Assembly: GCA_009693175.1 (NCBI GenBank)
Contig: SHXT01000004.1
Location: 1-64,000 of the forward strand
DNA from: Candidatus Methylopumilus sp.
GTDB lineage: Bacteria > Pseudomonadota > Gammaproteobacteria > Burkholderiales > Methylophilaceae
Direction: 5' to 3'
DNA length: 64,000 nucleotides
A program made the translations under genes and the position numbers. Below, piece after piece: positions 1-64,000 of the stretch; the stretch's first letter is position 1; every line of letters starts with the position of its first letter. Under the pieces are notes generated by a model. That model worked only from the letters and a program-made list of their open reading frames with translations, searched no databases and was not told the origin of the DNA.

Positions 1-196
1 TGTAGATTAGATTGATAATGATTTTGGGTGGTTAACATGGAAGCTTATCTAAGTTTAACTCTAAAATTAAATAAATAATCCGAGTTTTTTTCGAAAAAAA
101 AACTGACATGAAGTCAGTTTGACAATACGCTTTAAAATTATGTTTTCTATAATTTTTCAATGTCATTATTCTAGCATAATTTATTTAGCATATATA
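1..196. other. Non-coding left edge of window
   Basis: No complete gene is visible here. The plus strand is closed by stops within the first dozen codons in all three frames. On the minus strand an ATG at 38-36 opens a frame that runs off the left edge after 12 codons (MLTTQNHYQSNL). It could be the start of the next minus-strand gene, because it lies just beyond the terminator at 94-119, but 12 residues are too few to identify it and no Shine-Dalgarno sequence precedes it. Confidence 0.4.
94..119 (-). terminator. Rho-independent terminator after ribB/ribA-like gene
   Basis: On the plus strand a run of A at 94-102 is followed by the arms AACTGAC (101-107) and GTCAGTT (113-119) around a five-base loop. 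Read on the minus strand this is a seven-base-pair hairpin followed by at least eight U residues. It lies 78 bases past the stop of the minus-strand ribE-ribB transcription unit. On the plus strand there is no U tract, so the direction is clear. Confidence 0.8.
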
Positions 197-1312
197 TTAA
201 TTTTCAATGTAACCCGTAATTTCTAATCCGAAGCCAATCATGCTCGGCATTTTTCTTGGGGTAGAAAGCAGTTTCATTTTTTTAACACCTAAATCTACTA
301 GTATTTGGGAGCCAATCCCATAATTTCTTAAATCATTATTCTTTTTAGCAGGCGGAGCGTTTTCTGTTTTTAATATATCAAGAAGGTCATTGGTATTTGT
401 GTTGTGATTGATAAAAATTAAGACCCCATTTTCTTCGCTTATTTTTTTGATTGCTTTTAAGGCATTCCAAGAATGTTTGTTATTCTCCATATCTAAAAGA
501 TCTATGACTGACAAGGGCTCATGGACCCTTACGATAGTTTCTTTATTTTTTTCGATATCACCTTTAACAAGCACAATATGTGTTTCTTCTAAAATTGTAT
601 CTTTATATAGAATTAATTTCATTTGTCCGTAGGGTGTTAAAATGTTTTTTTCGATTAATTTTTCGATTAATTTTTCATTTTTTCTCCGGTACTTAATAAG
701 ATCTGCAATAGTTCCAATTTTAATTTTATGTTTTTTTGAGAATTCAATTAAATCTGGAAGTCTTGCCATATTTCCATCTTCATTAAGAATTTCACATATT
801 ACTGATGCTGGTTCTAGGTTGGCCAATTGGGCAAGATCGCAACCTGCTTCAGTGTGTCCAGCTCTAATAAGCACGCCACCTTTTTTTGATATTAATGGGA
901 ATATATGACCAGGCCTAACAATACTCTTTGAGGTAGCATTTTTGTCAATAGCAGCTTTAATTGTGGTCGCTCTATCATTTGCAGAAATACCCGTAGTTAC
1001 GCCTTTAGCTGCTTCAATAGACACTGTAAAGTTGGTTCCGAGTCTAGTTTCATTTTCTTGAACCATTAAAGGTAGTTCGAGTTTTTGGCATTTTTCTTCG
1101 GTAAGTGTAAGGCAAATAAGACCGCGTCCAAATTTAGACATAAAATTAATGTGATCTGAATTAGCAAATTCAGCGGCTAGTAAAAGATCACCTTCGTTTT
1201 CTCTATTTTCCTCATCTACAAGGATAACCATTTTCCCTTGTTTTATATCTGCAATAATTTCAACTATAGGGCTAATCATCTGATATTTATTTTCTTTTGA
1301 TAATGTTTTCAA
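197..1312 (-). CDS. ribBA: 3,4-dihydroxy-2-butanone-4-phosphate synthase fused to a degenerate GTP cyclohydrolase II-like domain
   Basis: Residues 1-210 are a RibB domain that makes dihydroxybutanone phosphate from ribulose 5-phosphate for riboflavin synthesis. The acidic motif ENEGD (38-42), RPGHIFPL (133-140) and RAGHTEAGCDL (150-160) are all present. Residues 224-370 align with GTP cyclohydrolase II at YGQMKL and RNYGIGSQILVDLGV, but the three zinc-binding cysteines expected after VRVH and the LRQEGRGIGL loop are absent (here INHNTNTND). The second half is therefore probably not a cyclohydrolase, as in RibBX-type fusions, and a separate RibA would be needed elsewhere. The linker carries a tandem repeat EKLI-EKLI (213-220). 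The start overlaps the end of ribE by 26 bases. Confidence 0.9.
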   Translation of the reverse strand: MKTLSKENKYQMISPIVEIIADIKQGKMVILVDEENRENEGDLLLAAEFANSDHINFMSKFGRGLICLTLTEEKCQKLELPLMVQENETRLGTNFTVSIEAAKGVTTGISANDRATTIKAAIDKNATSKSIVRPGHIFPLISKKGGVLIRAGHTEAGCDLAQLANLEPASVICEILNEDGNMARLPDLIEFSKKHKIKIGTIADLIKYRRKNEKLIEKLIEKNILTPYGQMKLILYKDTILEETHIVLVKGDIEKNKETIVRVHEPLSVIDLLDMENNKHSWNALKAIKKISEENGVLIFINHNTNTNDLLDILKTENAPPAKKNNDLRNYGIGSQILVDLGVKKMKLLSTPRKMPSMIGFGLEITGYIEN

Positions 1313-1874
1313 TGTACCTAGAAATCAAGTCTATTTCGATATTGACTTCACTATTCTTAATTAATTTTTCTAAGTTTGTCTCTTTAAGAGTAAATGGAAT
1401 AATATTTACTTTAAATTTATCATTTTGAACTAAATTTACAGTAAGACTTACTCCATTTATAGCGATAGACCCTTTTTCGGCAATAAATTTAAGCAGCTTT
1501 TTAGGCGGTTTTATTTCAAGAATCCAACATGCATTATTAATTTTGATTTCAGTTATTTTTCCAACGCCGTCTACATGACCTGTTAAAAAATGACCGCTTA
1601 TTTTCCCATTATATAAAAGAGAACATTCTAAGTTGACTTGAGATTTTTCTTTAAAAAGTATTGTTCTGTTTAGAGTTTCTTCAGATACATGGAATACCAG
1701 TTGTTTTTTTTGTTTTTTTTGAACTGTAAGACATATACCATTAACGCATATGCTGTCACCTAGGCTAATAATGCCTAATTTCTTTGGCTCATACACAATC
1801 GTAACTCGAGCATCTTTTTTTAAAGGCTCAATTTTTTTTATCAGACCGTTTGATTGGATAATACCAGTGAACAT
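1287..1874 (-). CDS. ribE: Riboflavin synthase, alpha subunit
   Basis: This enzyme joins two molecules of 6,7-dimethyl-8-ribityllumazine to give riboflavin. The 195 residues form the usual two tandem lumazine-binding barrels: the first starts with the invariant MFTGIIQ, and the second starts near residue 95 with GHFLTGHVDGVGKI. The length matches the family. The gene is first in a two-gene unit with the downstream ribB fusion. The ATG at 1874-1872 has no Shine-Dalgarno sequence and lies about eight bases from a good extended -10 box, so the message is probably leaderless. No FMN riboswitch fits in the 50-base gap to lolC. Confidence 0.95.
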   Translation of the reverse strand: MFTGIIQSNGLIKKIEPLKKDARVTIVYEPKKLGIISLGDSICVNGICLTVQKKQKKQLVFHVSEETLNRTILFKEKSQVNLECSLLYNGKISGHFLTGHVDGVGKITEIKINNACWILEIKPPKKLLKFIAEKGSIAINGVSLTVNLVQNDKFKVNIIPFTLKETNLEKLIKNSEVNIEIDLISRYIENIIKRK

Positions 1875-1880
1875 AAATAT

Positions 1881-1917
1881 GATTTTATCAGATTAGAATC
1901 TATAACCCTGATAAAAT
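1881..1917. promoter_or_regulatory. Mirror-image divergent promoters for ribE and lolC
   Basis: The 50-base gap between divergent ribE and lolC holds an inverted repeat, TTTTATCA (1883-1890) and TGATAAAA (1909-1916), separated by 18 bases. Each arm with the next base reads TGATAAAAT in its own outward direction, an extended -10 box (TG-N-TAAAAT). Placing the start site seven bases downstream puts transcription start at about 1924 for lolC (ATG at 1925) and about 1875 for ribE (ATG at 1874). No -35 box and no ribosome binding site are visible for either gene. Confidence 0.65.
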
Positions 1918-1924
1918 AAAACAA

Positions 1925-3193
1925 ATGTCTTTGCTTAATAAATACTTACCATTTGAATTTTGGATTGCTTATAGATATATCAAATTTAAGCAAAGAAATA
2001 GCTTTATTTCTTTTATTTCGATGACAAGCATGGTTGGAATAGCTCTAGGAGTTTCCGCTCTAATTATCATTCTTTCAGTAATGAATGGATTCCAAGATGA
2101 ATTAAGAACAAGAATTCTTGGAGTAGCTTCTCATATTGAAATTACAGGTGCAAATAACACACTCAGTCGCTGGAATAATTTAACAGAAAAGCTTCGTGAT
2201 TATCCAGACGTAAGAGGCTCTGCTCCCTATATAGTTGGTCAAGGGATGTTAGTTGGCGATTATGGCAGCCAAGGGATAATTCTGCGAGGTATTTCTTCTG
2301 ACCTTGAAGGTAATGTTGATGATTTGGCAGAAAAAATGAAGATAGGAAGCTTATCTGATTTAAAAGCCAATGCGTTTAATATTGTTTTAGGTGTTGATAT
2401 TGCTAAACAGCTGGGAATTAAGATTGGAGACAAAGTTAATATTCTGATACCTCAAGGTTCTTATACCCCTGCAGGAACATTTCCAAGGATGCGACAATTT
2501 AATGTTGCTGGTTTTTTTGAGGTGGGGATGTATGAATATGACTCTGGAATGGCATTAATCAATTTAGAAGATGCGCAGAAGTTTTTTCAGATGGGCGACG
2601 CAGTATCTGGAGTTAGAGTAAAAATTAATGATTTATTTTTAGCACCTTTAGTGGCTCAAAAACTATCAAGCAATCTTTCCGATTTTGGTGTTTTTTATAT
2701 TAGTGACTGGACAAAAAAACACGCTAATTTTTTCTCTGCTGTTCAAATGGAAAAAAAAGTCATGTTTTTAATTTTGATGCTCATTATCGCAGTTGCAGCA
2801 TTTAATATTGTTTCGACTTTGGTAATGGCAGTAACAGACAAAAAATCTGACATTGCAATTTTAAGAACTTACGGGGCAAAGCCTAGAAGTATTTTATTTA
2901 TATTTATTATTCAAGGATCTTTAATAGGCGTGATTGGAACTTTCGTTGGTGTGCTTTTAGGGGTGATTGTTGCATTAAATATTGATCAAATTATCCCTTT
3001 TATAGAGCATTTATTTAATGTCCAATTCTTATCTAAAGATATCTATTATATTTCTGAGGTACCCTCTAAACTTTTATTGAGTGATGTAATTTTAATTACA
3101 TTGCTGGCTATTTTTTTATCTGTAGTTGCAACAATTTACCCTAGTATGAAAGCCTCTAAAAGTTCACCAGCCGAGATATTGAAACATGATTAA
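1925..3193 (+). CDS. lolC: Lipoprotein-releasing ABC transporter permease, LolC/LolE family
   Basis: Inner-membrane subunit of the Lol system, which lifts outer-membrane lipoproteins out of the inner membrane and hands them to LolA. The 422 residues show one N-terminal transmembrane segment (about 25-50), a large periplasmic domain (about 50-270) and three C-terminal transmembrane segments, the FtsX/MacB-type layout. The N-terminal block FISMTSMVGIALGVSALI is typical of LolC/E. Only one such permease lies beside lolD here, so it may act as a homodimer (LolF-like) if no second copy exists elsewhere; that is inference. lolD overlaps its end by eight bases. Confidence 0.93.
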   Translation: MSLLNKYLPFEFWIAYRYIKFKQRNSFISFISMTSMVGIALGVSALIIILSVMNGFQDELRTRILGVASHIEITGANNTLSRWNNLTEKLRDYPDVRGSAPYIVGQGMLVGDYGSQGIILRGISSDLEGNVDDLAEKMKIGSLSDLKANAFNIVLGVDIAKQLGIKIGDKVNILIPQGSYTPAGTFPRMRQFNVAGFFEVGMYEYDSGMALINLEDAQKFFQMGDAVSGVRVKINDLFLAPLVAQKLSSNLSDFGVFYISDWTKKHANFFSAVQMEKKVMFLILMLIIAVAAFNIVSTLVMAVTDKKSDIAILRTYGAKPRSILFIFIIQGSLIGVIGTFVGVLLGVIVALNIDQIIPFIEHLFNVQFLSKDIYYISEVPSKLLLSDVILITLLAIFLSVVATIYPSMKASKSSPAEILKHD

Positions 3194-3863
3194 AAAATCG
3201 CTTATTAATTGTAAAGATTTATCTAAGATGTTTGATGGTCTTGATGAAGCTGTTATTAATAAACTTAACATTAATATTAATGAAGGAGATCACACAGCGA
3301 TTGTTGGAGTCTCCGGCTCGGGCAAAAGCACACTTCTTCATTTAATGGCTGGACTTGAAAAGCCTTCATCTGGAAAAGTTAAAATTCTGGGCCAGAATAT
3401 TTCTAATTTAGATCAGAATAGCCTAGGAGTTTTGAGAAATAAATATTTAGGTTTTGTATATCAATTTCACCATTTACTTAATGATTTTAATACAATAGAA
3501 AATGTTGCACTTCCTTTGCTGATAAGAAGATGCTCTTATAGAGCAGCATTTAAAGAGGCTGAAATTTTATTAAAGAAAATAGGATTAGCTAAACGGTTAA
3601 CTCATAAGCCGTCTCAATTATCTGGCGGTGAGAGACAGAGAGTAGCTATTGCCAGATCTTTAATTACCAAACCCAGTTGTATTTTTGCGGATGAACCTAC
3701 TGGAAATTTAGATGGAAAAACAGCGCATTTTGTATTCGATTTGTTGCTCGACCTGGCAAAAGCAAATCATTCGACTATTGTTTTGGTAACTCATAATAAT
3801 CAATTGGCATCAAAGCTAAAGTTTCAATATAAATTAAATCAAGGAAAACTTAAGAAAGCATAA
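3186..3863 (+). CDS. lolD: Lipoprotein-releasing ABC transporter ATPase LolD
   Basis: Cytoplasmic ATPase that powers lipoprotein release with the preceding permease. The 225 residues include Walker A GVSGSGKST (41-49), the Q-loop region YQFHHLL, the signature LSGGERQRVA, Walker B CIFADEPTGNLD and the switch histidine in LVTHN. Length and motif order match LolD rather than a generic importer ATPase. The start codon lies inside the lolC coding sequence (eight-base overlap), which suggests translational coupling. Confidence 0.96.
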   Translation: MIKKSLINCKDLSKMFDGLDEAVINKLNININEGDHTAIVGVSGSGKSTLLHLMAGLEKPSSGKVKILGQNISNLDQNSLGVLRNKYLGFVYQFHHLLNDFNTIENVALPLLIRRCSYRAAFKEAEILLKKIGLAKRLTHKPSQLSGGERQRVAIARSLITKPSCIFADEPTGNLDGKTAHFVFDLLLDLAKANHSTIVLVTHNNQLASKLKFQYKLNQGKLKKA

Positions 3864-3930
3864 AGCGATTTAAGCAATAACTTGAATATTAAGTTAGAAT
3901 AATGCTCATAAAATACTTGGAGAATCAGAT

Positions 3931-4533
3931 ATGTGGGAAATTATCTTAGCTGCAGGATGGCCAATTTGGCCGCTCATATTTGCATCTATTATTGCTCTAG
4001 CAATTATTGGCGAACGTTTTTGGTCTTTAAGAGCTGAAATTGTTGCTCCAAGTGATCTGCTTCCAGAAGTTCAGAAATTATTAAATCAAGGCACGGTAAA
4101 AAAAGATGTAATTGCACAGATTAAAGAGCATTCACTTTTAGGAGAGATTTTTGCAAGCGCTCTAAGTAATTCGAATACGTCAGCAGCTCATATTCAAGAA
4201 GCTATAGAAGAGTCCGGAAGATCAGTTAATTATAAACTTGAAAAATATTTATCTACACTAGGAACAATTGCGGCAGTAGCGCCTTTACTCGGTCTCTTGG
4301 GCACTGTGATTGGTATGGTTGATCTTTTCAGCTCATTTACAAATAGTGGTCATGATGTTGCAGTATTTGCAAGAGGGATATCAGTAGCTTTGTACAATAC
4401 AGCTACTGGAATTATAGTTGCTGTTCCAGCAATGATTTTTTATCGTTATTTTAGGTCTAAAGTAGACGACTTGATTTTTGATATGGAGCAGCAGGCCATT
4501 AAGCTAATTGAATTAATGGGTGTTCGTAAATAA
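3931..4533 (+). CDS. exbB: MotA/TolQ/ExbB proton channel family protein
   Basis: Inner-membrane stator component using the proton motive force with ExbD-type partners. The 200 residues have an N-terminal transmembrane segment (about 12-28), a cytoplasmic stretch, and two further transmembrane segments in the conserved block LGTIAAVAPLLGLLGTVIGM (about 110-129) and ISVALYNTATGIIVAVPAMIF. The ATG is preceded by a clear GGAG seven bases after position 3918. It is followed by exbD after 16 bases and then by lipid A export genes, a placement seen in betaproteobacteria. No TonB gene is nearby, so the exact partner is unknown. Confidence 0.9.
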   Translation: MWEIILAAGWPIWPLIFASIIALAIIGERFWSLRAEIVAPSDLLPEVQKLLNQGTVKKDVIAQIKEHSLLGEIFASALSNSNTSAAHIQEAIEESGRSVNYKLEKYLSTLGTIAAVAPLLGLLGTVIGMVDLFSSFTNSGHDVAVFARGISVALYNTATGIIVAVPAMIFYRYFRSKVDDLIFDMEQQAIKLIELMGVRK

Positions 4534-4549
4534 ATAACTGGGATTTAAT

Positions 4550-4963
4550 ATGAATTTTCAGCGAGGAAAAAAACATGAAGATCTGGAACTTAATTTAGTT
4601 CCTTTGATTGATGTATTACTAGTTATTATTATTTTTCTTGTTGTTAGTACAACATTTTCAAGATTTAGTGAGTTGAAAATTAATCTTCCTACTGCTGAAG
4701 CTAATAGTCTAGATAAAAAACCTAATGTGATTAATGTTTCTATCACTGCAGAAGGTGTTTATTCAGTAAACGATGTTCAGCTTCCTAATAAAAGCCTTGA
4801 TTCTATCATTGCAGCTTTAAGAAATTCATCTAAAGGCGAAAAAGAATTACCTGTGATTATTAATGCAGATGCAAAATGTGAGCATCAATCAGTAATTAAT
4901 GTAATGGAAGCATCAAGACAAGCTGGTTTAACCCATATTACATTTTCAACAAAAATTAACTAA
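4550..4963 (+). CDS. exbD: ExbD/TolR family biopolymer transport protein
   Basis: Partner of the preceding ExbB-like protein. The 137 residues have a short cytoplasmic N-terminus, one transmembrane helix (about 16-34) beginning NLVPLIDVLLVIIIFL with the conserved proton-carrying aspartate at residue 21, and a periplasmic domain. Length and motif fit ExbD. The stop codon lies inside the left arm of a perfect nine-base-pair inverted repeat (4958-4981) that separates this gene from msbA. Confidence 0.92.
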   Translation: MNFQRGKKHEDLELNLVPLIDVLLVIIIFLVVSTTFSRFSELKINLPTAEANSLDKKPNVINVSITAEGVYSVNDVQLPNKSLDSIIAALRNSSKGEKELPVIINADAKCEHQSVINVMEASRQAGLTHITFSTKIN

Positions 4964-4981
4964 ACGATACAACGTTTAGTT
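4958..4981 (+). repeat. Nine-base-pair hairpin spanning the exbD stop codon
   Basis: The arms AACTAAACG (4958-4966) and CGTTTAGTT (4973-4981) are perfectly complementary around the loop ATACAA. The exbD stop codon (4961-4963) is inside the first arm. No U tract follows (ATTCATTAG), so it is not a standard terminator. It may protect or process the message between exbD and msbA. Confidence 0.6.
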
Positions 4982-4994
4982 ATTCATTAGCCTA

Positions 4995-6749
4995 ATGGCA
5001 AATATCACTGAAAAAGAAAATCTTTTAAAGCCGCTTGATATTAAAGGTCTGTATAAGAGGCTTTTTAAATACTCATGGAAATATAAGTATGTTTTATTTC
5101 TTAGTGTATTTTCTCTCATTATTCTTTCTTTAACCAATACAGCTTTCTTAGTTATTATTAAGCAGATAACCGATCAGGGATTTGTAGCTCAAAGCGAGCA
5201 CAGAAGGCTTGCGCTTGCTTTGATTTTATTAGGTGTAATGTTTACAAGAGCATTTTCCGGGCTTGTATCAAATTATTCAATGGATTGGGTTTCAACAAAA
5301 ATTGTAGAAGGTCTTCGTTGCGATGCTTTTAAAAGCATTATGCATTTTCCAATGAGTTATTTTGATAAAAACTCTTCAAGTTTTATTGTTTCAAAAATTA
5401 CTTATGATACAGAACAATTATCTAATGTAGCTACTAAGGTTATTTTAACTATTATTAAAGATGGTTTAACAATTACGGGAATAATTGCTTATATGCTTTA
5501 TTTGGACTGGCAATTAACCTTAATTTTTTCTTTACTAGCACCGTTAATGGCTCTTTATTTAACTGCTATGTCTCCAAGGCTTAGACTTGCTGGAAAAAAT
5601 ATTCAAGAAACAATGGGTGAGATTACTATGGCTTCAGATGAGGCAATTTCTGGGCAAAGAATTGTTAAAATTTTTGGGTCAAGCGAATATGAAATTTTGC
5701 AATTTTCTAAAGTTACAGAAAAGATAAGAAAGACATATTTAAAGCTTGCAAGACTCTATTCTTTTAATTCTCTTACGGTTGAATTACTCGCTGCAATCGC
5801 TTTATCTTCAATTGTATTTTATTCTTTCGGAAAGTTTACTGCTGGTGAATTTGCTGCGTTTTTTGGTGCTTTACTGATGCTTATAGCGCCTATCAAAAAT
5901 TTGACAGCCGTGAATGATAAAAACCAAGTTAGTTTATCAGCTGCTCAAAGTGTTTTTGGCCTAATTGATCAAGATTTTGAAATAGACAATGGCGTAAAGA
6001 TTATAAAGAGAGCTAAAGGGGATATTGATTTTAATAATGTTTCATTTAAATATGAGAATACAAAAAACGATGTTCTTAGAAATATTAATTTGAGTATAAA
6101 AGCAGGTGAGAAAATAGCGCTTGTTGGAAAATCAGGCGGAGGAAAAACAACACTAGTAAATTTAATTCCTAAATTTTACAACACTAATAAAGGCAATATA
6201 TTTTTAGATGGCATGGATATTAAAAAATTAAAACTAAAAAGTTTGAGAGATCAATTTTCTTTAGTAAGCCAAGATACAATTTTATTTAATGATACTGTTT
6301 TTAATAACATTGCTTATGGGAATTTAAATCAAAAAATTTCTAAAATACATGTAAAAAAAGCTGCTATTGCAGCTAATGCATGGGAATTTATTGATTTGCT
6401 TCCAAATAAACTCGATCACCAAATTGGTGACAGAGGAGTAAGGCTGTCGGGGGGGCAAAGGCAAAGAATTGCAATTGCAAGAGCAATTTTAAAAGATGCT
6501 CCAATATTGCTGTTAGATGAAGCAACTTCAGCACTAGATTCTCATTCAGAAAAGTATGTTCAAGCAGCTTTGGATAATTTAATGAAAAATAGGACAACTA
6601 TAGTGATTGCCCATAGGCTATCAACTGTTCTTAATGCAGATAGAATAGTTGTTATTGAGAAATCTGAAATTGTTGATTCTGGAACACATCGTGAGCTTAT
6701 GAAGCGTTGTAAACATTATTCAGATTTATATAAAAAGGGACTTGAATAG
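4995..6749 (+). CDS. msbA: Lipid A export ABC transporter/permease MsbA
   Basis: Homodimeric half-transporter that flips lipid A-core across the inner membrane. Residues 1-310 hold six transmembrane segments with the type I exporter fold. Residues 343-584 are the ATPase: Walker A GKSGGGKTT (378-386), Q-loop VSQDTILFND, signature LSGGQRQRIAIARA, Walker B ILLLDEATSALD and the switch histidine in IAHRLST. The length of 584 fits MsbA. The neighbours lpxK and kdsB support lipid A as substrate. The stop codon overlaps the start of lpxK. Confidence 0.95.
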   Translation: MANITEKENLLKPLDIKGLYKRLFKYSWKYKYVLFLSVFSLIILSLTNTAFLVIIKQITDQGFVAQSEHRRLALALILLGVMFTRAFSGLVSNYSMDWVSTKIVEGLRCDAFKSIMHFPMSYFDKNSSSFIVSKITYDTEQLSNVATKVILTIIKDGLTITGIIAYMLYLDWQLTLIFSLLAPLMALYLTAMSPRLRLAGKNIQETMGEITMASDEAISGQRIVKIFGSSEYEILQFSKVTEKIRKTYLKLARLYSFNSLTVELLAAIALSSIVFYSFGKFTAGEFAAFFGALLMLIAPIKNLTAVNDKNQVSLSAAQSVFGLIDQDFEIDNGVKIIKRAKGDIDFNNVSFKYENTKNDVLRNINLSIKAGEKIALVGKSGGGKTTLVNLIPKFYNTNKGNIFLDGMDIKKLKLKSLRDQFSLVSQDTILFNDTVFNNIAYGNLNQKISKIHVKKAAIAANAWEFIDLLPNKLDHQIGDRGVRLSGGQRQRIAIARAILKDAPILLLDEATSALDSHSEKYVQAALDNLMKNRTTIVIAHRLSTVLNADRIVVIEKSEIVDSGTHRELMKRCKHYSDLYKKGLE

Positions 6750-7746
6750 TATTTTGAGAACAGCTGAAATCTTATTTAAATTACATTACTCAAAATGCTG
6801 GATTTCTTTATTGTTACTCCCGCTATCAGGTTTTTTTTATGTGCTATCTAATGTTAGAAAATTTCTATATCAATTTAACTTTATAAAATCATTTAGATTA
6901 AAAGTGCCTGTTATTGTTATTGGGAACATTACTTTAGGAGGTACAGGAAAGACACCATTAGTTATTTATTTAGCCAATGAGTTAAAAAAAAGAGGATATA
7001 ACCCAGGCATATTAAGTCGTGGATATGGCTCCACAAAAATAGGTATTAATGAGGTCTTGCAAGACAGTGATATTTCTGAAGTAGGTGATGAACCTCTTTT
7101 AATTGCAAAATATACTAATGCACCAGTTTTTATAGGCAATAATAGAGTGTTAGCAGCAACAGAGCTTATTAAAAAATATAAAAAAATAGATGTTATTTTA
7201 TGCGATGATGGTATGCAACATTATCGGTTAAAACGCGACATTGAAATCTTAGTTGTAGATGGTACAAGAAATTTTGGAAATGGCTATTTATTACCAGCAG
7301 GGCCATTAAGAGAAACAAAAGTAAGATTAAAATATGTCGATGCTGTTGTATGTAATGACAAAAAAATTATTAGTAAAAGTTATCTCATGAAATACAAAGG
7401 CGATTCTTTAGTTAATTTAATGAATGGGAAAAAACTCAATTTAAAAAAAGATAAGTTAAAAAATATTCATGTCGTTGCTGGTATTGGTAACCCATATAGA
7501 TTCTTTGATTATCTTAAAAGATTTAATATAGAATTTAATAGGTCGATATACCAAGATCATTATCAATTTACTAGTAAAGACTTTGAAAATATTAAAAATA
7601 AAAATATTATAATGACTGAAAAAGATGCCATTAAATGTACAAAGTTTTGTAAAAGTAATTTTTGGTATTTACCAATTGTTGCAGAGGTTGATAAACAGTT
7701 AATGAATTTTATTTTGAGGAAATTAAAAAATATAAATTATGGATAA
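6742..7746 (+). CDS. lpxK: Tetraacyldisaccharide 4'-kinase LpxK
   Basis: Membrane-associated kinase that phosphorylates the 4' position of the tetraacyldisaccharide to make lipid IVA. The 334 residues show an N-terminal hydrophobic helix (about 20-35), the P-loop [12 protein letters not shown] (61-72) and the conserved [20 protein letters not shown] block. No ATG is available near the front: the frame opens with TTG at 6742, overlapping msbA by eight bases, and another TTG lies at 6754. The AAGGGA stretch at 6735-6740 is close to the first and far from the second, so the exact start is uncertain. Confidence 0.92.
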
Positions 7747-7917
7747 AAATTTATTAAAAATTTTAGTTTGTCCTGTTACAAAAGGCCCATTGATTTATAA
7801 AAAAGAACAAAATGAGCTTATTTCAAAATCCGCCAAACTTGCTTATCCCATTAAAGATGGAATCCCAGTTTTACTGGAAAGTGAAGCTAGACAACTTAAT
7901 GATAATGAAGATTATTA

Positions 7918-7918
<1 letters not shown>
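7739..7918 (+). CDS. ycaR: Trm112/YcaR-like small protein
   Basis: A 59-residue protein starting [18 protein letters not shown] and ending in an acidic tail. It matches the Trm112/YcaR (UPF0434) family that lies between lpxK and kdsB in many proteobacteria. The family often has four cysteines, but here only one (in [10 protein letters not shown]) is visible, so zinc binding is doubtful. The ATG overlaps the lpxK stop region by eight bases, and its TAA shares an A with the kdsB ATG, so it is embedded in a translationally coupled run. Its biochemical role in bacteria is not established. Confidence 0.9.
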
Positions 7919-10622
<2,704 letters not shown>

Positions 10623-10627
10623 GAGAT

Positions 10628-11575
10628 TTAGTAATTACCACCTGCATTTTTAATTAAATCAATAATTTCTGTATTTTTAGCTTTTAAAGCATATACGAGA
10701 GCTGTTAATCCGTAACGATCTTTTTCTTTTAAATTGACATGAGCGTTAATTAAAAGCTGAATCATTTCTTTAGATTTATTTTTGACCGCATAATAAACAA
10801 GAGGAGTGCCATCAGAATCTTTACGATTTACATTAGCACCATTCTCTATAAGAATTTTTGCAACAGACAAATGATTCTTTTTAATTGACCAGGTAAGAGC
10901 TGTCCAGTTAAATTGATCTTCATAATCAATTTTTACACCTTGTTTTATAAAAATGCTTACTGCATCTAAATTTCCTTCGCGAGCAGCATACATAAGAGGA
11001 CTACATTTATATTTATCTACAATTCCTGGATTTGCCCCATGATTAAGTAAGGTTTCGATTGTTTTGATGTCACCATTTTTTGCTGCATACATTAAAACAG
11101 TCTGCCCTGCATCATTGGCATTGTTAGGGTCAATACCGTATTTAATTAAAAGGTCTATAGTCTCATGGTAGCCAGAAATTGCCGCTAATCCATAGGCGCT
11201 CCATCCGTCATTATCTCTTATTTTAGGATCTGCACCATTATCTAAAAGTAGCTGAGCTGATCTTATGTAATTTTTTTTTGCAGCAAACATAAGAGCTGTC
11301 CATCCATTATTCTCAGTGAGATTTACTGAGGCACCTTTTTTAATTAAGAGTTGAACAATTTTATCCATGTCTTTTCTTGTTGCGTACATAAGAGTAGTCA
11401 CACCATCTTCATCTTTAGTATTTGGATTTCCACCACTTTCCAGGATGGCACTTACGGTTTCTAAGTCACCTTTTGAAGCGGCTGTTAACAGGTAGTTAAT
11501 TGATTCTTCGGCATATGCAACAGATGCAAAAAACGAAGTTATTAAAAAAATAATTAAAAGATATTTTTTATACAA
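10628..11575 (-). CDS. Secreted ankyrin-repeat protein
   Basis: The 315 residues start with a signal peptide (hydrophobic core about 5-19, cleavage after AYA near residue 22), so the protein is probably periplasmic. The rest is about eight ankyrin repeats of about 33 residues, many with the G-TALM/ALxYA-K-G core. No catalytic domain is visible. Three bases separate it from sucD and five from nadE, so it appears to be part of a sucCD-ankyrin-nadE-glnB transcript. Its target is unknown. Ankyrin repeats bind proteins; a function cannot be assigned from the sequence. Confidence 0.9.
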   Translation of the reverse strand: MYKKYLLIIFLITSFFASVAYAEESINYLLTAASKGDLETVSAILESGGNPNTKDEDGVTTLMYATRKDMDKIVQLLIKKGASVNLTENNGWTALMFAAKKNYIRSAQLLLDNGADPKIRDNDGWSAYGLAAISGYHETIDLLIKYGIDPNNANDAGQTVLMYAAKNGDIKTIETLLNHGANPGIVDKYKCSPLMYAAREGNLDAVSIFIKQGVKIDYEDQFNWTALTWSIKKNHLSVAKILIENGANVNRKDSDGTPLVYYAVKNKSKEMIQLLINAHVNLKEKDRYGLTALVYALKAKNTEIIDLIKNAGGNY

Positions 11576-11578
11576 TTT

Positions 11579-12451
11579 TTATTTTTTTATTAGCGTTTGC
11601 ATAGTTAACCCCATATCTGCAGGCGATTTTGACATCTTAACCCCAGCATTTTCTAGCGCTCGAATTTTATCTATTGCGAGACCAGTGCCTTGTGAAATGA
11701 TAGCGCCTGCATGTCCCATTCTCTTTCCTTGGGGAGCAGTGATACCTGCAATATAGCCCGCTATAGGTTTTTTAATATGGTTTTTTATGTATTCAGCAGC
11801 TTCTTCTTCATCTGAGCCTCCAATTTCACCCACCAATATTATCCCAGAGGTATTTTTATCTTCTTCAAACATTTGTAAGCACTCAATAAAATTTAAACCT
11901 TTAATGGGATCTCCACCAATACCTATACATGTACTTTGGCCTAAGCCGAGTAAAGTTGTTTGTTGAACAACTTCGTAAGTGAGGGTGCCTGATTTTGAAA
12001 TAATACCAATAGACCCAGGTAAATGAATGCTGCCAGGCATAATGCCAATTTTACATTCCCCAGGGGTAATAATACCTGGGCAATTTGGCCCTATTAATTT
12101 TGAATGATTGGTTCGAATGGCTGCTTTAACATTAATCATGTCTAATATAGGGATGCCTTCTGTAATGCACACAATGATTTCTATACCTTCTTCAGAAGCT
12201 TCAATAATTGAGTCAGCAGCAAAAGCAGGAGGGACGTAAATGACAGACGCATTTGCGCCTGTAGCTTTTAAAGCATCTCTTACTGTATTAAAAACAGGTA
12301 AATTGAGATGTGTACTTCCACCTTTGCCTGGCGTCACACCACCCACTAATTGAGTTCCGTATGTAAGGGCTTGTTCAGAATGAAATGTGCCTTGTTTGCC
12401 AGTAAAACCTTGGCAAATAACTTTTGTAGATTTATTAACTAAAATAGACAT
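11579..12451 (-). CDS. sucD: Succinyl-CoA synthetase, alpha subunit
   Basis: Interconverts succinyl-CoA and succinate with nucleotide triphosphate formation, as an alpha-beta complex with SucC. The 290 residues include the N-terminal CoA-binding fold ([17 protein letters not shown], about 13-29) and the phosphorylated histidine in the motif [12 protein letters not shown] (about residue 247). Length matches the family. It follows sucC by three bases. Confidence 0.96.
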
Positions 12452-12454
12452 TTT

Positions 12455-13618
12455 TTATTTTCTTATTAAGCTGGTTGCTATAGTGGCAGCTTCTGTAAGT
12501 GTATTTGCAGCTTGAATATTTAACCCGCTCGTTTGTAAGAGTTTTTTACCAAGATCAACGTTAGTTCCCTCAAGTCTTACAACAATAGGTATTTTTATAC
12601 CTACTTCTTTGACAGCAGCAATAATACCTTCGGCAATAATGTCGCAACGCATAATTCCACCAAAAATATTCACTAAAACTACCTGAACATTTTTATCGTC
12701 GAGAATAATTTTAAAAGCCTTAGAAACCGTTTCGGCATTTGCGCCACCACCAACATCTAGAAAGTTTGCAGGCTCTCCACCATAAAGTTTAATAAGATCC
12801 ATAGTGGCCATGGCAAGTCCTGCACCATTAACCATACACCCTATATTTCCGTTGAGGGCTATGTAGTTTAAGCCGGCATTAAAAGCTTCAGCTTCTTTTG
12901 AGTCATTTTGGGACCAGTCGCGAAGCTCGGATAATGTTTTTTGTTTATAAAGGGCATTGTCATCAACATTTATTTTGCAATCCAAAGCAATGATTTTTTT
13001 ATCAGAGGTGATTACTAAAGGGTTTATTTCTAACAACGCTAAATTATTTTCAATAAATGCTCTAAAAGCACTTTTAGCAAATTTAACAAAGTCATTGATA
13101 ATGTCATTAGGAAGACCCAAAGCGAAGGCTATATTTCTTGATTGAAATTCCATAAGGCCATTAATAGGGCTAAATGTTTCTTGAATGATTTTTTCAGGGT
13201 TTGTTTTAGAAATTTCCTCAATTTCCATTCCGCCCGCCGAAGATGCAATCACAACAATTCTTTCTGATTGCCTATCAACCAGTATAGAAAAATAGATTTC
13301 TTTTTTTATTTCACATGATTCTTCAATAAGCAAAACATTAACAGGCTGGCCATCAGGTTTGTTTTGATAGGTAATAAGTTTTTTGTGAAGAAGAGAGTTT
13401 GCTACATCTATAGCTTCTTTTTTAGAGCTGACAATCTTAACTCCACCTGATTTTCCTCTGCCGCCAGCATGAATTTGAGCTTTAATGACATAAGACGGTG
13501 AATTGAGCTGTGAGATAGATCCATCCACTTCATCAATAGACTTAATTGCAATACCTTTTGGAATAGAAATGCCGTATTTTGAAATTAATTGCTTGGCCTG
13601 ATATTCGTGGAGATTCAT
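12455..13618 (-). CDS. sucC: Succinyl-CoA synthetase, beta subunit
   Basis: Nucleotide-binding subunit paired with SucD. The 387 residues start MNLHEYQAKQLISKYGI, with an ATP-grasp fold (KAQIHAGGRGKSGGVKIV, about 46-63) and a C-terminal CoA-ligase domain (FLDVGGGAN and VNIFGGIMRCDIIAEG). In obligate methylotrophs without 2-oxoglutarate dehydrogenase this enzyme can run toward succinyl-CoA; whether that applies here cannot be seen. The dapD gene in this window needs succinyl-CoA, which fits such a role. Confidence 0.96.
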   Translation of the reverse strand: MNLHEYQAKQLISKYGISIPKGIAIKSIDEVDGSISQLNSPSYVIKAQIHAGGRGKSGGVKIVSSKKEAIDVANSLLHKKLITYQNKPDGQPVNVLLIEESCEIKKEIYFSILVDRQSERIVVIASSAGGMEIEEISKTNPEKIIQETFSPINGLMEFQSRNIAFALGLPNDIINDFVKFAKSAFRAFIENNLALLEINPLVITSDKKIIALDCKINVDDNALYKQKTLSELRDWSQNDSKEAEAFNAGLNYIALNGNIGCMVNGAGLAMATMDLIKLYGGEPANFLDVGGGANAETVSKAFKIILDDKNVQVVLVNIFGGIMRCDIIAEGIIAAVKEVGIKIPIVVRLEGTNVDLGKKLLQTSGLNIQAANTLTEAATIATSLIRK

Positions 13619-13725
13619 GTTAAATAAAGAACTAAATAAGCATTATTTTCTACGAATTTAGATAAACATGCTAGTTAAGAATTATATTTTCAAAGCAATG
13701 TTAGAATTATTCATTTTTAAGTTTA

Positions 13726-13731
13726 TATAAT
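13726..13731 (+). promoter_or_regulatory. -10 box of serB promoter
   Basis: A perfect TATAAT lies at 13726-13731 in the 124-base gap between divergent sucC and serB. Seven bases further gives a start near 13738, only about five bases before the serB ATG at 13743. No ribosome binding site is visible between them, so serB is probably translated from a leaderless or nearly leaderless message. No good -35 box is seen. Confidence 0.5.
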
Positions 13732-13742
13732 TTACTCACTTT

Positions 13743-14588
13743 ATGAAATTATTAATCCAGTCACAACATAGCTTGCAAAGTCATTTGCAGCAAATCGCTC
13801 AAATGTTAGGCTCAGATGGCTCCACTGAACTGAAAAAGATTAATGATGCTATTTATTTATGCGAGCTAAATCAGCCTATGTCAGAAGCACTTAAAAGCTA
13901 TTTAGATTTAAAAGAAATAGATTTTGCAATTTTAGAAAATTATTCTGCTTTAAGTGAGTTTGATTTGTGTGTGATGGACATGGATTCCACACTAATATCT
14001 ATTGAATGTATTGATGAAATTGCGGATATGTGCGGTAAAAAAGCAGATATTGCTTTAATTACAAAAAGCGCAATGATGGGAGAGATTGATTTTTCAGAAA
14101 GTCTAATTAAGCGAGTTTCTTTTTTAAAAGGACTTGATGAGGAAATGCTTTTTAAAGTTATCCATGAAAGGTTAAAATTTAATTCAGGTGTTCGAAAATG
14201 GATTGATGCATGCCGTAAAAACAATGTGACGACTGTAGTTGTTTCTAGTGGATTTGATCATTTTACGAGCTATGTAAAAAATGAATTAGGCATTGATTTT
14301 TTAATATCTAATAAACTCGAAATTGTTGATAAAAAACTTACTGGTAAAGTATTGGGACAAATTATCAATGATGAAGTTAAAGCTCAAACCGTAAAAGATT
14401 TTCAGAAAAAATTAAAAATTGATAAATCTAAAACAATTGTAATTGGCGATGGTGCAAATGATTTGAGGATGCTAGATGAAGCTAGCTATAGTATCGCTTA
14501 TCATGCCAAACCTATTGTACAAAAAAATGCACGTTTTAAATTAAACTATTTAGATTTTAAAGGTGTATTGAACCTTTTTAAAGTTTAA
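13743..14588 (+). CDS. serB: Phosphoserine phosphatase
   Basis: Final step of serine synthesis. The 281 residues comprise an N-terminal regulatory-type stretch (1-70) and a HAD phosphatase domain: motif I DMDST with Asp79 and Asp81, motif II serine in VVSSGFDHF, lysine in the KAQTVKDF region and motif IV GDGANDLRML. The cap segment IECIDEIADMCG is typical of SerB. Its stop overlaps the convergent DUF455 gene by four bases. Confidence 0.95.
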   Translation: MKLLIQSQHSLQSHLQQIAQMLGSDGSTELKKINDAIYLCELNQPMSEALKSYLDLKEIDFAILENYSALSEFDLCVMDMDSTLISIECIDEIADMCGKKADIALITKSAMMGEIDFSESLIKRVSFLKGLDEEMLFKVIHERLKFNSGVRKWIDACRKNNVTTVVVSSGFDHFTSYVKNELGIDFLISNKLEIVDKKLTGKVLGQIINDEVKAQTVKDFQKKLKIDKSKTIVIGDGANDLRMLDEASYSIAYHAKPIVQKNARFKLNYLDFKGVLNLFKV

Positions 14589-15370
14589 ATAAGATCTTCT
14601 TCTAAAAATCCTGCTTGATAGCGCGCTTCTTTATTTAATTTTTGATAATTTAATTCAATACTATAAGTTTTAAGTAAATTTTTATATGTTTCCGCAGGGT
14701 CTATATTTTTAGCTTTGCAAGCCCAATAGTACCAGTCGTTTCCAATAGAAACATGATTAATTTCTTCTTCATATATTTTTTTAAGAATAGTTGTAATTTC
14801 ATTATCTTTTTGTTGTTTAAATTTTTCAATAATAGATGGAGTGACATCAAGCCCTCTGGCTTCCATTGTTCTTGGGATGAGAGCTAGGCGATCTATAAGA
14901 TCATGACTTGTTCGATCGGCCATATCCCATAGACTATTATGGGCATTAAAACTGCCATAATTTAGATTGAATTTTCTTAAATAAGAATTGAGCATCTGAA
15001 AATGAATAGATTCTTCATAAGCCACTTTAAGCCAGTCACTATAAAATTTATTTGGCAAATTTTTAAAACGCCAAATAATATCAAGCGCTAAATTGATTGC
15101 ATTGAATTCAATATGCGCTAATGCATGAATGAATATTAATTTACCTTGCTCAGTAGCTGAAGATCTTTTTTCTACAAGCCTTGGAGCGACAATTTCTGGT
15201 TTAGAAGGTGCCCCTGGTAAGTCATAAGTATGCTGTATATCTTCTTTTGAATCAATTGCAAAGAGATCAGATATAAAAGATTGATATATGAAATGTACAT
15301 GATTTATTTTTTTATCTAAATCATTCATTGCCAGAGCTTCCAGGCAATGCACTCTTAAATCTTTATTCAA
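14585..15370 (-). CDS. Ferritin-like DUF455 family protein
   Basis: The 261 residues match the DUF455 (COG2833) ferritin-like family of unknown function. Candidate di-iron ligands are in AHIEFNAINLALD (about 87-99), YEESIHFQML (about 117-126) and YEEEINHVSIGNDW (about 205-218), the spaced E-x2-H pattern of ferritin-like four-helix proteins; related folds include the tRNA hydroxylase MiaE and rubrerythrin. No signal peptide is seen, so it is cytoplasmic. Downstream on the same strand nothing follows except the convergent serB. The substrate cannot be inferred. Confidence 0.85.
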   Translation of the reverse strand: MNKDLRVHCLEALAMNDLDKKINHVHFIYQSFISDLFAIDSKEDIQHTYDLPGAPSKPEIVAPRLVEKRSSATEQGKLIFIHALAHIEFNAINLALDIIWRFKNLPNKFYSDWLKVAYEESIHFQMLNSYLRKFNLNYGSFNAHNSLWDMADRTSHDLIDRLALIPRTMEARGLDVTPSIIEKFKQQKDNEITTILKKIYEEEINHVSIGNDWYYWACKAKNIDPAETYKNLLKTYSIELNYQKLNKEARYQAGFLEEDLI

Positions 15371-15378
15371 TTGGGTTG

Positions 15379-16209
15379 TTAGTGAATTGCAATGACAGTA
15401 ATTGTGCCGGCTTTCATATCTGGCGCTATAATTGATTTTCCATTACTGGATAATGCAATATCAGCAACAGATTTAAAGCCTTCTTTGAATAATGTAACCT
15501 TCTCATTTTTTACCTTAAATATTTTTCCATTTTTCCAGTCACTGATATAAAAAGTATCCCCGCTCTTAATAAGGCCATCGCCGCCACTAAACCCCTCAGC
15601 AATTTTTTTTATCGATTTATTTTTTAAATTTATTTTGTAAAGTATACCGCTTGAAAAGTCTACTTCGTATAATGTATTTTTCAAAAACATAACGCCGTTA
15701 GGAGCTAAAATTTCAGGCGAATTTTCATTTAAAATTAATGTGACTTTTTGATCTCGATTAATTTTAAATAGTGCACCACCTTTTTCAAGGTTTCCGCTAT
15801 CACTTACATATAAATTACCTTTGGCATCAGAGGTTATATCATTCAGAAAAATAGGTGTTTGAGGGTAAGACATAGTACCGCCATAAACAGCCCACTTACC
15901 ATTAGTTTCAACTTTAAGAATGCGATTTTTATCTGTGACATATAGTGATTTGCCTACAAAAGTCAACCCTTTAGGGTCATCCATACCTGATGCGAATGTA
16001 GATTGCGTCCCGTCTATTGCAATAAGTGTAATTTTTCCATCACGATCTTTATTGAATTCACCAATTTCAGAAACATAAATATTGCCTTGCGAATCTTGAG
16101 CTACTGATTCTGGATTAATAAATCCGGAGAAAACATTAAGATCATGAGCCTCAATATTGAGATTCATGATCAATGTAATTAAAAATATTAAGGCATTTAA
16201 ATTTCTCAT
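15379..16209 (-). CDS. Secreted SMP-30/NHL-type beta-propeller protein
   Basis: A 276-residue protein with an N-terminal signal peptide (about 1-21, ending IEA). The rest is built of repeating blades with motifs such as VAQDSQGNIYVSEIG, DITSDAKGNLYVSDSGN and NGVMFLKNTLYEVD, typical of SMP-30/gluconolactonase or NHL propellers. Such propellers act as lactonases or as binding scaffolds; the metal ligands of true gluconolactonases cannot be assigned confidently here. It sits between the DUF455 gene (eight bases) and a secreted ankyrin gene (28 bases). Confidence 0.8.
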   Translation of the reverse strand: MRNLNALIFLITLIMNLNIEAHDLNVFSGFINPESVAQDSQGNIYVSEIGEFNKDRDGKITLIAIDGTQSTFASGMDDPKGLTFVGKSLYVTDKNRILKVETNGKWAVYGGTMSYPQTPIFLNDITSDAKGNLYVSDSGNLEKGGALFKINRDQKVTLILNENSPEILAPNGVMFLKNTLYEVDFSSGILYKINLKNKSIKKIAEGFSGGDGLIKSGDTFYISDWKNGKIFKVKNEKVTLFKEGFKSVADIALSSNGKSIIAPDMKAGTITVIAIH

Positions 16210-16237
16210 TAATTAAGTCTCTAAATTACCTAATCTA

Positions 16238-16723
16238 TTAAAGACACTTTTCCTCGCAACCTTCTTCGCTAACGCCAAGTGATAAAAGTAAATCGGCCAT
16301 TTTTTGATCGCCTTTATCTTTCACTACTCTTACAATCGATACGCCACCCTTCATTCTCTTATTAATATCGGCACCTTTAGCTGCAAGATATTTCACTATA
16401 TCGGCTCTACCATCAAAAGCTGCATGGTGAAATGCATTCATTTTAGTAAGTGGGTGAGTGTAATTTAAATCAGCACCATGATCAGTTAGATATTTAAGAA
16501 CTTCAAATTGATCTTTGGCTGCAGCCATAAGGAGGGGACTCCATGCAAAATATGTTTGATTAATATCCACTTTATTTACTTCAATATATTTTTTTACAAT
16601 TTTTAATTTACCTTCATTCACAGCTCCACTGAATTCAATTTGTTCGGCATCTGTTAATGCAAAAGTTTGCATTGAAAAAGTGAGCAAGATTAAAGCAAGT
16701 GTTGTTTTTAAAAATTTATTCAT
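16238..16723 (-). CDS. Small secreted ankyrin-repeat protein
   Basis: The 161 residues start with a signal peptide (1-22, ending TFA). Three to four ankyrin repeats follow, with WSPLLMAAAKDQFEVLKYLTD and KMNAFHHAAFDGRADIVKYL style cores. The C-terminus ends GCEEKCL, giving two nearby cysteines that could form a disulfide in the periplasm. It lies 18 bases downstream of purL on the same strand. The function is unknown. It is the second exported ankyrin protein in the window, after the one at 10628-11575. Confidence 0.85.
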   Translation of the reverse strand: MNKFLKTTLALILLTFSMQTFALTDAEQIEFSGAVNEGKLKIVKKYIEVNKVDINQTYFAWSPLLMAAAKDQFEVLKYLTDHGADLNYTHPLTKMNAFHHAAFDGRADIVKYLAAKGADINKRMKGGVSIVRVVKDKGDQKMADLLLSLGVSEEGCEEKCL

Positions 16724-16741
16724 TTTTCATAGTTCTTTCAT

Positions 16742-19700
16742 TTAGTTAAAAAATTTATAGGCATTTGAGAACATTTTATACCATGGGGCTAATTCACTCC
16801 ATATTCTGGGATGCCAGGAATTTTGAGAGGATCTGAAAACTCTCTCAGGGTGAGGCATCATAATTGAAAATCTCCCATTCTCAGAAGTAAATCCAGTAAT
16901 TCCCTCAGGAGAACCATTTGGATTCATTGGATAGACAGAAGTTCCCTTTTGATAGTTATCAACATAGCGAAGAGTTGCAAGTTTATGATTTAAAACATCA
17001 TTCATTTGATTATTATACTGATATTCGGTAAACCCCTCTCCATGAGCCGCCACAATTGGAAGTATGGCGCCATGCATTTCGTTAAAAAACATAGAGTTTG
17101 ATTTAAGGATTTCTACAGACACAAACCTTGCTTCAAATTGTTCGGATTTATTTTTAATAAAATGAGGCCATAAATCGGAGCCAGGGATAATTTCTTTAAG
17201 ATTGCTCATCATTTGACATCCGTTGCATATACCGAGTGCAATCGTATCTGATCTTGAAAAAAATGTTTCAAAAGCGTCACGTGTTTTTGAATTAAATAAG
17301 ATTGATTTTGCCCATCCTTCACCAGCACCTAAGACATCCCCATATGAAAAACCGCCACATGCAACAAGCGCTGAAAAATCTTGTAAAGATTTTCGTCCGG
17401 AAATGATATCTGACATATGTATATCATGTGCCTCAAACCCAGCAGTCGTAAAAGCAGCAGCCATTTCAACATGACCATTTACGCCTTGCTCTCTTAAAAC
17501 TGCAATTTTTGGCTTAGTTTTTTTGATTGCGAAAGATTGAGGTATTGAAAAATTAAATTTTGGATTAATGCCAGGATCGAGATCATCCAAAATTTGAGAA
17601 AATTCTTCGAGAGCACATTCTGGATTGTCTCGTATCGATTGCATTTTATAAGATGTTTCACTCCATGCGCTTTGTAAGTTAGCTCTTGTATCTTTGAAGA
17701 TTGTTTTATTTGAATGTTGAATATGGATTTCTTGTTTTGTATTAATTGACCCTAAATAATGAGCATGATTATTTAATGTTTCATTAAGCCTCGTTAATAC
17801 ATCTGGAATATCTTCTTTTTTAATTTGAATAACAGCGCCTAATTCTTCATTAAATAAGAGCGCAGAGATACTTTTGCCACAGTTAGTAAGATCAATATCT
17901 AAACCACAACGTCCTGCAAAGGCCATTTCAACAAGAGTTGAGAAGAGGCCTCCATCAGAACGATCATGATAAGCAACAATCAACTCTTCTTTTTTGAGAG
18001 CCTGAATGATAGCAAAGAATTTTTTAAGTGTTTGGGTATTGTCTAAGTTTGGCGCTATATCACCAACCTCATTAAAAACTAAATTAAAGCATGAAGCACC
18101 CAGTCGATTTTTACCACAACCTAAATCAATATAAATTAATCCACTATCATGTAATGTTCTATCCAAACAAGGTGTAAGCGTTTTTTCTGTATCATGCACA
18201 GGCGCAAAAGCGGTCACAATAAGAGAGACGGGTGAGACGACCATTTTTTCCTTGTTTTTATCTAGCCAGGTTGTTTTCATAGACATGGAATCTTTCCCTA
18301 CTGGGATGCTAATGCCTAAGTCAGGACAAAGTTTCATACCCATCTCTTCAACTGCATCAAATAAAGAGGCGTCTTCTCCTTCGTGACCTGCTGCTGCCAT
18401 CCAGTTTGCCGATAACTTGATGTCTTCAATATGATGAATTGATGATGCACATATATTTGTAATGGCTTCGCCAAGTGCCATTCTCACTGATGCACGCGAG
18501 TCGATAATTGCAATGGGCGTTTTTTCACCAATAGCAAACGCTTCTCCTATAAGACTATCAAATGATGATAATGTTACCGCTACATCTGAAACAGGAACCT
18601 GCCAAGGCCCTACTAGTTGATCCCTAGCAATTAAGCCTGTTACAGAACGATCTCCAATGTGAATAAGAAACATTTTATTTGCAACAGCTGGATATCGAAG
18701 TATTCTATATGCCACTTTTTTGATATCAATGACATCGAAGTTTGTTTTATGAAGTTGATTTTCCTTTCTTTTTACATTGCGAAGCATTTTAGGAGGCTTG
18801 CCAAGTAAAGTAGATAAATTCATATTCACAGCATCAGTTTTAAATTGATTATCTTCAACGATAAGTTGCTTATTTTTTTCAGCAATACCTACAACTGAAA
18901 ATGGACATCTTTCTCGCTCACAAAGTGATTTAAATAAATCAAGATTTTTTTCTTCAATGGCTAATACATAACGTTCTTGAGCTTCATTGCACCAAATCTC
19001 TCTTGGTGACATGCTAGGCTCTTCGTTATTAATTGATCTTAGTTGAAATGTAGCGCCAACATTGCCATCATTTACTAATTCAGGAAATGCATTTGATAGG
19101 CCTCCAGCACCTACATCATGAATGCTTAAAATGGGATTATTTTTACCTAATTGCCAGCATCGATCGATGACTTCTTGAGCTCTTCTTTGTAATTCTGGAT
19201 TACCTCTTTGAACAGAATCAAAATCTAGATTCTCTGCATTGAATCCAGAACCCATACTTGATGCTGCACCACCTCCTAATCCAATTAACATAGCAGGACC
19301 GCCTAATTGAATAAGTAGTGATCCAGGTGGAATAGCATTTTTCTTTGTGTGTATATCATTAATGCTACCGATACCACCCGCAAGCATAATAGGTTTATGA
19401 AAACCTTTTATTTCGTTGCTATGTTTAATTTCTAATGTTCTAAAATAACCCGCAATATTTGGCCTGCCAAACTCATTATTGTAAGAAGCGCCACCAATAG
19501 GACCATCAATCATAATTTGCAGTGGCGAAGATATACGTAAAGGCAATCCATAAAGTTCTTTTTCCCAGGGCTGTGTAAATTCTGGAATATTTAAATTAGA
19601 TACTGAAAAACCAGTTAATCCTGCTTTAGGTTTTGATCCTCTGCCCGTAGCGCCTTCATCTCTAATTTCACCGCCTGCACCTGTAGCAGCGCCTGAAAAT

Positions 19701-20629
19701 GGTGAGATAGCTGTGGGATGATTATGCGTCTCAACTTTCATAATAAAATGAGTTAATTCTGAGTGTGATTGATACACTCCATCTTGATTTGGATAAAATC
19801 GATTAATAGTTTTTCCTTTAACAATCGAAGAATTATCTGAATAAGCAACAATCGTATTGCCGGGATGAAGTTGATGTGTATTTTTTATCATTCCAAAAAG
19901 CGATTTAGATTTTTTCTCTCCATCAACAATCCAATCTGCATTAAATATTTTATGTCGACAGTGCTCTGAGTTTGCTTGAGCAAACATCATCAGCTCTGCA
20001 TCTGTAGGATTTCTTTTAATAGAGGTAAAGTAATTGAATAAATAATCAATTTCATCTTCCGATAAAGCAAGTCCAAGATTTTTATTAAAATCATCTAAAA
20101 TCTTTTTTCCATTTTTAAGTATTTCAGCATAAACAATGGGCTTAGGTGGTAAATGGGAAAAGAGAATACTTGCGTCATCGATATTAAAAATAGAAACCTC
20201 AGTCATGCGATCATGTAACAAAGATGAAAGTATTTCTTTTTGTTTTAAAGGTAATTCAGATCCATCTTTGAGCTCGAGATAAATCGCTATACCTCTTTCT
20301 ATACGTTTGATCTGAGAAAGGCCGCAATGTGTTGCAATATCTGTGGCTCTCGAAGCCCATGGCGATATGGTTCCGGGCCTTGGGATTGTAATAATAGAGT
20401 TACTCTTAAACTTTAGCGGGTTAGCTTTAGGGCCATAATGAAGAATTTTTTCTAAGACATTTTTTTCTGATGTTGTAATATATTTTTCATACCAAACTAT
20501 ATGAATAAACTCAGAACAAATATCTTTGATTTGCGTATTGATCTGTTGAAGTTTCGTAAGAAGTTTTTCTTTTCTAAACTTTGAATAGGCTGGACCACCA
20601 GCGATATGAATAATTTCTTGGTTTTGCAT
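16742..20629 (-). CDS. purL: Phosphoribosylformylglycinamidine synthase
   Basis: Large single-chain enzyme of purine synthesis that converts FGAR to FGAM with glutamine and ATP. The 1295 residues match the proteobacterial form: an N-terminal PurS-like domain, two synthetase halves ([16 protein letters not shown] and [13 protein letters not shown] regions) and a C-terminal glutaminase with the nucleophile cysteine in [10 protein letters not shown] and the His-Glu pair in MPHPERVF. The ATG at 20629 is preceded by an A-rich stretch without a clear ribosome binding site. Confidence 0.97.
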
Positions 20630-20712
20630 TTTTTTTGGTTGATTTTAGACGTTACACTAAGCTTATAATTTTAACAGAAGCTTTTTTTAAAACTCTTTTA
20701 ATTTTTATTAAA

Positions 20713-22503
20713 TTAGCTAGAAAAGTAGAGTGAGGTTTGATAGAAAAAAAAACTAAATGTCCATGCTAGGAAAATAGCCCAGCATACTGAATAGATTACA
20801 AAAGAAAGATTTTTGGATTCGTTTTTAAGTGTAGCTATCGTTGAAAGACAGGGTGTGTAAATGAGGGTAAAAATCATAAAGCTGATAGCTTGAATTTGAC
20901 TTACATTAGTATAGAGATGGTGAGCTAAACTAGCGCCTTCAACACCATAAATAACCGCCAATGCTCCAATTACAATTTCTTTAGCAATAAATCCAAAAAT
21001 TAATGCAACGACCAATTGTTCATTAATGCCAATAGGATCGAAAATAGGAGACAACCATTTTCCTAATTGTCCTGAATAGCTTAATTCACTTGCTATAGGA
21101 ACATCTATTGGGAAATGCGTTAATGCCCATACAAGCAAAACACCAATAATGATAAATTTTGTTGCTCTTGTTAAAAAATGTCTAATTTCAAGGACACTTC
21201 TCTTCACGATATGATTCAGCGTTGGAAATCGATATGGGGGTAATTCAATAATAATAGGCTCTGCGTTTTTAAATTTATGCTTAAAAATAAGGGCTGAAAT
21301 AAAAATGGTGAAGAAGCTTAATAAATAAAGACAGAATAGAACAAGCGCGCCATATTTTGCGCTAAATAAAGCAGTAATAATAAATAAAAATACTTGCAAT
21401 CTTGCCGAGCATAAAGAAAATGGAATCACAAACATAGTTAACAAACGAAGCTCTTGTGTGCGCATAATTTTGGTACCCATAAGTGCCGGTACATTACAAC
21501 CAAACCCCATAAGCATCATGACAAAACCTCTGCCATCTAAACCTATTTTTTCCATCAGCGAATCCATTAAAAATGCAGCTCTAGAGAAATAGCCACTATC
21601 TTCCACAATGCTCATGATTAAGAAAAATAGAATAATAATTGGAACAAAAGCTGCTACGGTAGTGACTCCAAGATATACACCATCGAGAAGTAAGCTATGA
21701 AAAATGCTATGGCCAGATGTAAAAAGTGGATCAAGATAACCCACTCTAAAGAAATTAAAAAATTGAGTCATTAAATCTTGAATGGGTTTACCTAGGCTAA
21801 AAATGAGTTGAAAAATTGAGAATACAATTAAAAAGAAAATAGGTAGCCCCCAATAATGGTCTAAAAATAGCGCATCTAATTTCTTAGTATTTTTATCATT
21901 AAGTTTAAGAGAATATTTAACAGTAGATTTTACAAGAGAAGCGATAGTTGTTTCATTGGATAACTGATCTGACATATTAAGCGGTTTAATTTTCTTAATT
22001 CCAGCGGTATGCTTTTTATTCATTTCATGCGTACATGCTTGCATAAGCGTTTGAATGCCTTGACCATATTTAGCAATTGTTTTAATGACAGGTAGCCCAA
22101 GTTTTCTTTCTAGTAATACATGATTAATCGTGACACCTATTTTTTTTGCTTCATCATCCATGTTGAGTGCAAGAACGCATGGAATATTAAGTTGTTGAAG
22201 TTGTAACAATAAGGATAGTTGCCTCTCGATTTGAGCGCTGCATAAGACGACGATTGCCAAATCAATTTTATGTAAGCTAATAAAGTTTTGTACAATTTTT
22301 TCATCTTCAGATAAGCCTTGAAGATCATAAATACCAGGGAGATCAACAAGTTCAGCGATGTGATTACCTAACAGCGTTTTAACGGCATGAAGGTCTACAG
22401 TGATACCCGGCCAATTTCCGACACGCGCTGATGAACCACTGAGTCGATTAAAAAGTGTCGACTTTCCAGTATTTGGCATACCAAGAAGAGCAATACGTTT
22501 CAT
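20713..22503 (-). CDS. feoB: Ferrous iron transporter FeoB
   Basis: Inner-membrane Fe(II) importer with an N-terminal G protein domain. G1 is GMPNTGKST (8-16), G3 is DLPGIYDL, G4 is LNMDDEAKK and G5 lies near TIAKYGQG. The two Gate regions include LMGFGCNVPALMGTK and IPFSLCSARLQV with conserved cysteines. At 596 residues it is much shorter than the 773-residue enterobacterial protein, with a reduced linker and C-terminal part. It follows feoA by two bases, so both are governed by the Fur box upstream of feoA. No feoC is seen. Confidence 0.95.
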   Translation of the reverse strand: MKRIALLGMPNTGKSTLFNRLSGSSARVGNWPGITVDLHAVKTLLGNHIAELVDLPGIYDLQGLSEDEKIVQNFISLHKIDLAIVVLCSAQIERQLSLLLQLQQLNIPCVLALNMDDEAKKIGVTINHVLLERKLGLPVIKTIAKYGQGIQTLMQACTHEMNKKHTAGIKKIKPLNMSDQLSNETTIASLVKSTVKYSLKLNDKNTKKLDALFLDHYWGLPIFFLIVFSIFQLIFSLGKPIQDLMTQFFNFFRVGYLDPLFTSGHSIFHSLLLDGVYLGVTTVAAFVPIIILFFLIMSIVEDSGYFSRAAFLMDSLMEKIGLDGRGFVMMLMGFGCNVPALMGTKIMRTQELRLLTMFVIPFSLCSARLQVFLFIITALFSAKYGALVLFCLYLLSFFTIFISALIFKHKFKNAEPIIIELPPYRFPTLNHIVKRSVLEIRHFLTRATKFIIIGVLLVWALTHFPIDVPIASELSYSGQLGKWLSPIFDPIGINEQLVVALIFGFIAKEIVIGALAVIYGVEGASLAHHLYTNVSQIQAISFMIFTLIYTPCLSTIATLKNESKNLSFVIYSVCWAIFLAWTFSFFFYQTSLYFSS

Positions 22504-22505
22504 AG

Positions 22506-22733
22506 TTAATTGCGTTTTATTTTAATGTATGAGGCTTCGCGCTCGCGAATCATAAGTTCAGTTGTATCAATTCTTATATGAAAAGGGCCTTTAAATCGAG
22601 CTTTTCTAAGCACGATTATTCTTTTGCCTTCTTTTAAGCCCATAGCGTTAAGTCTTTGGGCGAGAAGACGCTCCATATCAAGCTTTTGAATGATGCCTGT
22701 TTGACCTTCTATGAGCTGAGATAAAGTAAACAT
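22506..22733 (-). CDS. feoA: Ferrous iron transport protein FeoA
   Basis: A 75-residue SH3-like cytoplasmic protein that assists FeoB. The order of features (LSQLIEGQTG, then RLNAMGLKEGKRIIVLRKA and the C-terminal ELMIREREASYIKI) matches the FeoA family. It is the first gene of the feoAB unit, and a Fur box with an overlapping -10 element lies 13-34 bases upstream. Confidence 0.93.
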   Translation of the reverse strand: MFTLSQLIEGQTGIIQKLDMERLLAQRLNAMGLKEGKRIIVLRKARFKGPFHIRIDTTELMIREREASYIKIKRN

Positions 22734-22745
22734 ATAAATCTAAAT

Positions 22746-22767
22746 GATAATGATTCTTATTATTATA
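22746..22767 (-). promoter_or_regulatory. Fur box overlapping the feoA -10 element
   Basis: GATAATGATTCTTATTATT (22746-22764) matches 15 of 19 positions of the Fur consensus GATAATGATAATCATTATC. On the minus strand a perfect TATAAT (22767-22762) overlaps the box and is preceded by TG two bases before it. This layout fits iron-dependent repression of feoAB by Fur. The -35 region would fall within the upstream terminator hairpin. Confidence 0.8.
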
Positions 22768-22770
22768 TAC

Positions 22771-22795
22771 AAAAAAGCCTGCTAAAAGCAGGCTT
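22771..22795 (-). terminator. Rho-independent terminator of the yciB-yciI-bolA-parvulin unit
   Basis: The arms AAGCCTGC (22775-22782) and GCAGGCTT (22788-22795) pair perfectly around a five-base loop. On the minus strand the hairpin is followed by six U residues. It lies 22 bases beyond the parvulin stop codon and immediately upstream of the feoA promoter, insulating the two units. Confidence 0.85.
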
Positions 22796-22817
22796 AGATG
22801 ATGTTGATCTTAAGTAA

Positions 22818-23612
22818 TTATTTGCGATTGTCTACAATTTTGGCTTTTGCTTTAAGGTCTAGAACAAGCTTATCAAGTTGTTTCTGTTGTAGTGTTTTAG
22901 CTAAACCATCTTTAACTTTATTCAATTCAGGCGCTTGAAGTGCTCTTGTATCTTCAAGTTTAATAACATGCCAACCAAATTGAGTTTGTATAGGTGTTGG
23001 TGTAATGGCGCCTTTTTTAAGTGATATAAGAGCATCTGCAAATGGTTTAGGCATTGTATTTGCTGGGAACCAACCTAAGTCGCCACCTTTATCTTTTGAG
23101 CCAGGATCTTTTGATTTATCTTTGGCAATTTTTGTAAAATTACCACCTTTATTAAGCTCAGCAATAATATCTTTAGCCTCTTGCTCACTCGCTCCAAGAA
23201 TATGCTTTGCATTAAATTCTTGAGTACCCAGATCTTTCTTATATTGCTCATATGCATTTTTAATATCAGACTCAGAAATTGGATTTTTCTGCACATAGGT
23301 TTGAAGATAAGTGTTGTAAAGCATTTCTTTACGCGCCAATTCTTCTTTCATAAGATAAATTGAATCTTTAGAAAGGCCTGTTTTTTCTGCTTCTTGGTTG
23401 ATAAGTTCCATTGCAATCAAGCGATTTACGATCATATGATTAAGATTGTCATCCATTTTTTGCCCGCGATTTTCAAGGTCTTTGACTACAAAATCATATA
23501 AGTTCTTTTTGATAGGTTTGCCATTGACAGTAATATTAAAATCGGCAGCTTGCGCTAAGTTTGAAAGCTGTATGAGCAAAATAATGATGAAGGTTTTAAT
23601 AAAAGAAAACAT
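22818..23612 (-). CDS. Periplasmic peptidyl-prolyl isomerase, parvulin (PpiC/SurA) type
   Basis: A foldase or chaperone for exported proteins. The 264 residues have a signal peptide (about 1-22, ending AQA), an N-terminal SurA-like helical region (25-125), and a parvulin domain (about 130-225) with AKHILGASEQEAKDI, GGDLGWFP and FGWHVIKLED. A lysine-rich C-terminal helix follows. It is the last gene of yciB-yciI-bolA-parvulin, ending at a strong terminator. Confidence 0.93.
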   Translation of the reverse strand: MFSFIKTFIIILLIQLSNLAQAADFNITVNGKPIKKNLYDFVVKDLENRGQKMDDNLNHMIVNRLIAMELINQEAEKTGLSKDSIYLMKEELARKEMLYNTYLQTYVQKNPISESDIKNAYEQYKKDLGTQEFNAKHILGASEQEAKDIIAELNKGGNFTKIAKDKSKDPGSKDKGGDLGWFPANTMPKPFADALISLKKGAITPTPIQTQFGWHVIKLEDTRALQAPELNKVKDGLAKTLQQKQLDKLVLDLKAKAKIVDNRK

Positions 23613-23648
23613 AGATCTCCTTGTTCGTTAATATTGAAGAGGTGATTC

Positions 23649-23900
23649 CTAGGGAAAATCAGCTTTAATGCTTAATGCATGAATTTTTTGAGGAATTAAA
23701 TCTTTAAGTGCATCGTATACAATCCGATGCCTCATTATCGTTGATTTTCCGTAGAATTGCGAACTCGCTATTTTCAAATCAAAGTGATAGCCACCATTAT
23801 TTCCAGCATGATTTTTATGAAGATGGCTTAAGTCCGTAATTTCTAAAACAGTAGGTTCTAAAAATGCGAGCCTTTCTTTTATAAGATCTTGAAGCATCAT
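23649..23900 (-). CDS. bolA: BolA family protein
   Basis: An 83-residue member of the BolA/IbaG family, which works with monothiol glutaredoxins in iron-sulfur and iron homeostasis. The block HKNHAGNNGGYHFDLKI (about 27-43) carries the conserved histidine region, followed by HRIVYDALKDLI. Two consecutive ATG codons open the frame, so the start could be three bases further in. It begins immediately after the yciI stop codon. Confidence 0.92.
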   Translation of the reverse strand: MMLQDLIKERLAFLEPTVLEITDLSHLHKNHAGNNGGYHFDLKIASSQFYGKSTIMRHRIVYDALKDLIPQKIHALSIKADFP

Positions 23901-24200
23901 TTAAGGAAGCGTTTTTCTAAATGGTTTAACATCAACAGATGCATATACGCCAGAGGTAAAGAAAGGGTCGGCATGTGCCCATAAGATTGCTTCTTTAAGT
24001 GATACAAATTCAGCAACAATTAAACTTCCTGTATAACCTTCTTGCCCAGGATCCATACTATCAATCGCTGGGAAGGGTCCTGCAAGTAAAAGTTTACCTT
24101 GATTTTGCAAGAGCTGGATTCGTGCCAAGTGTTGCGGCCTATATGACATTCTTTTTGAGAGACTGTCTTTGCTATCTAAAGCGATAATGGCGTAAAACAT
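23901..24200 (-). CDS. yciI: YciI-like protein
   Basis: A 99-residue YCII-domain protein starting MFYAIIALDSKDSLSKR, with the conserved His-Asp features in HLARIQLLQNQGKLLLAGP and AHADPFFTSGVY. The family has a ferredoxin-like fold with a putative His/Asp active site, and its role is not settled. The frame could be opened 12 codons earlier inside yciB, but the ATG at 24200 lies one base after the yciB stop and gives the conserved N-terminus, so this start is preferred. Confidence 0.9.
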   Translation of the reverse strand: MFYAIIALDSKDSLSKRMSYRPQHLARIQLLQNQGKLLLAGPFPAIDSMDPGQEGYTGSLIVAEFVSLKEAILWAHADPFFTSGVYASVDVKPFRKTLP

Positions 24201-24201
24201 A

Positions 24202-24729
24202 TTATTTGTGAATTGCTTTCGAAGCGACAATTCCAATGATAATTGCGTAAACCATAATTAATCCTGTGATACCAAATAATTTAAAATTTACCCAGGCATT
24301 TTCTGAGAAATGATAAGCCACATAGAGATTAAGCACGCCAAGGAGCGTAAAAAATAAAGCCGACATAATGTTTAGTTGATTCCAAGTTTTATCATTTAAT
24401 TTAATTTGTTGACCCATAAGATTTTTTACTAAATTATTTTTTTTGAAATATTGAAAAAATAAAAGTGAACTTGCTAATAGCCAATACAAAATACTTGGTT
24501 TCCATTTAATAAAATTTGTATTATGAAGCCATAAGGTCGTACCTCCTAAAATACTAATCAGGACAGCATTAAATATGAGTAACTTATCTATACGCTTATG
24601 TTTAAGTTTGCTATAAATGACTTGAAAAAATGTGGCGCCAATCACAACTAAAGTTGCTGTATAAATATTAGAAAATTTATAAGCAATAAAGAAAAGAATC
24701 ACCGGAAAAAGATCGAATAGAAATTTCAT
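24202..24729 (-). CDS. yciB: Intracellular septation protein A family inner-membrane protein
   Basis: A 175-residue polytopic membrane protein starting MKFLFDLFPVILFFIAYKF, the hallmark of the YciB/IspA/IspZ family. Five to six hydrophobic segments cover most of the sequence, and the family motif TLLGVLNLYVAY plus ENAWVNFKLFG is present. YciB has been linked to cell envelope and septum synthesis. It heads the yciB-yciI-bolA-parvulin run. A GGGTGA ribosome binding site precedes the ATG, and GATAAT at about 24757 is a plausible -10 box. Confidence 0.92.
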   Translation of the reverse strand: MKFLFDLFPVILFFIAYKFSNIYTATLVVIGATFFQVIYSKLKHKRIDKLLIFNAVLISILGGTTLWLHNTNFIKWKPSILYWLLASSLLFFQYFKKNNLVKNLMGQQIKLNDKTWNQLNIMSALFFTLLGVLNLYVAYHFSENAWVNFKLFGITGLIMVYAIIIGIVASKAIHK

Positions 24730-24782
24730 TTCAAGTCACCCAGGGCGTTGTTAATTATCTTTGCTAGAGACTATCTGATACC

Positions 24783-25658
24783 ATGATGATACTTAATTCT
24801 GTATCTATATTCATGATTGATCTCCACTCACATTCTACTATATCTGATGGTTTATTAACCCCTAGAGCGCTTCTTCAGTATGCAAAATCTAAAGGTATTA
24901 AAGTATTATCTTTGACTGATCATGATGATGTTGAAGGTCTTAAAGAGGCTAGTGAAGAAGCTATGCTTTCTGGCATCCATTTGATTCATGGCGTTGAGAT
25001 TTCGGTGACATGGAAAAGGAGCACTATTCATATAGTAGGGCTCAATATTAACTCTGAAAACGAAGCTTTATTGCAAGGACTTTCTTCAATTAGAGAGGGA
25101 CGTTTTGAGAGAGCAAAGATAATGGCGCATGCACTCGATCAAATAGGTATTAAAGGGAGCTTAGAAGGTGCATTAAAATACGCAAAATCTGGTATTTTAG
25201 GCCGCACCCATTTTGCAAGATTTTTAGTTGCCGAAGGCTATGCAAAGGATGTAAGAACCGTATTTAAAAATTTCCTTGTCAAAGGGAAGCCTGGTTTTGT
25301 TGAGCATACATGGACAACTTTAGAAAATGCACTTTCTTGGATTCATGAGAGTGGTGGCATTGCAACCATTGCTCATCCTGCTCGCTATGATTTGGGCAAA
25401 AATAATCTTTTGATGTTTCTGAATGAATTTAAAGAAATAGGGGGCAAAGGTATTGAAGTCATTACAGGTAGTCACACGAAAGAGCAATCTCAAAAATTTG
25501 CAAGTGTTGCTAATGAGCTTGAATTTTTTGCGTCAACAGGTTCCGATTACCATGGGCCAGGTATCTCATATAGAGAAATGGGCTCTCTACCCAATCTCCC
25601 TCAAGAGTGTGTTCCGATATGGAAAAATTGGAATGAAGTCAATGCCTTACTAAATTAA
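24783..25658 (+). CDS. PHP-domain phosphatase (RNase AM/TrpH-like)
   Basis: A 291-residue PHP metal-dependent phosphoesterase. The motif DLHSHSTISDG (13-23), SLTDHDDVEG (about 42-51), HGVEISV, AHPARYDL and GSDYHGPG supply the His/Asp ligands of a trinuclear metal site. Similarity is to the TrpH/YciV family (3',5'-nucleotide phosphatase and 5'-3' RNA trimming). The family usually begins M-x-DLHSHS, so the ATG at 24813 (residue 11) may be the true start; neither candidate has a clear ribosome binding site. Confidence 0.88.
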   Translation: MMILNSVSIFMIDLHSHSTISDGLLTPRALLQYAKSKGIKVLSLTDHDDVEGLKEASEEAMLSGIHLIHGVEISVTWKRSTIHIVGLNINSENEALLQGLSSIREGRFERAKIMAHALDQIGIKGSLEGALKYAKSGILGRTHFARFLVAEGYAKDVRTVFKNFLVKGKPGFVEHTWTTLENALSWIHESGGIATIAHPARYDLGKNNLLMFLNEFKEIGGKGIEVITGSHTKEQSQKFASVANELEFFASTGSDYHGPGISYREMGSLPNLPQECVPIWKNWNEVNALLN

Positions 25659-25696
25659 ATTTTTTCTTAAAACTGCATGAAAAGAAGAATATTCAA

Positions 25697-25713
25697 ATAG
25701 AATGACATTCTAT
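25697..25713. promoter_or_regulatory. Perfect 17-base palindrome before the M50 protease gene
   Basis: ATAGAATGACATTCTAT reads as eight-base arms around a central A, ending three bases before the ATG at 25716. The one-base centre cannot make a normal RNA hairpin, so it looks more like a DNA operator for a dimeric regulator. The regulator is unknown. Chance occurrence in AT-rich DNA cannot be excluded. Confidence 0.4.
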
Positions 25714-25715
25714 AT

Positions 25716-26351
25716 ATGGAATTAACGACATTACAGTATCTAACGGTTATAGCCCTCCCGGTTGTTTTCGCAATTACAGTTCATGAAGCAGCTCACGGCT
25801 ACGCGGCAAAATATTTTGGTGATTTAACTGCTTACCATCAAAATAGAATCAGTCTTAATCCAATGAGACATATTGACCTTATAGGCACAATAATTCTTCC
25901 AGCCTTACTTTTTTTATCACCAGCCCATATGTTATTTGGCTGGGCAAAGCCTGTACCTGTAAATTTTATGAATTTACGCCATCCAAAAAAAGATATGCTT
26001 TGGGTTGCTGCTGCAGGACCATTTTCAAATTTAATTATGGCTATATTCTGGGTACTTTTGTTAGGTCAGGCTCCTAGACTTCCAGAAGTAATGAGCCTAT
26101 TTTCACAGCAGATGTGTAAAGCTGGAGTTGAAATTAACTTAGCACTTATGATTCTTAATTTAATACCCCTTCCACCTTTAGATGGAGGAAGGATTGCTGT
26201 AAGTTTATTGCCTAAGCGCATAGCTTATAAATACGCGCAAGTAGAGAGATATGGTTTTATTATATTGATCATATTATTATTTAGCGGTATTTTAGATTTA
26301 TATCCTTTAATTGTATCAAGTGCGAATTTTATTTTTAAAATATTTGCATAG
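25716..26351 (+). CDS. Site-2 protease family (M50) membrane metalloprotease
   Basis: A 211-residue integral membrane protein of the short M50 family. The zinc motif HEAAH lies at residues 23-27 within the first transmembrane helix, and the third-ligand region NLIPLPPLDGGRI lies at about 145-157. Five to six transmembrane segments are visible and no PDZ domain. This short form commonly precedes trpS and scpAB in proteobacteria, as here (22 bases to trpS). Its substrate is unknown. Confidence 0.9.
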   Translation: MELTTLQYLTVIALPVVFAITVHEAAHGYAAKYFGDLTAYHQNRISLNPMRHIDLIGTIILPALLFLSPAHMLFGWAKPVPVNFMNLRHPKKDMLWVAAAGPFSNLIMAIFWVLLLGQAPRLPEVMSLFSQQMCKAGVEINLALMILNLIPLPPLDGGRIAVSLLPKRIAYKYAQVERYGFIILIILLFSGILDLYPLIVSSANFIFKIFA

Positions 26352-26373
26352 AAATTTATAAATCAAAATAATT

Positions 26374-27573
26374 ATGGCTATTGAACGCATTATATCTGGT
26401 ATGAGACCTACGGGAAGTCTCCATTTGGGCCACTACAGTGGGGTATTAAAAAATTGGATCGACCTTCAGCATGAGTTTGAATGTTTATTCTTTGTAGCGG
26501 ATTGGCATGCATTAACAACGCATTATGATTCACCTGAGATTATTGAAGAGAATGTCTGGGAAATGGTAATTGATTGGCTTGCAGCTGGGGTAGATCCGGC
26601 GACAGCAACAATCTTTATCCAATCTAAAGTGCCTGAACATGCAGAGCTTTATACCTTGCTTTCGATGATTACTCCTTTAGGGTGGTTAGAAAGAGTACCT
26701 TCTTATAAGGATCAACAAGAAAAGCTGTCTTCTAAAGATTTGTCTACATATGGATTTTTAGGTTACCCACTTCTGCAAAGTGCAGATATTTTAATTTACA
26801 AGGCAACGCAAGTTCCTGTAGGCGAAGATCAAATTCCTCATATTGAATTTACACGAGAAATTGCGAGACGTTTTAATCATCTTTATGGCAAAGAAATTGG
26901 TTTTGTTGAAAAAGCAGAAGAAGCCATTAAAAAATTAGGTTCAAAAAAAGGTAATCTTTACATTGAAATGAAAACAGCTTATCAGGAAAATGGCGACGAA
27001 GAAGCGTTAGAGTCTGCACGCGTACTCATCGAAGAGCATCAAGGCCTGAGTTTGGGGGACAAAGAAAGATTGTTAGGATTCTTAGAAGGTGGTGGCAAGA
27101 TGATTTTGGTTGAGCCTGAATATAAATTAGCTCCCGCATCCAAAATGATTGGTTTAGATGGTCAAAAAATGTCTAAGTCTTACAATAATACAATTGCACT
27201 AAGAGAATCTTCTGAATCAGTTGAGAAAAAAATTAAAACAATGCCAACGGATCCTGCGCGAGTGAGAAGAAATGATCCTGGCAATCCAGATCACTGTCCT
27301 GTGTGGCAATTACACCAAGTTTATTCGAGTCAAGAAATCAAAGATTGGGCAAAAACTGGGTGTAAAGAAGCTAAAATAGGATGTATTGAATGTAAGCAGC
27401 CCGTGATTGATGCAATCAATAAAGAATTAAAACCAATGCAAGAAAAGGCATCTCATTATATTGAGGATCCTGATTTGGTAAAAAATATTGTTGCTGAAGG
27501 TTGTGAAAAAGCTAGAAAATTAGCAAGAGAAACTATGCGAGAAGTTAGGGAAGCTATGAGGTTAAATTATTAA
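26374..27573 (+). CDS. trpS: Tryptophanyl-tRNA synthetase with a predicted iron-sulfur motif
   Basis: Class I aminoacyl-tRNA synthetase of 399 residues. The HIGH-type motif is HLGH (17-20) and the KMSKS motif is at 265-269. Downstream, Cys308, Cys330, Cys337 and Cys340 form C-x21-C-x6-C-x2-C, close to the C-x22-C-x6-C-x2-C pattern known to hold a [4Fe-4S] cluster near the anticodon-binding region of Thermotoga TrpRS. An insert at about 185-250 makes the protein longer than the E. coli enzyme. Its last base is shared with the scpA start (TAATG). Confidence 0.95.
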   Translation: MAIERIISGMRPTGSLHLGHYSGVLKNWIDLQHEFECLFFVADWHALTTHYDSPEIIEENVWEMVIDWLAAGVDPATATIFIQSKVPEHAELYTLLSMITPLGWLERVPSYKDQQEKLSSKDLSTYGFLGYPLLQSADILIYKATQVPVGEDQIPHIEFTREIARRFNHLYGKEIGFVEKAEEAIKKLGSKKGNLYIEMKTAYQENGDEEALESARVLIEEHQGLSLGDKERLLGFLEGGGKMILVEPEYKLAPASKMIGLDGQKMSKSYNNTIALRESSESVEKKIKTMPTDPARVRRNDPGNPDHCPVWQLHQVYSSQEIKDWAKTGCKEAKIGCIECKQPVIDAINKELKPMQEKASHYIEDPDLVKNIVAEGCEKARKLARETMREVREAMRLNY

Positions 27574-28364
27574 TGAATATCGAAGTTCAATCAATCTCGA
27601 TCGGTAAAATTCATGGAGAAAAGATTGAGACCTTACCTCAGGATCTCTATATTCCACCTGATGCGCTAGAAATTTATTTAGAAGCATTTGAAGGTCCACT
27701 CGATCTTCTTTTATATCTTATAAAAAAACATAATTTAGATATCTTAGATATTCCAATGGCTGATTTAACAATTCAGTATATGGATTATGTAGAAAAGATG
27801 AAAAAAATTAAACTTGAATTGGCTGCAGATTATTTATTGATGTCTGCAGTGCTGATCGAGATTAAATCCAGAATGTTACTTCCTAAAAAATCAATTGAAG
27901 TTGATGCAGAGAAAGATCCTCGTGCCGAGCTTGTTAGAAAATTAATGGAGTATGAGTTAATTAAAATAGCTTCTGAAAAACTCACACAGATGCCGCAAGT
28001 GGGAGTTGATTTATATGTAGCTAATGCATATTTTGAAAAAATTACAGAAATTACATATCCAGATGTTTCTATTGATGAAATATTTGTTGCATGGAAAAAT
28101 ATTTTAAATCGCGCAAAAAATTTTGAGGCTCATAAAGTTTATAGAAATGAATTGTCTGTGCGTGAATATATGTCATTAATTCTTAGAAAGCTTCAAGAAG
28201 AAGAATTCGTAGAATTTTCATCTCTCTTTAATATAGCCGAAGATAGATTACAAAAGTTAGTTGTTTGTTTCTTAGCTATATTAGAATTAGCAAGAGAACG
28301 ACTTATTAAAATTACACAACAAGAAAGTCTCTCACCCATTTATTTAAAATTACAAATTAATTAA
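27573..28364 (+). CDS. scpA: Segregation and condensation protein A
   Basis: Kleisin subunit of the SMC-ScpAB chromosome condensation complex. The 263 residues contain the conserved N-terminal block LEAFEGPLDLLLYLIKKHNLDI (about 32-53) and the segment YLLMSAVLIEIKSRMLLP typical of ScpA, then a C-terminal winged-helix region. It overlaps trpS by one base and precedes scpB by three bases. Confidence 0.94.
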   Translation: MNIEVQSISIGKIHGEKIETLPQDLYIPPDALEIYLEAFEGPLDLLLYLIKKHNLDILDIPMADLTIQYMDYVEKMKKIKLELAADYLLMSAVLIEIKSRMLLPKKSIEVDAEKDPRAELVRKLMEYELIKIASEKLTQMPQVGVDLYVANAYFEKITEITYPDVSIDEIFVAWKNILNRAKNFEAHKVYRNELSVREYMSLILRKLQEEEFVEFSSLFNIAEDRLQKLVVCFLAILELARERLIKITQQESLSPIYLKLQIN

Positions 28365-28367
28365 GCC

Positions 28368-28919
28368 ATGATAGATTTAAACAATATATCAAAAATTAAA
28401 CAAATACTTGAGGTTGCTTTACTCACAAGGGCTAATCCATTATCTTTGGATGATTTACAAAAATTATTTCCTGAGAAAATTGAAAGATCTACATTGAGAA
28501 TGTTATTAGATGAACTAAAAACAGAATGGCAAGATCGCACTATGGAATTAGTACTTGTAGCCTCAGGCTATCGCTTTAAAGCTAAGGAAGAATTTGCAAG
28601 TTATTTAATGAGATTAAGCCCAGAAAAAGTATCTAAATATAGCCGCGCCGTGATGGAAGTTTTGGCCATTGTTGTATATAGACAGCCTGTGACTCGAGGC
28701 GATATTGAAGAAATTAGAGGTGTTGCTCTCAATCCTAATGCTATTAGACAGCTACAAGAAAGAGATTGGATTGATGTCATAGGCCAAAAAGACGTGCCTG
28801 GCAGACCTTCTTTATATGGTACTACTAAACACTTTTTAAATGATTTCAATTTGAGATCATTATCCGAGCTTCCCGATATTGAAAGTTTTTTGCAAAACGA
28901 AATATCTTTGAATGTTTAA
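28368..28919 (+). CDS. scpB: Segregation and condensation protein B
   Basis: Winged-helix dimer that binds the middle of ScpA. The 183 residues carry the family blocks LEVALLTRANPLSLDDL, EVLAIVVYRQPVTRGDIEEIRG and VPGRPSLYGTTKHFL. Length is in the usual range. A six-base-pair hairpin (28922-28939) lies between its stop codon and rluB. Confidence 0.94.
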   Translation: MIDLNNISKIKQILEVALLTRANPLSLDDLQKLFPEKIERSTLRMLLDELKTEWQDRTMELVLVASGYRFKAKEEFASYLMRLSPEKVSKYSRAVMEVLAIVVYRQPVTRGDIEEIRGVALNPNAIRQLQERDWIDVIGQKDVPGRPSLYGTTKHFLNDFNLRSLSELPDIESFLQNEISLNV

Positions 28920-28947
28920 ACTAAGTCTTTTATGACTTAATTACTTT

Positions 28948-29922
28948 ATGTGTTCACAAAATTCAGATTCAAATAAAGATAACGTTAAGCCAGCTTTATC
29001 TAAATCTCAGCGCCTTCATAAACTTCTTGCGCAATCAGGTATTGGTTCCAGAAGGGAAATGGAAAAATATATTGAAGCAGGGCGTGTTCATGTAAATGAC
29101 TCTCCAGCAACATTAGGGCAGCTTATCTATAGTAATGACGCTATTAAAATTGATGGAAGAATTGTTCATTTATTTTTTGAATCAAAATTTCCAAAGATTC
29201 TTCTTTACCATAAACCTGAAGGTGAAATTGTTTCAGTCAGTGACCCACAAAAAAGAGTCACAGTATTTTCAAAGTTACCAAGAATTAAAGATGAAAAATG
29301 GATTTCTATTGGTCGTCTTGATATTAACACTTCAGGACTTTTGATGTTTACAACGTCAGGCGACTTAGCTAATCGACTTATGCATCCTAAATTTGAAATT
29401 GAAAGAGAATATGCTGTGCGAATATTTGGAGAATTAACTGATGATCAAATCTCAAAGTTAAAATCTGGTGTAAAACTCGAAGATGGTATAGCTAAATTTG
29501 ATGAGCTTCGTTATCAGGGCGGCGAAGGAGCAAATCGATGGTATCAAGTAGTTCTTATGGAAGGAAGAAATAGAGAGGTAAGGCGTCTATTTGACCATTT
29601 TATTTTACCAGTGAGCCGTTTAATTAGAACAAGATTCGGTCCTGTATCTCTCCCCTCTAGATTAAAGAGAGGGATGATGTTGGAACTCGAAGTTAAAGAG
29701 GTTGAGAAAATTTTGAAATGGCTTGATATGCCTTTTTCTTTAGTTAGTCGAAATGAAAGCCTTAATAAAATAAAAGCGCGTAAAAAACATGCTCATCCTG
29801 CTCCTTATGCACCTAAGGTTAAATTTGATCGAAAAGAAATGGCAGATAGAAAAGCTAAAAAAATAGGTAAAAAAACTACTAAGAGAAGAATTAGAAGCGC
29901 TTCAGATATCAAGAAGATTTAA
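28948..29922 (+). CDS. rluB: 23S rRNA pseudouridine synthase RluB
   Basis: Makes pseudouridine in 23S rRNA helix 93 (position 2605 in E. coli numbering). The 324 residues contain an S4 RNA-binding domain (about 21-65, LHKLLAQSGIGSRREMEKYI), the catalytic motif GRLDINTSGLL with the nucleophile aspartate, and a lysine/arginine-rich tail (about 270-324). The scpA-scpB-rluB order is conserved in proteobacteria. It is convergent with prmB, and the stops overlap by four bases. Confidence 0.93.
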   Translation: MCSQNSDSNKDNVKPALSKSQRLHKLLAQSGIGSRREMEKYIEAGRVHVNDSPATLGQLIYSNDAIKIDGRIVHLFFESKFPKILLYHKPEGEIVSVSDPQKRVTVFSKLPRIKDEKWISIGRLDINTSGLLMFTTSGDLANRLMHPKFEIEREYAVRIFGELTDDQISKLKSGVKLEDGIAKFDELRYQGGEGANRWYQVVLMEGRNREVRRLFDHFILPVSRLIRTRFGPVSLPSRLKRGMMLELEVKEVEKILKWLDMPFSLVSRNESLNKIKARKKHAHPAPYAPKVKFDRKEMADRKAKKIGKKTTKRRIRSASDIKKI

Positions 29923-30818
29923 ATAGGCAGCTGAGATTTGTGCAGCATAAAGACAAAATCATTACCTAGTGAGACTTCCAACCATTGAAATTCAGTTTGA
30001 GGAAATTTTTCTAATAAAATTTCCTTGTTGTGACCAATTTCAACAATCAGAACCCCATCATCGTTGAGATATTTTTTTGCTTCATGAATAATCTTAATTG
30101 TGTGATCCAAACCATCATTTCCACTTCCTAATGCTATGTTTGGTTCTTTTAAAAATTCTAATGGAAATTTATCTACAGACGCTTGGTTAACATAAGGTGG
30201 GTTAGAAATAATAAGGTCATATTTTTTTTCATCAAGAGCCTGAAATAAATCTGATTGAATTAAGTTTAGTTGATCATTAAGGCCATAATTATCAGTATTG
30301 ATTTGAGCTACCTGCAATGCTTTTTCAGAAATATCGACAAGATCAATAGAGGCATTCTGAAAAACATGTGCCATCATAATTCCAAGGCAACCGCTCCCTG
30401 TACATAAATCTAACGCAATATGAATAGATTCTGGGCGTTCAATCCATGGGTAAAAATTTTCACTGAGTAATTCTGCGATAAGAGATCGCGGAACGATAAC
30501 GCGTTCATCTACATAAAATTTATAATCTTTTAACCACGCTTCATTTAAAAGATAAGCAGTTGGGATTTTTTCATTAATTCGTTTTTCAATCAGAAGTAAT
30601 AAATCTTTTTTTTCTTTAACTGTAATATTCGCATCTAAAAAATTATCTATTGTGTCATGAGGCAAATGTAAGAATCCAAAAATTAACCAAACAGCTTCAT
30701 CGTATGCATTAGATGTTCCATGACCAAAAAATATATCCGAACTTTCAAATCGACTAACTGTATATCTCAGCCAGTCTCTAATGGAAAAAAATTGATTGAG
30801 TAGTTGAGGATTATTCAA
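29919..30818 (-). CDS. prmB: 50S ribosomal protein L3 glutamine methyltransferase
   Basis: SAM-dependent N5-glutamine methyltransferase of 299 residues. Visible are the [11 protein letters not shown] segment, the SAM-binding [16 protein letters not shown] block (about 135-150) and the catalytic NPPYVNQ motif. [18 protein letters not shown] favours PrmB (ribosomal L3) over PrmC (release factors). The start overlaps the end of dapE by four bases. Confidence 0.88.
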
Positions 30819-31942
30819 ACAAGAATCTTATATAAAACTAATTTATAAATATTTTTAAGCGGTTCAATATCTTTTACATCAATACATTCATTAATTTTAT
30901 GAATCGTTGCATTGAGTGGGCCAAATTCAACTACCTGATCACTAATGTTAGCAATAAAGCGACCATCTGAAGTTCCACCTGTAGTTGATAATTCAGGTGT
31001 TATACCAACCGTTTCTTTAATCGCACTTGATAAAATTTCTACAAGCCTTCCTTTTTTTGTAAGATAAGGATTGCCTGAATATTCCCAATCAATTGCATAG
31101 TCAAGCTGATGTTTGTCTAAAATTGCATGCGCTCTTTCTTTCAAATTTTCAGGTGTACTTGCAGTGGAATATCTAAAATTAAAAAGGATATCTACTTCAC
31201 CAGGAACTACATTAGCAGCCCCTGTGCCACCTTTAATGTTTGAAATTTGCCAAGAAGTTTTTGGAAAGTATTCATTGCCTTCATCCCAGGACATATTGAC
31301 TAAATCTGTAATGGCTGGCGCTACCATATGAATTGGATTTTTTACTAAATGAGGGTATGCAATATGGCCTTGAATACCTTTTACAGTAAGTTTTGCTGAA
31401 AGAGATCCTCTTCGACCGTTTTTGATCATATCTCCAAATTTCACATGTGAAGTTGGCTCACCCACTAAACAGAAATCAATTTTTTCATTTCTTTCTTTAA
31501 GCAGCTCTACTACCTTAACCGTTCCATCAACAGCAACTCCTTCTTCATCTGAGGTAATGATTAAACCAATAGACCCCTTAAAATTCTTAGTTTCTTGTAA
31601 AAATTCTTCAATAGATACAATAAAAGCGGCAATAGATGTTTTCATATCTGCCGCTCCTCTTCCAAAAAGCTTTTCATCTTTAATGGTGGGCTCAAAAGGA
31701 GGGAAGGTCCATTGGTCTACAGGACCACTTGGAACTATATCTGTATGACCTGCAAAAACAAAGAAAGGAGCTTCCATGCCTTTTCTAGCATATAAATTTT
31801 CAACATCCCCTGATTTAATTTTTTCGCATTTAAATCCCAAAGGCTCCAAAAGTGTAATTAGTAAATCTTGGCAGCCAGCATCATTAGGCGTATTTGATTT
31901 TCTAGCGATTAAATTTTTTGTTAACTCTAAAGTTTTTGTCAT
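30815..31942 (-). CDS. dapE: Succinyl-diaminopimelate desuccinylase
   Basis: Zinc-dependent M20 hydrolase that removes succinate in the lysine/meso-diaminopimelate pathway. The 375 residues include [12 protein letters not shown] (metal His and Asp), [12 protein letters not shown] (catalytic and metal Glu), FCLVGEPTS and [13 protein letters not shown]. It overlaps the yffB-like gene by four bases and is close to dapD, so two steps of the succinylase branch are encoded together. Confidence 0.95.
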
Positions 31943-32307
31943 TTTTTATTTTTAAATAATTGATTAAATTTTGTTTCATCAAAACCGAGTGATACAAGCT
32001 TCTTATCAATTTCAACTAAAGGTCTTTTCATAATAGTGGGTTTATCTATAATAAGTTTAATCGCTGTATCTTGCTTATCCGCATATTTTTTTTCACGCTC
32101 CGTTAGATTTCTCCAAGTCATACCTGATTTATTAATCACCATATCCCAAGTTAAATCAGCAGGTAATTTTTTAAACCATGTAGTTAAGGTAGAAGCATTT
32201 AATTTATTTTTCTTAAGATCATAAAAATCATATTCAATCTTATGATTATCAAACCAAATTAATGTCTTTTTAACTTTACTGCAATTTTTAATACCATACA
32301 CAACCAT
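31939..32307 (-). CDS. yffB: ArsC/Spx-fold reductase-like protein (YffB family)
   Basis: A 122-residue thioredoxin-fold protein of the ArsC/Spx family. The N-terminal motif is [18 protein letters not shown] with a single cysteine at residue 9, followed by the [21 protein letters not shown]-terminus. E. coli YffB also lies next to dapE, which supports this assignment over arsenate reductase. No arsenic genes are nearby. Confidence 0.87.
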
Positions 32308-32310
32308 ACT

Positions 32311-33138
32311 TTAGATTCCTCTAAGTAGCTCGTTGATACCTACCTTACCAAGTGTTTTTTCGTCTACTTTTTTAACAATGACTGCACAATAAAGACTATA
32401 AGATCCATTTTTTGAAGGAAGATTTCCTGATACAACGACAGACCCTTTAGGGATTCGGCCATAAGTCACTTCACCTGTTTCGCGATCATAAATTTTAGTA
32501 GATTGTCCGATGTAAACACCCATAGAAATAACAGCATTATCTTCAACTACAACACCTTCAACTACTTCTGATCGGGCACCAATAAAACAATTATCACCAA
32601 TAATTGTAGGACCTGCTTGAATAGGCTCTAAGACACCACCAATACCTACTCCGCCAGAGAGATGAACGTTTTTACCTATTTGCGCGCATGAACCAACTGT
32701 TGCCCACGTATCAACCATAGTGCCCTCATCAACATAAGCACCAATATTGACATAAGAAGGCATGAGCACAACATTTTTACCTATAAACGAACCGCGTCTA
32801 GCAATAGCGTTAGGCACTACTCGATAACCACCGGCTTTAAAATCTTCATCAGTAAAATTAGCAAATTTTGAATTTACTTTATCAAAGTAATTCGTATAGC
32901 TACTTTTCATAACCTCGTTATCGTAGAGCCTGAAAGATAAAAGTACAGCTTTTTTAATCCATTGATGTGTTTCCCACTCTTGCGAATCTTTAATACGACT
33001 GGCCACTCGAAGGGACCCATTATTTAAGCGATGAAGTACTTCATCTACAGTTTCTTTGATTTCTTTAGATGCATTTTTTGGATTGATTTCAGCTCTTTCT
33101 TCAAAAGCTTTTTCGATAATTGATTGTAGTTGGTCCAT
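32311..33138 (-). CDS. dapD: Tetrahydrodipicolinate N-succinyltransferase
   Basis: Uses succinyl-CoA to succinylate tetrahydrodipicolinate in diaminopimelate and lysine synthesis. The 275 residues have the left-handed beta-helix hexapeptide repeats (about 105-225), with characteristic [20 protein letters not shown] and [17 protein letters not shown]. Length is exactly in the family range. It is followed by yffB and dapE on the same strand. Confidence 0.96.
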
Positions 33139-33168
33139 GAGAATATATTTTTTAGTTAAAACAGTATT

Positions 33169-33189
33169 TTACATTAAAGTCTAATGTAA
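33169..33189 (-). repeat. Hairpin between the M48 gene and dapD
   Basis: The arms TTACATTA (33169-33176) and TAATGTAA (33182-33189) pair perfectly around AAGTC, directly after the stop of the M48 gene on the minus strand. It is AT-rich and lacks a clean U tract, so it may be a weak terminator or a processing hairpin in front of dapD. Confidence 0.4.
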
Positions 33190-34005
33190 TTAGCGTGATC
33201 GATTTGATTCGTATATAGGTTTTAATTTAAATGCAAGATCAGTTAACTCTCTAATTCGATTGTCATCAGAAGGATGACTGCTTAAAAATTCAGGTGGTTT
33301 TTTTGTATCCTGTTTTTTCATTTTCCCCCATAAAGATACTGCAGCAAAAGGGTTAAAACCAGATCTTGCTGCAAGCTCAAGGCCAATTGCGTCAGCTTCT
33401 CTTTCCTGTGTTCTACTATTAGGGAGTACAAAAAATAAAGTGGCACCAAGTGACGCGGCTTGCATCGTAGCATTCGCTCTATTCTGATTGCTTGAATTTG
33501 AGATATATGCAGCAAAACCAAGTAAACCTAATTGTTGAACGGCTGCCGTCGACATTCTCTCTCTTCCATGTTCTCGAAGTGCATGCGAAATTTCATGTCC
33601 TATAACAGCGGCTAATTCATCATCGGTTGCATTTAGTTTTCGAATAAGGCCCGAATAGACCATAATTTTTCCACCTGGCATACAGTAAGCATTTACTTCG
33701 TCATTATCTTCGACGTTTATTTCCCAGGGCCATTGAGAAGATTCAGGTTTAAAGTAGGTGGCGTTAGCAATAAGTTTATTACTAATTCTTTTGACGCGAT
33801 TAACGTGAGTAGAATCTACATTAAGTTTATTTTTTTTTGCAGCTTCTCGTAGCGCACTTCGATAACCGTCATTTGCCATGTTTACCACCATGGATTGAGG
33901 CATAAGCAGTAATTGTTTTCTATCAATACCAGATTGATTTTTTAAAGTAGTTGAAGCGCAACCTGCGATAAAAAATACTAAAAACAATAGAGCTTTATAT
34001 TTCAT
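33190..34005 (-). CDS. M48 family metallopeptidase lipoprotein
   Basis: The 271 residues begin with a lipoprotein signal (FFIAGC, lipid-anchored Cys16). The zinc motif HEISH (137-141) lies in VIGHEISHALREHGRER, and the third ligand is the Glu in REREADAIGLELAARSGF. This is the BepA/LoiP-like periplasmic class that trims or quality-controls outer-membrane proteins. No TPR domain follows, so LoiP/YcaL-like is a closer description than BepA. It follows kup by two bases. Confidence 0.92.
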   Translation of the reverse strand: MKYKALLFLVFFIAGCASTTLKNQSGIDRKQLLLMPQSMVVNMANDGYRSALREAAKKNKLNVDSTHVNRVKRISNKLIANATYFKPESSQWPWEINVEDNDEVNAYCMPGGKIMVYSGLIRKLNATDDELAAVIGHEISHALREHGRERMSTAAVQQLGLLGFAAYISNSSNQNRANATMQAASLGATLFFVLPNSRTQEREADAIGLELAARSGFNPFAAVSLWGKMKKQDTKKPPEFLSSHPSDDNRIRELTDLAFKLKPIYESNRSR

Positions 34006-34007
34006 TT

Positions 34008-35891
34008 TTAAAACAATATTTGGCTTCCAAGCTCAACCACTCGGTTAGGAGGTAATTTAAATTGATTAGTAATAGTTTCAGCACTTCTAAACAAACCAAT
34101 AAATAATTTCTTTCTCCAGTAATTCATATTGTCTCTAGGAGTGGCTAATAAAATTTCTTTACCAATAAAGTAGGAGCTATTCATAGGATCAATATTGAGG
34201 CCATTCTTTGCACATAAGGCCAGATCCTTTGGTAAGTCAGGCTCATCCTTAAATCCATATTTAACAATAACTTTATAAAAATCATAAGGTAGTTTTTCAA
34301 CAGTTAATAAATCTTTAGTGAGGGAATGAGGATAATCCATAAACATAACTGTGAGAATGATAACTTTTTCATGAATAACTTTATTATGTTTTAAATTATG
34401 TAAAAGTGCATGAGGAACGCCATCAGAATTAGGTGTCATAAATATTGCGATTCCTTCAACTCTAGGAGGAGGGTTTGCGCCTATAGATTTAATAAACGAA
34501 TTAATTTCAATTGCTTCACCTTTTAATATTTTATAAAGAAGCGCTCTTCCTTTTTTCCACGTGGTCATTAAAAGAAATATGATTAAACCAATTAAAATTG
34601 GGAACCAGCCACCATCGGGTATTTTTAAAATATTTGCACTAAAGAATGCAAAATCAATCATCAAAAAGATAAACATAAAGATAATCGTTTTGGTTGAATT
34701 CCATTTCCATACTTCATAAAAAACAAAACTTGCAAGAAGGGTTGAGATTACCATGTCCCCAGTCACAGCGATGCCATAGGCCCCTGCAAGATTACCTGAA
34801 CTTTTGAAAGTAATAACCAAAACCATTACAGCAATCATTAAAAGCCAATTAATTCTTGGAAGATAAATTTGACCTTCTTGATTTTCAGAAGTATGTTCAA
34901 CATGCATTCTAGGCAAGAAGCCTAATTGCAGTGCTTGTCTTGAAACTGAAAAAGCGCCTGTGATAACAGCTTGTGAGGCAATAATTGTGGCAAGAGTAGC
35001 TAAAACAATTAAAGGAATCACAAGAAATTCAGGTGCCATTAAATAAAAAGGATTTTTGATATTTTCAGGATTGCTAATAATTAAAGCGCCTTGCCCAAAA
35101 TAATTTAATGTGAGCGCTGGAAGTACAAAAACAAACCATGCAAGCCTAATAGGACGTCTTCCAAAATGACCCATATCTGCATAAAGTGCTTCAGCGCCTG
35201 TGACTGACAAAACAACAGCACCTAACGCAACAAATGCAACCATAGGGGCTAATTTAAAAAAGTTAAAAGCATGTATTGGGTTTACTGCGATAAGAACATG
35301 AGGTTGATGTATGATATTTAAAATACCTAATACAGCAAGTGTTAAAAACCAAAAAAACATAACGGGCCCAAATAGAGAGCCCACAACACTCGTTCCTCTG
35401 CTTTGCGCCCAAAATAAAATGAAAAGCACAATAAGTGTTATTGGGATAATTAAATAATTAAGTGAAGGGGCTACCACTTCCAGGCCTTCAATAGCAGATA
35501 ATACAGAAATTGCAGGCGTGATCATTCCATCTGCATAAAACATACATGCCCCAAGGATCCCCAAAATCATAATCCAAGTTCTTTTATTGCTACTCACAGT
35601 ATTTTTATTGGCAAGAGAAAGTAAGGCCATAATTCCACCTTCGCCACGATTGTCGGCACGCATAATAAAAGCAACATATTTAGCCGAGACAATCATGATA
35701 AGCGACCAAAAGATAAGTGACAGTATGCCTAAAACATTAAATTGGGTAAGTTCAACAGGATGTTTACTTAAAGAGAAAACCTCTTTCATTGTATAAAGAG
35801 GGCTTGTACCAATATCACCAAATACAACACCTAAGGCAGCAAGCGACAATGTTGCAAGAGAAGCCTTACGGTTATTTTTTTTATCTTCCAT
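34008..35891 (-). CDS. kup: Low-affinity potassium uptake protein Kup
   Basis: Proton-coupled potassium importer of the KUP/HAK/KT family. The 627 residues have about 12 transmembrane segments (about 15-450), the family motif GVVFGDIGTSPLYTMKEVF (about 17-35), NRGEGGIMALLSL and GALIISNPE, then a C-terminal cytoplasmic domain. Length matches the 622-residue E. coli protein. The next gene on the same strand is the M48 peptidase, two bases on. Confidence 0.95.
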   Translation of the reverse strand: MEDKKNNRKASLATLSLAALGVVFGDIGTSPLYTMKEVFSLSKHPVELTQFNVLGILSLIFWSLIMIVSAKYVAFIMRADNRGEGGIMALLSLANKNTVSSNKRTWIMILGILGACMFYADGMITPAISVLSAIEGLEVVAPSLNYLIIPITLIVLFILFWAQSRGTSVVGSLFGPVMFFWFLTLAVLGILNIIHQPHVLIAVNPIHAFNFFKLAPMVAFVALGAVVLSVTGAEALYADMGHFGRRPIRLAWFVFVLPALTLNYFGQGALIISNPENIKNPFYLMAPEFLVIPLIVLATLATIIASQAVITGAFSVSRQALQLGFLPRMHVEHTSENQEGQIYLPRINWLLMIAVMVLVITFKSSGNLAGAYGIAVTGDMVISTLLASFVFYEVWKWNSTKTIIFMFIFLMIDFAFFSANILKIPDGGWFPILIGLIIFLLMTTWKKGRALLYKILKGEAIEINSFIKSIGANPPPRVEGIAIFMTPNSDGVPHALLHNLKHNKVIHEKVIILTVMFMDYPHSLTKDLLTVEKLPYDFYKVIVKYGFKDEPDLPKDLALCAKNGLNIDPMNSSYFIGKEILLATPRDNMNYWRKKLFIGLFRSAETITNQFKLPPNRVVELGSQILF

Positions 35892-35923
35892 GTATTGATG
35901 AGTAAGTTAATTCAATCTAAAAA

Positions 35924-37153
35924 TTATTTGTTTTTAAGATCTGAAATATGAGCGTCGGCTTGCCCATGGTTCAATTGAATATGGATTTTATCATCAAGCT
36001 TTAGTTGATTTACATTATTTACAATCGTGCCATTGATATTCGTAATAATGGAATAACCCCTTGATAAAACAGCATGAGGATTTAAATGATCTAAATTTAA
36101 TTTTAATTTATCAATATGAAGTCGATGTTGAATCAACGTATTTTTAATACTTTGATTAATTCTTTGTATATATTGATAAATCTGTTCTTTTTGTCTTTGT
36201 ATTTGTAATTTAGGGGATATAAGGCGTTTTTCAAGATAATCAATTTTTTGCATCACTTCACGAATTTGGCTAGCCATTAATTTAATTAGTTGATGCTTAT
36301 AAATCAGAATAGTTTTTATAATCTCCACAGAATGACTTGTTACAAGCTCTGCGGCACCGGTTGGAGTGGGGGCTCTTAAATCTGAGACAAAATCAGCAAT
36401 AGTGGTGTCGGTTTCGTGCCCGACACCTGTAATTGTTGGTATTTTAGATTGGCTAATTGCACGTGCAACAATTTCTTCATTAAATGACCATAAATCTTCT
36501 ATAGAGCCACCACCACGTGCAAGGATGAGAACATCGCACTCCGCTCTGTTATTGGCCGTTTGGATTGCTTTCACAATAGCTAGAGGCGCTTCTTTCCCTT
36601 GGACTAAGCTCGGGTAGATAATGACGGGGATATGAGGACTTCTTCTTTTAAGAGTGATTAAAATATCTTTAATAGCAGCAGCGGTTGGCGACGTAATAAT
36701 GCCAATGCATTTAGGGATCTGAGGAATTGTTTTTTTGCGAGAAACTTCAAAAAGGCCTTCTTTATTAAGTTTTTCTTTTAATTGATTAAATGCTTCAAAT
36801 AACAGACCTAGGCCAGCCCGCTGAACAAATTCAATATTTAACTGGTATTCACCCCTTGCTTCATACAAACCGACAGAGCACCTGGCTTCAATTTTTTCTC
36901 CATTTTTTGGAACCCATCCGACAGCCATATTTTTATTTTTAAACATGGTGCATCGAACTTGAGCTTCGTCATCTTTAAGTGAAAAGTACCAATGCCCAGA
37001 AGATGCGCTTATAAAATTAGAGATTTCACCTGTAATCCAGAATGTAGGAAAACTTTGTTCAAGTAATTCACGAACAAGGCGATTAATTTCTTTAACAGAA
37101 AATACTTTGCTCTCAGCAGGGTTAAGGCTATTTATTGATGTTGAATTAATCAA
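35924..37153 (-). CDS. xseA: Exodeoxyribonuclease VII large subunit
   Basis: Catalytic subunit of the single-strand DNA nuclease ExoVII. The 409 residues have an N-terminal OB fold (about 20-115, FWITGEISNFISASSGHWYFSLKD), the central domain with GIITSPTAAAIKDIL, DVLILARGGGSIEDLWSFNEE and GVGHETDTTIADFVSD, and a coiled-coil C-terminus. The frame opens with TTG at 37153; no in-frame ATG would preserve the N-terminus. A TATAAT on the minus strand (37189-37184) is a plausible -10 box. Confidence 0.94.
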   Translation of the reverse strand: MINSTSINSLNPAESKVFSVKEINRLVRELLEQSFPTFWITGEISNFISASSGHWYFSLKDDEAQVRCTMFKNKNMAVGWVPKNGEKIEARCSVGLYEARGEYQLNIEFVQRAGLGLLFEAFNQLKEKLNKEGLFEVSRKKTIPQIPKCIGIITSPTAAAIKDILITLKRRSPHIPVIIYPSLVQGKEAPLAIVKAIQTANNRAECDVLILARGGGSIEDLWSFNEEIVARAISQSKIPTITGVGHETDTTIADFVSDLRAPTPTGAAELVTSHSVEIIKTILIYKHQLIKLMASQIREVMQKIDYLEKRLISPKLQIQRQKEQIYQYIQRINQSIKNTLIQHRLHIDKLKLNLDHLNPHAVLSRGYSIITNINGTIVNNVNQLKLDDKIHIQLNHGQADAHISDLKNK

Positions 37154-37216
37154 ACTAGAAGGATATCCGTTACAATAATCTTCATTATAGAGTTAATAAA
37201 TAATAAAGAGCTTTAA

Positions 37217-37717
37217 ATGAAAAATTTTTTTTTATCCCACAAACAAGCCCATTTAATTGCTTTTTTTGCAGCTTATTTTTTAGTTGCATTAGCGATCGTT
37301 ATTCAAAAAAAATTTAATCTTGAACCTTGCCCCTTATGCATTACTCAAAGAATCATTTTTATGGTGCTAGGGGGTCTTTTTCTAATTATTTCTTTTATTA
37401 AACCTAATCTTTTAATAAAAAAAGTGTCTTTATTTTTCTTATCCCTGACTTCAATTGTTGGGATGATATTTTCTTTTAAACATATTTTAATTCAATCTAA
37501 AGCTATTGATGTTCCATCAGAATGTGGCGTTGATTTAAATTATATGTTTGAAAATTTTCCTTTTTCGAAAGCTTTAAATTTACTTTTTAAGGGAACAGGA
37601 GATTGCTCGCATATCGATTGGACTTTTTTAGGTATCACAATTCCAGAATTATCTTTAATGGCTTTTATTTTGTTTTTTATATATGCCATGTTTCTTTTTC
37701 GGGCTAATGTGAAGTGA
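37217..37717 (+). CDS. dsbB: Disulfide bond formation protein DsbB
   Basis: Inner-membrane quinone-coupled oxidase that reoxidises periplasmic DsbA. The 166 residues have four transmembrane segments. The first periplasmic loop has the CPLC pair (EPCPLCITQRI, about 37-40) and the second loop has cysteines in SECGVDL and TGDCSHIDW, so all four essential cysteines are present. The stop codon overlaps the cysM ATG. Confidence 0.94.
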   Translation: MKNFFLSHKQAHLIAFFAAYFLVALAIVIQKKFNLEPCPLCITQRIIFMVLGGLFLIISFIKPNLLIKKVSLFFLSLTSIVGMIFSFKHILIQSKAIDVPSECGVDLNYMFENFPFSKALNLLFKGTGDCSHIDWTFLGITIPELSLMAFILFFIYAMFLFRANVK

Positions 37718-38598
37718 TGAATTTAGAAAATTTTATTGGTAACACACCTCTTGTAGCACTTCAACGCATGCACGGTAACTCATCTGGGTCAATTCATTTA
37801 AAGCTTGAAGGTAATAATCCTGCAGGCTCGGTAAAAGACAGGGCCGTATTCTCAATGATTCATAACGCTGAACTGAGAGGGGATATTAAACCTGGAGATA
37901 CACTTGTTGAAGCCACTTCTGGTAATACAGGTATTGCACTTGCAATGGTTGCTGCCATGAAGGGATATAAAATGATTTTAGTGATGCCAGAAAACCAAAC
38001 TATTGAACGAAGACAAACGATGAAAGCATTTGGGGCAGAACTTATACTTACATCTCAAGAAGGAAGTATGGAACTTGCAAGAGATACTGCCTTAAAGATG
38101 CAAGAAGAAGGCAAAGGTTTTGTGTTGGACCAATTTAGTAATCCTGATAATCCTAAAGCTCACTATGAGGGCACAGGCCCTGAAATATGGAAAGACACAA
38201 ATGGGAAAGTGACGCACTTTATTTCAAGTATGGGCACTACGGGAACTATTGTGGGCACATCTCAATTTTTAAAAGAAAAGAATAAAGATATTCAAATTAT
38301 AGGTGTTCAACCAGAAGAAGGCTCTCAAATCCCAGGGATACGTAAATGGCCTGAAGCTTATTTGCCTAAAATTTATAATTCTAAAAATATTGATCATATT
38401 GAATATATAACGCAACAACAAGCTGAGGAAACTGCAAGAAATCTTGCTGTGCAAGAAGGTATTTTTTCAGGGGCGTCTACAGGAGGCGCTCTTTATGTAG
38501 CGCTGCAAATTGCAAAAAAAAATAAAGATGCTGTGATTGTATCGATTGCCTGTGATCGAGGTGATCGATATTTATCTTCTAATTTATTCTTGAGCTAA
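37717..38598 (+). CDS. cysM: Cysteine synthase B
   Basis: PLP-dependent O-acetylserine sulfhydrylase of 293 residues. The PLP lysine is in AGSVKDRAVFSM (about 38-41), the phosphate loop in TSGNTGIALA and the glycine loop in SMGTTGTIVG. The segment IPGIRKWPEAYLPKIY favours CysM (able to use thiosulfate) over CysK. The ATG at 37717 shares its A with the dsbB stop (TGATG); an in-frame GTG lies one codon earlier. It is preferred for the coupled overlap and the usual N-terminus MNLENFIGNTPLV. Confidence 0.93.
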   Translation: MNLENFIGNTPLVALQRMHGNSSGSIHLKLEGNNPAGSVKDRAVFSMIHNAELRGDIKPGDTLVEATSGNTGIALAMVAAMKGYKMILVMPENQTIERRQTMKAFGAELILTSQEGSMELARDTALKMQEEGKGFVLDQFSNPDNPKAHYEGTGPEIWKDTNGKVTHFISSMGTTGTIVGTSQFLKEKNKDIQIIGVQPEEGSQIPGIRKWPEAYLPKIYNSKNIDHIEYITQQQAEETARNLAVQEGIFSGASTGGALYVALQIAKKNKDAVIVSIACDRGDRYLSSNLFLS

Positions 38599-38602
38599 AT
38601 CT

Positions 38603-39379
38603 TTGATTCCTATTTTAGTTTTTGATATTGAAACCATTCCTGATATCGAAGGTATTAGGTCTTTATATACATTTGATAAAAATTTATCCGATGATGACAT
38701 CGTGAATGCGGCCTTATATAAAAGAAGACAAAAAAATGGGTCTGATTTTTTACAACACCACCTCCAAAAGATTGTAGCTATCTCTTGTGTACTTCGGGAA
38801 AAAGATCAATTAAAAATTTGGACACTTGGCGATCTTAATGACAAAGAAGATGAAGTCATTCAACGTTTTTTTGATGGTATCGATAAATATACACCTACAC
38901 TTGTATCCTGGAATGGCTCAGGATTTGATTTGCCTGTTTTAAATTACAGGGCATTAATGTATGGCATTAATGCATCTAAATATTTAGACATGGGTGAAAT
39001 AGATAAAGATTTTAAGTGGAATAATTACTTAAGTCGATATCACATGCGACATACTGACTTGATGGAATTCTTAGCGATGTTTCAAGGTAAAAATAATGCA
39101 CCTTTAGACGATATTGCAAAACTATGTGGCTTCCCAGGAAAATTAGGCATGGATGGTGGCAAAGTATGGGATACCTTTAAACAAGGAGACATTCAATCTA
39201 TTAGAGATTATTGCGAAACGGATGTCGCCAATACCTATCTTGTTTATCTCAAATTTCAGTTAATTAGAGGACAGCTTAATCAAAATGAATATGAAGCTGA
39301 AATTAATTTAGTGAAGAATACTATTCAAGGCTATCAGAAAGACTATTGGAATGAATTTCTTTCCGCTTGGAAATCTTAA
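38603..39379 (+). CDS. Predicted 3'-5' exonuclease (PolB-like DEDD family)
   Basis: A 258-residue RNase H-fold nuclease. The DEDD metal ligands can be placed in FDIETIPD (about 7-14), SWNGSGFDLPVLNYRA (about 98-113) and DYCETDVANTYLVYL (about 209-223). It belongs to the stand-alone family related to the proofreading domain of DNA polymerase B (COG3298). The start is TTG at 38603, four bases after the cysM stop. The substrate is not known. Confidence 0.88.
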   Translation: MIPILVFDIETIPDIEGIRSLYTFDKNLSDDDIVNAALYKRRQKNGSDFLQHHLQKIVAISCVLREKDQLKIWTLGDLNDKEDEVIQRFFDGIDKYTPTLVSWNGSGFDLPVLNYRALMYGINASKYLDMGEIDKDFKWNNYLSRYHMRHTDLMEFLAMFQGKNNAPLDDIAKLCGFPGKLGMDGGKVWDTFKQGDIQSIRDYCETDVANTYLVYLKFQLIRGQLNQNEYEAEINLVKNTIQGYQKDYWNEFLSAWKS

Positions 39380-39389
39380 GCCTTAATAA

Positions 39390-40727
39390 ATGCGAGACGA
39401 CACCAAACCTAAAAAAAAAATATTACTCGCTACAATAGAGAATATTGATCAAGAAGGTAGGGGCGTTACTCATGTTGAAGGTAAAGCTATTTTTGTTGAA
39501 GGCGCCCTTCAGGGAGAGATTGTAGAATGCGAATCCTATGTTAGAAAATCAACATATGAAATTGCTTTTATAAAAAGAGTCATAAAGCAATCTAATTTAA
39601 GAGTCAAACCTAAGTGTGATCACTTTAATCTCTGTGGTGGTTGCTCCATGCAGCATTTCGAATTTCAAGCTCAGATTGCAGCAAAGCAAAGAGTATTTGA
39701 AAATACATTATCGCGCATTGGAAAAGTAAAGCCAGAAACTTTATTGACACCTCTTGCGGGACCTTCCTGGAATTATCGATACAAAGGCCGCTTAAGAGTT
39801 AAGTTCGTTGTTAAGAAAAACAAAGCGCTTGTAGGGTTTAATGAAAAAAGAACGCATTTCATTGCTGATATTTCAAGTTGTGAAGTCCTACCTAAAAATC
39901 TATCTGATATTTTGCCTAAGCTTAAAGACTTAATCACACAGCTTTCAATTAAAGATAAAATTCCTCAAATCGAATTTGCTGCTGATCAAAACCATCTTGT
40001 ATTAGTGTTAAGAATACTAGACGTATTGAATGTTAACGATGAAGCTCTTTTAAACACATTCTCATCTCAACATCCTGTGCAATTTTGGACACAGTCAAAA
40101 GGGCCTGACACTATTAAGCCTTTATCAAAAAAGGATGACGTAAAGCTTTCTTATACTTTAAAAGAATTTGAACTTCAATTTAATTTCATGCCTTATGATT
40201 TTACACAAATCAATCCTTTTATTAATCAGGTTTTAGTTAGAAGGGCTATGAGTCTATTAAAACCTTCTAAAGATGATCAGATTTTTGATTTTTTTTGTGG
40301 CTTAGGAAATTTCACATTACCAATTGCGACATTTGGTGCAAAGGTCACAGGTATTGAAGGTTCGGTATCACTTTTAGAAAGAGCGAAACAATGCCGCGAT
40401 GAAAATCACTTAGACGACCTTGTTGATTATCAATGTATAAATTTATTTGAAATTACTAAAGAATTATTATTAAAATTAGGCAAAGCAAATAAATGGCTTA
40501 TTGATCCGCCAAGAGATGGCGCATTTCAATTACTTCAACTCATTGATGATGAAATTAATCCTTTAGCTATTGTTTATGTATCGTGTAACCCAGCTACTTT
40601 AGCAAGAGATGCTCAAATATTGGTGAATGAGAAAGGTTACAAATTTGATAAAGCTGGTATTGTTAATATGTTTCCACATACATCACATGTCGAATCGGTT
40701 GCCTTATTTTTAAAAACGGAATCTTAA
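39390..40727 (+). CDS. rlmD: 23S rRNA (uracil-1939-C5)-methyltransferase
   Basis: SAM-dependent methyltransferase of 445 residues. A TRAM domain occupies about 8-70, followed by the iron-sulfur cysteines in KCDHFNLCGGCSMQHF (about 75-90). The SAM motif is DFFCGLGNFTLP (about 305-316), and the catalytic cysteine is in YVSCNPATLARD. The four-cysteine cluster and TRAM domain separate RlmD (RumA) from TrmA. Confidence 0.94.
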   Translation: MRDDTKPKKKILLATIENIDQEGRGVTHVEGKAIFVEGALQGEIVECESYVRKSTYEIAFIKRVIKQSNLRVKPKCDHFNLCGGCSMQHFEFQAQIAAKQRVFENTLSRIGKVKPETLLTPLAGPSWNYRYKGRLRVKFVVKKNKALVGFNEKRTHFIADISSCEVLPKNLSDILPKLKDLITQLSIKDKIPQIEFAADQNHLVLVLRILDVLNVNDEALLNTFSSQHPVQFWTQSKGPDTIKPLSKKDDVKLSYTLKEFELQFNFMPYDFTQINPFINQVLVRRAMSLLKPSKDDQIFDFFCGLGNFTLPIATFGAKVTGIEGSVSLLERAKQCRDENHLDDLVDYQCINLFEITKELLLKLGKANKWLIDPPRDGAFQLLQLIDDEINPLAIVYVSCNPATLARDAQILVNEKGYKFDKAGIVNMFPHTSHVESVALFLKTES

Positions 40728-40741
40728 AAAATCATTTAACT

Positions 40742-41224
40742 ATGTATATTAAAATTTCAATCTTAGAACAGAAGCTTTTTTTATATCGCGATGACAATAC
40801 ATTAAAAAGTTCTTTTATTGTGTCTACCGCAGAAAAAGGGGCAGGCCAAAATAAAGGTAGCTTCTGTACACCTTTAGGTCAACATATCGTTCGTGCAAAA
40901 ATTGGTAAAGATTTGCCTATTTATTCTCAATTTGTTGGTAGAAGGCCTGCGGGGAAAATATGGAACCCATCAATGTCAGGATTAAGCTCAAAAGAGGATT
41001 GGATTTTAACTCGCATACTCTGGCTTTCAGGTCTCGAGGTGGGATTTAATCGTTTAGGCGATCAAGATACGATGCAGCGCTTTATATATATTCATGGGAC
41101 TGATGATAAAATTCATTTAGGTAAGCCTACATCGCATGGATGTATTCGCATGGATAATCAAGACATCATAGAGTTATTTGATCAAATTCATATTGGTGAT
41201 CAAGTGTTAATCAGTGAGACTTAA
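40742..41224 (+). CDS. YkuD-family L,D-transpeptidase/carboxypeptidase without signal peptide
   Basis: A 160-residue protein that is essentially one YkuD domain. The catalytic motif is HGTDDKIHLGKPTSHGCIRM (about 120-139), with the nucleophile Cys in SHGCIRM. The N-terminus (MYIKISILEQKLFLYRDD) enters the domain directly with no signal peptide or lipobox, so the enzyme should be cytosolic. Signal-less YkuD proteins such as ElsL and LdcV act as L,D-carboxypeptidases in peptidoglycan recycling. The nearby nagZ is also cytosolic and recycling-related, so this role is a reasonable inference. Confidence 0.88.
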   Translation: MYIKISILEQKLFLYRDDNTLKSSFIVSTAEKGAGQNKGSFCTPLGQHIVRAKIGKDLPIYSQFVGRRPAGKIWNPSMSGLSSKEDWILTRILWLSGLEVGFNRLGDQDTMQRFIYIHGTDDKIHLGKPTSHGCIRMDNQDIIELFDQIHIGDQVLISET

Positions 41225-41232
41225 TATCTTAT

Positions 41233-41931
41233 ATGTATAAAAATCAATACCGATATTACGACCTTGTCATGGCAGCTTTCGTCACAGTATTAATTACTTC
41301 TAATTTAATTGGCCCTGCGAAAATATCCCAAGTAGAGATCCCATTTTTTGGATCCCTTACCTTTGGTGCCGGCGTATTATTTTTCCCCATCTCTTTTATC
41401 TTTGGCGATATCTTAACTGAGGTCTATGGTTACGCTGCTTCAAGAAGAGTGATATGGGCAGGATTTATAGCGCTCGCTTTTGCATCATTCATGGCTTGGA
41501 TGATCGTTGCTCTTCCATCTGCCCCTTTTTGGCACAATCAAGATGCCTATGAAATTGCTTTTGGTTCAGCCTGGAGAGTTTCTTTAGCAAGTTTGATTGC
41601 TTTTGCAGCTGGCGAATTTGTAAATTCCTTTGTATTAGCAAAAATGAAAATTATGACAAAAGGAAAATATTTATGGAGCCGCACTATAGGCTCTACGATT
41701 GCAGGGGAAGCTATTGATTCTATCTTATTCTATCCATTGGCTTTTTATAATAGTGGCGTCATTCCAAATGACAAACTTATACTCGTCGTGTTCGCACAAT
41801 TTTTTGCAAAAACATTGGTAGAGATATTATTTACACCAGTTATTTATAAAATCATTTCTTTTTTAAAGAAAAAAGAAAATCTAGATTATTTCGATATACA
41901 CACTAACTTTAACCCTTTTATTTTTAAATAA
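41233..41931 (+). CDS. yhhQ: Queuosine precursor transporter (YhhQ/VUT family)
   Basis: A 232-residue inner-membrane protein with six transmembrane segments. Family blocks include SNLIGPAKIS near the start, FPISFIFGDILTEVYGYAASRRVIW (about 55-79) and RTIGSTIAGEAIDSILFYPLAF (about 154-175). Homologues import queuosine precursors (preQ0/preQ1) for tRNA modification. No que genes are nearby, so the organism may depend on salvage; that is inference. Confidence 0.9.
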   Translation: MYKNQYRYYDLVMAAFVTVLITSNLIGPAKISQVEIPFFGSLTFGAGVLFFPISFIFGDILTEVYGYAASRRVIWAGFIALAFASFMAWMIVALPSAPFWHNQDAYEIAFGSAWRVSLASLIAFAAGEFVNSFVLAKMKIMTKGKYLWSRTIGSTIAGEAIDSILFYPLAFYNSGVIPNDKLILVVFAQFFAKTLVEILFTPVIYKIISFLKKKENLDYFDIHTNFNPFIFK

Positions 41932-41952
41932 TATGAACAGTATTCAATAAAG

Positions 41953-42972
41953 ATGACAATGGGGCCATTAATGATTGACGTTGAAGGGCTCACTTTAACA
42001 AATGAGGATATCAAAAGAATTCAGCACCCTAAGGTAGGTGGCCTTATTTTATTTACGAGAAACTATCAAGACACTCATCAATTAAAAGCATTAACAGATA
42101 GTATTAGAAATATAAGAGGCCATGACTTCTTGATTGCTGTTGATCACGAAGGTGGACGTGTTCAAAGATTTAGAGATGGCTTTACTACAATTCCTGCAAT
42201 GCGAAAACTAGGTGAAATTTGGGATCAAGATTCTACAAAAGCCAATCACTTGGCTTTTTTAATTGGCCAAATTATTGCAACTGAATTAAGGGTGTTTGAT
42301 ATTGATTTTAGTTTTACACCTGTTTTAGATATTGATTACAGTGAAAGTACAGTGATTCGAGATAGAGCTTTACATGCAAATATTAAAGCTATTAAAGAAT
42401 TAGCAGCCCATCTTTTAGACGGCTTAAAAGAGGGTGGAATGCATGCTGTTGGAAAACACTTTCCCGGACATGGTTATATTAGAGAAGATTCACATTTGAG
42501 CATTTCCGAAGATACAAGAACACTTCATGAGATTGAATCAAAAGATATGAGTATTTTTTTATCACTTATAGAGCATGGGTTAAATGCGCTTATGCCATCT
42601 CATGTACTTTATTCTGCTGCAGATAATCTCCCCGCAGGGTTTTCTAAATTTTGGCTTAAAAATCAATTAAGAGAAAAGTTTAAATTTAAAGGCGCTATTT
42701 TTAGTGATGATATGAGTATGAAGGGCGCTATTTTAGGCAGTGAAATGAAGGATAGGGTTTTAAAGGCGCTAGAAGCTGGATGTGACATGGTTTTGTTATG
42801 TAATAGCCCTCATCTTGTAGATAAAGTGTTGTCTCAATTGAATTGGTCAATATCAAAGGAAAGTCTTGAAAGATTAAGGTCCATGAAAGGCTCTAAAGAT
42901 CCCGCTTTGGCCTTAAAAATGACCCAAGAAAAGGGCTTTAAAGAGATGACGAGCCAAATTATGGCTATGTAA
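41953..42972 (+). CDS. nagZ: Beta-N-acetylhexosaminidase NagZ
   Basis: Cytosolic family 3 glycoside hydrolase that removes GlcNAc from recycled anhydro-muropeptides. The 339 residues include AVDHEGGRVQRFRDGFT, the catalytic-loop motif KHFPGHGYIREDSHLSIS with the conserved His-Asp pair, and the nucleophile aspartate in FSDDMSMKGA. An ATG two codons downstream (41959) is an alternative start. Its neighbour is the cytosolic YkuD enzyme two genes upstream. Confidence 0.94.
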   Translation: MTMGPLMIDVEGLTLTNEDIKRIQHPKVGGLILFTRNYQDTHQLKALTDSIRNIRGHDFLIAVDHEGGRVQRFRDGFTTIPAMRKLGEIWDQDSTKANHLAFLIGQIIATELRVFDIDFSFTPVLDIDYSESTVIRDRALHANIKAIKELAAHLLDGLKEGGMHAVGKHFPGHGYIREDSHLSISEDTRTLHEIESKDMSIFLSLIEHGLNALMPSHVLYSAADNLPAGFSKFWLKNQLREKFKFKGAIFSDDMSMKGAILGSEMKDRVLKALEAGCDMVLLCNSPHLVDKVLSQLNWSISKESLERLRSMKGSKDPALALKMTQEKGFKEMTSQIMAM

Positions 42973-43054
42973 AATAATTTAAATGAATATTGAAACTATT
43001 TCGTAAGTTATATATTCTAACAAGTGTATTAAAAACTTTTTAAGAGGAAAACAT

Positions 43055-43741
43055 ATGGAAGAAAATATAAGAGTCGTAGGCCAGTCGCAATCAGCATTAG
43101 CGACGAATAAAGTACTAAGAAATACTTATGCTTTACTTGGTTTATCACTTATCCCAACGACCATTGGTGCATACATCGGCATGAGCATGAACTTTTTATT
43201 TGCTCAACAGCACCCATTTATGTTTGCCATGATGCTTTTGGCAGGTATGTTTGGTTTATTTTTTGCAATACAAGCAAATCGCAATAATAGTGTAGGTGTT
43301 GTTCTATTATTAGCACTTACATTATTTTTAGGCGTGATGTTAGGGCCAATATTACAAGTCGCTTTTCATTTAGGTAATGGCGCACAAATCGTTAGTCTTG
43401 CTGCCGGTGGTACAGCTACTATATTTTTAACGTTAGCAACGATCGCAACAACGACTAAAAAAGACTTTAGCTTTATGGGAAAATTTTTGATGATTGGTAT
43501 CGTTCTTCTCATCTTAGCTTCCCTAGCTAATTTCTTTTTTCAAGTTCCAGCGATGGCTTTAGCTTTATCAGGTGTTGCAGTGTTATTATTTTCTGGATTT
43601 ATACTCTACGATGTGAGTCGTATTGTAAATGGCGGAGAAACAAATTACATTATGGCAACTCTTGCACTTTATATGAACATTTATAACTTGTTTGTAAATC
43701 TGCTTCAGTTGTTAATGGCCATTATAGGCAACAGAGATTAA
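43055..43741 (+). CDS. yccA: Bax inhibitor-1/YccA family membrane protein
   Basis: A 228-residue inner-membrane protein with seven hydrophobic segments, starting after a short polar region (RVVGQSQSALATNKVLRNTYALLG). The family signature is the C-terminal ILYDVSRIVNGGETNYIMATLALYMNIYNLFVNLLQLL region. YccA interacts with FtsH in E. coli. A strong ribosome binding site (AGAGG) precedes the ATG. It ends at a terminator. Confidence 0.92.
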   Translation: MEENIRVVGQSQSALATNKVLRNTYALLGLSLIPTTIGAYIGMSMNFLFAQQHPFMFAMMLLAGMFGLFFAIQANRNNSVGVVLLLALTLFLGVMLGPILQVAFHLGNGAQIVSLAAGGTATIFLTLATIATTTKKDFSFMGKFLMIGIVLLILASLANFFFQVPAMALALSGVAVLLFSGFILYDVSRIVNGGETNYIMATLALYMNIYNLFVNLLQLLMAIIGNRD

Positions 43742-43757
43742 GGTTTATTTAAGCTAC

Positions 43758-43787
43758 AAAAAAGCCGTAGTTATCTACGGCTTTTTT
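43758..43787. terminator. Bidirectional terminator shared by yccA and tadA
   Basis: AAAAAAGCCGTAG (43758-43770) and CTACGGCTTTTTT (43775-43787) pair around TTAT. U tracts appear on both strands, so it can stop yccA on the plus strand and tadA on the minus strand. The tadA stop codon (43777-43775) lies in one arm of the hairpin. Confidence 0.88.
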
Positions 43788-44236
43788 CTTTTTGACAAAA
43801 AGAAATCTTTTAGTATCTGACCGCATTTCTTTTCAAGAACACCACCAAAGGCTTTGGTATGGTGATTTATTTTTTTAATATCTAGTAAATTAATTACACT
43901 GCCACATGCACCTGTTTTTGGATCAGCGGCGCCGTAGATAATTTTTTTAATACGAGCATGTTGAATAGCACCAATACACATCGCACATGGCTCCAAAGTT
44001 ACATAAATAGAACAGTCATTAAGTCTATAATTTTTAATTTTTTTAGCTGCTGATCTTATAGCTTTAATTTCTGCATGAGCAGTGGGGTCATTATTCAATA
44101 TACATGCATTCATTCCCTTGCTAATAACTTTTCCATTTTTCACAATAACAGCACCAACAGGTACTTCATTATTTAATTCAGCTTTACGGGCTAAATTTAA
44201 AGCAATTTGCATAAATTCTAAATCTTCATTAGCCAT
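43775..44236 (-). CDS. tadA: tRNA-specific adenosine deaminase TadA
   Basis: Zinc enzyme that converts the wobble adenosine of tRNA-Arg(ACG) to inosine. The 153 residues contain the metal and proton-shuttle motif HAEIKAI (about 54-60) and the PCAMCIGAI motif (about 83-91) with two zinc cysteines. Length fits TadA. The stop codon falls in the terminator hairpin. Confidence 0.94.
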   Translation of the reverse strand: MANEDLEFMQIALNLARKAELNNEVPVGAVIVKNGKVISKGMNACILNNDPTAHAEIKAIRSAAKKIKNYRLNDCSIYVTLEPCAMCIGAIQHARIKKIIYGAADPKTGACGSVINLLDIKKINHHTKAFGGVLEKKCGQILKDFFLSKRKKP

Positions 44237-44244
44237 GAAGATTT

Positions 44245-44712
44245 TTATTTCTTTGTTAATTCAGGGATGGTTTTTTTGAAGCGCAGTACAAGAATATAAA
44301 GAACACCCATAAGAAATGCACCCCCCACCCAAATACTAACTTCTTCAAATCCAGGCGTTGCATCTTGAACTGGAAGCACAATAAGTTTTCTAAGAAAAAG
44401 CACCATAACAACTTCAATGAATGTTTCAACTTCCAACTTACTTCCATTAAGATAGCGCATTTCAGCAGAAATAAGAGCAGATATAGACCATAAAAGCATT
44501 AATGTGCCTAAAGCATGAATAAAACCATGAATGAGATTGTTAGCATGAGCTGCTACGTTAATTTCTGCAAAAAAAAGCCAAGTAAACATAATGATTGAAG
44601 TCGCTAAAGCTAATCCGATAATAATATGAGCAAAGCCATTTAGATAAAGCATGGCTTTAATGGCAAATCGATTAATACCTTTGAATTCAGAAGGAAGTTC
44701 ATTTTGAATCAT
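44245..44712 (-). CDS. PsiE-like phosphate-starvation-inducible family membrane protein
   Basis: A 155-residue protein with four transmembrane segments (about 20-45, 60-80, 95-115, 125-145). The segment ISAEMRYLNGSKLEVETFIEVVMVLFLRKLIVLP resembles the PsiE domain, where an R-K-x-I-V-L motif is conserved. The frame can be read from 44751, but the ATG at 44712 has an AAGGA ribosome binding site seven bases upstream, so the shorter form is chosen. The function is unknown. Confidence 0.75.
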   Translation of the reverse strand: MIQNELPSEFKGINRFAIKAMLYLNGFAHIIIGLALATSIIMFTWLFFAEINVAAHANNLIHGFIHALGTLMLLWSISALISAEMRYLNGSKLEVETFIEVVMVLFLRKLIVLPVQDATPGFEEVSIWVGGAFLMGVLYILVLRFKKTIPELTKK

Positions 44713-44812
44713 AATGTGATCCTTAATAATTAAATTTGAATGAAGTGACAACTATCTTTATTATAGTTACAACTTTAAATATAAAGATATTTTTTGAGAA
44801 AAATTCTTAACT

Positions 44813-45409
44813 ATGAAAAAAACAGCCATTACTGAGCAACCTATTCATCCTGTTTTAGCTGAACGATGGAGCTCCAGAGCCTATAATCCTTACAAGCTAA
44901 TTACCGACGAATTTATTTTGTCGCTTATGGAAGCTGCACGATGGAGCCCATCTTGCATGGGGGATCAGCCATGGCAATTTATTATTTTTAATAAAAAAGA
45001 TGCAACTCAATGGACTCAGGCGCTTAATTGTTTATCTATTGGGAATCAGAATTGGGCGATGGATGCATCACTATTGATTTTGTCATGTGCCAATAAAAAT
45101 TTTTCGCATAACGATAAGGTGAATCGTTGGAGTCAGCATGATACAGGGGCAGCTTGTGAGAATATATGTCTTCAAGCGACTAGTTTAGGAATGCAGGCTC
45201 ATCAAATGGGTGGTTTTGATGTTGAAAAATCTAGACAATCATTCCAAATTCCAAGCCAATATGATTTAATGTCGTTTATTGCAATTGGATATCCATTGGC
45301 GATAGAAGAAATTAAGGGTGAATTACTAAATAGAGAAAAAGAAGCTAGAAAACGTAAGCCACTTAGGGAGATTTTTTATATAAATTCTTGGGGTGTGCAA
45401 TCGCTGTAA
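44813..45409 (+). CDS. Nitroreductase family FMN oxidoreductase
   Basis: A 198-residue nitroreductase-fold flavoenzyme. RWSSRAYNPYKLITDEFILSLMEAARWSPS (about 19-48) is the usual FMN-binding N-terminal block, followed by GDQPWQFIIF and HDTGAACENICLQATSLGMQAHQMGGFD in the second half. Members reduce nitro compounds, quinones or flavins, and the physiological substrate is not evident. The gene and the thioredoxin after it are plus-strand genes between minus-strand neighbours. Confidence 0.88.
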   Translation: MKKTAITEQPIHPVLAERWSSRAYNPYKLITDEFILSLMEAARWSPSCMGDQPWQFIIFNKKDATQWTQALNCLSIGNQNWAMDASLLILSCANKNFSHNDKVNRWSQHDTGAACENICLQATSLGMQAHQMGGFDVEKSRQSFQIPSQYDLMSFIAIGYPLAIEEIKGELLNREKEARKRKPLREIFYINSWGVQSL

Positions 45410-45436
45410 TTTTTTTAATTAATATTAGGATGTCAA

Positions 45437-45826
45437 TTGGCAACATTAAAACTAACAAAAAAAAATTTTAAAAAAGTAATTGAAGAGAATAATTTTGTCA
45501 TTGTAGATTTTTGGGCTCCATGGTGTGAGCCTTGCGTTGAATTTACTCCTATATTTACAGCTGCTTCAGAAAAATATAAAGATATTGTTTTTGGTATGGT
45601 AGATATTGAAGAAAATCCTGAAATTGGCGAGTACTTTCAAGTAGAAAAAATTCCCGGCCTTCTCGTTATAAGAGAGCAAGCAGGTATTCATACTCAAATT
45701 GGTCAAATAGGAACGCCTGCATTTGATGAAATTATCAAATGGGCTAAAGAGTACGATATGTCAACAGTCCGAGATTATTATGGAAAAGAAGCCAAAGACG
45801 AATTTAAGGTTGCCCAAGGAAAGTAG
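45437..45826 (+). CDS. Thioredoxin-family protein with WCEPC active site
   Basis: A 129-residue cytosolic thioredoxin fold. The active site is WAPWCEPCVEF with Cys30 and Cys33, a Glu replacing the Gly of the canonical WCGPC. The cis-proline region is KIPGLLV and a C-terminal extension of about 25 charged residues follows. The start is TTG at 45437 with an AGGA ribosome binding site at 45427-45430; no ATG precedes the conserved core. The 3' end overlaps the convergent nlpD gene by 23 bases. Confidence 0.88.
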   Translation: MATLKLTKKNFKKVIEENNFVIVDFWAPWCEPCVEFTPIFTAASEKYKDIVFGMVDIEENPEIGEYFQVEKIPGLLVIREQAGIHTQIGQIGTPAFDEIIKWAKEYDMSTVRDYYGKEAKDEFKVAQGK

Positions 45827-46769
45827 TAGGATCTACTGATTGACCTTGTTTCCTGATTTCAAAGTGTAGTTTAATTTTATCGCTCCCAGAATCACCCATC
45901 GTAGCAATTTTCTGACCTTTAGTAATAACCTGGCCTTCTTTAACAAGAAGTTCTTTGTTATGTGCATACACTGATAAATAAGCGTTGTTGTGTTTAATAA
46001 TCACAAGCTTTCCATAGCCTTTAAGATCTTCGCCACTATATATAACCTTGCCTGAAGCTGCAGCTTTAATTTCTTGCCCCGCAATACCAATAATATCAAC
46101 ACCCTTTTGCCCCGCTGATTCATTAAAAAGATTTTCTAGCTTTCCTTTAGCAGGCCATTGCCAATCAACTTTGTCTTCAATTATTGCAACAGGTATATTT
46201 TCTTTTTGACTGGGAGAAGCTACATTTTTTATGGGTTGATTTTGCGAGGGTATTTTACGGTTATAAAGTTCATCGGCATACTTTTCTCTATAAGCTTTAG
46301 GGGTATCAATATTTAAAATATCACCAGGTGTAGGTTTTATTTGTGTTTGAGTATCTGTAATAGTTTCTTCATCCTTTTTTAAAGGAGCAGTTACCACATC
46401 TTCATTCTTTTTAATCTCATTTGAAGTGACGACCGGGTTATTCGTTTTAACTTGGTTAAATTTTATTTTTTCACCTACTTTAATTGTATAAGGTTCTTTA
46501 ATGTCATTAGCTTGAGCCACTTCTTTGTAGTAAAAGCCACAATCTAAGCTGATACTAAAAAGTGTATCTCCTTGCTTCACGACATATACGTCAGGACAAG
46601 GCTGATTAGGATCTCTTTTAACTTTTGCTACGGATTTATTTTTTTGTAAAGAGCTTGATTTGTTATCTGAAGGTAATTTTTTTTCAATAACAGGTGCAGG
46701 CACATTAGATGCGCAGCCTGCAACTAAAGATAGTAAAAAAATGTAAATAATAAGCAAAGTTAATTTCAT
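45804..46769 (-). CDS. nlpD: NlpD-like lipoprotein with LysM and degenerate LytM domains
   Basis: An outer-membrane lipoprotein (LVAGC lipobox, Cys19). A LysM domain occupies about 60-105 ([17 protein letters not shown]) and a LytM/M23 domain about 215-318. The first zinc histidine is replaced (GQKGVDIIG) and the HLHFE motif is KLHFEI, so it is probably a non-enzymatic amidase activator, as E. coli NlpD is for AmiC. The gene starts four bases inside surE. The pcm gene often between surE and nlpD is absent. Confidence 0.92.
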
Positions 46770-47515
46770 TTGAAATTATCCATCCATATTTGTAACTCAT
46801 TCATTTGGGCATGTTTTGTAAGGTCTGCATGTATTGGAGATATTGAAACAAAGCCATGGCTTACTGAGTAGAAATCAGTGCCTTCTCCACCATCGTTAGG
46901 TAGTCCAGCTGCACCAACCCAATATAATGTTTTTCCATCCGAATCTTTTGTTTTAGTTACTGGTTCTGCTTTATGTCTTTTACCAAGCCTTGTAATTTGA
47001 ATACCTTTAATTTCCTTTAGTGGAATATCAGGCACATTGATATTAAGTAACATTGTATTTTTAGATTTATTTTTTTGATAATGCAAAATAAGATCCGTTG
47101 TAATAGATGCAGCAGTTTCAAAATAGATTGCATCATGTTGTGACATTGATATTGCAAATGAAGGTATGTCTAGCAAATAACCTTCCATAGCTGCTGCTAC
47201 AGTTCCAGAATAAATTGTATCGTCGCCCATATTGGCACCATTATTGATGCCTGAAATAACCATGTCAGGGATTGTATCGAGCAATCCGGTAAGTGCCAAA
47301 TGAACGCAGTCAGTAGGCGTACCATTTACATAATAATAATTTTTTTCAACTTGATTAATTGTTAATGGGCGATCAAGTGTTAGTGAGTTGCTTGCACCAC
47401 TTCTATTTCTATCAGGTGCAACAATAGTCACATTTGCTATTTTTTTTAAATAGGTAGCAAGTGTTTTTAAACCAGGCGCATCATAACCGTCGTCATTAGA
47501 TAAAAGAATGTTCAT
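46766..47515 (-). CDS. surE: 5'/3'-nucleotidase SurE
   Basis: Metal-dependent survival protein that dephosphorylates nucleoside monophosphates. The 249 residues begin [16 protein letters not shown] with the metal aspartates, then [13 protein letters not shown] and [23 protein letters not shown]. Length fits the family. It starts two bases after the DUF2069 gene on the minus strand and overlaps nlpD. Confidence 0.95.
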
Positions 47516-47516
47516 A

Positions 47517-47852
47517 TTATTGACGACTGAGCCTTACATAAAATGTTGCACATATAAAAAATACTATAGTTAGAAATATTTCAAATAAGGCTATTCTAGA
47601 CGATAGACCAATATCAGAGTAGGACCTTACAGCACCTTCGATAAAATAAAGAAGTATGAACATACTCATCCATTGGTACGTATAAATTTTTCCTTTGAGA
47701 ATGTTAAATAATGGCAAAAGCAAAGGAATGGTCTTAAGAACTAACCATGAGCTATAATTTTTAAAAGGAGCTAAAAATAATTCCCATGAACATAAAAGTA
47801 AGATGAGCAAAATCAAACTGACTGAAGCTCCTAGTTGCAGATAATGTTTCAT
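47517..47852 (-). CDS. DUF2069 family membrane protein
   Basis: A 111-residue protein with four hydrophobic segments covering most of the sequence. The middle motif [24 protein letters not shown] matches DUF2069, a small inner-membrane family often found directly after wrbA in beta- and gammaproteobacteria, as here. It overlaps wrbA by four bases. No function is known. Confidence 0.85.
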
Positions 47853-48441
47853 GTAGAAAGTTTTAGTGCTGTTTCAGCAAGCCGCTTACCCATAGCAATA
47901 CATATTTTTTTCTCATCTTCAGATATGGGGGCCTTATTAGATTCCCCAGCTACATGAGAAGGCCCATAAGGTGTGCCTCCTGTTTTGGTGCTGCTTAATT
48001 CTGGGACTGAATAAGGTACTCCAACAATCACCATACCTAGATGAAGGAGTGGCAGTTGCATACTAAGTAAAGTTGATTCATTGCCTCCATGGCTAGAGCC
48101 TGAGGAGGTAAATACACAGGCAGGTTTACCAATGAGTTTGCCATTCAACCATAAAGGAAGGGTGCTATCAATAAAATATTTTAAAGGTGCTGCCATATTT
48201 CCGAATCTTGTAGGGCTTCCCATGGCCAAACCTATACATTCTTCAAGATCTTTATGCTCAATATAAAGAGGACCATTATTAGGAATTGTATCTTCTAGAG
48301 ATTGGATGGCAGATGTAATTTTTGGGACGGTTCGAACTCTTGCTTTAGCTCCAGGAATAGATTCGATACCTCTAGCGATAAGCATAGCCATTTCACAAAC
48401 TGCACCATCATGGGAGTAATAAAGAACTAAAACTTCTTTCA

Positions 48442-48442
<1 letters not shown>
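47849..48442 (-). CDS. wrbA: NAD(P)H:quinone oxidoreductase, WrbA type
   Basis: Flavodoxin-like FMN protein of 197 residues that reduces quinones by two electrons. The FMN phosphate loop is YYSHDGAVCEMAM (about 7-19). GSPTRFGNMAAPLKYFIDST and FTSSGSSHGGNESTL are family landmarks. It begins one base from the purB stop (shared A in the ATG/TAA overlap) and precedes the DUF2069 gene. Confidence 0.93.
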
Positions 48443-49821
<1,379 letters not shown>

Positions 49822-49843
49822 CTATGAGATATATAGTGTTATT

Positions 49844-50683
49844 TTAACTCGTTTTTGCTTCAATTTCATAAGAACCGTGGCCGTTAAGGCCTAATTGATG
49901 GCTTAAGTACGGCATAATTTCTTCTAATTGTTCTTTTAGTTTCCATGGGGGATTGATGATAAAAAGATAGCTTCCATACATACCAACATCATCATTCTGC
50001 TTAGTGATAGAAAGGCTTACGTAAAGCCATTCTTTAACATTCAATTTTTGCAGTTGTTTTAGCATCGACAAAGGTTCGCTGCGATCAATCAAAGGGCACC
50101 AAATCATATAAATACCAGTTTCAAAACGTTTTAGACTGTCTTTTAAGGATTCCACTACTTTAAGGTAATCATTTTTGATTTCATAAGAGGGATCTGTTAG
50201 AACGAGCGCTCTTTTTGGAGGTGGCGGAATAAGTGCCTTTAATCCATTAAAACCATCTTCTCCATAGATTCTAGTATTTTGTTTTTGACCTAATACATGG
50301 AGGAGTGAAGTTAAGTCGGTTGGGTGTAATTCAAAGAGCCTTATTTTATCTTCATGAGACAAAATTTGGCTCGCGATCCAGGGGGAGCCAGGGTATTGTT
50401 TTAATTGATCATCACCATTTAAATGACGAATGATTTCAATATATTTTTCTATCGCGAATGGTTTCTTTTCGCTATTAAAGATCTTTCCAATACCATTAAG
50501 GTGTTCAGATGTTTTATTTGAGAAATCGCTTTCGAGAGAATACTTACCCGCACCTGCGTGTGTATCAATAAACCAATAAGGTTTATTTTTTTGTTTAAGG
50601 TAGTCCAAGATAAGCGTTAGAACGATGTGTTTTAAAACATCTGCATGATTGCCTGCGTGAAAGCCGTGTCGATAACTAAGCAT
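49844..50683 (-). CDS. rlmJ: 23S rRNA (adenine-2030-N6)-methyltransferase RlmJ
   Basis: SAM-dependent methyltransferase of 279 residues. The start MLSYRHGFHAGNHADVLKHIVL is the family hallmark. The motif YWFIDTHAGAGKY is the SAM site, and LTDPSYEIKNDY corresponds to the catalytic DPPYE motif with Pro to Ser change. It has its own promoter in the divergent gap to the UDG gene. Confidence 0.92.
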   Translation of the reverse strand: MLSYRHGFHAGNHADVLKHIVLTLILDYLKQKNKPYWFIDTHAGAGKYSLESDFSNKTSEHLNGIGKIFNSEKKPFAIEKYIEIIRHLNGDDQLKQYPGSPWIASQILSHEDKIRLFELHPTDLTSLLHVLGQKQNTRIYGEDGFNGLKALIPPPPKRALVLTDPSYEIKNDYLKVVESLKDSLKRFETGIYMIWCPLIDRSEPLSMLKQLQKLNVKEWLYVSLSITKQNDDVGMYGSYLFIINPPWKLKEQLEEIMPYLSHQLGLNGHGSYEIEAKTS

Positions 50684-50710
50684 GGATAGAGGCCATGATA
50701 AACATGGGCT

Positions 50711-50740
50711 ATTATAGAGTTTATAGATAAAATATGTGAA
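50711..50740 (-). promoter_or_regulatory. Promoter of rlmJ
   Basis: On the minus strand TTCACA (50740-50735) and TATAAT (50716-50711) are separated by 18 bases, five of six and six of six consensus positions. The expected start lies near 50704, 20 bases before the rlmJ ATG. On the opposite strand TAAAAT at 50728-50733 followed by CAGGAT (50745-50750) could serve the UDG gene. Confidence 0.55.
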
Positions 50741-50758
50741 TTCTCAGGATATAAAATA

Positions 50759-51391
50759 ATGACACAATATAAAGAAGACTGCAGAGAATGTTCCCGACTT
50801 GCTACATTTTTAGATCAAGTTAAGTTAGATCAGCCCGATTATTTTTGTAAGCCCGTACCATCCTTTGGCGACACATCGATTCGCTTATTAATTGTAGGTT
50901 TGGCGCCTGGCATGCATGGGGCGAATAGAACAGGCAGGCCATTTACTGGGGATTATGCAGGAATTCTTTTATATAAAGCCTTATTTCATTTTGGATTTTC
51001 AAATCAAAGAGAATCTATTTCATCTGATGATTCATTGCGCCTCATTAATTGTAGGATTACGAATGCAGTAAAATGCTTGCCCCCGCAAAACAAACCTGAA
51101 CCTAAAGAAATAAAACAATGTAATCATTATTTAAAGGTGGAACTAGAATCGCTTGAACCCAAAACATTTGTATTAGCTTTAGGTAGCATTGCGCATCAAT
51201 CTGTTTTAAGAGCTTTTCAATTAAAAAAATCTGATTACGTATTTTCACATGGCGCCCGCCATGATTTACCCAGTCAATTAGTTTTGTATGATAGTTATCA
51301 TTGCAGCCGATACAATACACAAACTAAAAGACTATCAGAGAAAATGTTTTTTAGTGTTTTTCAATCAATCAAAAAAGAAATGGAGAATTAA
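50759..51391 (+). CDS. Uracil-DNA glycosylase, family 5 (UDGb-like)
   Basis: A 210-residue base-excision enzyme with an iron-sulfur cluster. Cys8, Cys11, Cys106 and Cys121 fit the cluster ligands of family 4/5 UDGs. Motif 1 is GLAPGMHGANRTGRPFTGD (47-65), lacking the family 1 Asp, and motif 2 is YHCSRYNTQTKRL (about 185-197). Family 5 enzymes act on uracil, hypoxanthine and related bases. It is followed by a tautomerase gene (2 bases) and uvrC. Confidence 0.9.
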   Translation: MTQYKEDCRECSRLATFLDQVKLDQPDYFCKPVPSFGDTSIRLLIVGLAPGMHGANRTGRPFTGDYAGILLYKALFHFGFSNQRESISSDDSLRLINCRITNAVKCLPPQNKPEPKEIKQCNHYLKVELESLEPKTFVLALGSIAHQSVLRAFQLKKSDYVFSHGARHDLPSQLVLYDSYHCSRYNTQTKRLSEKMFFSVFQSIKKEMEN

Positions 51392-51393
51392 AT

Positions 51394-51573
51394 ATGCCTT
51401 ATATTAATATCAAATTAGCAGGGACTTTAAATCGCAATCAAAAAGAAACGATTGCAAAAGAAATTACCGAGCTCATGGAAAAAGTTGCTCACAAACCGGC
51501 ATCTTACACTTACATTGTATTTGATGAAGTCAAGTGTGAAGATTGGTCTGTAGGGGGAAGTTTGTTAGGTTAA
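51394..51573 (+). CDS. 4-oxalocrotonate tautomerase-like small protein
   Basis: A 59-residue protein starting MPYINIKLAGTLNRNQKETI, with the catalytic N-terminal Pro of the tautomerase superfamily (Pro2 after Met removal). The VFDEVKCEDWSVGGSL end matches 4-OT proteins. Small tautomerases are hexamers of this size. It is two bases after the UDG gene and four before uvrC, and no catabolic pathway genes are nearby. The physiological substrate is unknown. Confidence 0.88.
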   Translation: MPYINIKLAGTLNRNQKETIAKEITELMEKVAHKPASYTYIVFDEVKCEDWSVGGSLLG

Positions 51574-51577
51574 TTTA

Positions 51578-53374
51578 ATGGATGTAAAGTCCTTTTTAAA
51601 AACATTACCTAATTTACCTGGTGTATATCGCATGATAAACCAGGTCGGGGAAGTTATTTACGTAGGGAAAGCCAAAGATTTAAAAAAAAGGGTTTCATCT
51701 TACTTTGTTAAAACTATTGTAAGTCCTAGAACAAAAATGATGGTTGGTCACATTGATCATATCGAAATTACTGTCACTCATTCGGAAGCTGAGGCCTTGA
51801 TCTTAGAAAACAATATGATCAAGTCTCACATGCCTCGCTACAATGTTATTTTTAGAGATGACAAATCTTATCCTTACATTGTATTGACAGGCGAAAAATA
51901 TTCGCGTTTATCATTCCATCGTGGCGCACAAAAGAAAGGAAATCAATATTATGGGCCTTTTCCAAATGCAAACGCTGTAAGAGAAAGTATTCAGCTTTTA
52001 CAAAAGGTATTTAAATTACGAACATGTGAAAACTCAGTGTTTAGAAATAGATCAAGACCATGTCTTCAGTATCAAATTCATCGTTGCACTGCACCTTGTG
52101 TTGATCTTATTAATGAGGATGATTATAAAAGTGATATCAAGCATGCCTCGCTTTTTTTAGAAGGCAAAGATAGTGAGGTTATTAGTCAGCTTACAAATAA
52201 AATGAATGAAGCTTCCACTTCACATCAATACGAGTATGCTGCTTTATATCGTGATCGGATTCAAAGTTTAAGACAAGTTAGAACAAAGCAATTTGTAAGT
52301 GACTTTAGTGCGAGCGATGCTGACATTATTGCGTGCGTAGAAGAGAGTGGTGAGTACTGTCTTAATTTAGTGATGATTCGCTCAGGCAGACATTTGGGGG
52401 ATAAAAGTTTTTTCCCTAAAAATGCTGTTGATATTAAAACACATGAAGTGATTGAAACATTTGTTACTCAATATTATACAAATCAAACAATACCTAAATT
52501 AATTGTGACGCAAGACTATGTCGATCAGTCTCTTTTATCTCAATTTTTTGAATTAAATTATAAAGTGGAAGTAAAAATCATTAATAAGGCCATAGGTGAC
52601 AAACGCATATGGCTCACTATGGCTCAAAAAAATGCACAGATTGCACTTAAACAGAAGTTGATGCAATCGGAGAGCCAAGAAAACAGAGTAGAAGCGCTCA
52701 AAACTATTTTTAATTTGTCAGATTCATTTTCAAGAATTGAATGTTTTGATATTAGCCATACCATGGGGGAGGATACAGTTGCATCATGTGTAGTGTTTGA
52801 TAAGGGCAGTCTTCAAAATAAAGAATATAGGAGTTTTAATATTGAAGGCATTACACCCGGAGATGATTATGCTGCGATGCGCGAAGTATTGATACGTCGA
52901 TATAAAAAGCTTGCTACAGGCGAGGGTATTAAACCAGATCTTATTTTTATTGATGGTGGTAAAGGCCAGCTCAATATTGCTATTGAGGCCATTCATGAAT
53001 TGGGTTTAAGTGATATTTTGCTTGTAGGTATTGCCAAAGGCAAAGGAAGAAAATCAGGGCTAGAGCAACTTTTTGTAGAAAGAAAAACAGAGCCTATTAT
53101 TGTTAAAAAAGATAATATTGGATTTCATTTAATACAACAAATTAGAGATGAAGCGCATCGTTTTGCAATTTCTGGCCATAGAGCACGACGCGCTAAAAAA
53201 AGGATGACTTCATCTTTAGAAGATATTAAAGGTATTGGCGTGCAAAAAAGAAAAAATTTGTTGGTATATTTTGGCGGTATAGAGCGCATTAAAAATGCTA
53301 GTATTGAAGAAATTATCATGGTTGAAGGCATTGATAAAAAGTTAGCAGAAAAAATTTATGATTACTTTCATTAA
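51578..53374 (+). CDS. uvrC: Excinuclease ABC subunit C
   Basis: Nuclease that makes both incisions in nucleotide excision repair. The 598 residues have an N-terminal GIY-YIG domain (about 12-90, LPGVYRMINQVGEVIYVGKA), a UvrB-binding UVR motif (about 200-235), the RNase H-like C-terminal nuclease (IECFDISHTMGEDTVASCVVF, FIDGGKGQL) and a helix-hairpin-helix tail. It follows the UDG and tautomerase genes and precedes pgsA; uvrC-pgsA is a common order. Confidence 0.96.
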   Translation: MDVKSFLKTLPNLPGVYRMINQVGEVIYVGKAKDLKKRVSSYFVKTIVSPRTKMMVGHIDHIEITVTHSEAEALILENNMIKSHMPRYNVIFRDDKSYPYIVLTGEKYSRLSFHRGAQKKGNQYYGPFPNANAVRESIQLLQKVFKLRTCENSVFRNRSRPCLQYQIHRCTAPCVDLINEDDYKSDIKHASLFLEGKDSEVISQLTNKMNEASTSHQYEYAALYRDRIQSLRQVRTKQFVSDFSASDADIIACVEESGEYCLNLVMIRSGRHLGDKSFFPKNAVDIKTHEVIETFVTQYYTNQTIPKLIVTQDYVDQSLLSQFFELNYKVEVKIINKAIGDKRIWLTMAQKNAQIALKQKLMQSESQENRVEALKTIFNLSDSFSRIECFDISHTMGEDTVASCVVFDKGSLQNKEYRSFNIEGITPGDDYAAMREVLIRRYKKLATGEGIKPDLIFIDGGKGQLNIAIEAIHELGLSDILLVGIAKGKGRKSGLEQLFVERKTEPIIVKKDNIGFHLIQQIRDEAHRFAISGHRARRAKKRMTSSLEDIKGIGVQKRKNLLVYFGGIERIKNASIEEIIMVEGIDKKLAEKIYDYFH

Positions 53375-53386
53375 ATAATAATATAT

Positions 53387-53965
53387 ATGAAAATTAATGT
53401 TCCTAACGCACTGACTTTTTTTAGAATTGTTTTAATTCCTTGCTTCGTAGGCGTTTATTATTTACCACACACCTTAGTGAATCAAACTTTAATGAACTGG
53501 ATAGGTGCTGGAATTTTTTTGTTTGCTGCGATTACAGACTGGCTTGATGGATTTTTTGCGCGCTATTTAAATCAAACATCAAAATTTGGTGCTTTTTTTG
53601 ATCCTGTTGCGGACAAGCTTATGGTGGTTGCGGCCCTACTTGTTCTTTTAGAGCTTGATCGGGTAAATGCAATCATTTCATTAATTATTATTGGCCGAGA
53701 GCTTTCAATTAGTTTCTTACGTGAATGGATGGCAACAATTGGTAAGCCAGGTCGTATGGCAGTAATGTTTATTGGAAAACTTAAGACAACGCTTCAAATG
53801 ATCGCTATTTTGATGCTTCTTTACTATGACAATATATGGTTTGTAAATGTGAGATGGCTAGGTAATCTGCTGATTAATGTGGCTGCACTGCTCACTGTTA
53901 TTTCAATGGCTTACTACATCCGCATAGCTTGGCCTGCCTTGAGAAAGAGTATAAAAATAAGGTAA
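53387..53965 (+). CDS. pgsA: CDP-diacylglycerol-glycerol-3-phosphate 3-phosphatidyltransferase
   Basis: Integral membrane enzyme of phosphatidylglycerol synthesis. The 192 residues begin MKINVPNALTFFRI, and the CDP-alcohol motif is DWLDGFFARYLNQTSKFGAFFDPVADK (about 48-74), containing DG-x2-AR-x8-G-x3-D-x3-D. Five to six transmembrane segments are visible. Downstream, tRNA genes follow with their own promoter. Confidence 0.95.
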   Translation: MKINVPNALTFFRIVLIPCFVGVYYLPHTLVNQTLMNWIGAGIFLFAAITDWLDGFFARYLNQTSKFGAFFDPVADKLMVVAALLVLLELDRVNAIISLIIIGRELSISFLREWMATIGKPGRMAVMFIGKLKTTLQMIAILMLLYYDNIWFVNVRWLGNLLINVAALLTVISMAYYIRIAWPALRKSIKIR

Positions 53966-53991
53966 ACCCATGGATATAGCGAGACTTTAAA

Positions 53992-54019
53992 TTGACACTA
54001 GCTTAAAAAACGCTAAAAT
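53992..54019 (+). promoter_or_regulatory. Promoter of the tRNA-Gly gene
   Basis: TTGACA (53992-53997) and TAAAAT (54014-54019) are separated by 16 bases, matching a sigma-70 promoter with a perfect -35 box. The start would be near 54026, about eight bases before the tRNA-Gly gene. Confidence 0.75.
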
Positions 54020-54033
54020 ACTCGCTTCTTTAC

Positions 54034-54109
54034 GCGGGAATAGCTCAGTTGGTAGAGCGCAACCTTGCCAAGGTTGAGGTCGCGAGTTCGAGACTCGTTT
54101 CCCGCTCCA
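54034..54109 (+). tRNA. tRNA-Gly (GCC)
   Basis: The 76 bases, CCA included, fold into a cloverleaf with a seven-pair acceptor stem GCGGGAA/TTCCCGC. The anticodon loop TTGCCAA gives anticodon GCC. The first pair of the T stem is G-T. A consensus promoter lies just upstream and a terminator begins 11 bases downstream. Confidence 0.96.
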
Positions 54110-54120
54110 AATAAAAATCG

Positions 54121-54143
54121 GGGAAGCATTGTCTTCCCTTTTT
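54121..54143 (+). terminator. Terminator-like hairpin between tRNA-Gly and tRNA-Cys
   Basis: GGGAAG (54121-54126) and CTTCCC (54133-54138) pair around CATTGT and are followed by TTTTTAATTTT. This looks like a Rho-independent terminator for the tRNA-Gly message. The two tRNA genes that follow would then need read-through or their own promoters; no strong one is visible for tRNA-Cys. Confidence 0.65.
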
Positions 54144-54163
54144 AATTTTGGAGTTATTGATGT

Positions 54164-54237
54164 GGCGCGATAGCAAAATGGTTATGCAGCGGCCTGCAAA
54201 GCCGTAGACGCCAGTTCGATTCTGGCTCGCGCCTCCA
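54164..54237 (+). tRNA. tRNA-Cys (GCA)
   Basis: The 74 bases include CCA. The acceptor stem is GGCGCGA/TCGCGCC, the anticodon loop CTGCAAA gives GCA, and the T loop is TTCGATT. The D arm is compact (GCAAAATGGTTATGC), as usual for tRNA-Cys. The terminator-like hairpin is 20 bases upstream. Confidence 0.95.
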
Positions 54238-54305
54238 CTTATTAGAGCTTAGGCATTTTTAAGAATAATTAATGATAAAATTCGGTCTTAGTTTTATTTC
54301 AGAAG

Positions 54306-54392
54306 GCCCAGGTGGTGAAATTGGTAGACACAAGAGACTTAAAATCTCTCGATCGCAAGGTCGTGCCGGTTCGATTCCGGCCCCGGGCACCA
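54306..54392 (+). tRNA. tRNA-Leu (TAA)
   Basis: The 87 bases include CCA and a long variable arm (class II). The acceptor stem is GCCCAGG/CCCGGGC with one A-C mismatch between 54310 and 54384. The anticodon loop CTTAAAA gives TAA. T stem GCCGG/CCGGC pairs fully. The mismatch is the only irregularity. Confidence 0.95.
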
Positions 54393-54402
54393 TATTTTAT
54401 TA

Positions 54403-55338
54403 TTGCTTCGTAGTTTGAATACCACACTCCTTTGTAAGATTAATCCGCAATTTAATTATCCAATTCTTGATCGATTTATGACGATTGGACGTGTCAAATA
54501 CTTTCAGCTTTCTTATGATGAATTTGTATGTAATTTATTCGGTATTAAGCCAAATCCAGATTACCCACTAGCCTCTCTTCACTACAAAAACAACCATCAG
54601 TTTTATTATCTTTATGCAGATCCTGTTTATTTAAGTTTGCAAAGAGATACATTTTTTTTAGAAAAAAAATTAACACATGATTTCAATAGAAATGAAATTA
54701 AAGATTTATGTGATGGATTAAATGAGATGTTTCAAACTAAAAACAACAGGTTTATATCTAGCGATGAAGGCCAATTATTGTATGAGCTTAAAAAAGAACC
54801 TCAAATCAAAACAACGCTTATTGAACATATAAAGCCTCAGTCTATAGATCTGTTTATGCCTCGAGGCGATGAAGCTATGAAATGGCATGCATTTATGAAT
54901 GAAATTCAAATGTTTCTTTTCGAGCATGCAATTAATAAAATTAGAATTAATCGAGGCAATCTTCCTGTAAATAGTATTTGGTTTTCTGGGGGAGGTATCT
55001 TGCCTAAAATAATTGAATATTCATACACATCAATTTTTTCTAATTCAAACTTAGTTAAAAAAATTGTATCTCTTGATTCAAAGGGTAAAGTTCAAGATGT
55101 TGACGATATGAATCAAGAAAATTTAAGCAATCATAACTTGATCGTTCTTGATGAAAAAGGTCAGATTGATTCTATTTTAGAGCTTATATGGTATAAGTTT
55201 AGACATAAAAAAATAGATCAATTAAGTATTTATTTAAGTTATCAAGATCAAATTTTACAAATTGATAATACTTTTATCAATTTATTTAAAATATGGAAAA
55301 AAGCTGACACTTTAAAAAAATATTTCAATGCTTATTAA
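54403..55338 (+). CDS. RpfE-like conserved protein (COG4255 type), upstream of recJ
   Basis: The 311 residues belong to a beta/gammaproteobacterial family often found before recJ and annotated as RpfE-type regulatory protein or, wrongly, phosphoglycerate mutase. Landmarks are LYADPVYLSLQRDTFFL (about 70-86), the MPRGDEAMKWHAFMNEIQM block (about 153-171) and NRGNLPVNSIWFSGGGILP (about 184-202). No signal peptide or membrane segment is seen. The frame opens with TTG at 54403; another TTG is at 54415, so the exact start is uncertain. The biochemical function is unknown. It overlaps recJ by 11 bases. Confidence 0.75.
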   Translation: MLRSLNTTLLCKINPQFNYPILDRFMTIGRVKYFQLSYDEFVCNLFGIKPNPDYPLASLHYKNNHQFYYLYADPVYLSLQRDTFFLEKKLTHDFNRNEIKDLCDGLNEMFQTKNNRFISSDEGQLLYELKKEPQIKTTLIEHIKPQSIDLFMPRGDEAMKWHAFMNEIQMFLFEHAINKIRINRGNLPVNSIWFSGGGILPKIIEYSYTSIFSNSNLVKKIVSLDSKGKVQDVDDMNQENLSNHNLIVLDEKGQIDSILELIWYKFRHKKIDQLSIYLSYQDQILQIDNTFINLFKIWKKADTLKKYFNAY

Positions 55339-57010
55339 ATCAAAAAAAATTGACAATACCGCTGCCGAAGCTCTTGTAAATTCAGGACTCAATCCTTACT
55401 TAGCTAAATTTTATGCAGCACGAGGTATTAAACATATTGATGATGCAACACTTTCGATCGATAAAATTATTCCACCAAGCACATTAAAAAATAATGGATT
55501 GATGGCATCTATTCTTGCAGACGCCATTACACAAAGATATAAAATTTTAATTATTGGTGATTACGACACAGATGGCGCTACTTCAACAGCTGTTGCGGTT
55601 AGGGCGCTTAGAATGATGGGCGCTGATGTAGATTATTTAGTCCCTAATCGTTTTGAGTTTGGTTATGGATTAACACCTGAAATTGTAGATTTAGCAAAAC
55701 AAAAAAATCCTAAAATTATTATTACGGTAGATAACGGCATTGCAAGTGTTGAGGGTGTTAATCAAGCTAATAAATATGGAATCGATGTATTAATTACCGA
55801 CCACCATTTACCTGGCGATCAATTACCACTTGCCAAATGTATCGTAAATCCAAATCAGCACGGCTGTGATTTTCCAAGTAAGTATTTGTGCGGTGTTGGT
55901 GTTATTTTTTATGTAATGTTGGCGCTTCGCGCGGAGCTGAGAAAGCGTGAACATTTTTCAGAAGATGCAGAGCCAAATTTAATGCAATTAATTGATCTTG
56001 TAGCTTTGGGAACTGTTGCAGATCTCGTACCTTTAGATCGTAATAATCGTATCTTGGTTGAATATGGTATTCGTAAAATTAGAACAGGCCAATCTAATCC
56101 TGGTATCCGAGCGTTGATGGCGATGACTAAAAAAAATTCATCGCAATTTCAAACATCTGATTTAGCTTTTAGCATTGCGCCTAGACTTAATGCTGCGGGA
56201 AGGCTTGATGATATGGCATTAGGAATTCAATGTCTTTTATCTGACAATTATGATGAGGCACGTTTTATTGCGTCCTCTCTTGAGATGCTCAATCTTAAAA
56301 GAAGATCTATAGAATCAGAAATGAAAGATGGCGCCTCAATTCAATTGCATGACATTAATTGTGAAGCTCAATTTAGTATTGCTCTTTATTACCCTACTTG
56401 GCATCAAGGCGTAATTGGCATTATTGCTTCTCGCATTAAAGATAAATATCATCGCCCCGTGATTATTTTTGCAAAATCTGACGAAGGTATATTGAAAGGA
56501 TCAGGCAGATCTATTCAATCCCTTCATTTGAGAGATGTGTTAGATCTTATTTCTAAAAAAGAGCCAAATATTTTAATTACATTCGGTGGTCATGCTATGG
56601 CTGCTGGACTTAGCATTAAAGAAAAAGATTTTGATTTGTTTGTACGTTTGTTTGAAGAAACTGTTCAAGGCTTAATTACTTCAAATGACCTTGAATTAAC
56701 CATTGAGGTAGATGATGCTCTCAATTTCTCAGAAGTAACTTATGAGGATGTACAACATATTAACGCGCAAGTTTGGGGGCAAGGTTTTCCACTCCCTATT
56801 TTTGAAGGCGAATTTGAAGTAGTAGATCAAAAAATTCTTGCAGATAAGCATTTAAAATTAAATCTTTTATTACAAAATAAAGTATTTGAAGCAATTTATT
56901 TCAATCATAGCGAACACCTTCCCCGTAAGATAAAAGCTATCTATCAAGTTGATTCTAATGAATTTAATGGCAATAAGAAAATTCAACTTCAACTTAAGAT
57001 GCTCTTATAA
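55328..57010 (+). CDS. recJ: Single-stranded-DNA-specific exonuclease RecJ
   Basis: DHH-family 5'-3' exonuclease for recombination and mismatch repair. The 560 residues have motif GDYDTDGATSTAVAVRAL (about 77-94), ITDHHLPGDQLP with the DHH triad (about 156-167), the DLVALGTVADLVPL segment and a DHHA1 domain with GGHAMAAGLSI. Length fits RecJ. It is coupled to the upstream RpfE-like gene. Confidence 0.95.
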   Translation: MLIKSKKIDNTAAEALVNSGLNPYLAKFYAARGIKHIDDATLSIDKIIPPSTLKNNGLMASILADAITQRYKILIIGDYDTDGATSTAVAVRALRMMGADVDYLVPNRFEFGYGLTPEIVDLAKQKNPKIIITVDNGIASVEGVNQANKYGIDVLITDHHLPGDQLPLAKCIVNPNQHGCDFPSKYLCGVGVIFYVMLALRAELRKREHFSEDAEPNLMQLIDLVALGTVADLVPLDRNNRILVEYGIRKIRTGQSNPGIRALMAMTKKNSSQFQTSDLAFSIAPRLNAAGRLDDMALGIQCLLSDNYDEARFIASSLEMLNLKRRSIESEMKDGASIQLHDINCEAQFSIALYYPTWHQGVIGIIASRIKDKYHRPVIIFAKSDEGILKGSGRSIQSLHLRDVLDLISKKEPNILITFGGHAMAAGLSIKEKDFDLFVRLFEETVQGLITSNDLELTIEVDDALNFSEVTYEDVQHINAQVWGQGFPLPIFEGEFEVVDQKILADKHLKLNLLLQNKVFEAIYFNHSEHLPRKIKAIYQVDSNEFNGNKKIQLQLKMLL

Positions 57011-57024
57011 ATCTAGCCTTTAAA

Positions 57025-57053
57025 TTGCCCATCTGGCTCCAACAAAGTAAAAT
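57025..57053 (+). promoter_or_regulatory. Promoter of tpiA-secG
   Basis: TTGCCC (57025-57030) and TAAAAT (57048-57053) are 17 bases apart. The expected start is near 57060, and a GAGAG ribosome binding site precedes the tpiA ATG at 57078. The unit may run through secG and tRNA-Leu into the nuo genes. Confidence 0.6.
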
Positions 57054-57077
57054 TCAACAAACTATTTAGAGAGTGTC

Positions 57078-57830
57078 ATGAAACGTAAAATCGTTGTAGG
57101 TAATTGGAAAATGAATGGTTCTTTAGCGTTTAATGAAGCGCTACTTAAAGCTTTAGTTGAAAAAATACCTAAAGCACTATCTTTGGATATTATTGTGTGT
57201 TCGCCATACCCCTATTTATTTCAAGTTCAATCATTCTTAAAAAAATCTCCTATTCGCTGGGGCGCTCAAAATGTTGCCAAATTTGAATCAGGTGCTTTTA
57301 CCGGAGAAGTCAGCGTTTCTATGTTGAAAGAATTTGGTTCAAGTTATGTCATTATTGGGCATTCAGAGCGAAGTACAGCCTATTGTGAATCTGATGAAAA
57401 TATCGCGACTAAATTTATGATGGTTAAAAAAGCAGCTATGACACCTATTCTTTGTGTAGGTGAAACCTTGATTGAACGAGAAGCCGGCATTATGGAAAAG
57501 GTAATATCTAAGCAGTTGGATACCATTATCAAAATGTATGGCGAAGAGATTTTTGACCAAACAGTGATCGCTTATGAGCCTATATGGGCCATTGGGAGCG
57601 ATATGGCTGCATCGCCAGAGCAAGCGCAAGCCATGCATCACTTTATCCGTGAAAAATTATCTTTACATACGAATGTTTCGAAGAGTCTTAAAATCATCTA
57701 TGGAGGGAGCGTAAACCCTCAAAATGCGTTACAATTATTCTCTATGCCTGACGTAGACGGCGGTCTTTTAGGAAGAGCTTCTTTAAATGCCAGTGATTTT
57801 CAGTCTATATGTCATTCGGCTGAAATATAA
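57078..57830 (+). CDS. tpiA: Triosephosphate isomerase
   Basis: Interconverts dihydroxyacetone phosphate and glyceraldehyde 3-phosphate. The 250 residues start [16 protein letters not shown] with the catalytic Lys; GHSERSTAY holds the catalytic His, and AYEPIWAIG the catalytic Glu. [13 protein letters not shown] is the phosphate loop. The following secG starts 19 bases on, a conserved proteobacterial order. Confidence 0.97.
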
Positions 57831-57848
57831 ATCAAAGAAAATAGGATT

Positions 57849-58199
57849 ATGGAAAATTTAATAACGATTATTCATGTGATTGCATGCCTATCTATGATCG
57901 GCTTGATACTTATACAACACGGCAAAGGTGCTGATATGGGGGCTGCTTTTGGAAGCGGTTCATCAGGTAGTTTATTTGGTGTGAGTGGCTCATCTAATTT
58001 TTTAAGCAGAACTACAGCTATATTTGTTTTGATATTTTTTCTAACTAGCATTTCATTAGCATTTTTAGCGGTTCAAAAAACAGGTAGCGGAATTGTGGTA
58101 AAGGCAATTGAGGCATCAGAAGCGCAGAAACCTGTTGAAACCAAAAGTAGCGAAACAGAGTCAAAATCATCAAGCGGTGCTCAGAATATCCCAAAATAG
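57849..58199 (+). CDS. secG: Preprotein translocase subunit SecG
   Basis: Small inner-membrane partner of SecYE. The 116 residues have two transmembrane segments (about 3-21 and 55-77) joined by GADMGAAFGSGSSGSLFGVSGSSNFL, typical of SecG. A low-complexity Ser/Glu/Lys tail (about 85-116) follows. It lies between tpiA and a tRNA-Leu gene. Confidence 0.95.
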   Translation: MENLITIIHVIACLSMIGLILIQHGKGADMGAAFGSGSSGSLFGVSGSSNFLSRTTAIFVLIFFLTSISLAFLAVQKTGSGIVVKAIEASEAQKPVETKSSETESKSSSGAQNIPK

Positions 58200-58217
58200 A
58201 GACTGTGAATCTATAAA

Positions 58218-58302
58218 GCCGTCGTGGTGGAATTGGTAGACACGCTATCTTGAGGGGGTAGTGATGAAAGTCGTGAGAGTTCGAGTCTCTCCGACGGCAC
58301 CA
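58218..58302 (+). tRNA. tRNA-Leu (GAG)
   Basis: The 85 bases include CCA and a long variable arm. The acceptor stem GCCGTCG/CGACGGC is fully paired, the anticodon stem CTATC/GGTAG surrounds the loop TTGAGGG, giving GAG, and the T stem is GAGAG/CTCTC. It lies between secG and nuoA and is probably processed from the same transcript. Confidence 0.95.
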
Positions 58303-58339
58303 AATTAACAAGCCAAGAAGTATTTTTTAAGGAATCGTT

Positions 58340-58696
58340 GTGCTGGAAAATTATTTTCCAATTTTATTGTTCATATGTGTAGGACTTGCGGTTGGTGCAG
58401 GGCCTCTTATCATCGGCAGCATTCTCTCACCAAATAAACCTGATAGCGAAAAAAACTCCCCTTACGAATGTGGATTTGAAGCATTCGAAGACGCACGTAT
58501 GAAGTTTGATGTGCGATATTATCTTGTAGCAATTCTCTTTATTTTGTTTGATCTTGAAATTACTTTTCTTTTTCCCTGGGCGGTAGTGATTCAAAAAATA
58601 GGCATGTTTGGATTCGTTGCCATGATGATTTTTTTAACTATTTTAATCGTCGGATTTATTTACGAATGGATGAAGGGTGCCCTTGATTGGGAATAA
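58340..58696 (+). CDS. nuoA: NADH-quinone oxidoreductase subunit A
   Basis: Membrane-arm subunit at the quinone-side junction of complex I. The 118 residues have three transmembrane segments (about 5-27, 62-82, 88-110) and the motif [32 protein letters not shown]. The start is GTG at 58340, supported by AAGGA six bases upstream. It is the first of seven consecutive nuo genes. Confidence 0.95.
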
Positions 58697-58699
58697 CCA

Positions 58700-59176
58700 A
58701 TGAGTATTGAAGGCATTATGGAAAAAGGATTTGTAACAACAAATCTTGATACTTTAATTAATTACACACGAACAGGTTCATTGTGGCCAATGACTTTTGG
58801 CTTAGCTTGTTGTGCCGTTGAAATGATGCATGCTGGTGCAGCTCGATATGATCTTGATCGATTCGGTATAGTATTTAGACCAAGTCCTCGTCAATCTGAT
58901 GTCATGATTGTCGCTGGCACTTTAGTCAATAAAATGGCGCCTGCATTAAGAAAAGTATATGACCAAATGGCAGAGCCGCGATGGGTAATTTCTATGGGGT
59001 CATGTGCGAACGGAGGCGGTTATTATCATTATTCTTACTCTGTTGTTCGCGGTTGTGATCGTATCGTCCCAGTAGATGTATACGTCCCCGGATGTCCACC
59101 AACAGCTGAAGCGCTTATGTTTGGCATTATTCAACTTCAAAATAAAATTAAGCGCACCAATACAATTGCTCGCTAA
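58700..59176 (+). CDS. nuoB: NADH-quinone oxidoreductase subunit B
   Basis: Carries the N2 [4Fe-4S] cluster next to quinone. The 158 residues have the cysteine motif [10 protein letters not shown] (about 36-45) plus [21 protein letters not shown] and [11 protein letters not shown], giving the four ligands. It starts three bases after nuoA. Confidence 0.97.
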
Positions 59177-59179
59177 TCT

Positions 59180-59773
59180 ATGAGTTCAGTCGAAATACTT
59201 CATAAAGAAATCAAATCTATTTTTGGTAAAGAGATTAGTCATGCATCGATTGAACATAATGAACTTACTATTGAAGTTAAGATTGATCACCTCACATCTG
59301 TTCTAAAAAATTTAAAACAACATAAAGCACTTCAATTTAATCAGCTGATAGATCTTTGTGGCGTGGATTATAAAGACTATGGTGAAGGCAGTTGGACAAA
59401 ACCTCGCTTTGCTGTGATTTATCATTTTTTATCTGTTGAGCTTAATCATCGAATTCGAATCAAAACTTTTTCTAAAGAAGAAAGCTTTCCATTATTTCCT
59501 TCGATTATTGATATATGGCCTGCTGCAAATTGGTATGAACGTGAAGCATTTGATTTATTTGGTTTTATGTTTACAGATCACCCTGATTTAAGACGTATTC
59601 TTACTGATTATGGTTTTGTTGGATATCCATTTAGAAAAGATTTTCCTATGATTGGGAAAGTTGAAGTGCGATATGACGATGTGCAAAAACGCGTGATATA
59701 TCAACCAGTTTCCATTGAGGAAAGAAACAATGTTCCACGCATTATTCGTGAAGAAGGCTTTCATAATGGCTGA
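59180..59773 (+). CDS. nuoC: NADH-quinone oxidoreductase subunit C
   Basis: The 197-residue 30 kDa subunit of the peripheral arm. Landmarks are [11 protein letters not shown] (about 53-63), [28 protein letters not shown] and [12 protein letters not shown]. NuoC is separate from NuoD, unlike the fused enterobacterial NuoCD. Its stop overlaps the nuoD start by eight bases. Confidence 0.96.
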
Positions 59774-61016
59774 GATTAGAAATTACACGATGAATTTTGG
59801 ACCTCAACATCCTGCAGCGCATGGTGTATTGAGGTTGGTATTAGAATTAGATGGTGAGGTTATACAACGCGCAGATCCGCATATTGGGTTACTTCATCGT
59901 GCAACAGAGAAATTAGCTGAAAACAGAACTTATTTGCAAACTATTCCCTATATGGATCGTCTAGATTATGTTTCTATGATGGCGAATGAACATGCTTATG
60001 TTTTAGCCATTGAAAAATTACTTAATATTGACGTTCCTATTCGTGCTCAATATATTCGTGTGATGTTCGATGAAATCACTCGTATCTTAAATCATCTTTT
60101 ATGGCTGGGTGCGCACGCACTAGATGTTGGAGCTATGACAGTTTTTTTATATGCATTTCGCGAAAGAGAAGATTTGTTTGATTGTTATGAAGCGGTTTCT
60201 GGTGCCAGAATGCATGCTGCCTATTATCGCCCCGGCGGTGTATATCGAGATCTTCCAGATCGTATGCCTCAATATGAATCAACACTTAAAAATAAGAATG
60301 AATTAGATAAGTTAAATACTAATCGCTGTGGTTCATTATTAGATTTTATTGCAGATTTTTCAAATAGATTTCCGCGATACATAGATGAATATGAAACTTT
60401 ATTAACTGATAACCGCATATGGAAACAGCGTACCGTAGGTATAGGGGTTGTTGATCCAGATCGTGCCATTGCACTTGGTATGACAGGTCCTATGCTTAGA
60501 GGTTCTGGAGTTGCTTGGGATTTAAGAAAAAAACAACCTTACGAAGTCTATGATCAGCTTAATTTTGATATTCCTGTAGGTATGAATGGCGATTGTTATG
60601 ATCGCTATCTTGTTCGCATTGAGGAATTTAGACAATCAAATCACATCATCAAACAGTGCATTGAATGGCTAAGAAAAAGTCCTGGCCCTGTGATTAGTGA
60701 CAATCATAAAATTGCTCCTCCAACGCGAACAGCTATGAAAGAAGACATGGAAGCAATGATTCATCACTTTAAATTATTTACGGAAGGATTTCACATTCCT
60801 GCGGGTGAGGCTTATGCAGCAGTAGAACATCCAAAAGGGGAATTTGGCATTTACTTAATTTCAGATGGCGCTAATAAACCTTATCGTTTAAAAATACGTG
60901 CACCGGGTTTTCCACATTTAGCAGCGCTAGATGAAATGACACGTGGCCATATGATTTCTGATTTAGTTGCCATCATTGGAACACAAGATATCGTCTTTGG
61001 TGAAATAGACCGTTAA
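59766..61016 (+). CDS. nuoD: NADH-quinone oxidoreductase subunit D
   Basis: The 416-residue 49 kDa subunit lining the quinone pocket. It starts [42 protein letters not shown] and GVYRDLP are family landmarks. The ATG at 59766 overlaps nuoC by eight bases. A longer frame from 59715 exists but would add a non-conserved N-terminus. Confidence 0.97.
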
Positions 61017-61019
61017 AAA

Positions 61020-61493
61020 ATGATACATGCAGATGACATTAAATCAATTAATAGGGAATTAAAAAAGTATCCTGATAATAAAAAACAATCTGCAGTCATT
61101 GCAGCTTTGCGCATCATTCAATCTAGACATAGATGGCTTTCAAATACACACATTTCAGAGGTTGCTCATTATCTTGAAATGCCAGAAATTGCAGTAATGG
61201 AGGTTGCGACGTTTTATAACATGTTTAATTTGCAACCCAAAGGAAAATACCAAATTACTGTATGCACTAATATTTCATGCATGTTAAGAAACTCAGATGA
61301 AATCGTGCATCATTTAGAAAAAAAATTAGGTATTAGTTTTGGCGAAATTACTAAAGATAAAAAATATTCGCTTAAAGAAGGCGAGTGCATGGGTGCTTGT
61401 AGCGGCGCACCATTATGTTTAGTAAACAACGAAACTATGCATGAGCACTTAAGCACTGAAAAAATTGATAAGCTTCTAGTAAGTCTTAAATAA
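61020..61493 (+). CDS. nuoE: NADH-quinone oxidoreductase subunit E
   Basis: The 157-residue 24 kDa subunit with the N1a [2Fe-2S] cluster. The cysteines are in VCTNISCML (about 81-89) and GECMGACSGAP (about 121-131), as expected. The stop codon is directly followed by the nuoF ATG with no gap. Confidence 0.95.
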   Translation: MIHADDIKSINRELKKYPDNKKQSAVIAALRIIQSRHRWLSNTHISEVAHYLEMPEIAVMEVATFYNMFNLQPKGKYQITVCTNISCMLRNSDEIVHHLEKKLGISFGEITKDKKYSLKEGECMGACSGAPLCLVNNETMHEHLSTEKIDKLLVSLK

Positions 61494-62810
61494 ATGGTAA
61501 AAAAAATCGACATTATTAAGCCAGCAAAAGTTTTTCCTAATCAATATTTAATTTGTTTAAGAACTATGATTCATGATGATCCAGGATCAATAGATACTTA
61601 TTTAAAGTTAGGCGGCTACGAACAACTAAAAAATATTCTTAAAAAAAAAATTAAGCCAGCAGATATTCTTCTGGAATTAAAAATATCAGGTCTTAGAGGT
61701 AGGGGGGGTGCTGGATTTCCAACGTCTATTAAATGGTCTTTTATGTCACGAGATTACGATGGTATTAAATATCTTGTATGTAATTCTGATGAAGGAGAGC
61801 CAGGTACATTTAAAGATAGAGACATTCTTAGATACAACCCTCATCAATTAATTGAAGGTATGGCAATAGCAGCTTACGTGATGGGTACGCGAGTCGGTTA
61901 TAACTATATTCATGGTGAGATATGGCGTGAATATGAAATTTTTGAAAAAGCGCTTGACGAAGCAAGGGCAGGCGGATTTTTAGGTGAAAGTATATTCGGC
62001 TCAGACTTTAATTTTGATTTGCATGCAGTTCACGGTTACGGTGCTTATATATGTGGGGAAGAAACGGCGCTCATAGAATCAATCGAAGGAAAAAAAGGAC
62101 AGCCACGCTACAAACCTCCATTCCCAGCTACTTATGGTATTTATGGAAAACCTACCAATGTCAATAACACAGAAACTTTTGCTTCAGTTCCTTGGATTTT
62201 AGAACATGGAGGTCAGACGTTTCAAGATTTGGGCGTTGAAAATTCAGGAGGCGTTAAGCTTTTTTCTGTATCAGGACATGTTGAAAGGCCAGGTAATTAT
62301 GAAATTAGAATGGGCACTTCATTTAATGAATTATTAAATATGGCAGGTGGTATTTGGCATAAAAGAAAATTAAAAGCAGTTATTCCAGGTGGGCCTTCTA
62401 CAGCAGTTGTGCCTGCTTCGTTAATTGAAACCGCAACGATGGACTACGATGGCTTGCAAAAAATAGGATCAAGTTTAGGTGCGGGCTCAGTGATTGTTAT
62501 GGATGATTCCACTTGTATGGTAAGTGCGCTCAAACGTCTTTCTTATTTCTTTTATGAAGAGTCTTGCGGTCAATGCACACCTTGTCGTGAAGGAACAGGT
62601 TGGGTATATCGAGTTATCAAAAGAATTGTTGATGGAAAAGGAAATATGGAAGACCTTGAACTTTTAACAGATGTAAGTAAAAAGATCTCTGGTAGAACTA
62701 TATGCGCTCTTGGTGATGCAGCCGCAACACCTGTATTAAGTTTTATTAAACACTTTAGACCTGAATTTGAATATTTTATTCAACATGGTCATTCAATGGT
62801 TAAAATTTAA
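61494..62810 (+). CDS. nuoF: NADH-quinone oxidoreductase subunit F
   Basis: The NADH- and FMN-binding subunit of 438 residues. The nucleotide-binding motif is [18 protein letters not shown] (about 67-84), with [13 protein letters not shown] and the N3 [4Fe-4S] cysteines in [14 protein letters not shown] (about 354-367) plus a downstream Cys in [13 protein letters not shown]. Its last base is shared with the nuoG start. Confidence 0.97.
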
Positions 62811-64000
62811 TGACAATTACTATTGAAATTGATGGAAAAAAAATTGAAGTAGAAAAAAATACTACAATTATTGCTGCCGCAGATAAGGCAGGTATACCAA
62901 TTCCACGTTTTTGTTATCACAAGAAATTATCTATCGCTGCAAATTGTCGTATGTGTTTAGTGGAGGTAGAAAAATTTAATAAACCACTACCTGCTTGCGC
63001 TACTCAAGTTACAGATGGTATGAAAGTTTCAACTAAGTCAAAGTTGGCTACAGAAGCTCAACAAAGTGTGATGGAATTTTTACTTATAAACCATCCACTT
63101 GACTGTCCCATTTGTGATCAAGGCGGTGAGTGTGAGCTTCAAGATACAGCGGTTGCATTTGGAGGAGGGCAAACACGCTACAAAGAAGAAAAACGCGTTG
63201 TTTTTAACAAAAATATAGGCCCTTTAATTTCCACAGATATGACGAGATGCATTCAATGTACACGTTGTGTTAGATTTTTGCAGGAAGTGGGAGGCATGAT
63301 GGAGCTTGGCATGGTAGGCCGTGGCGAACATTCTGAAATTTCTGCTTATGTAGACCGTTCTATTAATTCAGAACTGTCAGGAAATATTATTGATTTGTGT
63401 CCTGTAGGGGCTCTTACAAGCAAACCTTTTCGATATAAAGCGAGAACATGGGAGCTTATCAGAAGAGCAACATTAGCGCATCACGATAGCTTAGGTTCGC
63501 CTCTTGAGGCACATATCAAACAAAATAAAGTTATTAGAATGCTTCCTCGCGAAGATGAGTCTATTAATGAATGCTGGATTTCTGATCGAGATCGCTTTTC
63601 GTATGAAGGTTTAAATAGCGAAGATCGTTTACAGACACCCATGATTAAAGAAAATGGTCAATGGAAAGAATCTGATTGGGAGTCTACTTTAATATTTGTA
63701 GCTGAGAAATTAAAAAATGTAATTCATCAATCAGGCCCCGATCAATTAGGCATACTTATTTCACCACAAAGTTCAATTGAAGAAGGGTTGTTAGCAAAGA
63801 AAATAGCTAACTCTTTAAAATCTTTTAATATTGATCATCGTATTCGTCAGTCTGATTTTTCTTCTCAACATCAAGGCTCGCCTTGGCTAGGTGTTCATAT
63901 AGATCAGATTGAGTCTTTTGATCAGTATTTAATTATAGGAAGCAATATAAGGAATGAACAACCATTATTTGCTTCAAGAATTCGAAAAGCAGTTAGTCGC
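62810..64000 (+). CDS. nuoG: NADH-quinone oxidoreductase subunit G (3' end beyond window)
   Basis: The first 397 codons of the 75 kDa subunit are present and the frame is open at the right edge. An N-terminal [2Fe-2S] ferredoxin domain (FCYHKKLSIAANCRMCLVEV) is followed by the His/Cys [4Fe-4S] motif HPLDCPICDQGGECELQD and CIQCTRCVRF, then the start of the molybdopterin-oxidoreductase-like domain. The start codon ATG overlaps the nuoF TAA by one base. Confidence 0.96.
   Translation, partial: MTITIEIDGKKIEVEKNTTIIAAADKAGIPIPRFCYHKKLSIAANCRMCLVEVEKFNKPLPACATQVTDGMKVSTKSKLATEAQQSVMEFLLINHPLDCPICDQGGECELQDTAVAFGGGQTRYKEEKRVVFNKNIGPLISTDMTRCIQCTRCVRFLQEVGGMMELGMVGRGEHSEISAYVDRSINSELSGNIIDLCPVGALTSKPFRYKARTWELIRRATLAHHDSLGSPLEAHIKQNKVIRMLPREDESINECWISDRDRFSYEGLNSEDRLQTPMIKENGQWKESDWESTLIFVAEKLKNVIHQSGPDQLGILISPQSSIEEGLLAKKIANSLKSFNIDHRIRQSDFSSQHQGSPWLGVHIDQIESFDQYLIIGSNIRNEQPLFASRIRKAVSR

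Follow-up and report, generated by a model that had tools for sequence, protein, structure and literature searches.

A leaderless YkuD protein encoded near nagZ in a Candidatus Methylopumilus genome is a predicted ElsL-class L,D-carboxypeptidase of cell-wall recycling

Based on the analysis of the window, a stretch of 64,000 nucleotides from a draft genome of Candidatus Methylopumilus sp. (contig SHXT01000004.1, positions 1 to 64,000), we suggest that the gene at positions 40742–41224 (+ strand) very probably encodes an ElsL-class cytosolic L,D-carboxypeptidase that serves in cell-wall recycling and replaces LdcA; the reaction and the substrate are predictions made from sequence. The proposal draws on the gene content of the genome, the active-site motif of the protein, its missing leader, a search of the genome in which LdcA was not found, a near-exclusive distribution of ElsL-like and Peptidase S66 genes, and repeated linkage to nagZ.

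The elsL-like ORF (160 aa) is followed by a yhhQ-like gene for a queuosine-precursor transporter (41233–41931, + strand; 232 aa), which lies between elsL and nagZ and matches TIGR00697 with 105.7 bits (cut-off 50.95). Then comes nagZ (41953–42972, + strand; 339 aa), which encodes the beta-N-acetylhexosaminidase of cell-wall recycling and matches PRK05337 with 437.2 bits (cut-off 207; both in the NCBIfam scan). The spacers are 8 bases between elsL and yhhQ and 21 bases between yhhQ and nagZ, and judging by this spacing, the three genes look co-transcribed. Upstream, rlmD ends 14 bases before the elsL start. From the last base of the elsL stop codon to the nagZ start there are 729 bases, and the ORF coordinates thus agree with the distance and the common direction given for NagZ in a preliminary description of this DNA. 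The host genome has a size of 1.17 Mb, is 97% complete and consists of 35 contigs. A megablast search of the gene run against plasmids gave no match. It should also be recorded that tadA is located in the window 2.6 kb downstream of elsL on the opposite strand, and that positions 45804–46769 (− strand) encode a protein with LysM and M23 domains, the top model for which is NlpD (209.8 bits, under the cut-off of 311). The start of this protein was read by eye and is presumably lipoprotein-like.

YkuD (PF03734) is the sole Pfam family in the elsL-like product (78.3 bits, cut-off 23.4, residues 2–157), and no match to an S66 domain was obtained in the Pfam scan. The SHGCIRM motif (residues 131–137; 41132–41152, + strand) includes Cys134, the proposed nucleophile. 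Across 32 aligned sequences, Ser131, Gly133 and Cys134 are invariant, and His132 is variable, some rows reading SIGC (e.g., Nitrosomonas). His118 (IHGT; codon at 41093–41095, + strand) is invariant in the same alignment and is proposed as the active-site histidine, a catalytic role that we assume from what is known of the YkuD family. The active site had been described as intact, and the motif together with His118 bears this out.

The preliminary description also held that the protein has no export signal. A codon scan from the last in-frame stop before the gene to the elsL ATG found none of the start codons ATG, GTG and TTG, which rules out export via an upstream start. In the AlphaFold2 model, built with 32 sequences (pLDDT 90.1), the first strand is formed by residues 2–6. 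Since there is no upstream start and the first strand begins at residue 2, a signal peptide does not fit, and the protein is leaderless. In agreement with this, the highest mean hydropathy over 15 residues in the N-terminal region is 0.76, versus 1.75 for the other YkuD protein of the genome. The alignment of 32 sequences is made up of matched ranges only, and the N-termini of the relatives lie outside its reach.

The ElsL class was published by Dai et al. in 2021 (PMC8649774). The part of that paper available to us defines its members by a YkuD catalytic domain with a conserved cysteine, a length of 105–200 residues, the lack of a signal peptide, transmembrane helix or wall-binding domain, a BLASTp match to A. 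baumannii ElsL (WP_000077301) with an E value of 1e-4 or better, and removal of D-Ala from disaccharide tetrapeptide but not from pentapeptide (PMC8649774). The window protein has 160 aa, one domain, low N-terminal hydropathy and no upstream start. In the NCBIfam scan, which here takes the place of the BLASTp comparison, its top match was NF040925 (LD_carbox_ElsL, an exception-type model of 164 positions) with 151.6 bits and an E value of 1.6e-44 over residues 3–159; the next-best model scored 32.7 bits, and the other YkuD protein of the genome, used as a control, reached 23.5 bits against NF040925. The curated cut-off of this model is 270 bits, and because the score is below it, the protein is assigned to the wider ElsL class, outside the narrow model. 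Relatives from Alcanivorax (191.6 bits), Thiopseudomonas (164.4 bits), Thiomicrorhabdus (197.5 bits) and Nitrosovibrio (168.6 bits) also fall under this cut-off; the first three are gammaproteobacterial.

A search for LdcA (Peptidase S66) at E ≤ 10 found none in the window's genome; the same search gave matches in 8 of the 14 control genomes, E. coli included. The other steps of the pathway are encoded. An AmpG-like permease matches TIGR00901 with 490.1 bits (cut-off 350), Mpl matches TIGR01081 with 707.4 bits (cut-off 388.7), and a single leaderless Amidase_2 protein of 187 aa (112.5 bits, cut-off 26) fits AmpD and is provisionally taken as such. With NagZ, all four of the AmpG, NagZ, AmpD and Mpl steps are represented. 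We suggest the following route. Anhydro-muropeptides, i.e., wall fragments, would come in through AmpG, NagZ would take off GlcNAc, and the AmpD-type amidase would release the peptide. The YkuD protein, via Cys134 and His118, would cut the terminal D-Ala from tetrapeptides, after which Mpl would return the tripeptide, and not the tetrapeptide, to UDP-MurNAc. In this way, the peptide-recycling route may be closed on paper for a small-genome, Methylotenera-related lineage in which LdcA was not found. The candidate role in wall recycling proposed earlier is therefore supported at the level of predicted functions, with ElsL as the top named match and AmpG, an AmpD-type amidase and Mpl present.

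The distribution of the two enzyme types was assessed in an evenly drawn sample of 150 genomes of the family. An ElsL-like gene was found in 140 of them (106 of the 108 good ones), Mpl exceeded its cut-off in 139, and AmpG was found in 140 at E ≤ 1e-10 and over its cut-off in 136. Peptidase S66 was found in 1 of the 150 genomes and in none of the 16 of the window's genus. The check for a classical ldcA proposed in the preliminary description was thus carried out in the genome itself, the genus and the family, with an outcome that favors the recycling role.

The same picture was seen at the level of the order, where a profile search gave an ElsL-like match (E ≤ 1e-20) in 215 of 399 genomes. Peptidase S66 also holds proteins other than recycling LdcA, so the 144 genomes with an S66 match (E ≤ 1e-5) are an upper bound for LdcA. 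Both were found together in 12 genomes, against 77.6 expected if they were independent; 203 genomes had only the ElsL-like match, 132 only S66, and 52 neither. As these genomes are related by descent, a Fisher test on the genomes gives no usable probability, and the fairer measure of exclusion is the count of families with any match (33 with ElsL-like only, 10 with S66 only and 6 with both). Seven of the 12 double genomes belong to one family (f27), in which the ElsL-like gene is matched less strongly (about 1e-47 to 1e-51) than in most of the listed cases (1e-60 and better). Two double genomes have strong ElsL-like matches (9.4e-63 in G421 and 8.4e-69 in G517). The 12 genomes with both and the 52 with neither mean that the exclusion is not absolute; the ElsL-like and S66 genes are near-exclusive in the order. 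This distribution gives independent support to the published claim that ElsL-class enzymes replace LdcA in many bacteria.

The neighborhood of elsL was mapped by blastp clusters in 114 loci (L034–L147) and the window. The elsL cluster is present in the window and in 113 of the loci, the one without it being L121. Cluster names outside the window come from profile matches or from by-eye reading of the sequence, and neighbors were counted by start positions, abutting and overlapping ORFs included. The order rlmD-elsL-yhhQ-nagZ-yccA was found in all 8 loci of the window's genus, with which L068 was counted. The family's other genera are represented by 28 loci. All of these have a DppB-like gene that starts no more than 1.2 kb after elsL, and 26 have a DppC-like gene after it. 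Upstream, the start of a binding-protein gene is found within 3.5 kb of elsL in 25; downstream, yhhQ occurs in 13 and nagZ, within 6 kb, in 22. Of the six loci in which nagZ was missed, two (L038 and L055) offer little sequence downstream of elsL. In its fullest form, the order is SBP-elsL-dppB-dppC-yhhQ-nagZ-yccA. The compact pair proposed in the preliminary description is better understood as the short form of a longer run in the sister genera.

Outside the genus, 76 named loci were counted. They come from the best 80 of at least 588 loci, and the fractions hold for close relatives only; L073 and L079, which duplicate L053 and L045, and L121, which has no elsL-cluster ORF, were left out. In 16 of the 76, at least 4 of which carry names of the same family, nagZ follows within 6 kb on the strand of elsL. 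It stands directly behind elsL in 6 (L070, L090, L110, L125, L132 and L147), and the lineages with this arrangement include Nitrincola, Alcanivorax and Thiopseudomonas. In these three, the gene preceding elsL was read by eye and is presumably TetR-like, and nagZ follows at once. A dppB gene is next to elsL in 8 of the 76, Thiomicrorhabdus and Thiomicrospira records included; Thiomicrorhabdus, Nitrincola and Alcanivorax are Gammaproteobacteria. The recurrence of the elsL-nagZ link in lineages with differing surroundings argues for a shared function. Beyond the family, most relatives do not have the link.

With its YkuD fold and motif, the protein might also be an enzyme that cross-links the wall (an L,D-transpeptidase) or anchors lipoproteins and that gets into the periplasm by an unrecognised path, which we regard as highly improbable. 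In a structure comparison with Foldseek and VIA-align, L,D-transpeptidases came first, and B. subtilis YkuD ranked highest (Z 17.9, rmsd 1.5, 109 residues). Carboxypeptidases and transpeptidases are not told apart by this comparison, and Z 17.9 is evidence of fold, not of reaction. A periplasmic enzyme is at odds with a domain that starts at residue 2 and with the absent upstream start codon, and the best model of exported L,D-transpeptidases (LdtA-F type) gave only 32.7 bits against a cut-off of 583. In addition, the sole other YkuD match in the genome, a 417-aa frame (L002:1105-2358, contig G000:C26), has a hydrophobic N-terminus and is possibly an exported cross-linking or anchoring enzyme.

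It is likewise improbable that the protein, as a cytosolic L,D-carboxypeptidase, acts mainly on a substrate from outside the AmpG/NagZ route, such as free murein peptides taken up through an ABC importer for peptides, with nagZ placed nearby by chance operon packing. Such a reading would account for the permease gene, and not nagZ, standing next after elsL in every one of the 28 loci from the family's other genera. It would also suit the position of tadA, whose start lies no more than 0.8 kb before elsL in 53 of the 76 named loci beyond the genus (among L069–L146; Nitrosomonas, Gallionella and Accumulibacter records included), and the lack of nagZ nearby in most of the 76. However, nagZ recurs near elsL in lineages with different flanking genes, and the genome encodes AmpG, the AmpD-type amidase and Mpl. 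We therefore prefer an ElsL-class L,D-carboxypeptidase of the AmpG/NagZ recycling route.

In connection with this recycling carboxypeptidase, the permease genes of the sister genera deserve attention. The run SBP-elsL-dppB-dppC-(yhhQ)-nagZ was found in loci L035–L056 and L062–L067 of the other genera and is absent at positions 40727–41953 of the window. No ATPase gene was seen in the runs that were read. The binding protein of L044 is a weak match to peptide-type models (DppA, 101.6 bits against a cut-off of 1005), the permease of the same locus matches Opp2B with 358.4 bits (cut-off 350), and the binding protein of L124 matches peptide-binding proteins of known structure (5u4o, DppA). ATPases with an oligo_HPY tail were found in 59 of 60 family genomes. 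In the window's genome, a peptide-type ABC ATPase pair is located on another contig (L167:1903-3562, G000:C27), with no permease gene within the 6 kb read around it; the gene beside the pair was read by eye and is presumably hisS. One DppB-type protein was matched in this genome (E 7.3e-51), and the 15 other genomes of the genus also have one match each. Retention of the elsL-linked permease elsewhere in the window's genome is unsupported, as the DppB-type matches listed for the genus are 38–39% identical. The match in one of these genomes (G044) belongs to a permease set (L157:2889-8626) with a binding protein of 548 aa, a DppB-like and a DppC-like protein. On one side of the set is a gene that matches MltD with 273.2 bits, less than the cut-off of 508; the gene on the other side we take, by eye, to be fabI. 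The position of this set beside the MltD-like gene may be a further hint of wall-fragment uptake.

These elsL-linked permease genes are candidates for an importer of murein peptides that is associated with the recycling enzymes, its substrate being guessed from the neighboring genes. According to the part of PMC9790009 available, the ABC system YejBEF-YepA imports muropeptides in Agrobacterium, which is without AmpG, so such ABC importers can take up muropeptides. The idea that AmpG is absent and that the permease genes are the sole entry is ruled out by the AmpG counts (140 of 150 family genomes). Because AmpG is almost everywhere in the family, the permease system would be an additional route. 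Tentatively, the family's elsL locus may originally have been a full murein-salvage unit, with a peptide-type binding protein and two permease subunits of the Dpp/Opp kind beside ElsL and NagZ, and a shared ATPase pair encoded elsewhere. It would have imported tetrapeptide-bearing wall fragments alongside AmpG for ElsL and NagZ, and the small-genome genus of the window would have dropped the importer genes here and kept both enzymes. We consider this history possible but doubtful. A limited literature search found no report on elsL-linked permease genes. In the sister genera, these genes suggest that wall fragments may enter by a second, testable route.

For the queuosine-precursor transporter between elsL and nagZ, left unexplained in the preliminary description, no link to wall recycling was seen, a role as functional partner of elsL and nagZ has no support, and the gene looks like a neighbor carried along. 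QueC was not found in the window's genome and is present in 12 of the 16 genomes of the genus, this genome being among the 16. If the gap is real, the transporter may be the sole source of queuosine precursor there; both a switch to uptake and an assembly gap are possible.

Among the known systems, the closest is Acinetobacter ElsL, a leaderless YkuD protein that, according to Dai et al., cleaves disaccharide tetrapeptide and not pentapeptide, and the phenotype of its deletion is relieved by blocking muropeptide import (PMC8649774). The available part of the same paper gives 101/788 for ElsL orthologues in Betaproteobacteria. The window protein and A. baumannii ElsL are alike in being leaderless, with a single YkuD domain and an active-site cysteine (PMC8649774), and LdcA is missing in both organisms. 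Unlike A. baumannii elsL, the window gene lies beside nagZ, sister genera have peptide-permease genes at that place, and the activity is predicted. LdcA of the E. coli type (Peptidase S66) acts at the same pathway step but is a serine peptidase of another family. Csd6, Pgp2 and Bd1075 of Helicobacter, Campylobacter and Bdellovibrio have the YkuD fold in common with the window protein (Z 14.2–15.1 over 122–128 residues), and their chains are larger (268–316 residues in the entries, against 160 aa here). These three proteins work on the wall outside the cytosol. Csd6 is termed an L,D-carboxypeptidase (PMC4599014, as far as available). The preliminary description had spoken of YkuD enzymes of the ElsL/LdcV type, and its ElsL half is upheld by the NF040925 match; its LdcV half is not, since LdcV of Vibrio cholerae, which carries out the same recycling reaction, is described as a zinc-dependent LAS-family enzyme and not a YkuD protein (PMC8649774). 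The comparison gives good support for regarding the protein as a further example of the ElsL class known since 2021, and not as a new kind of enzyme.
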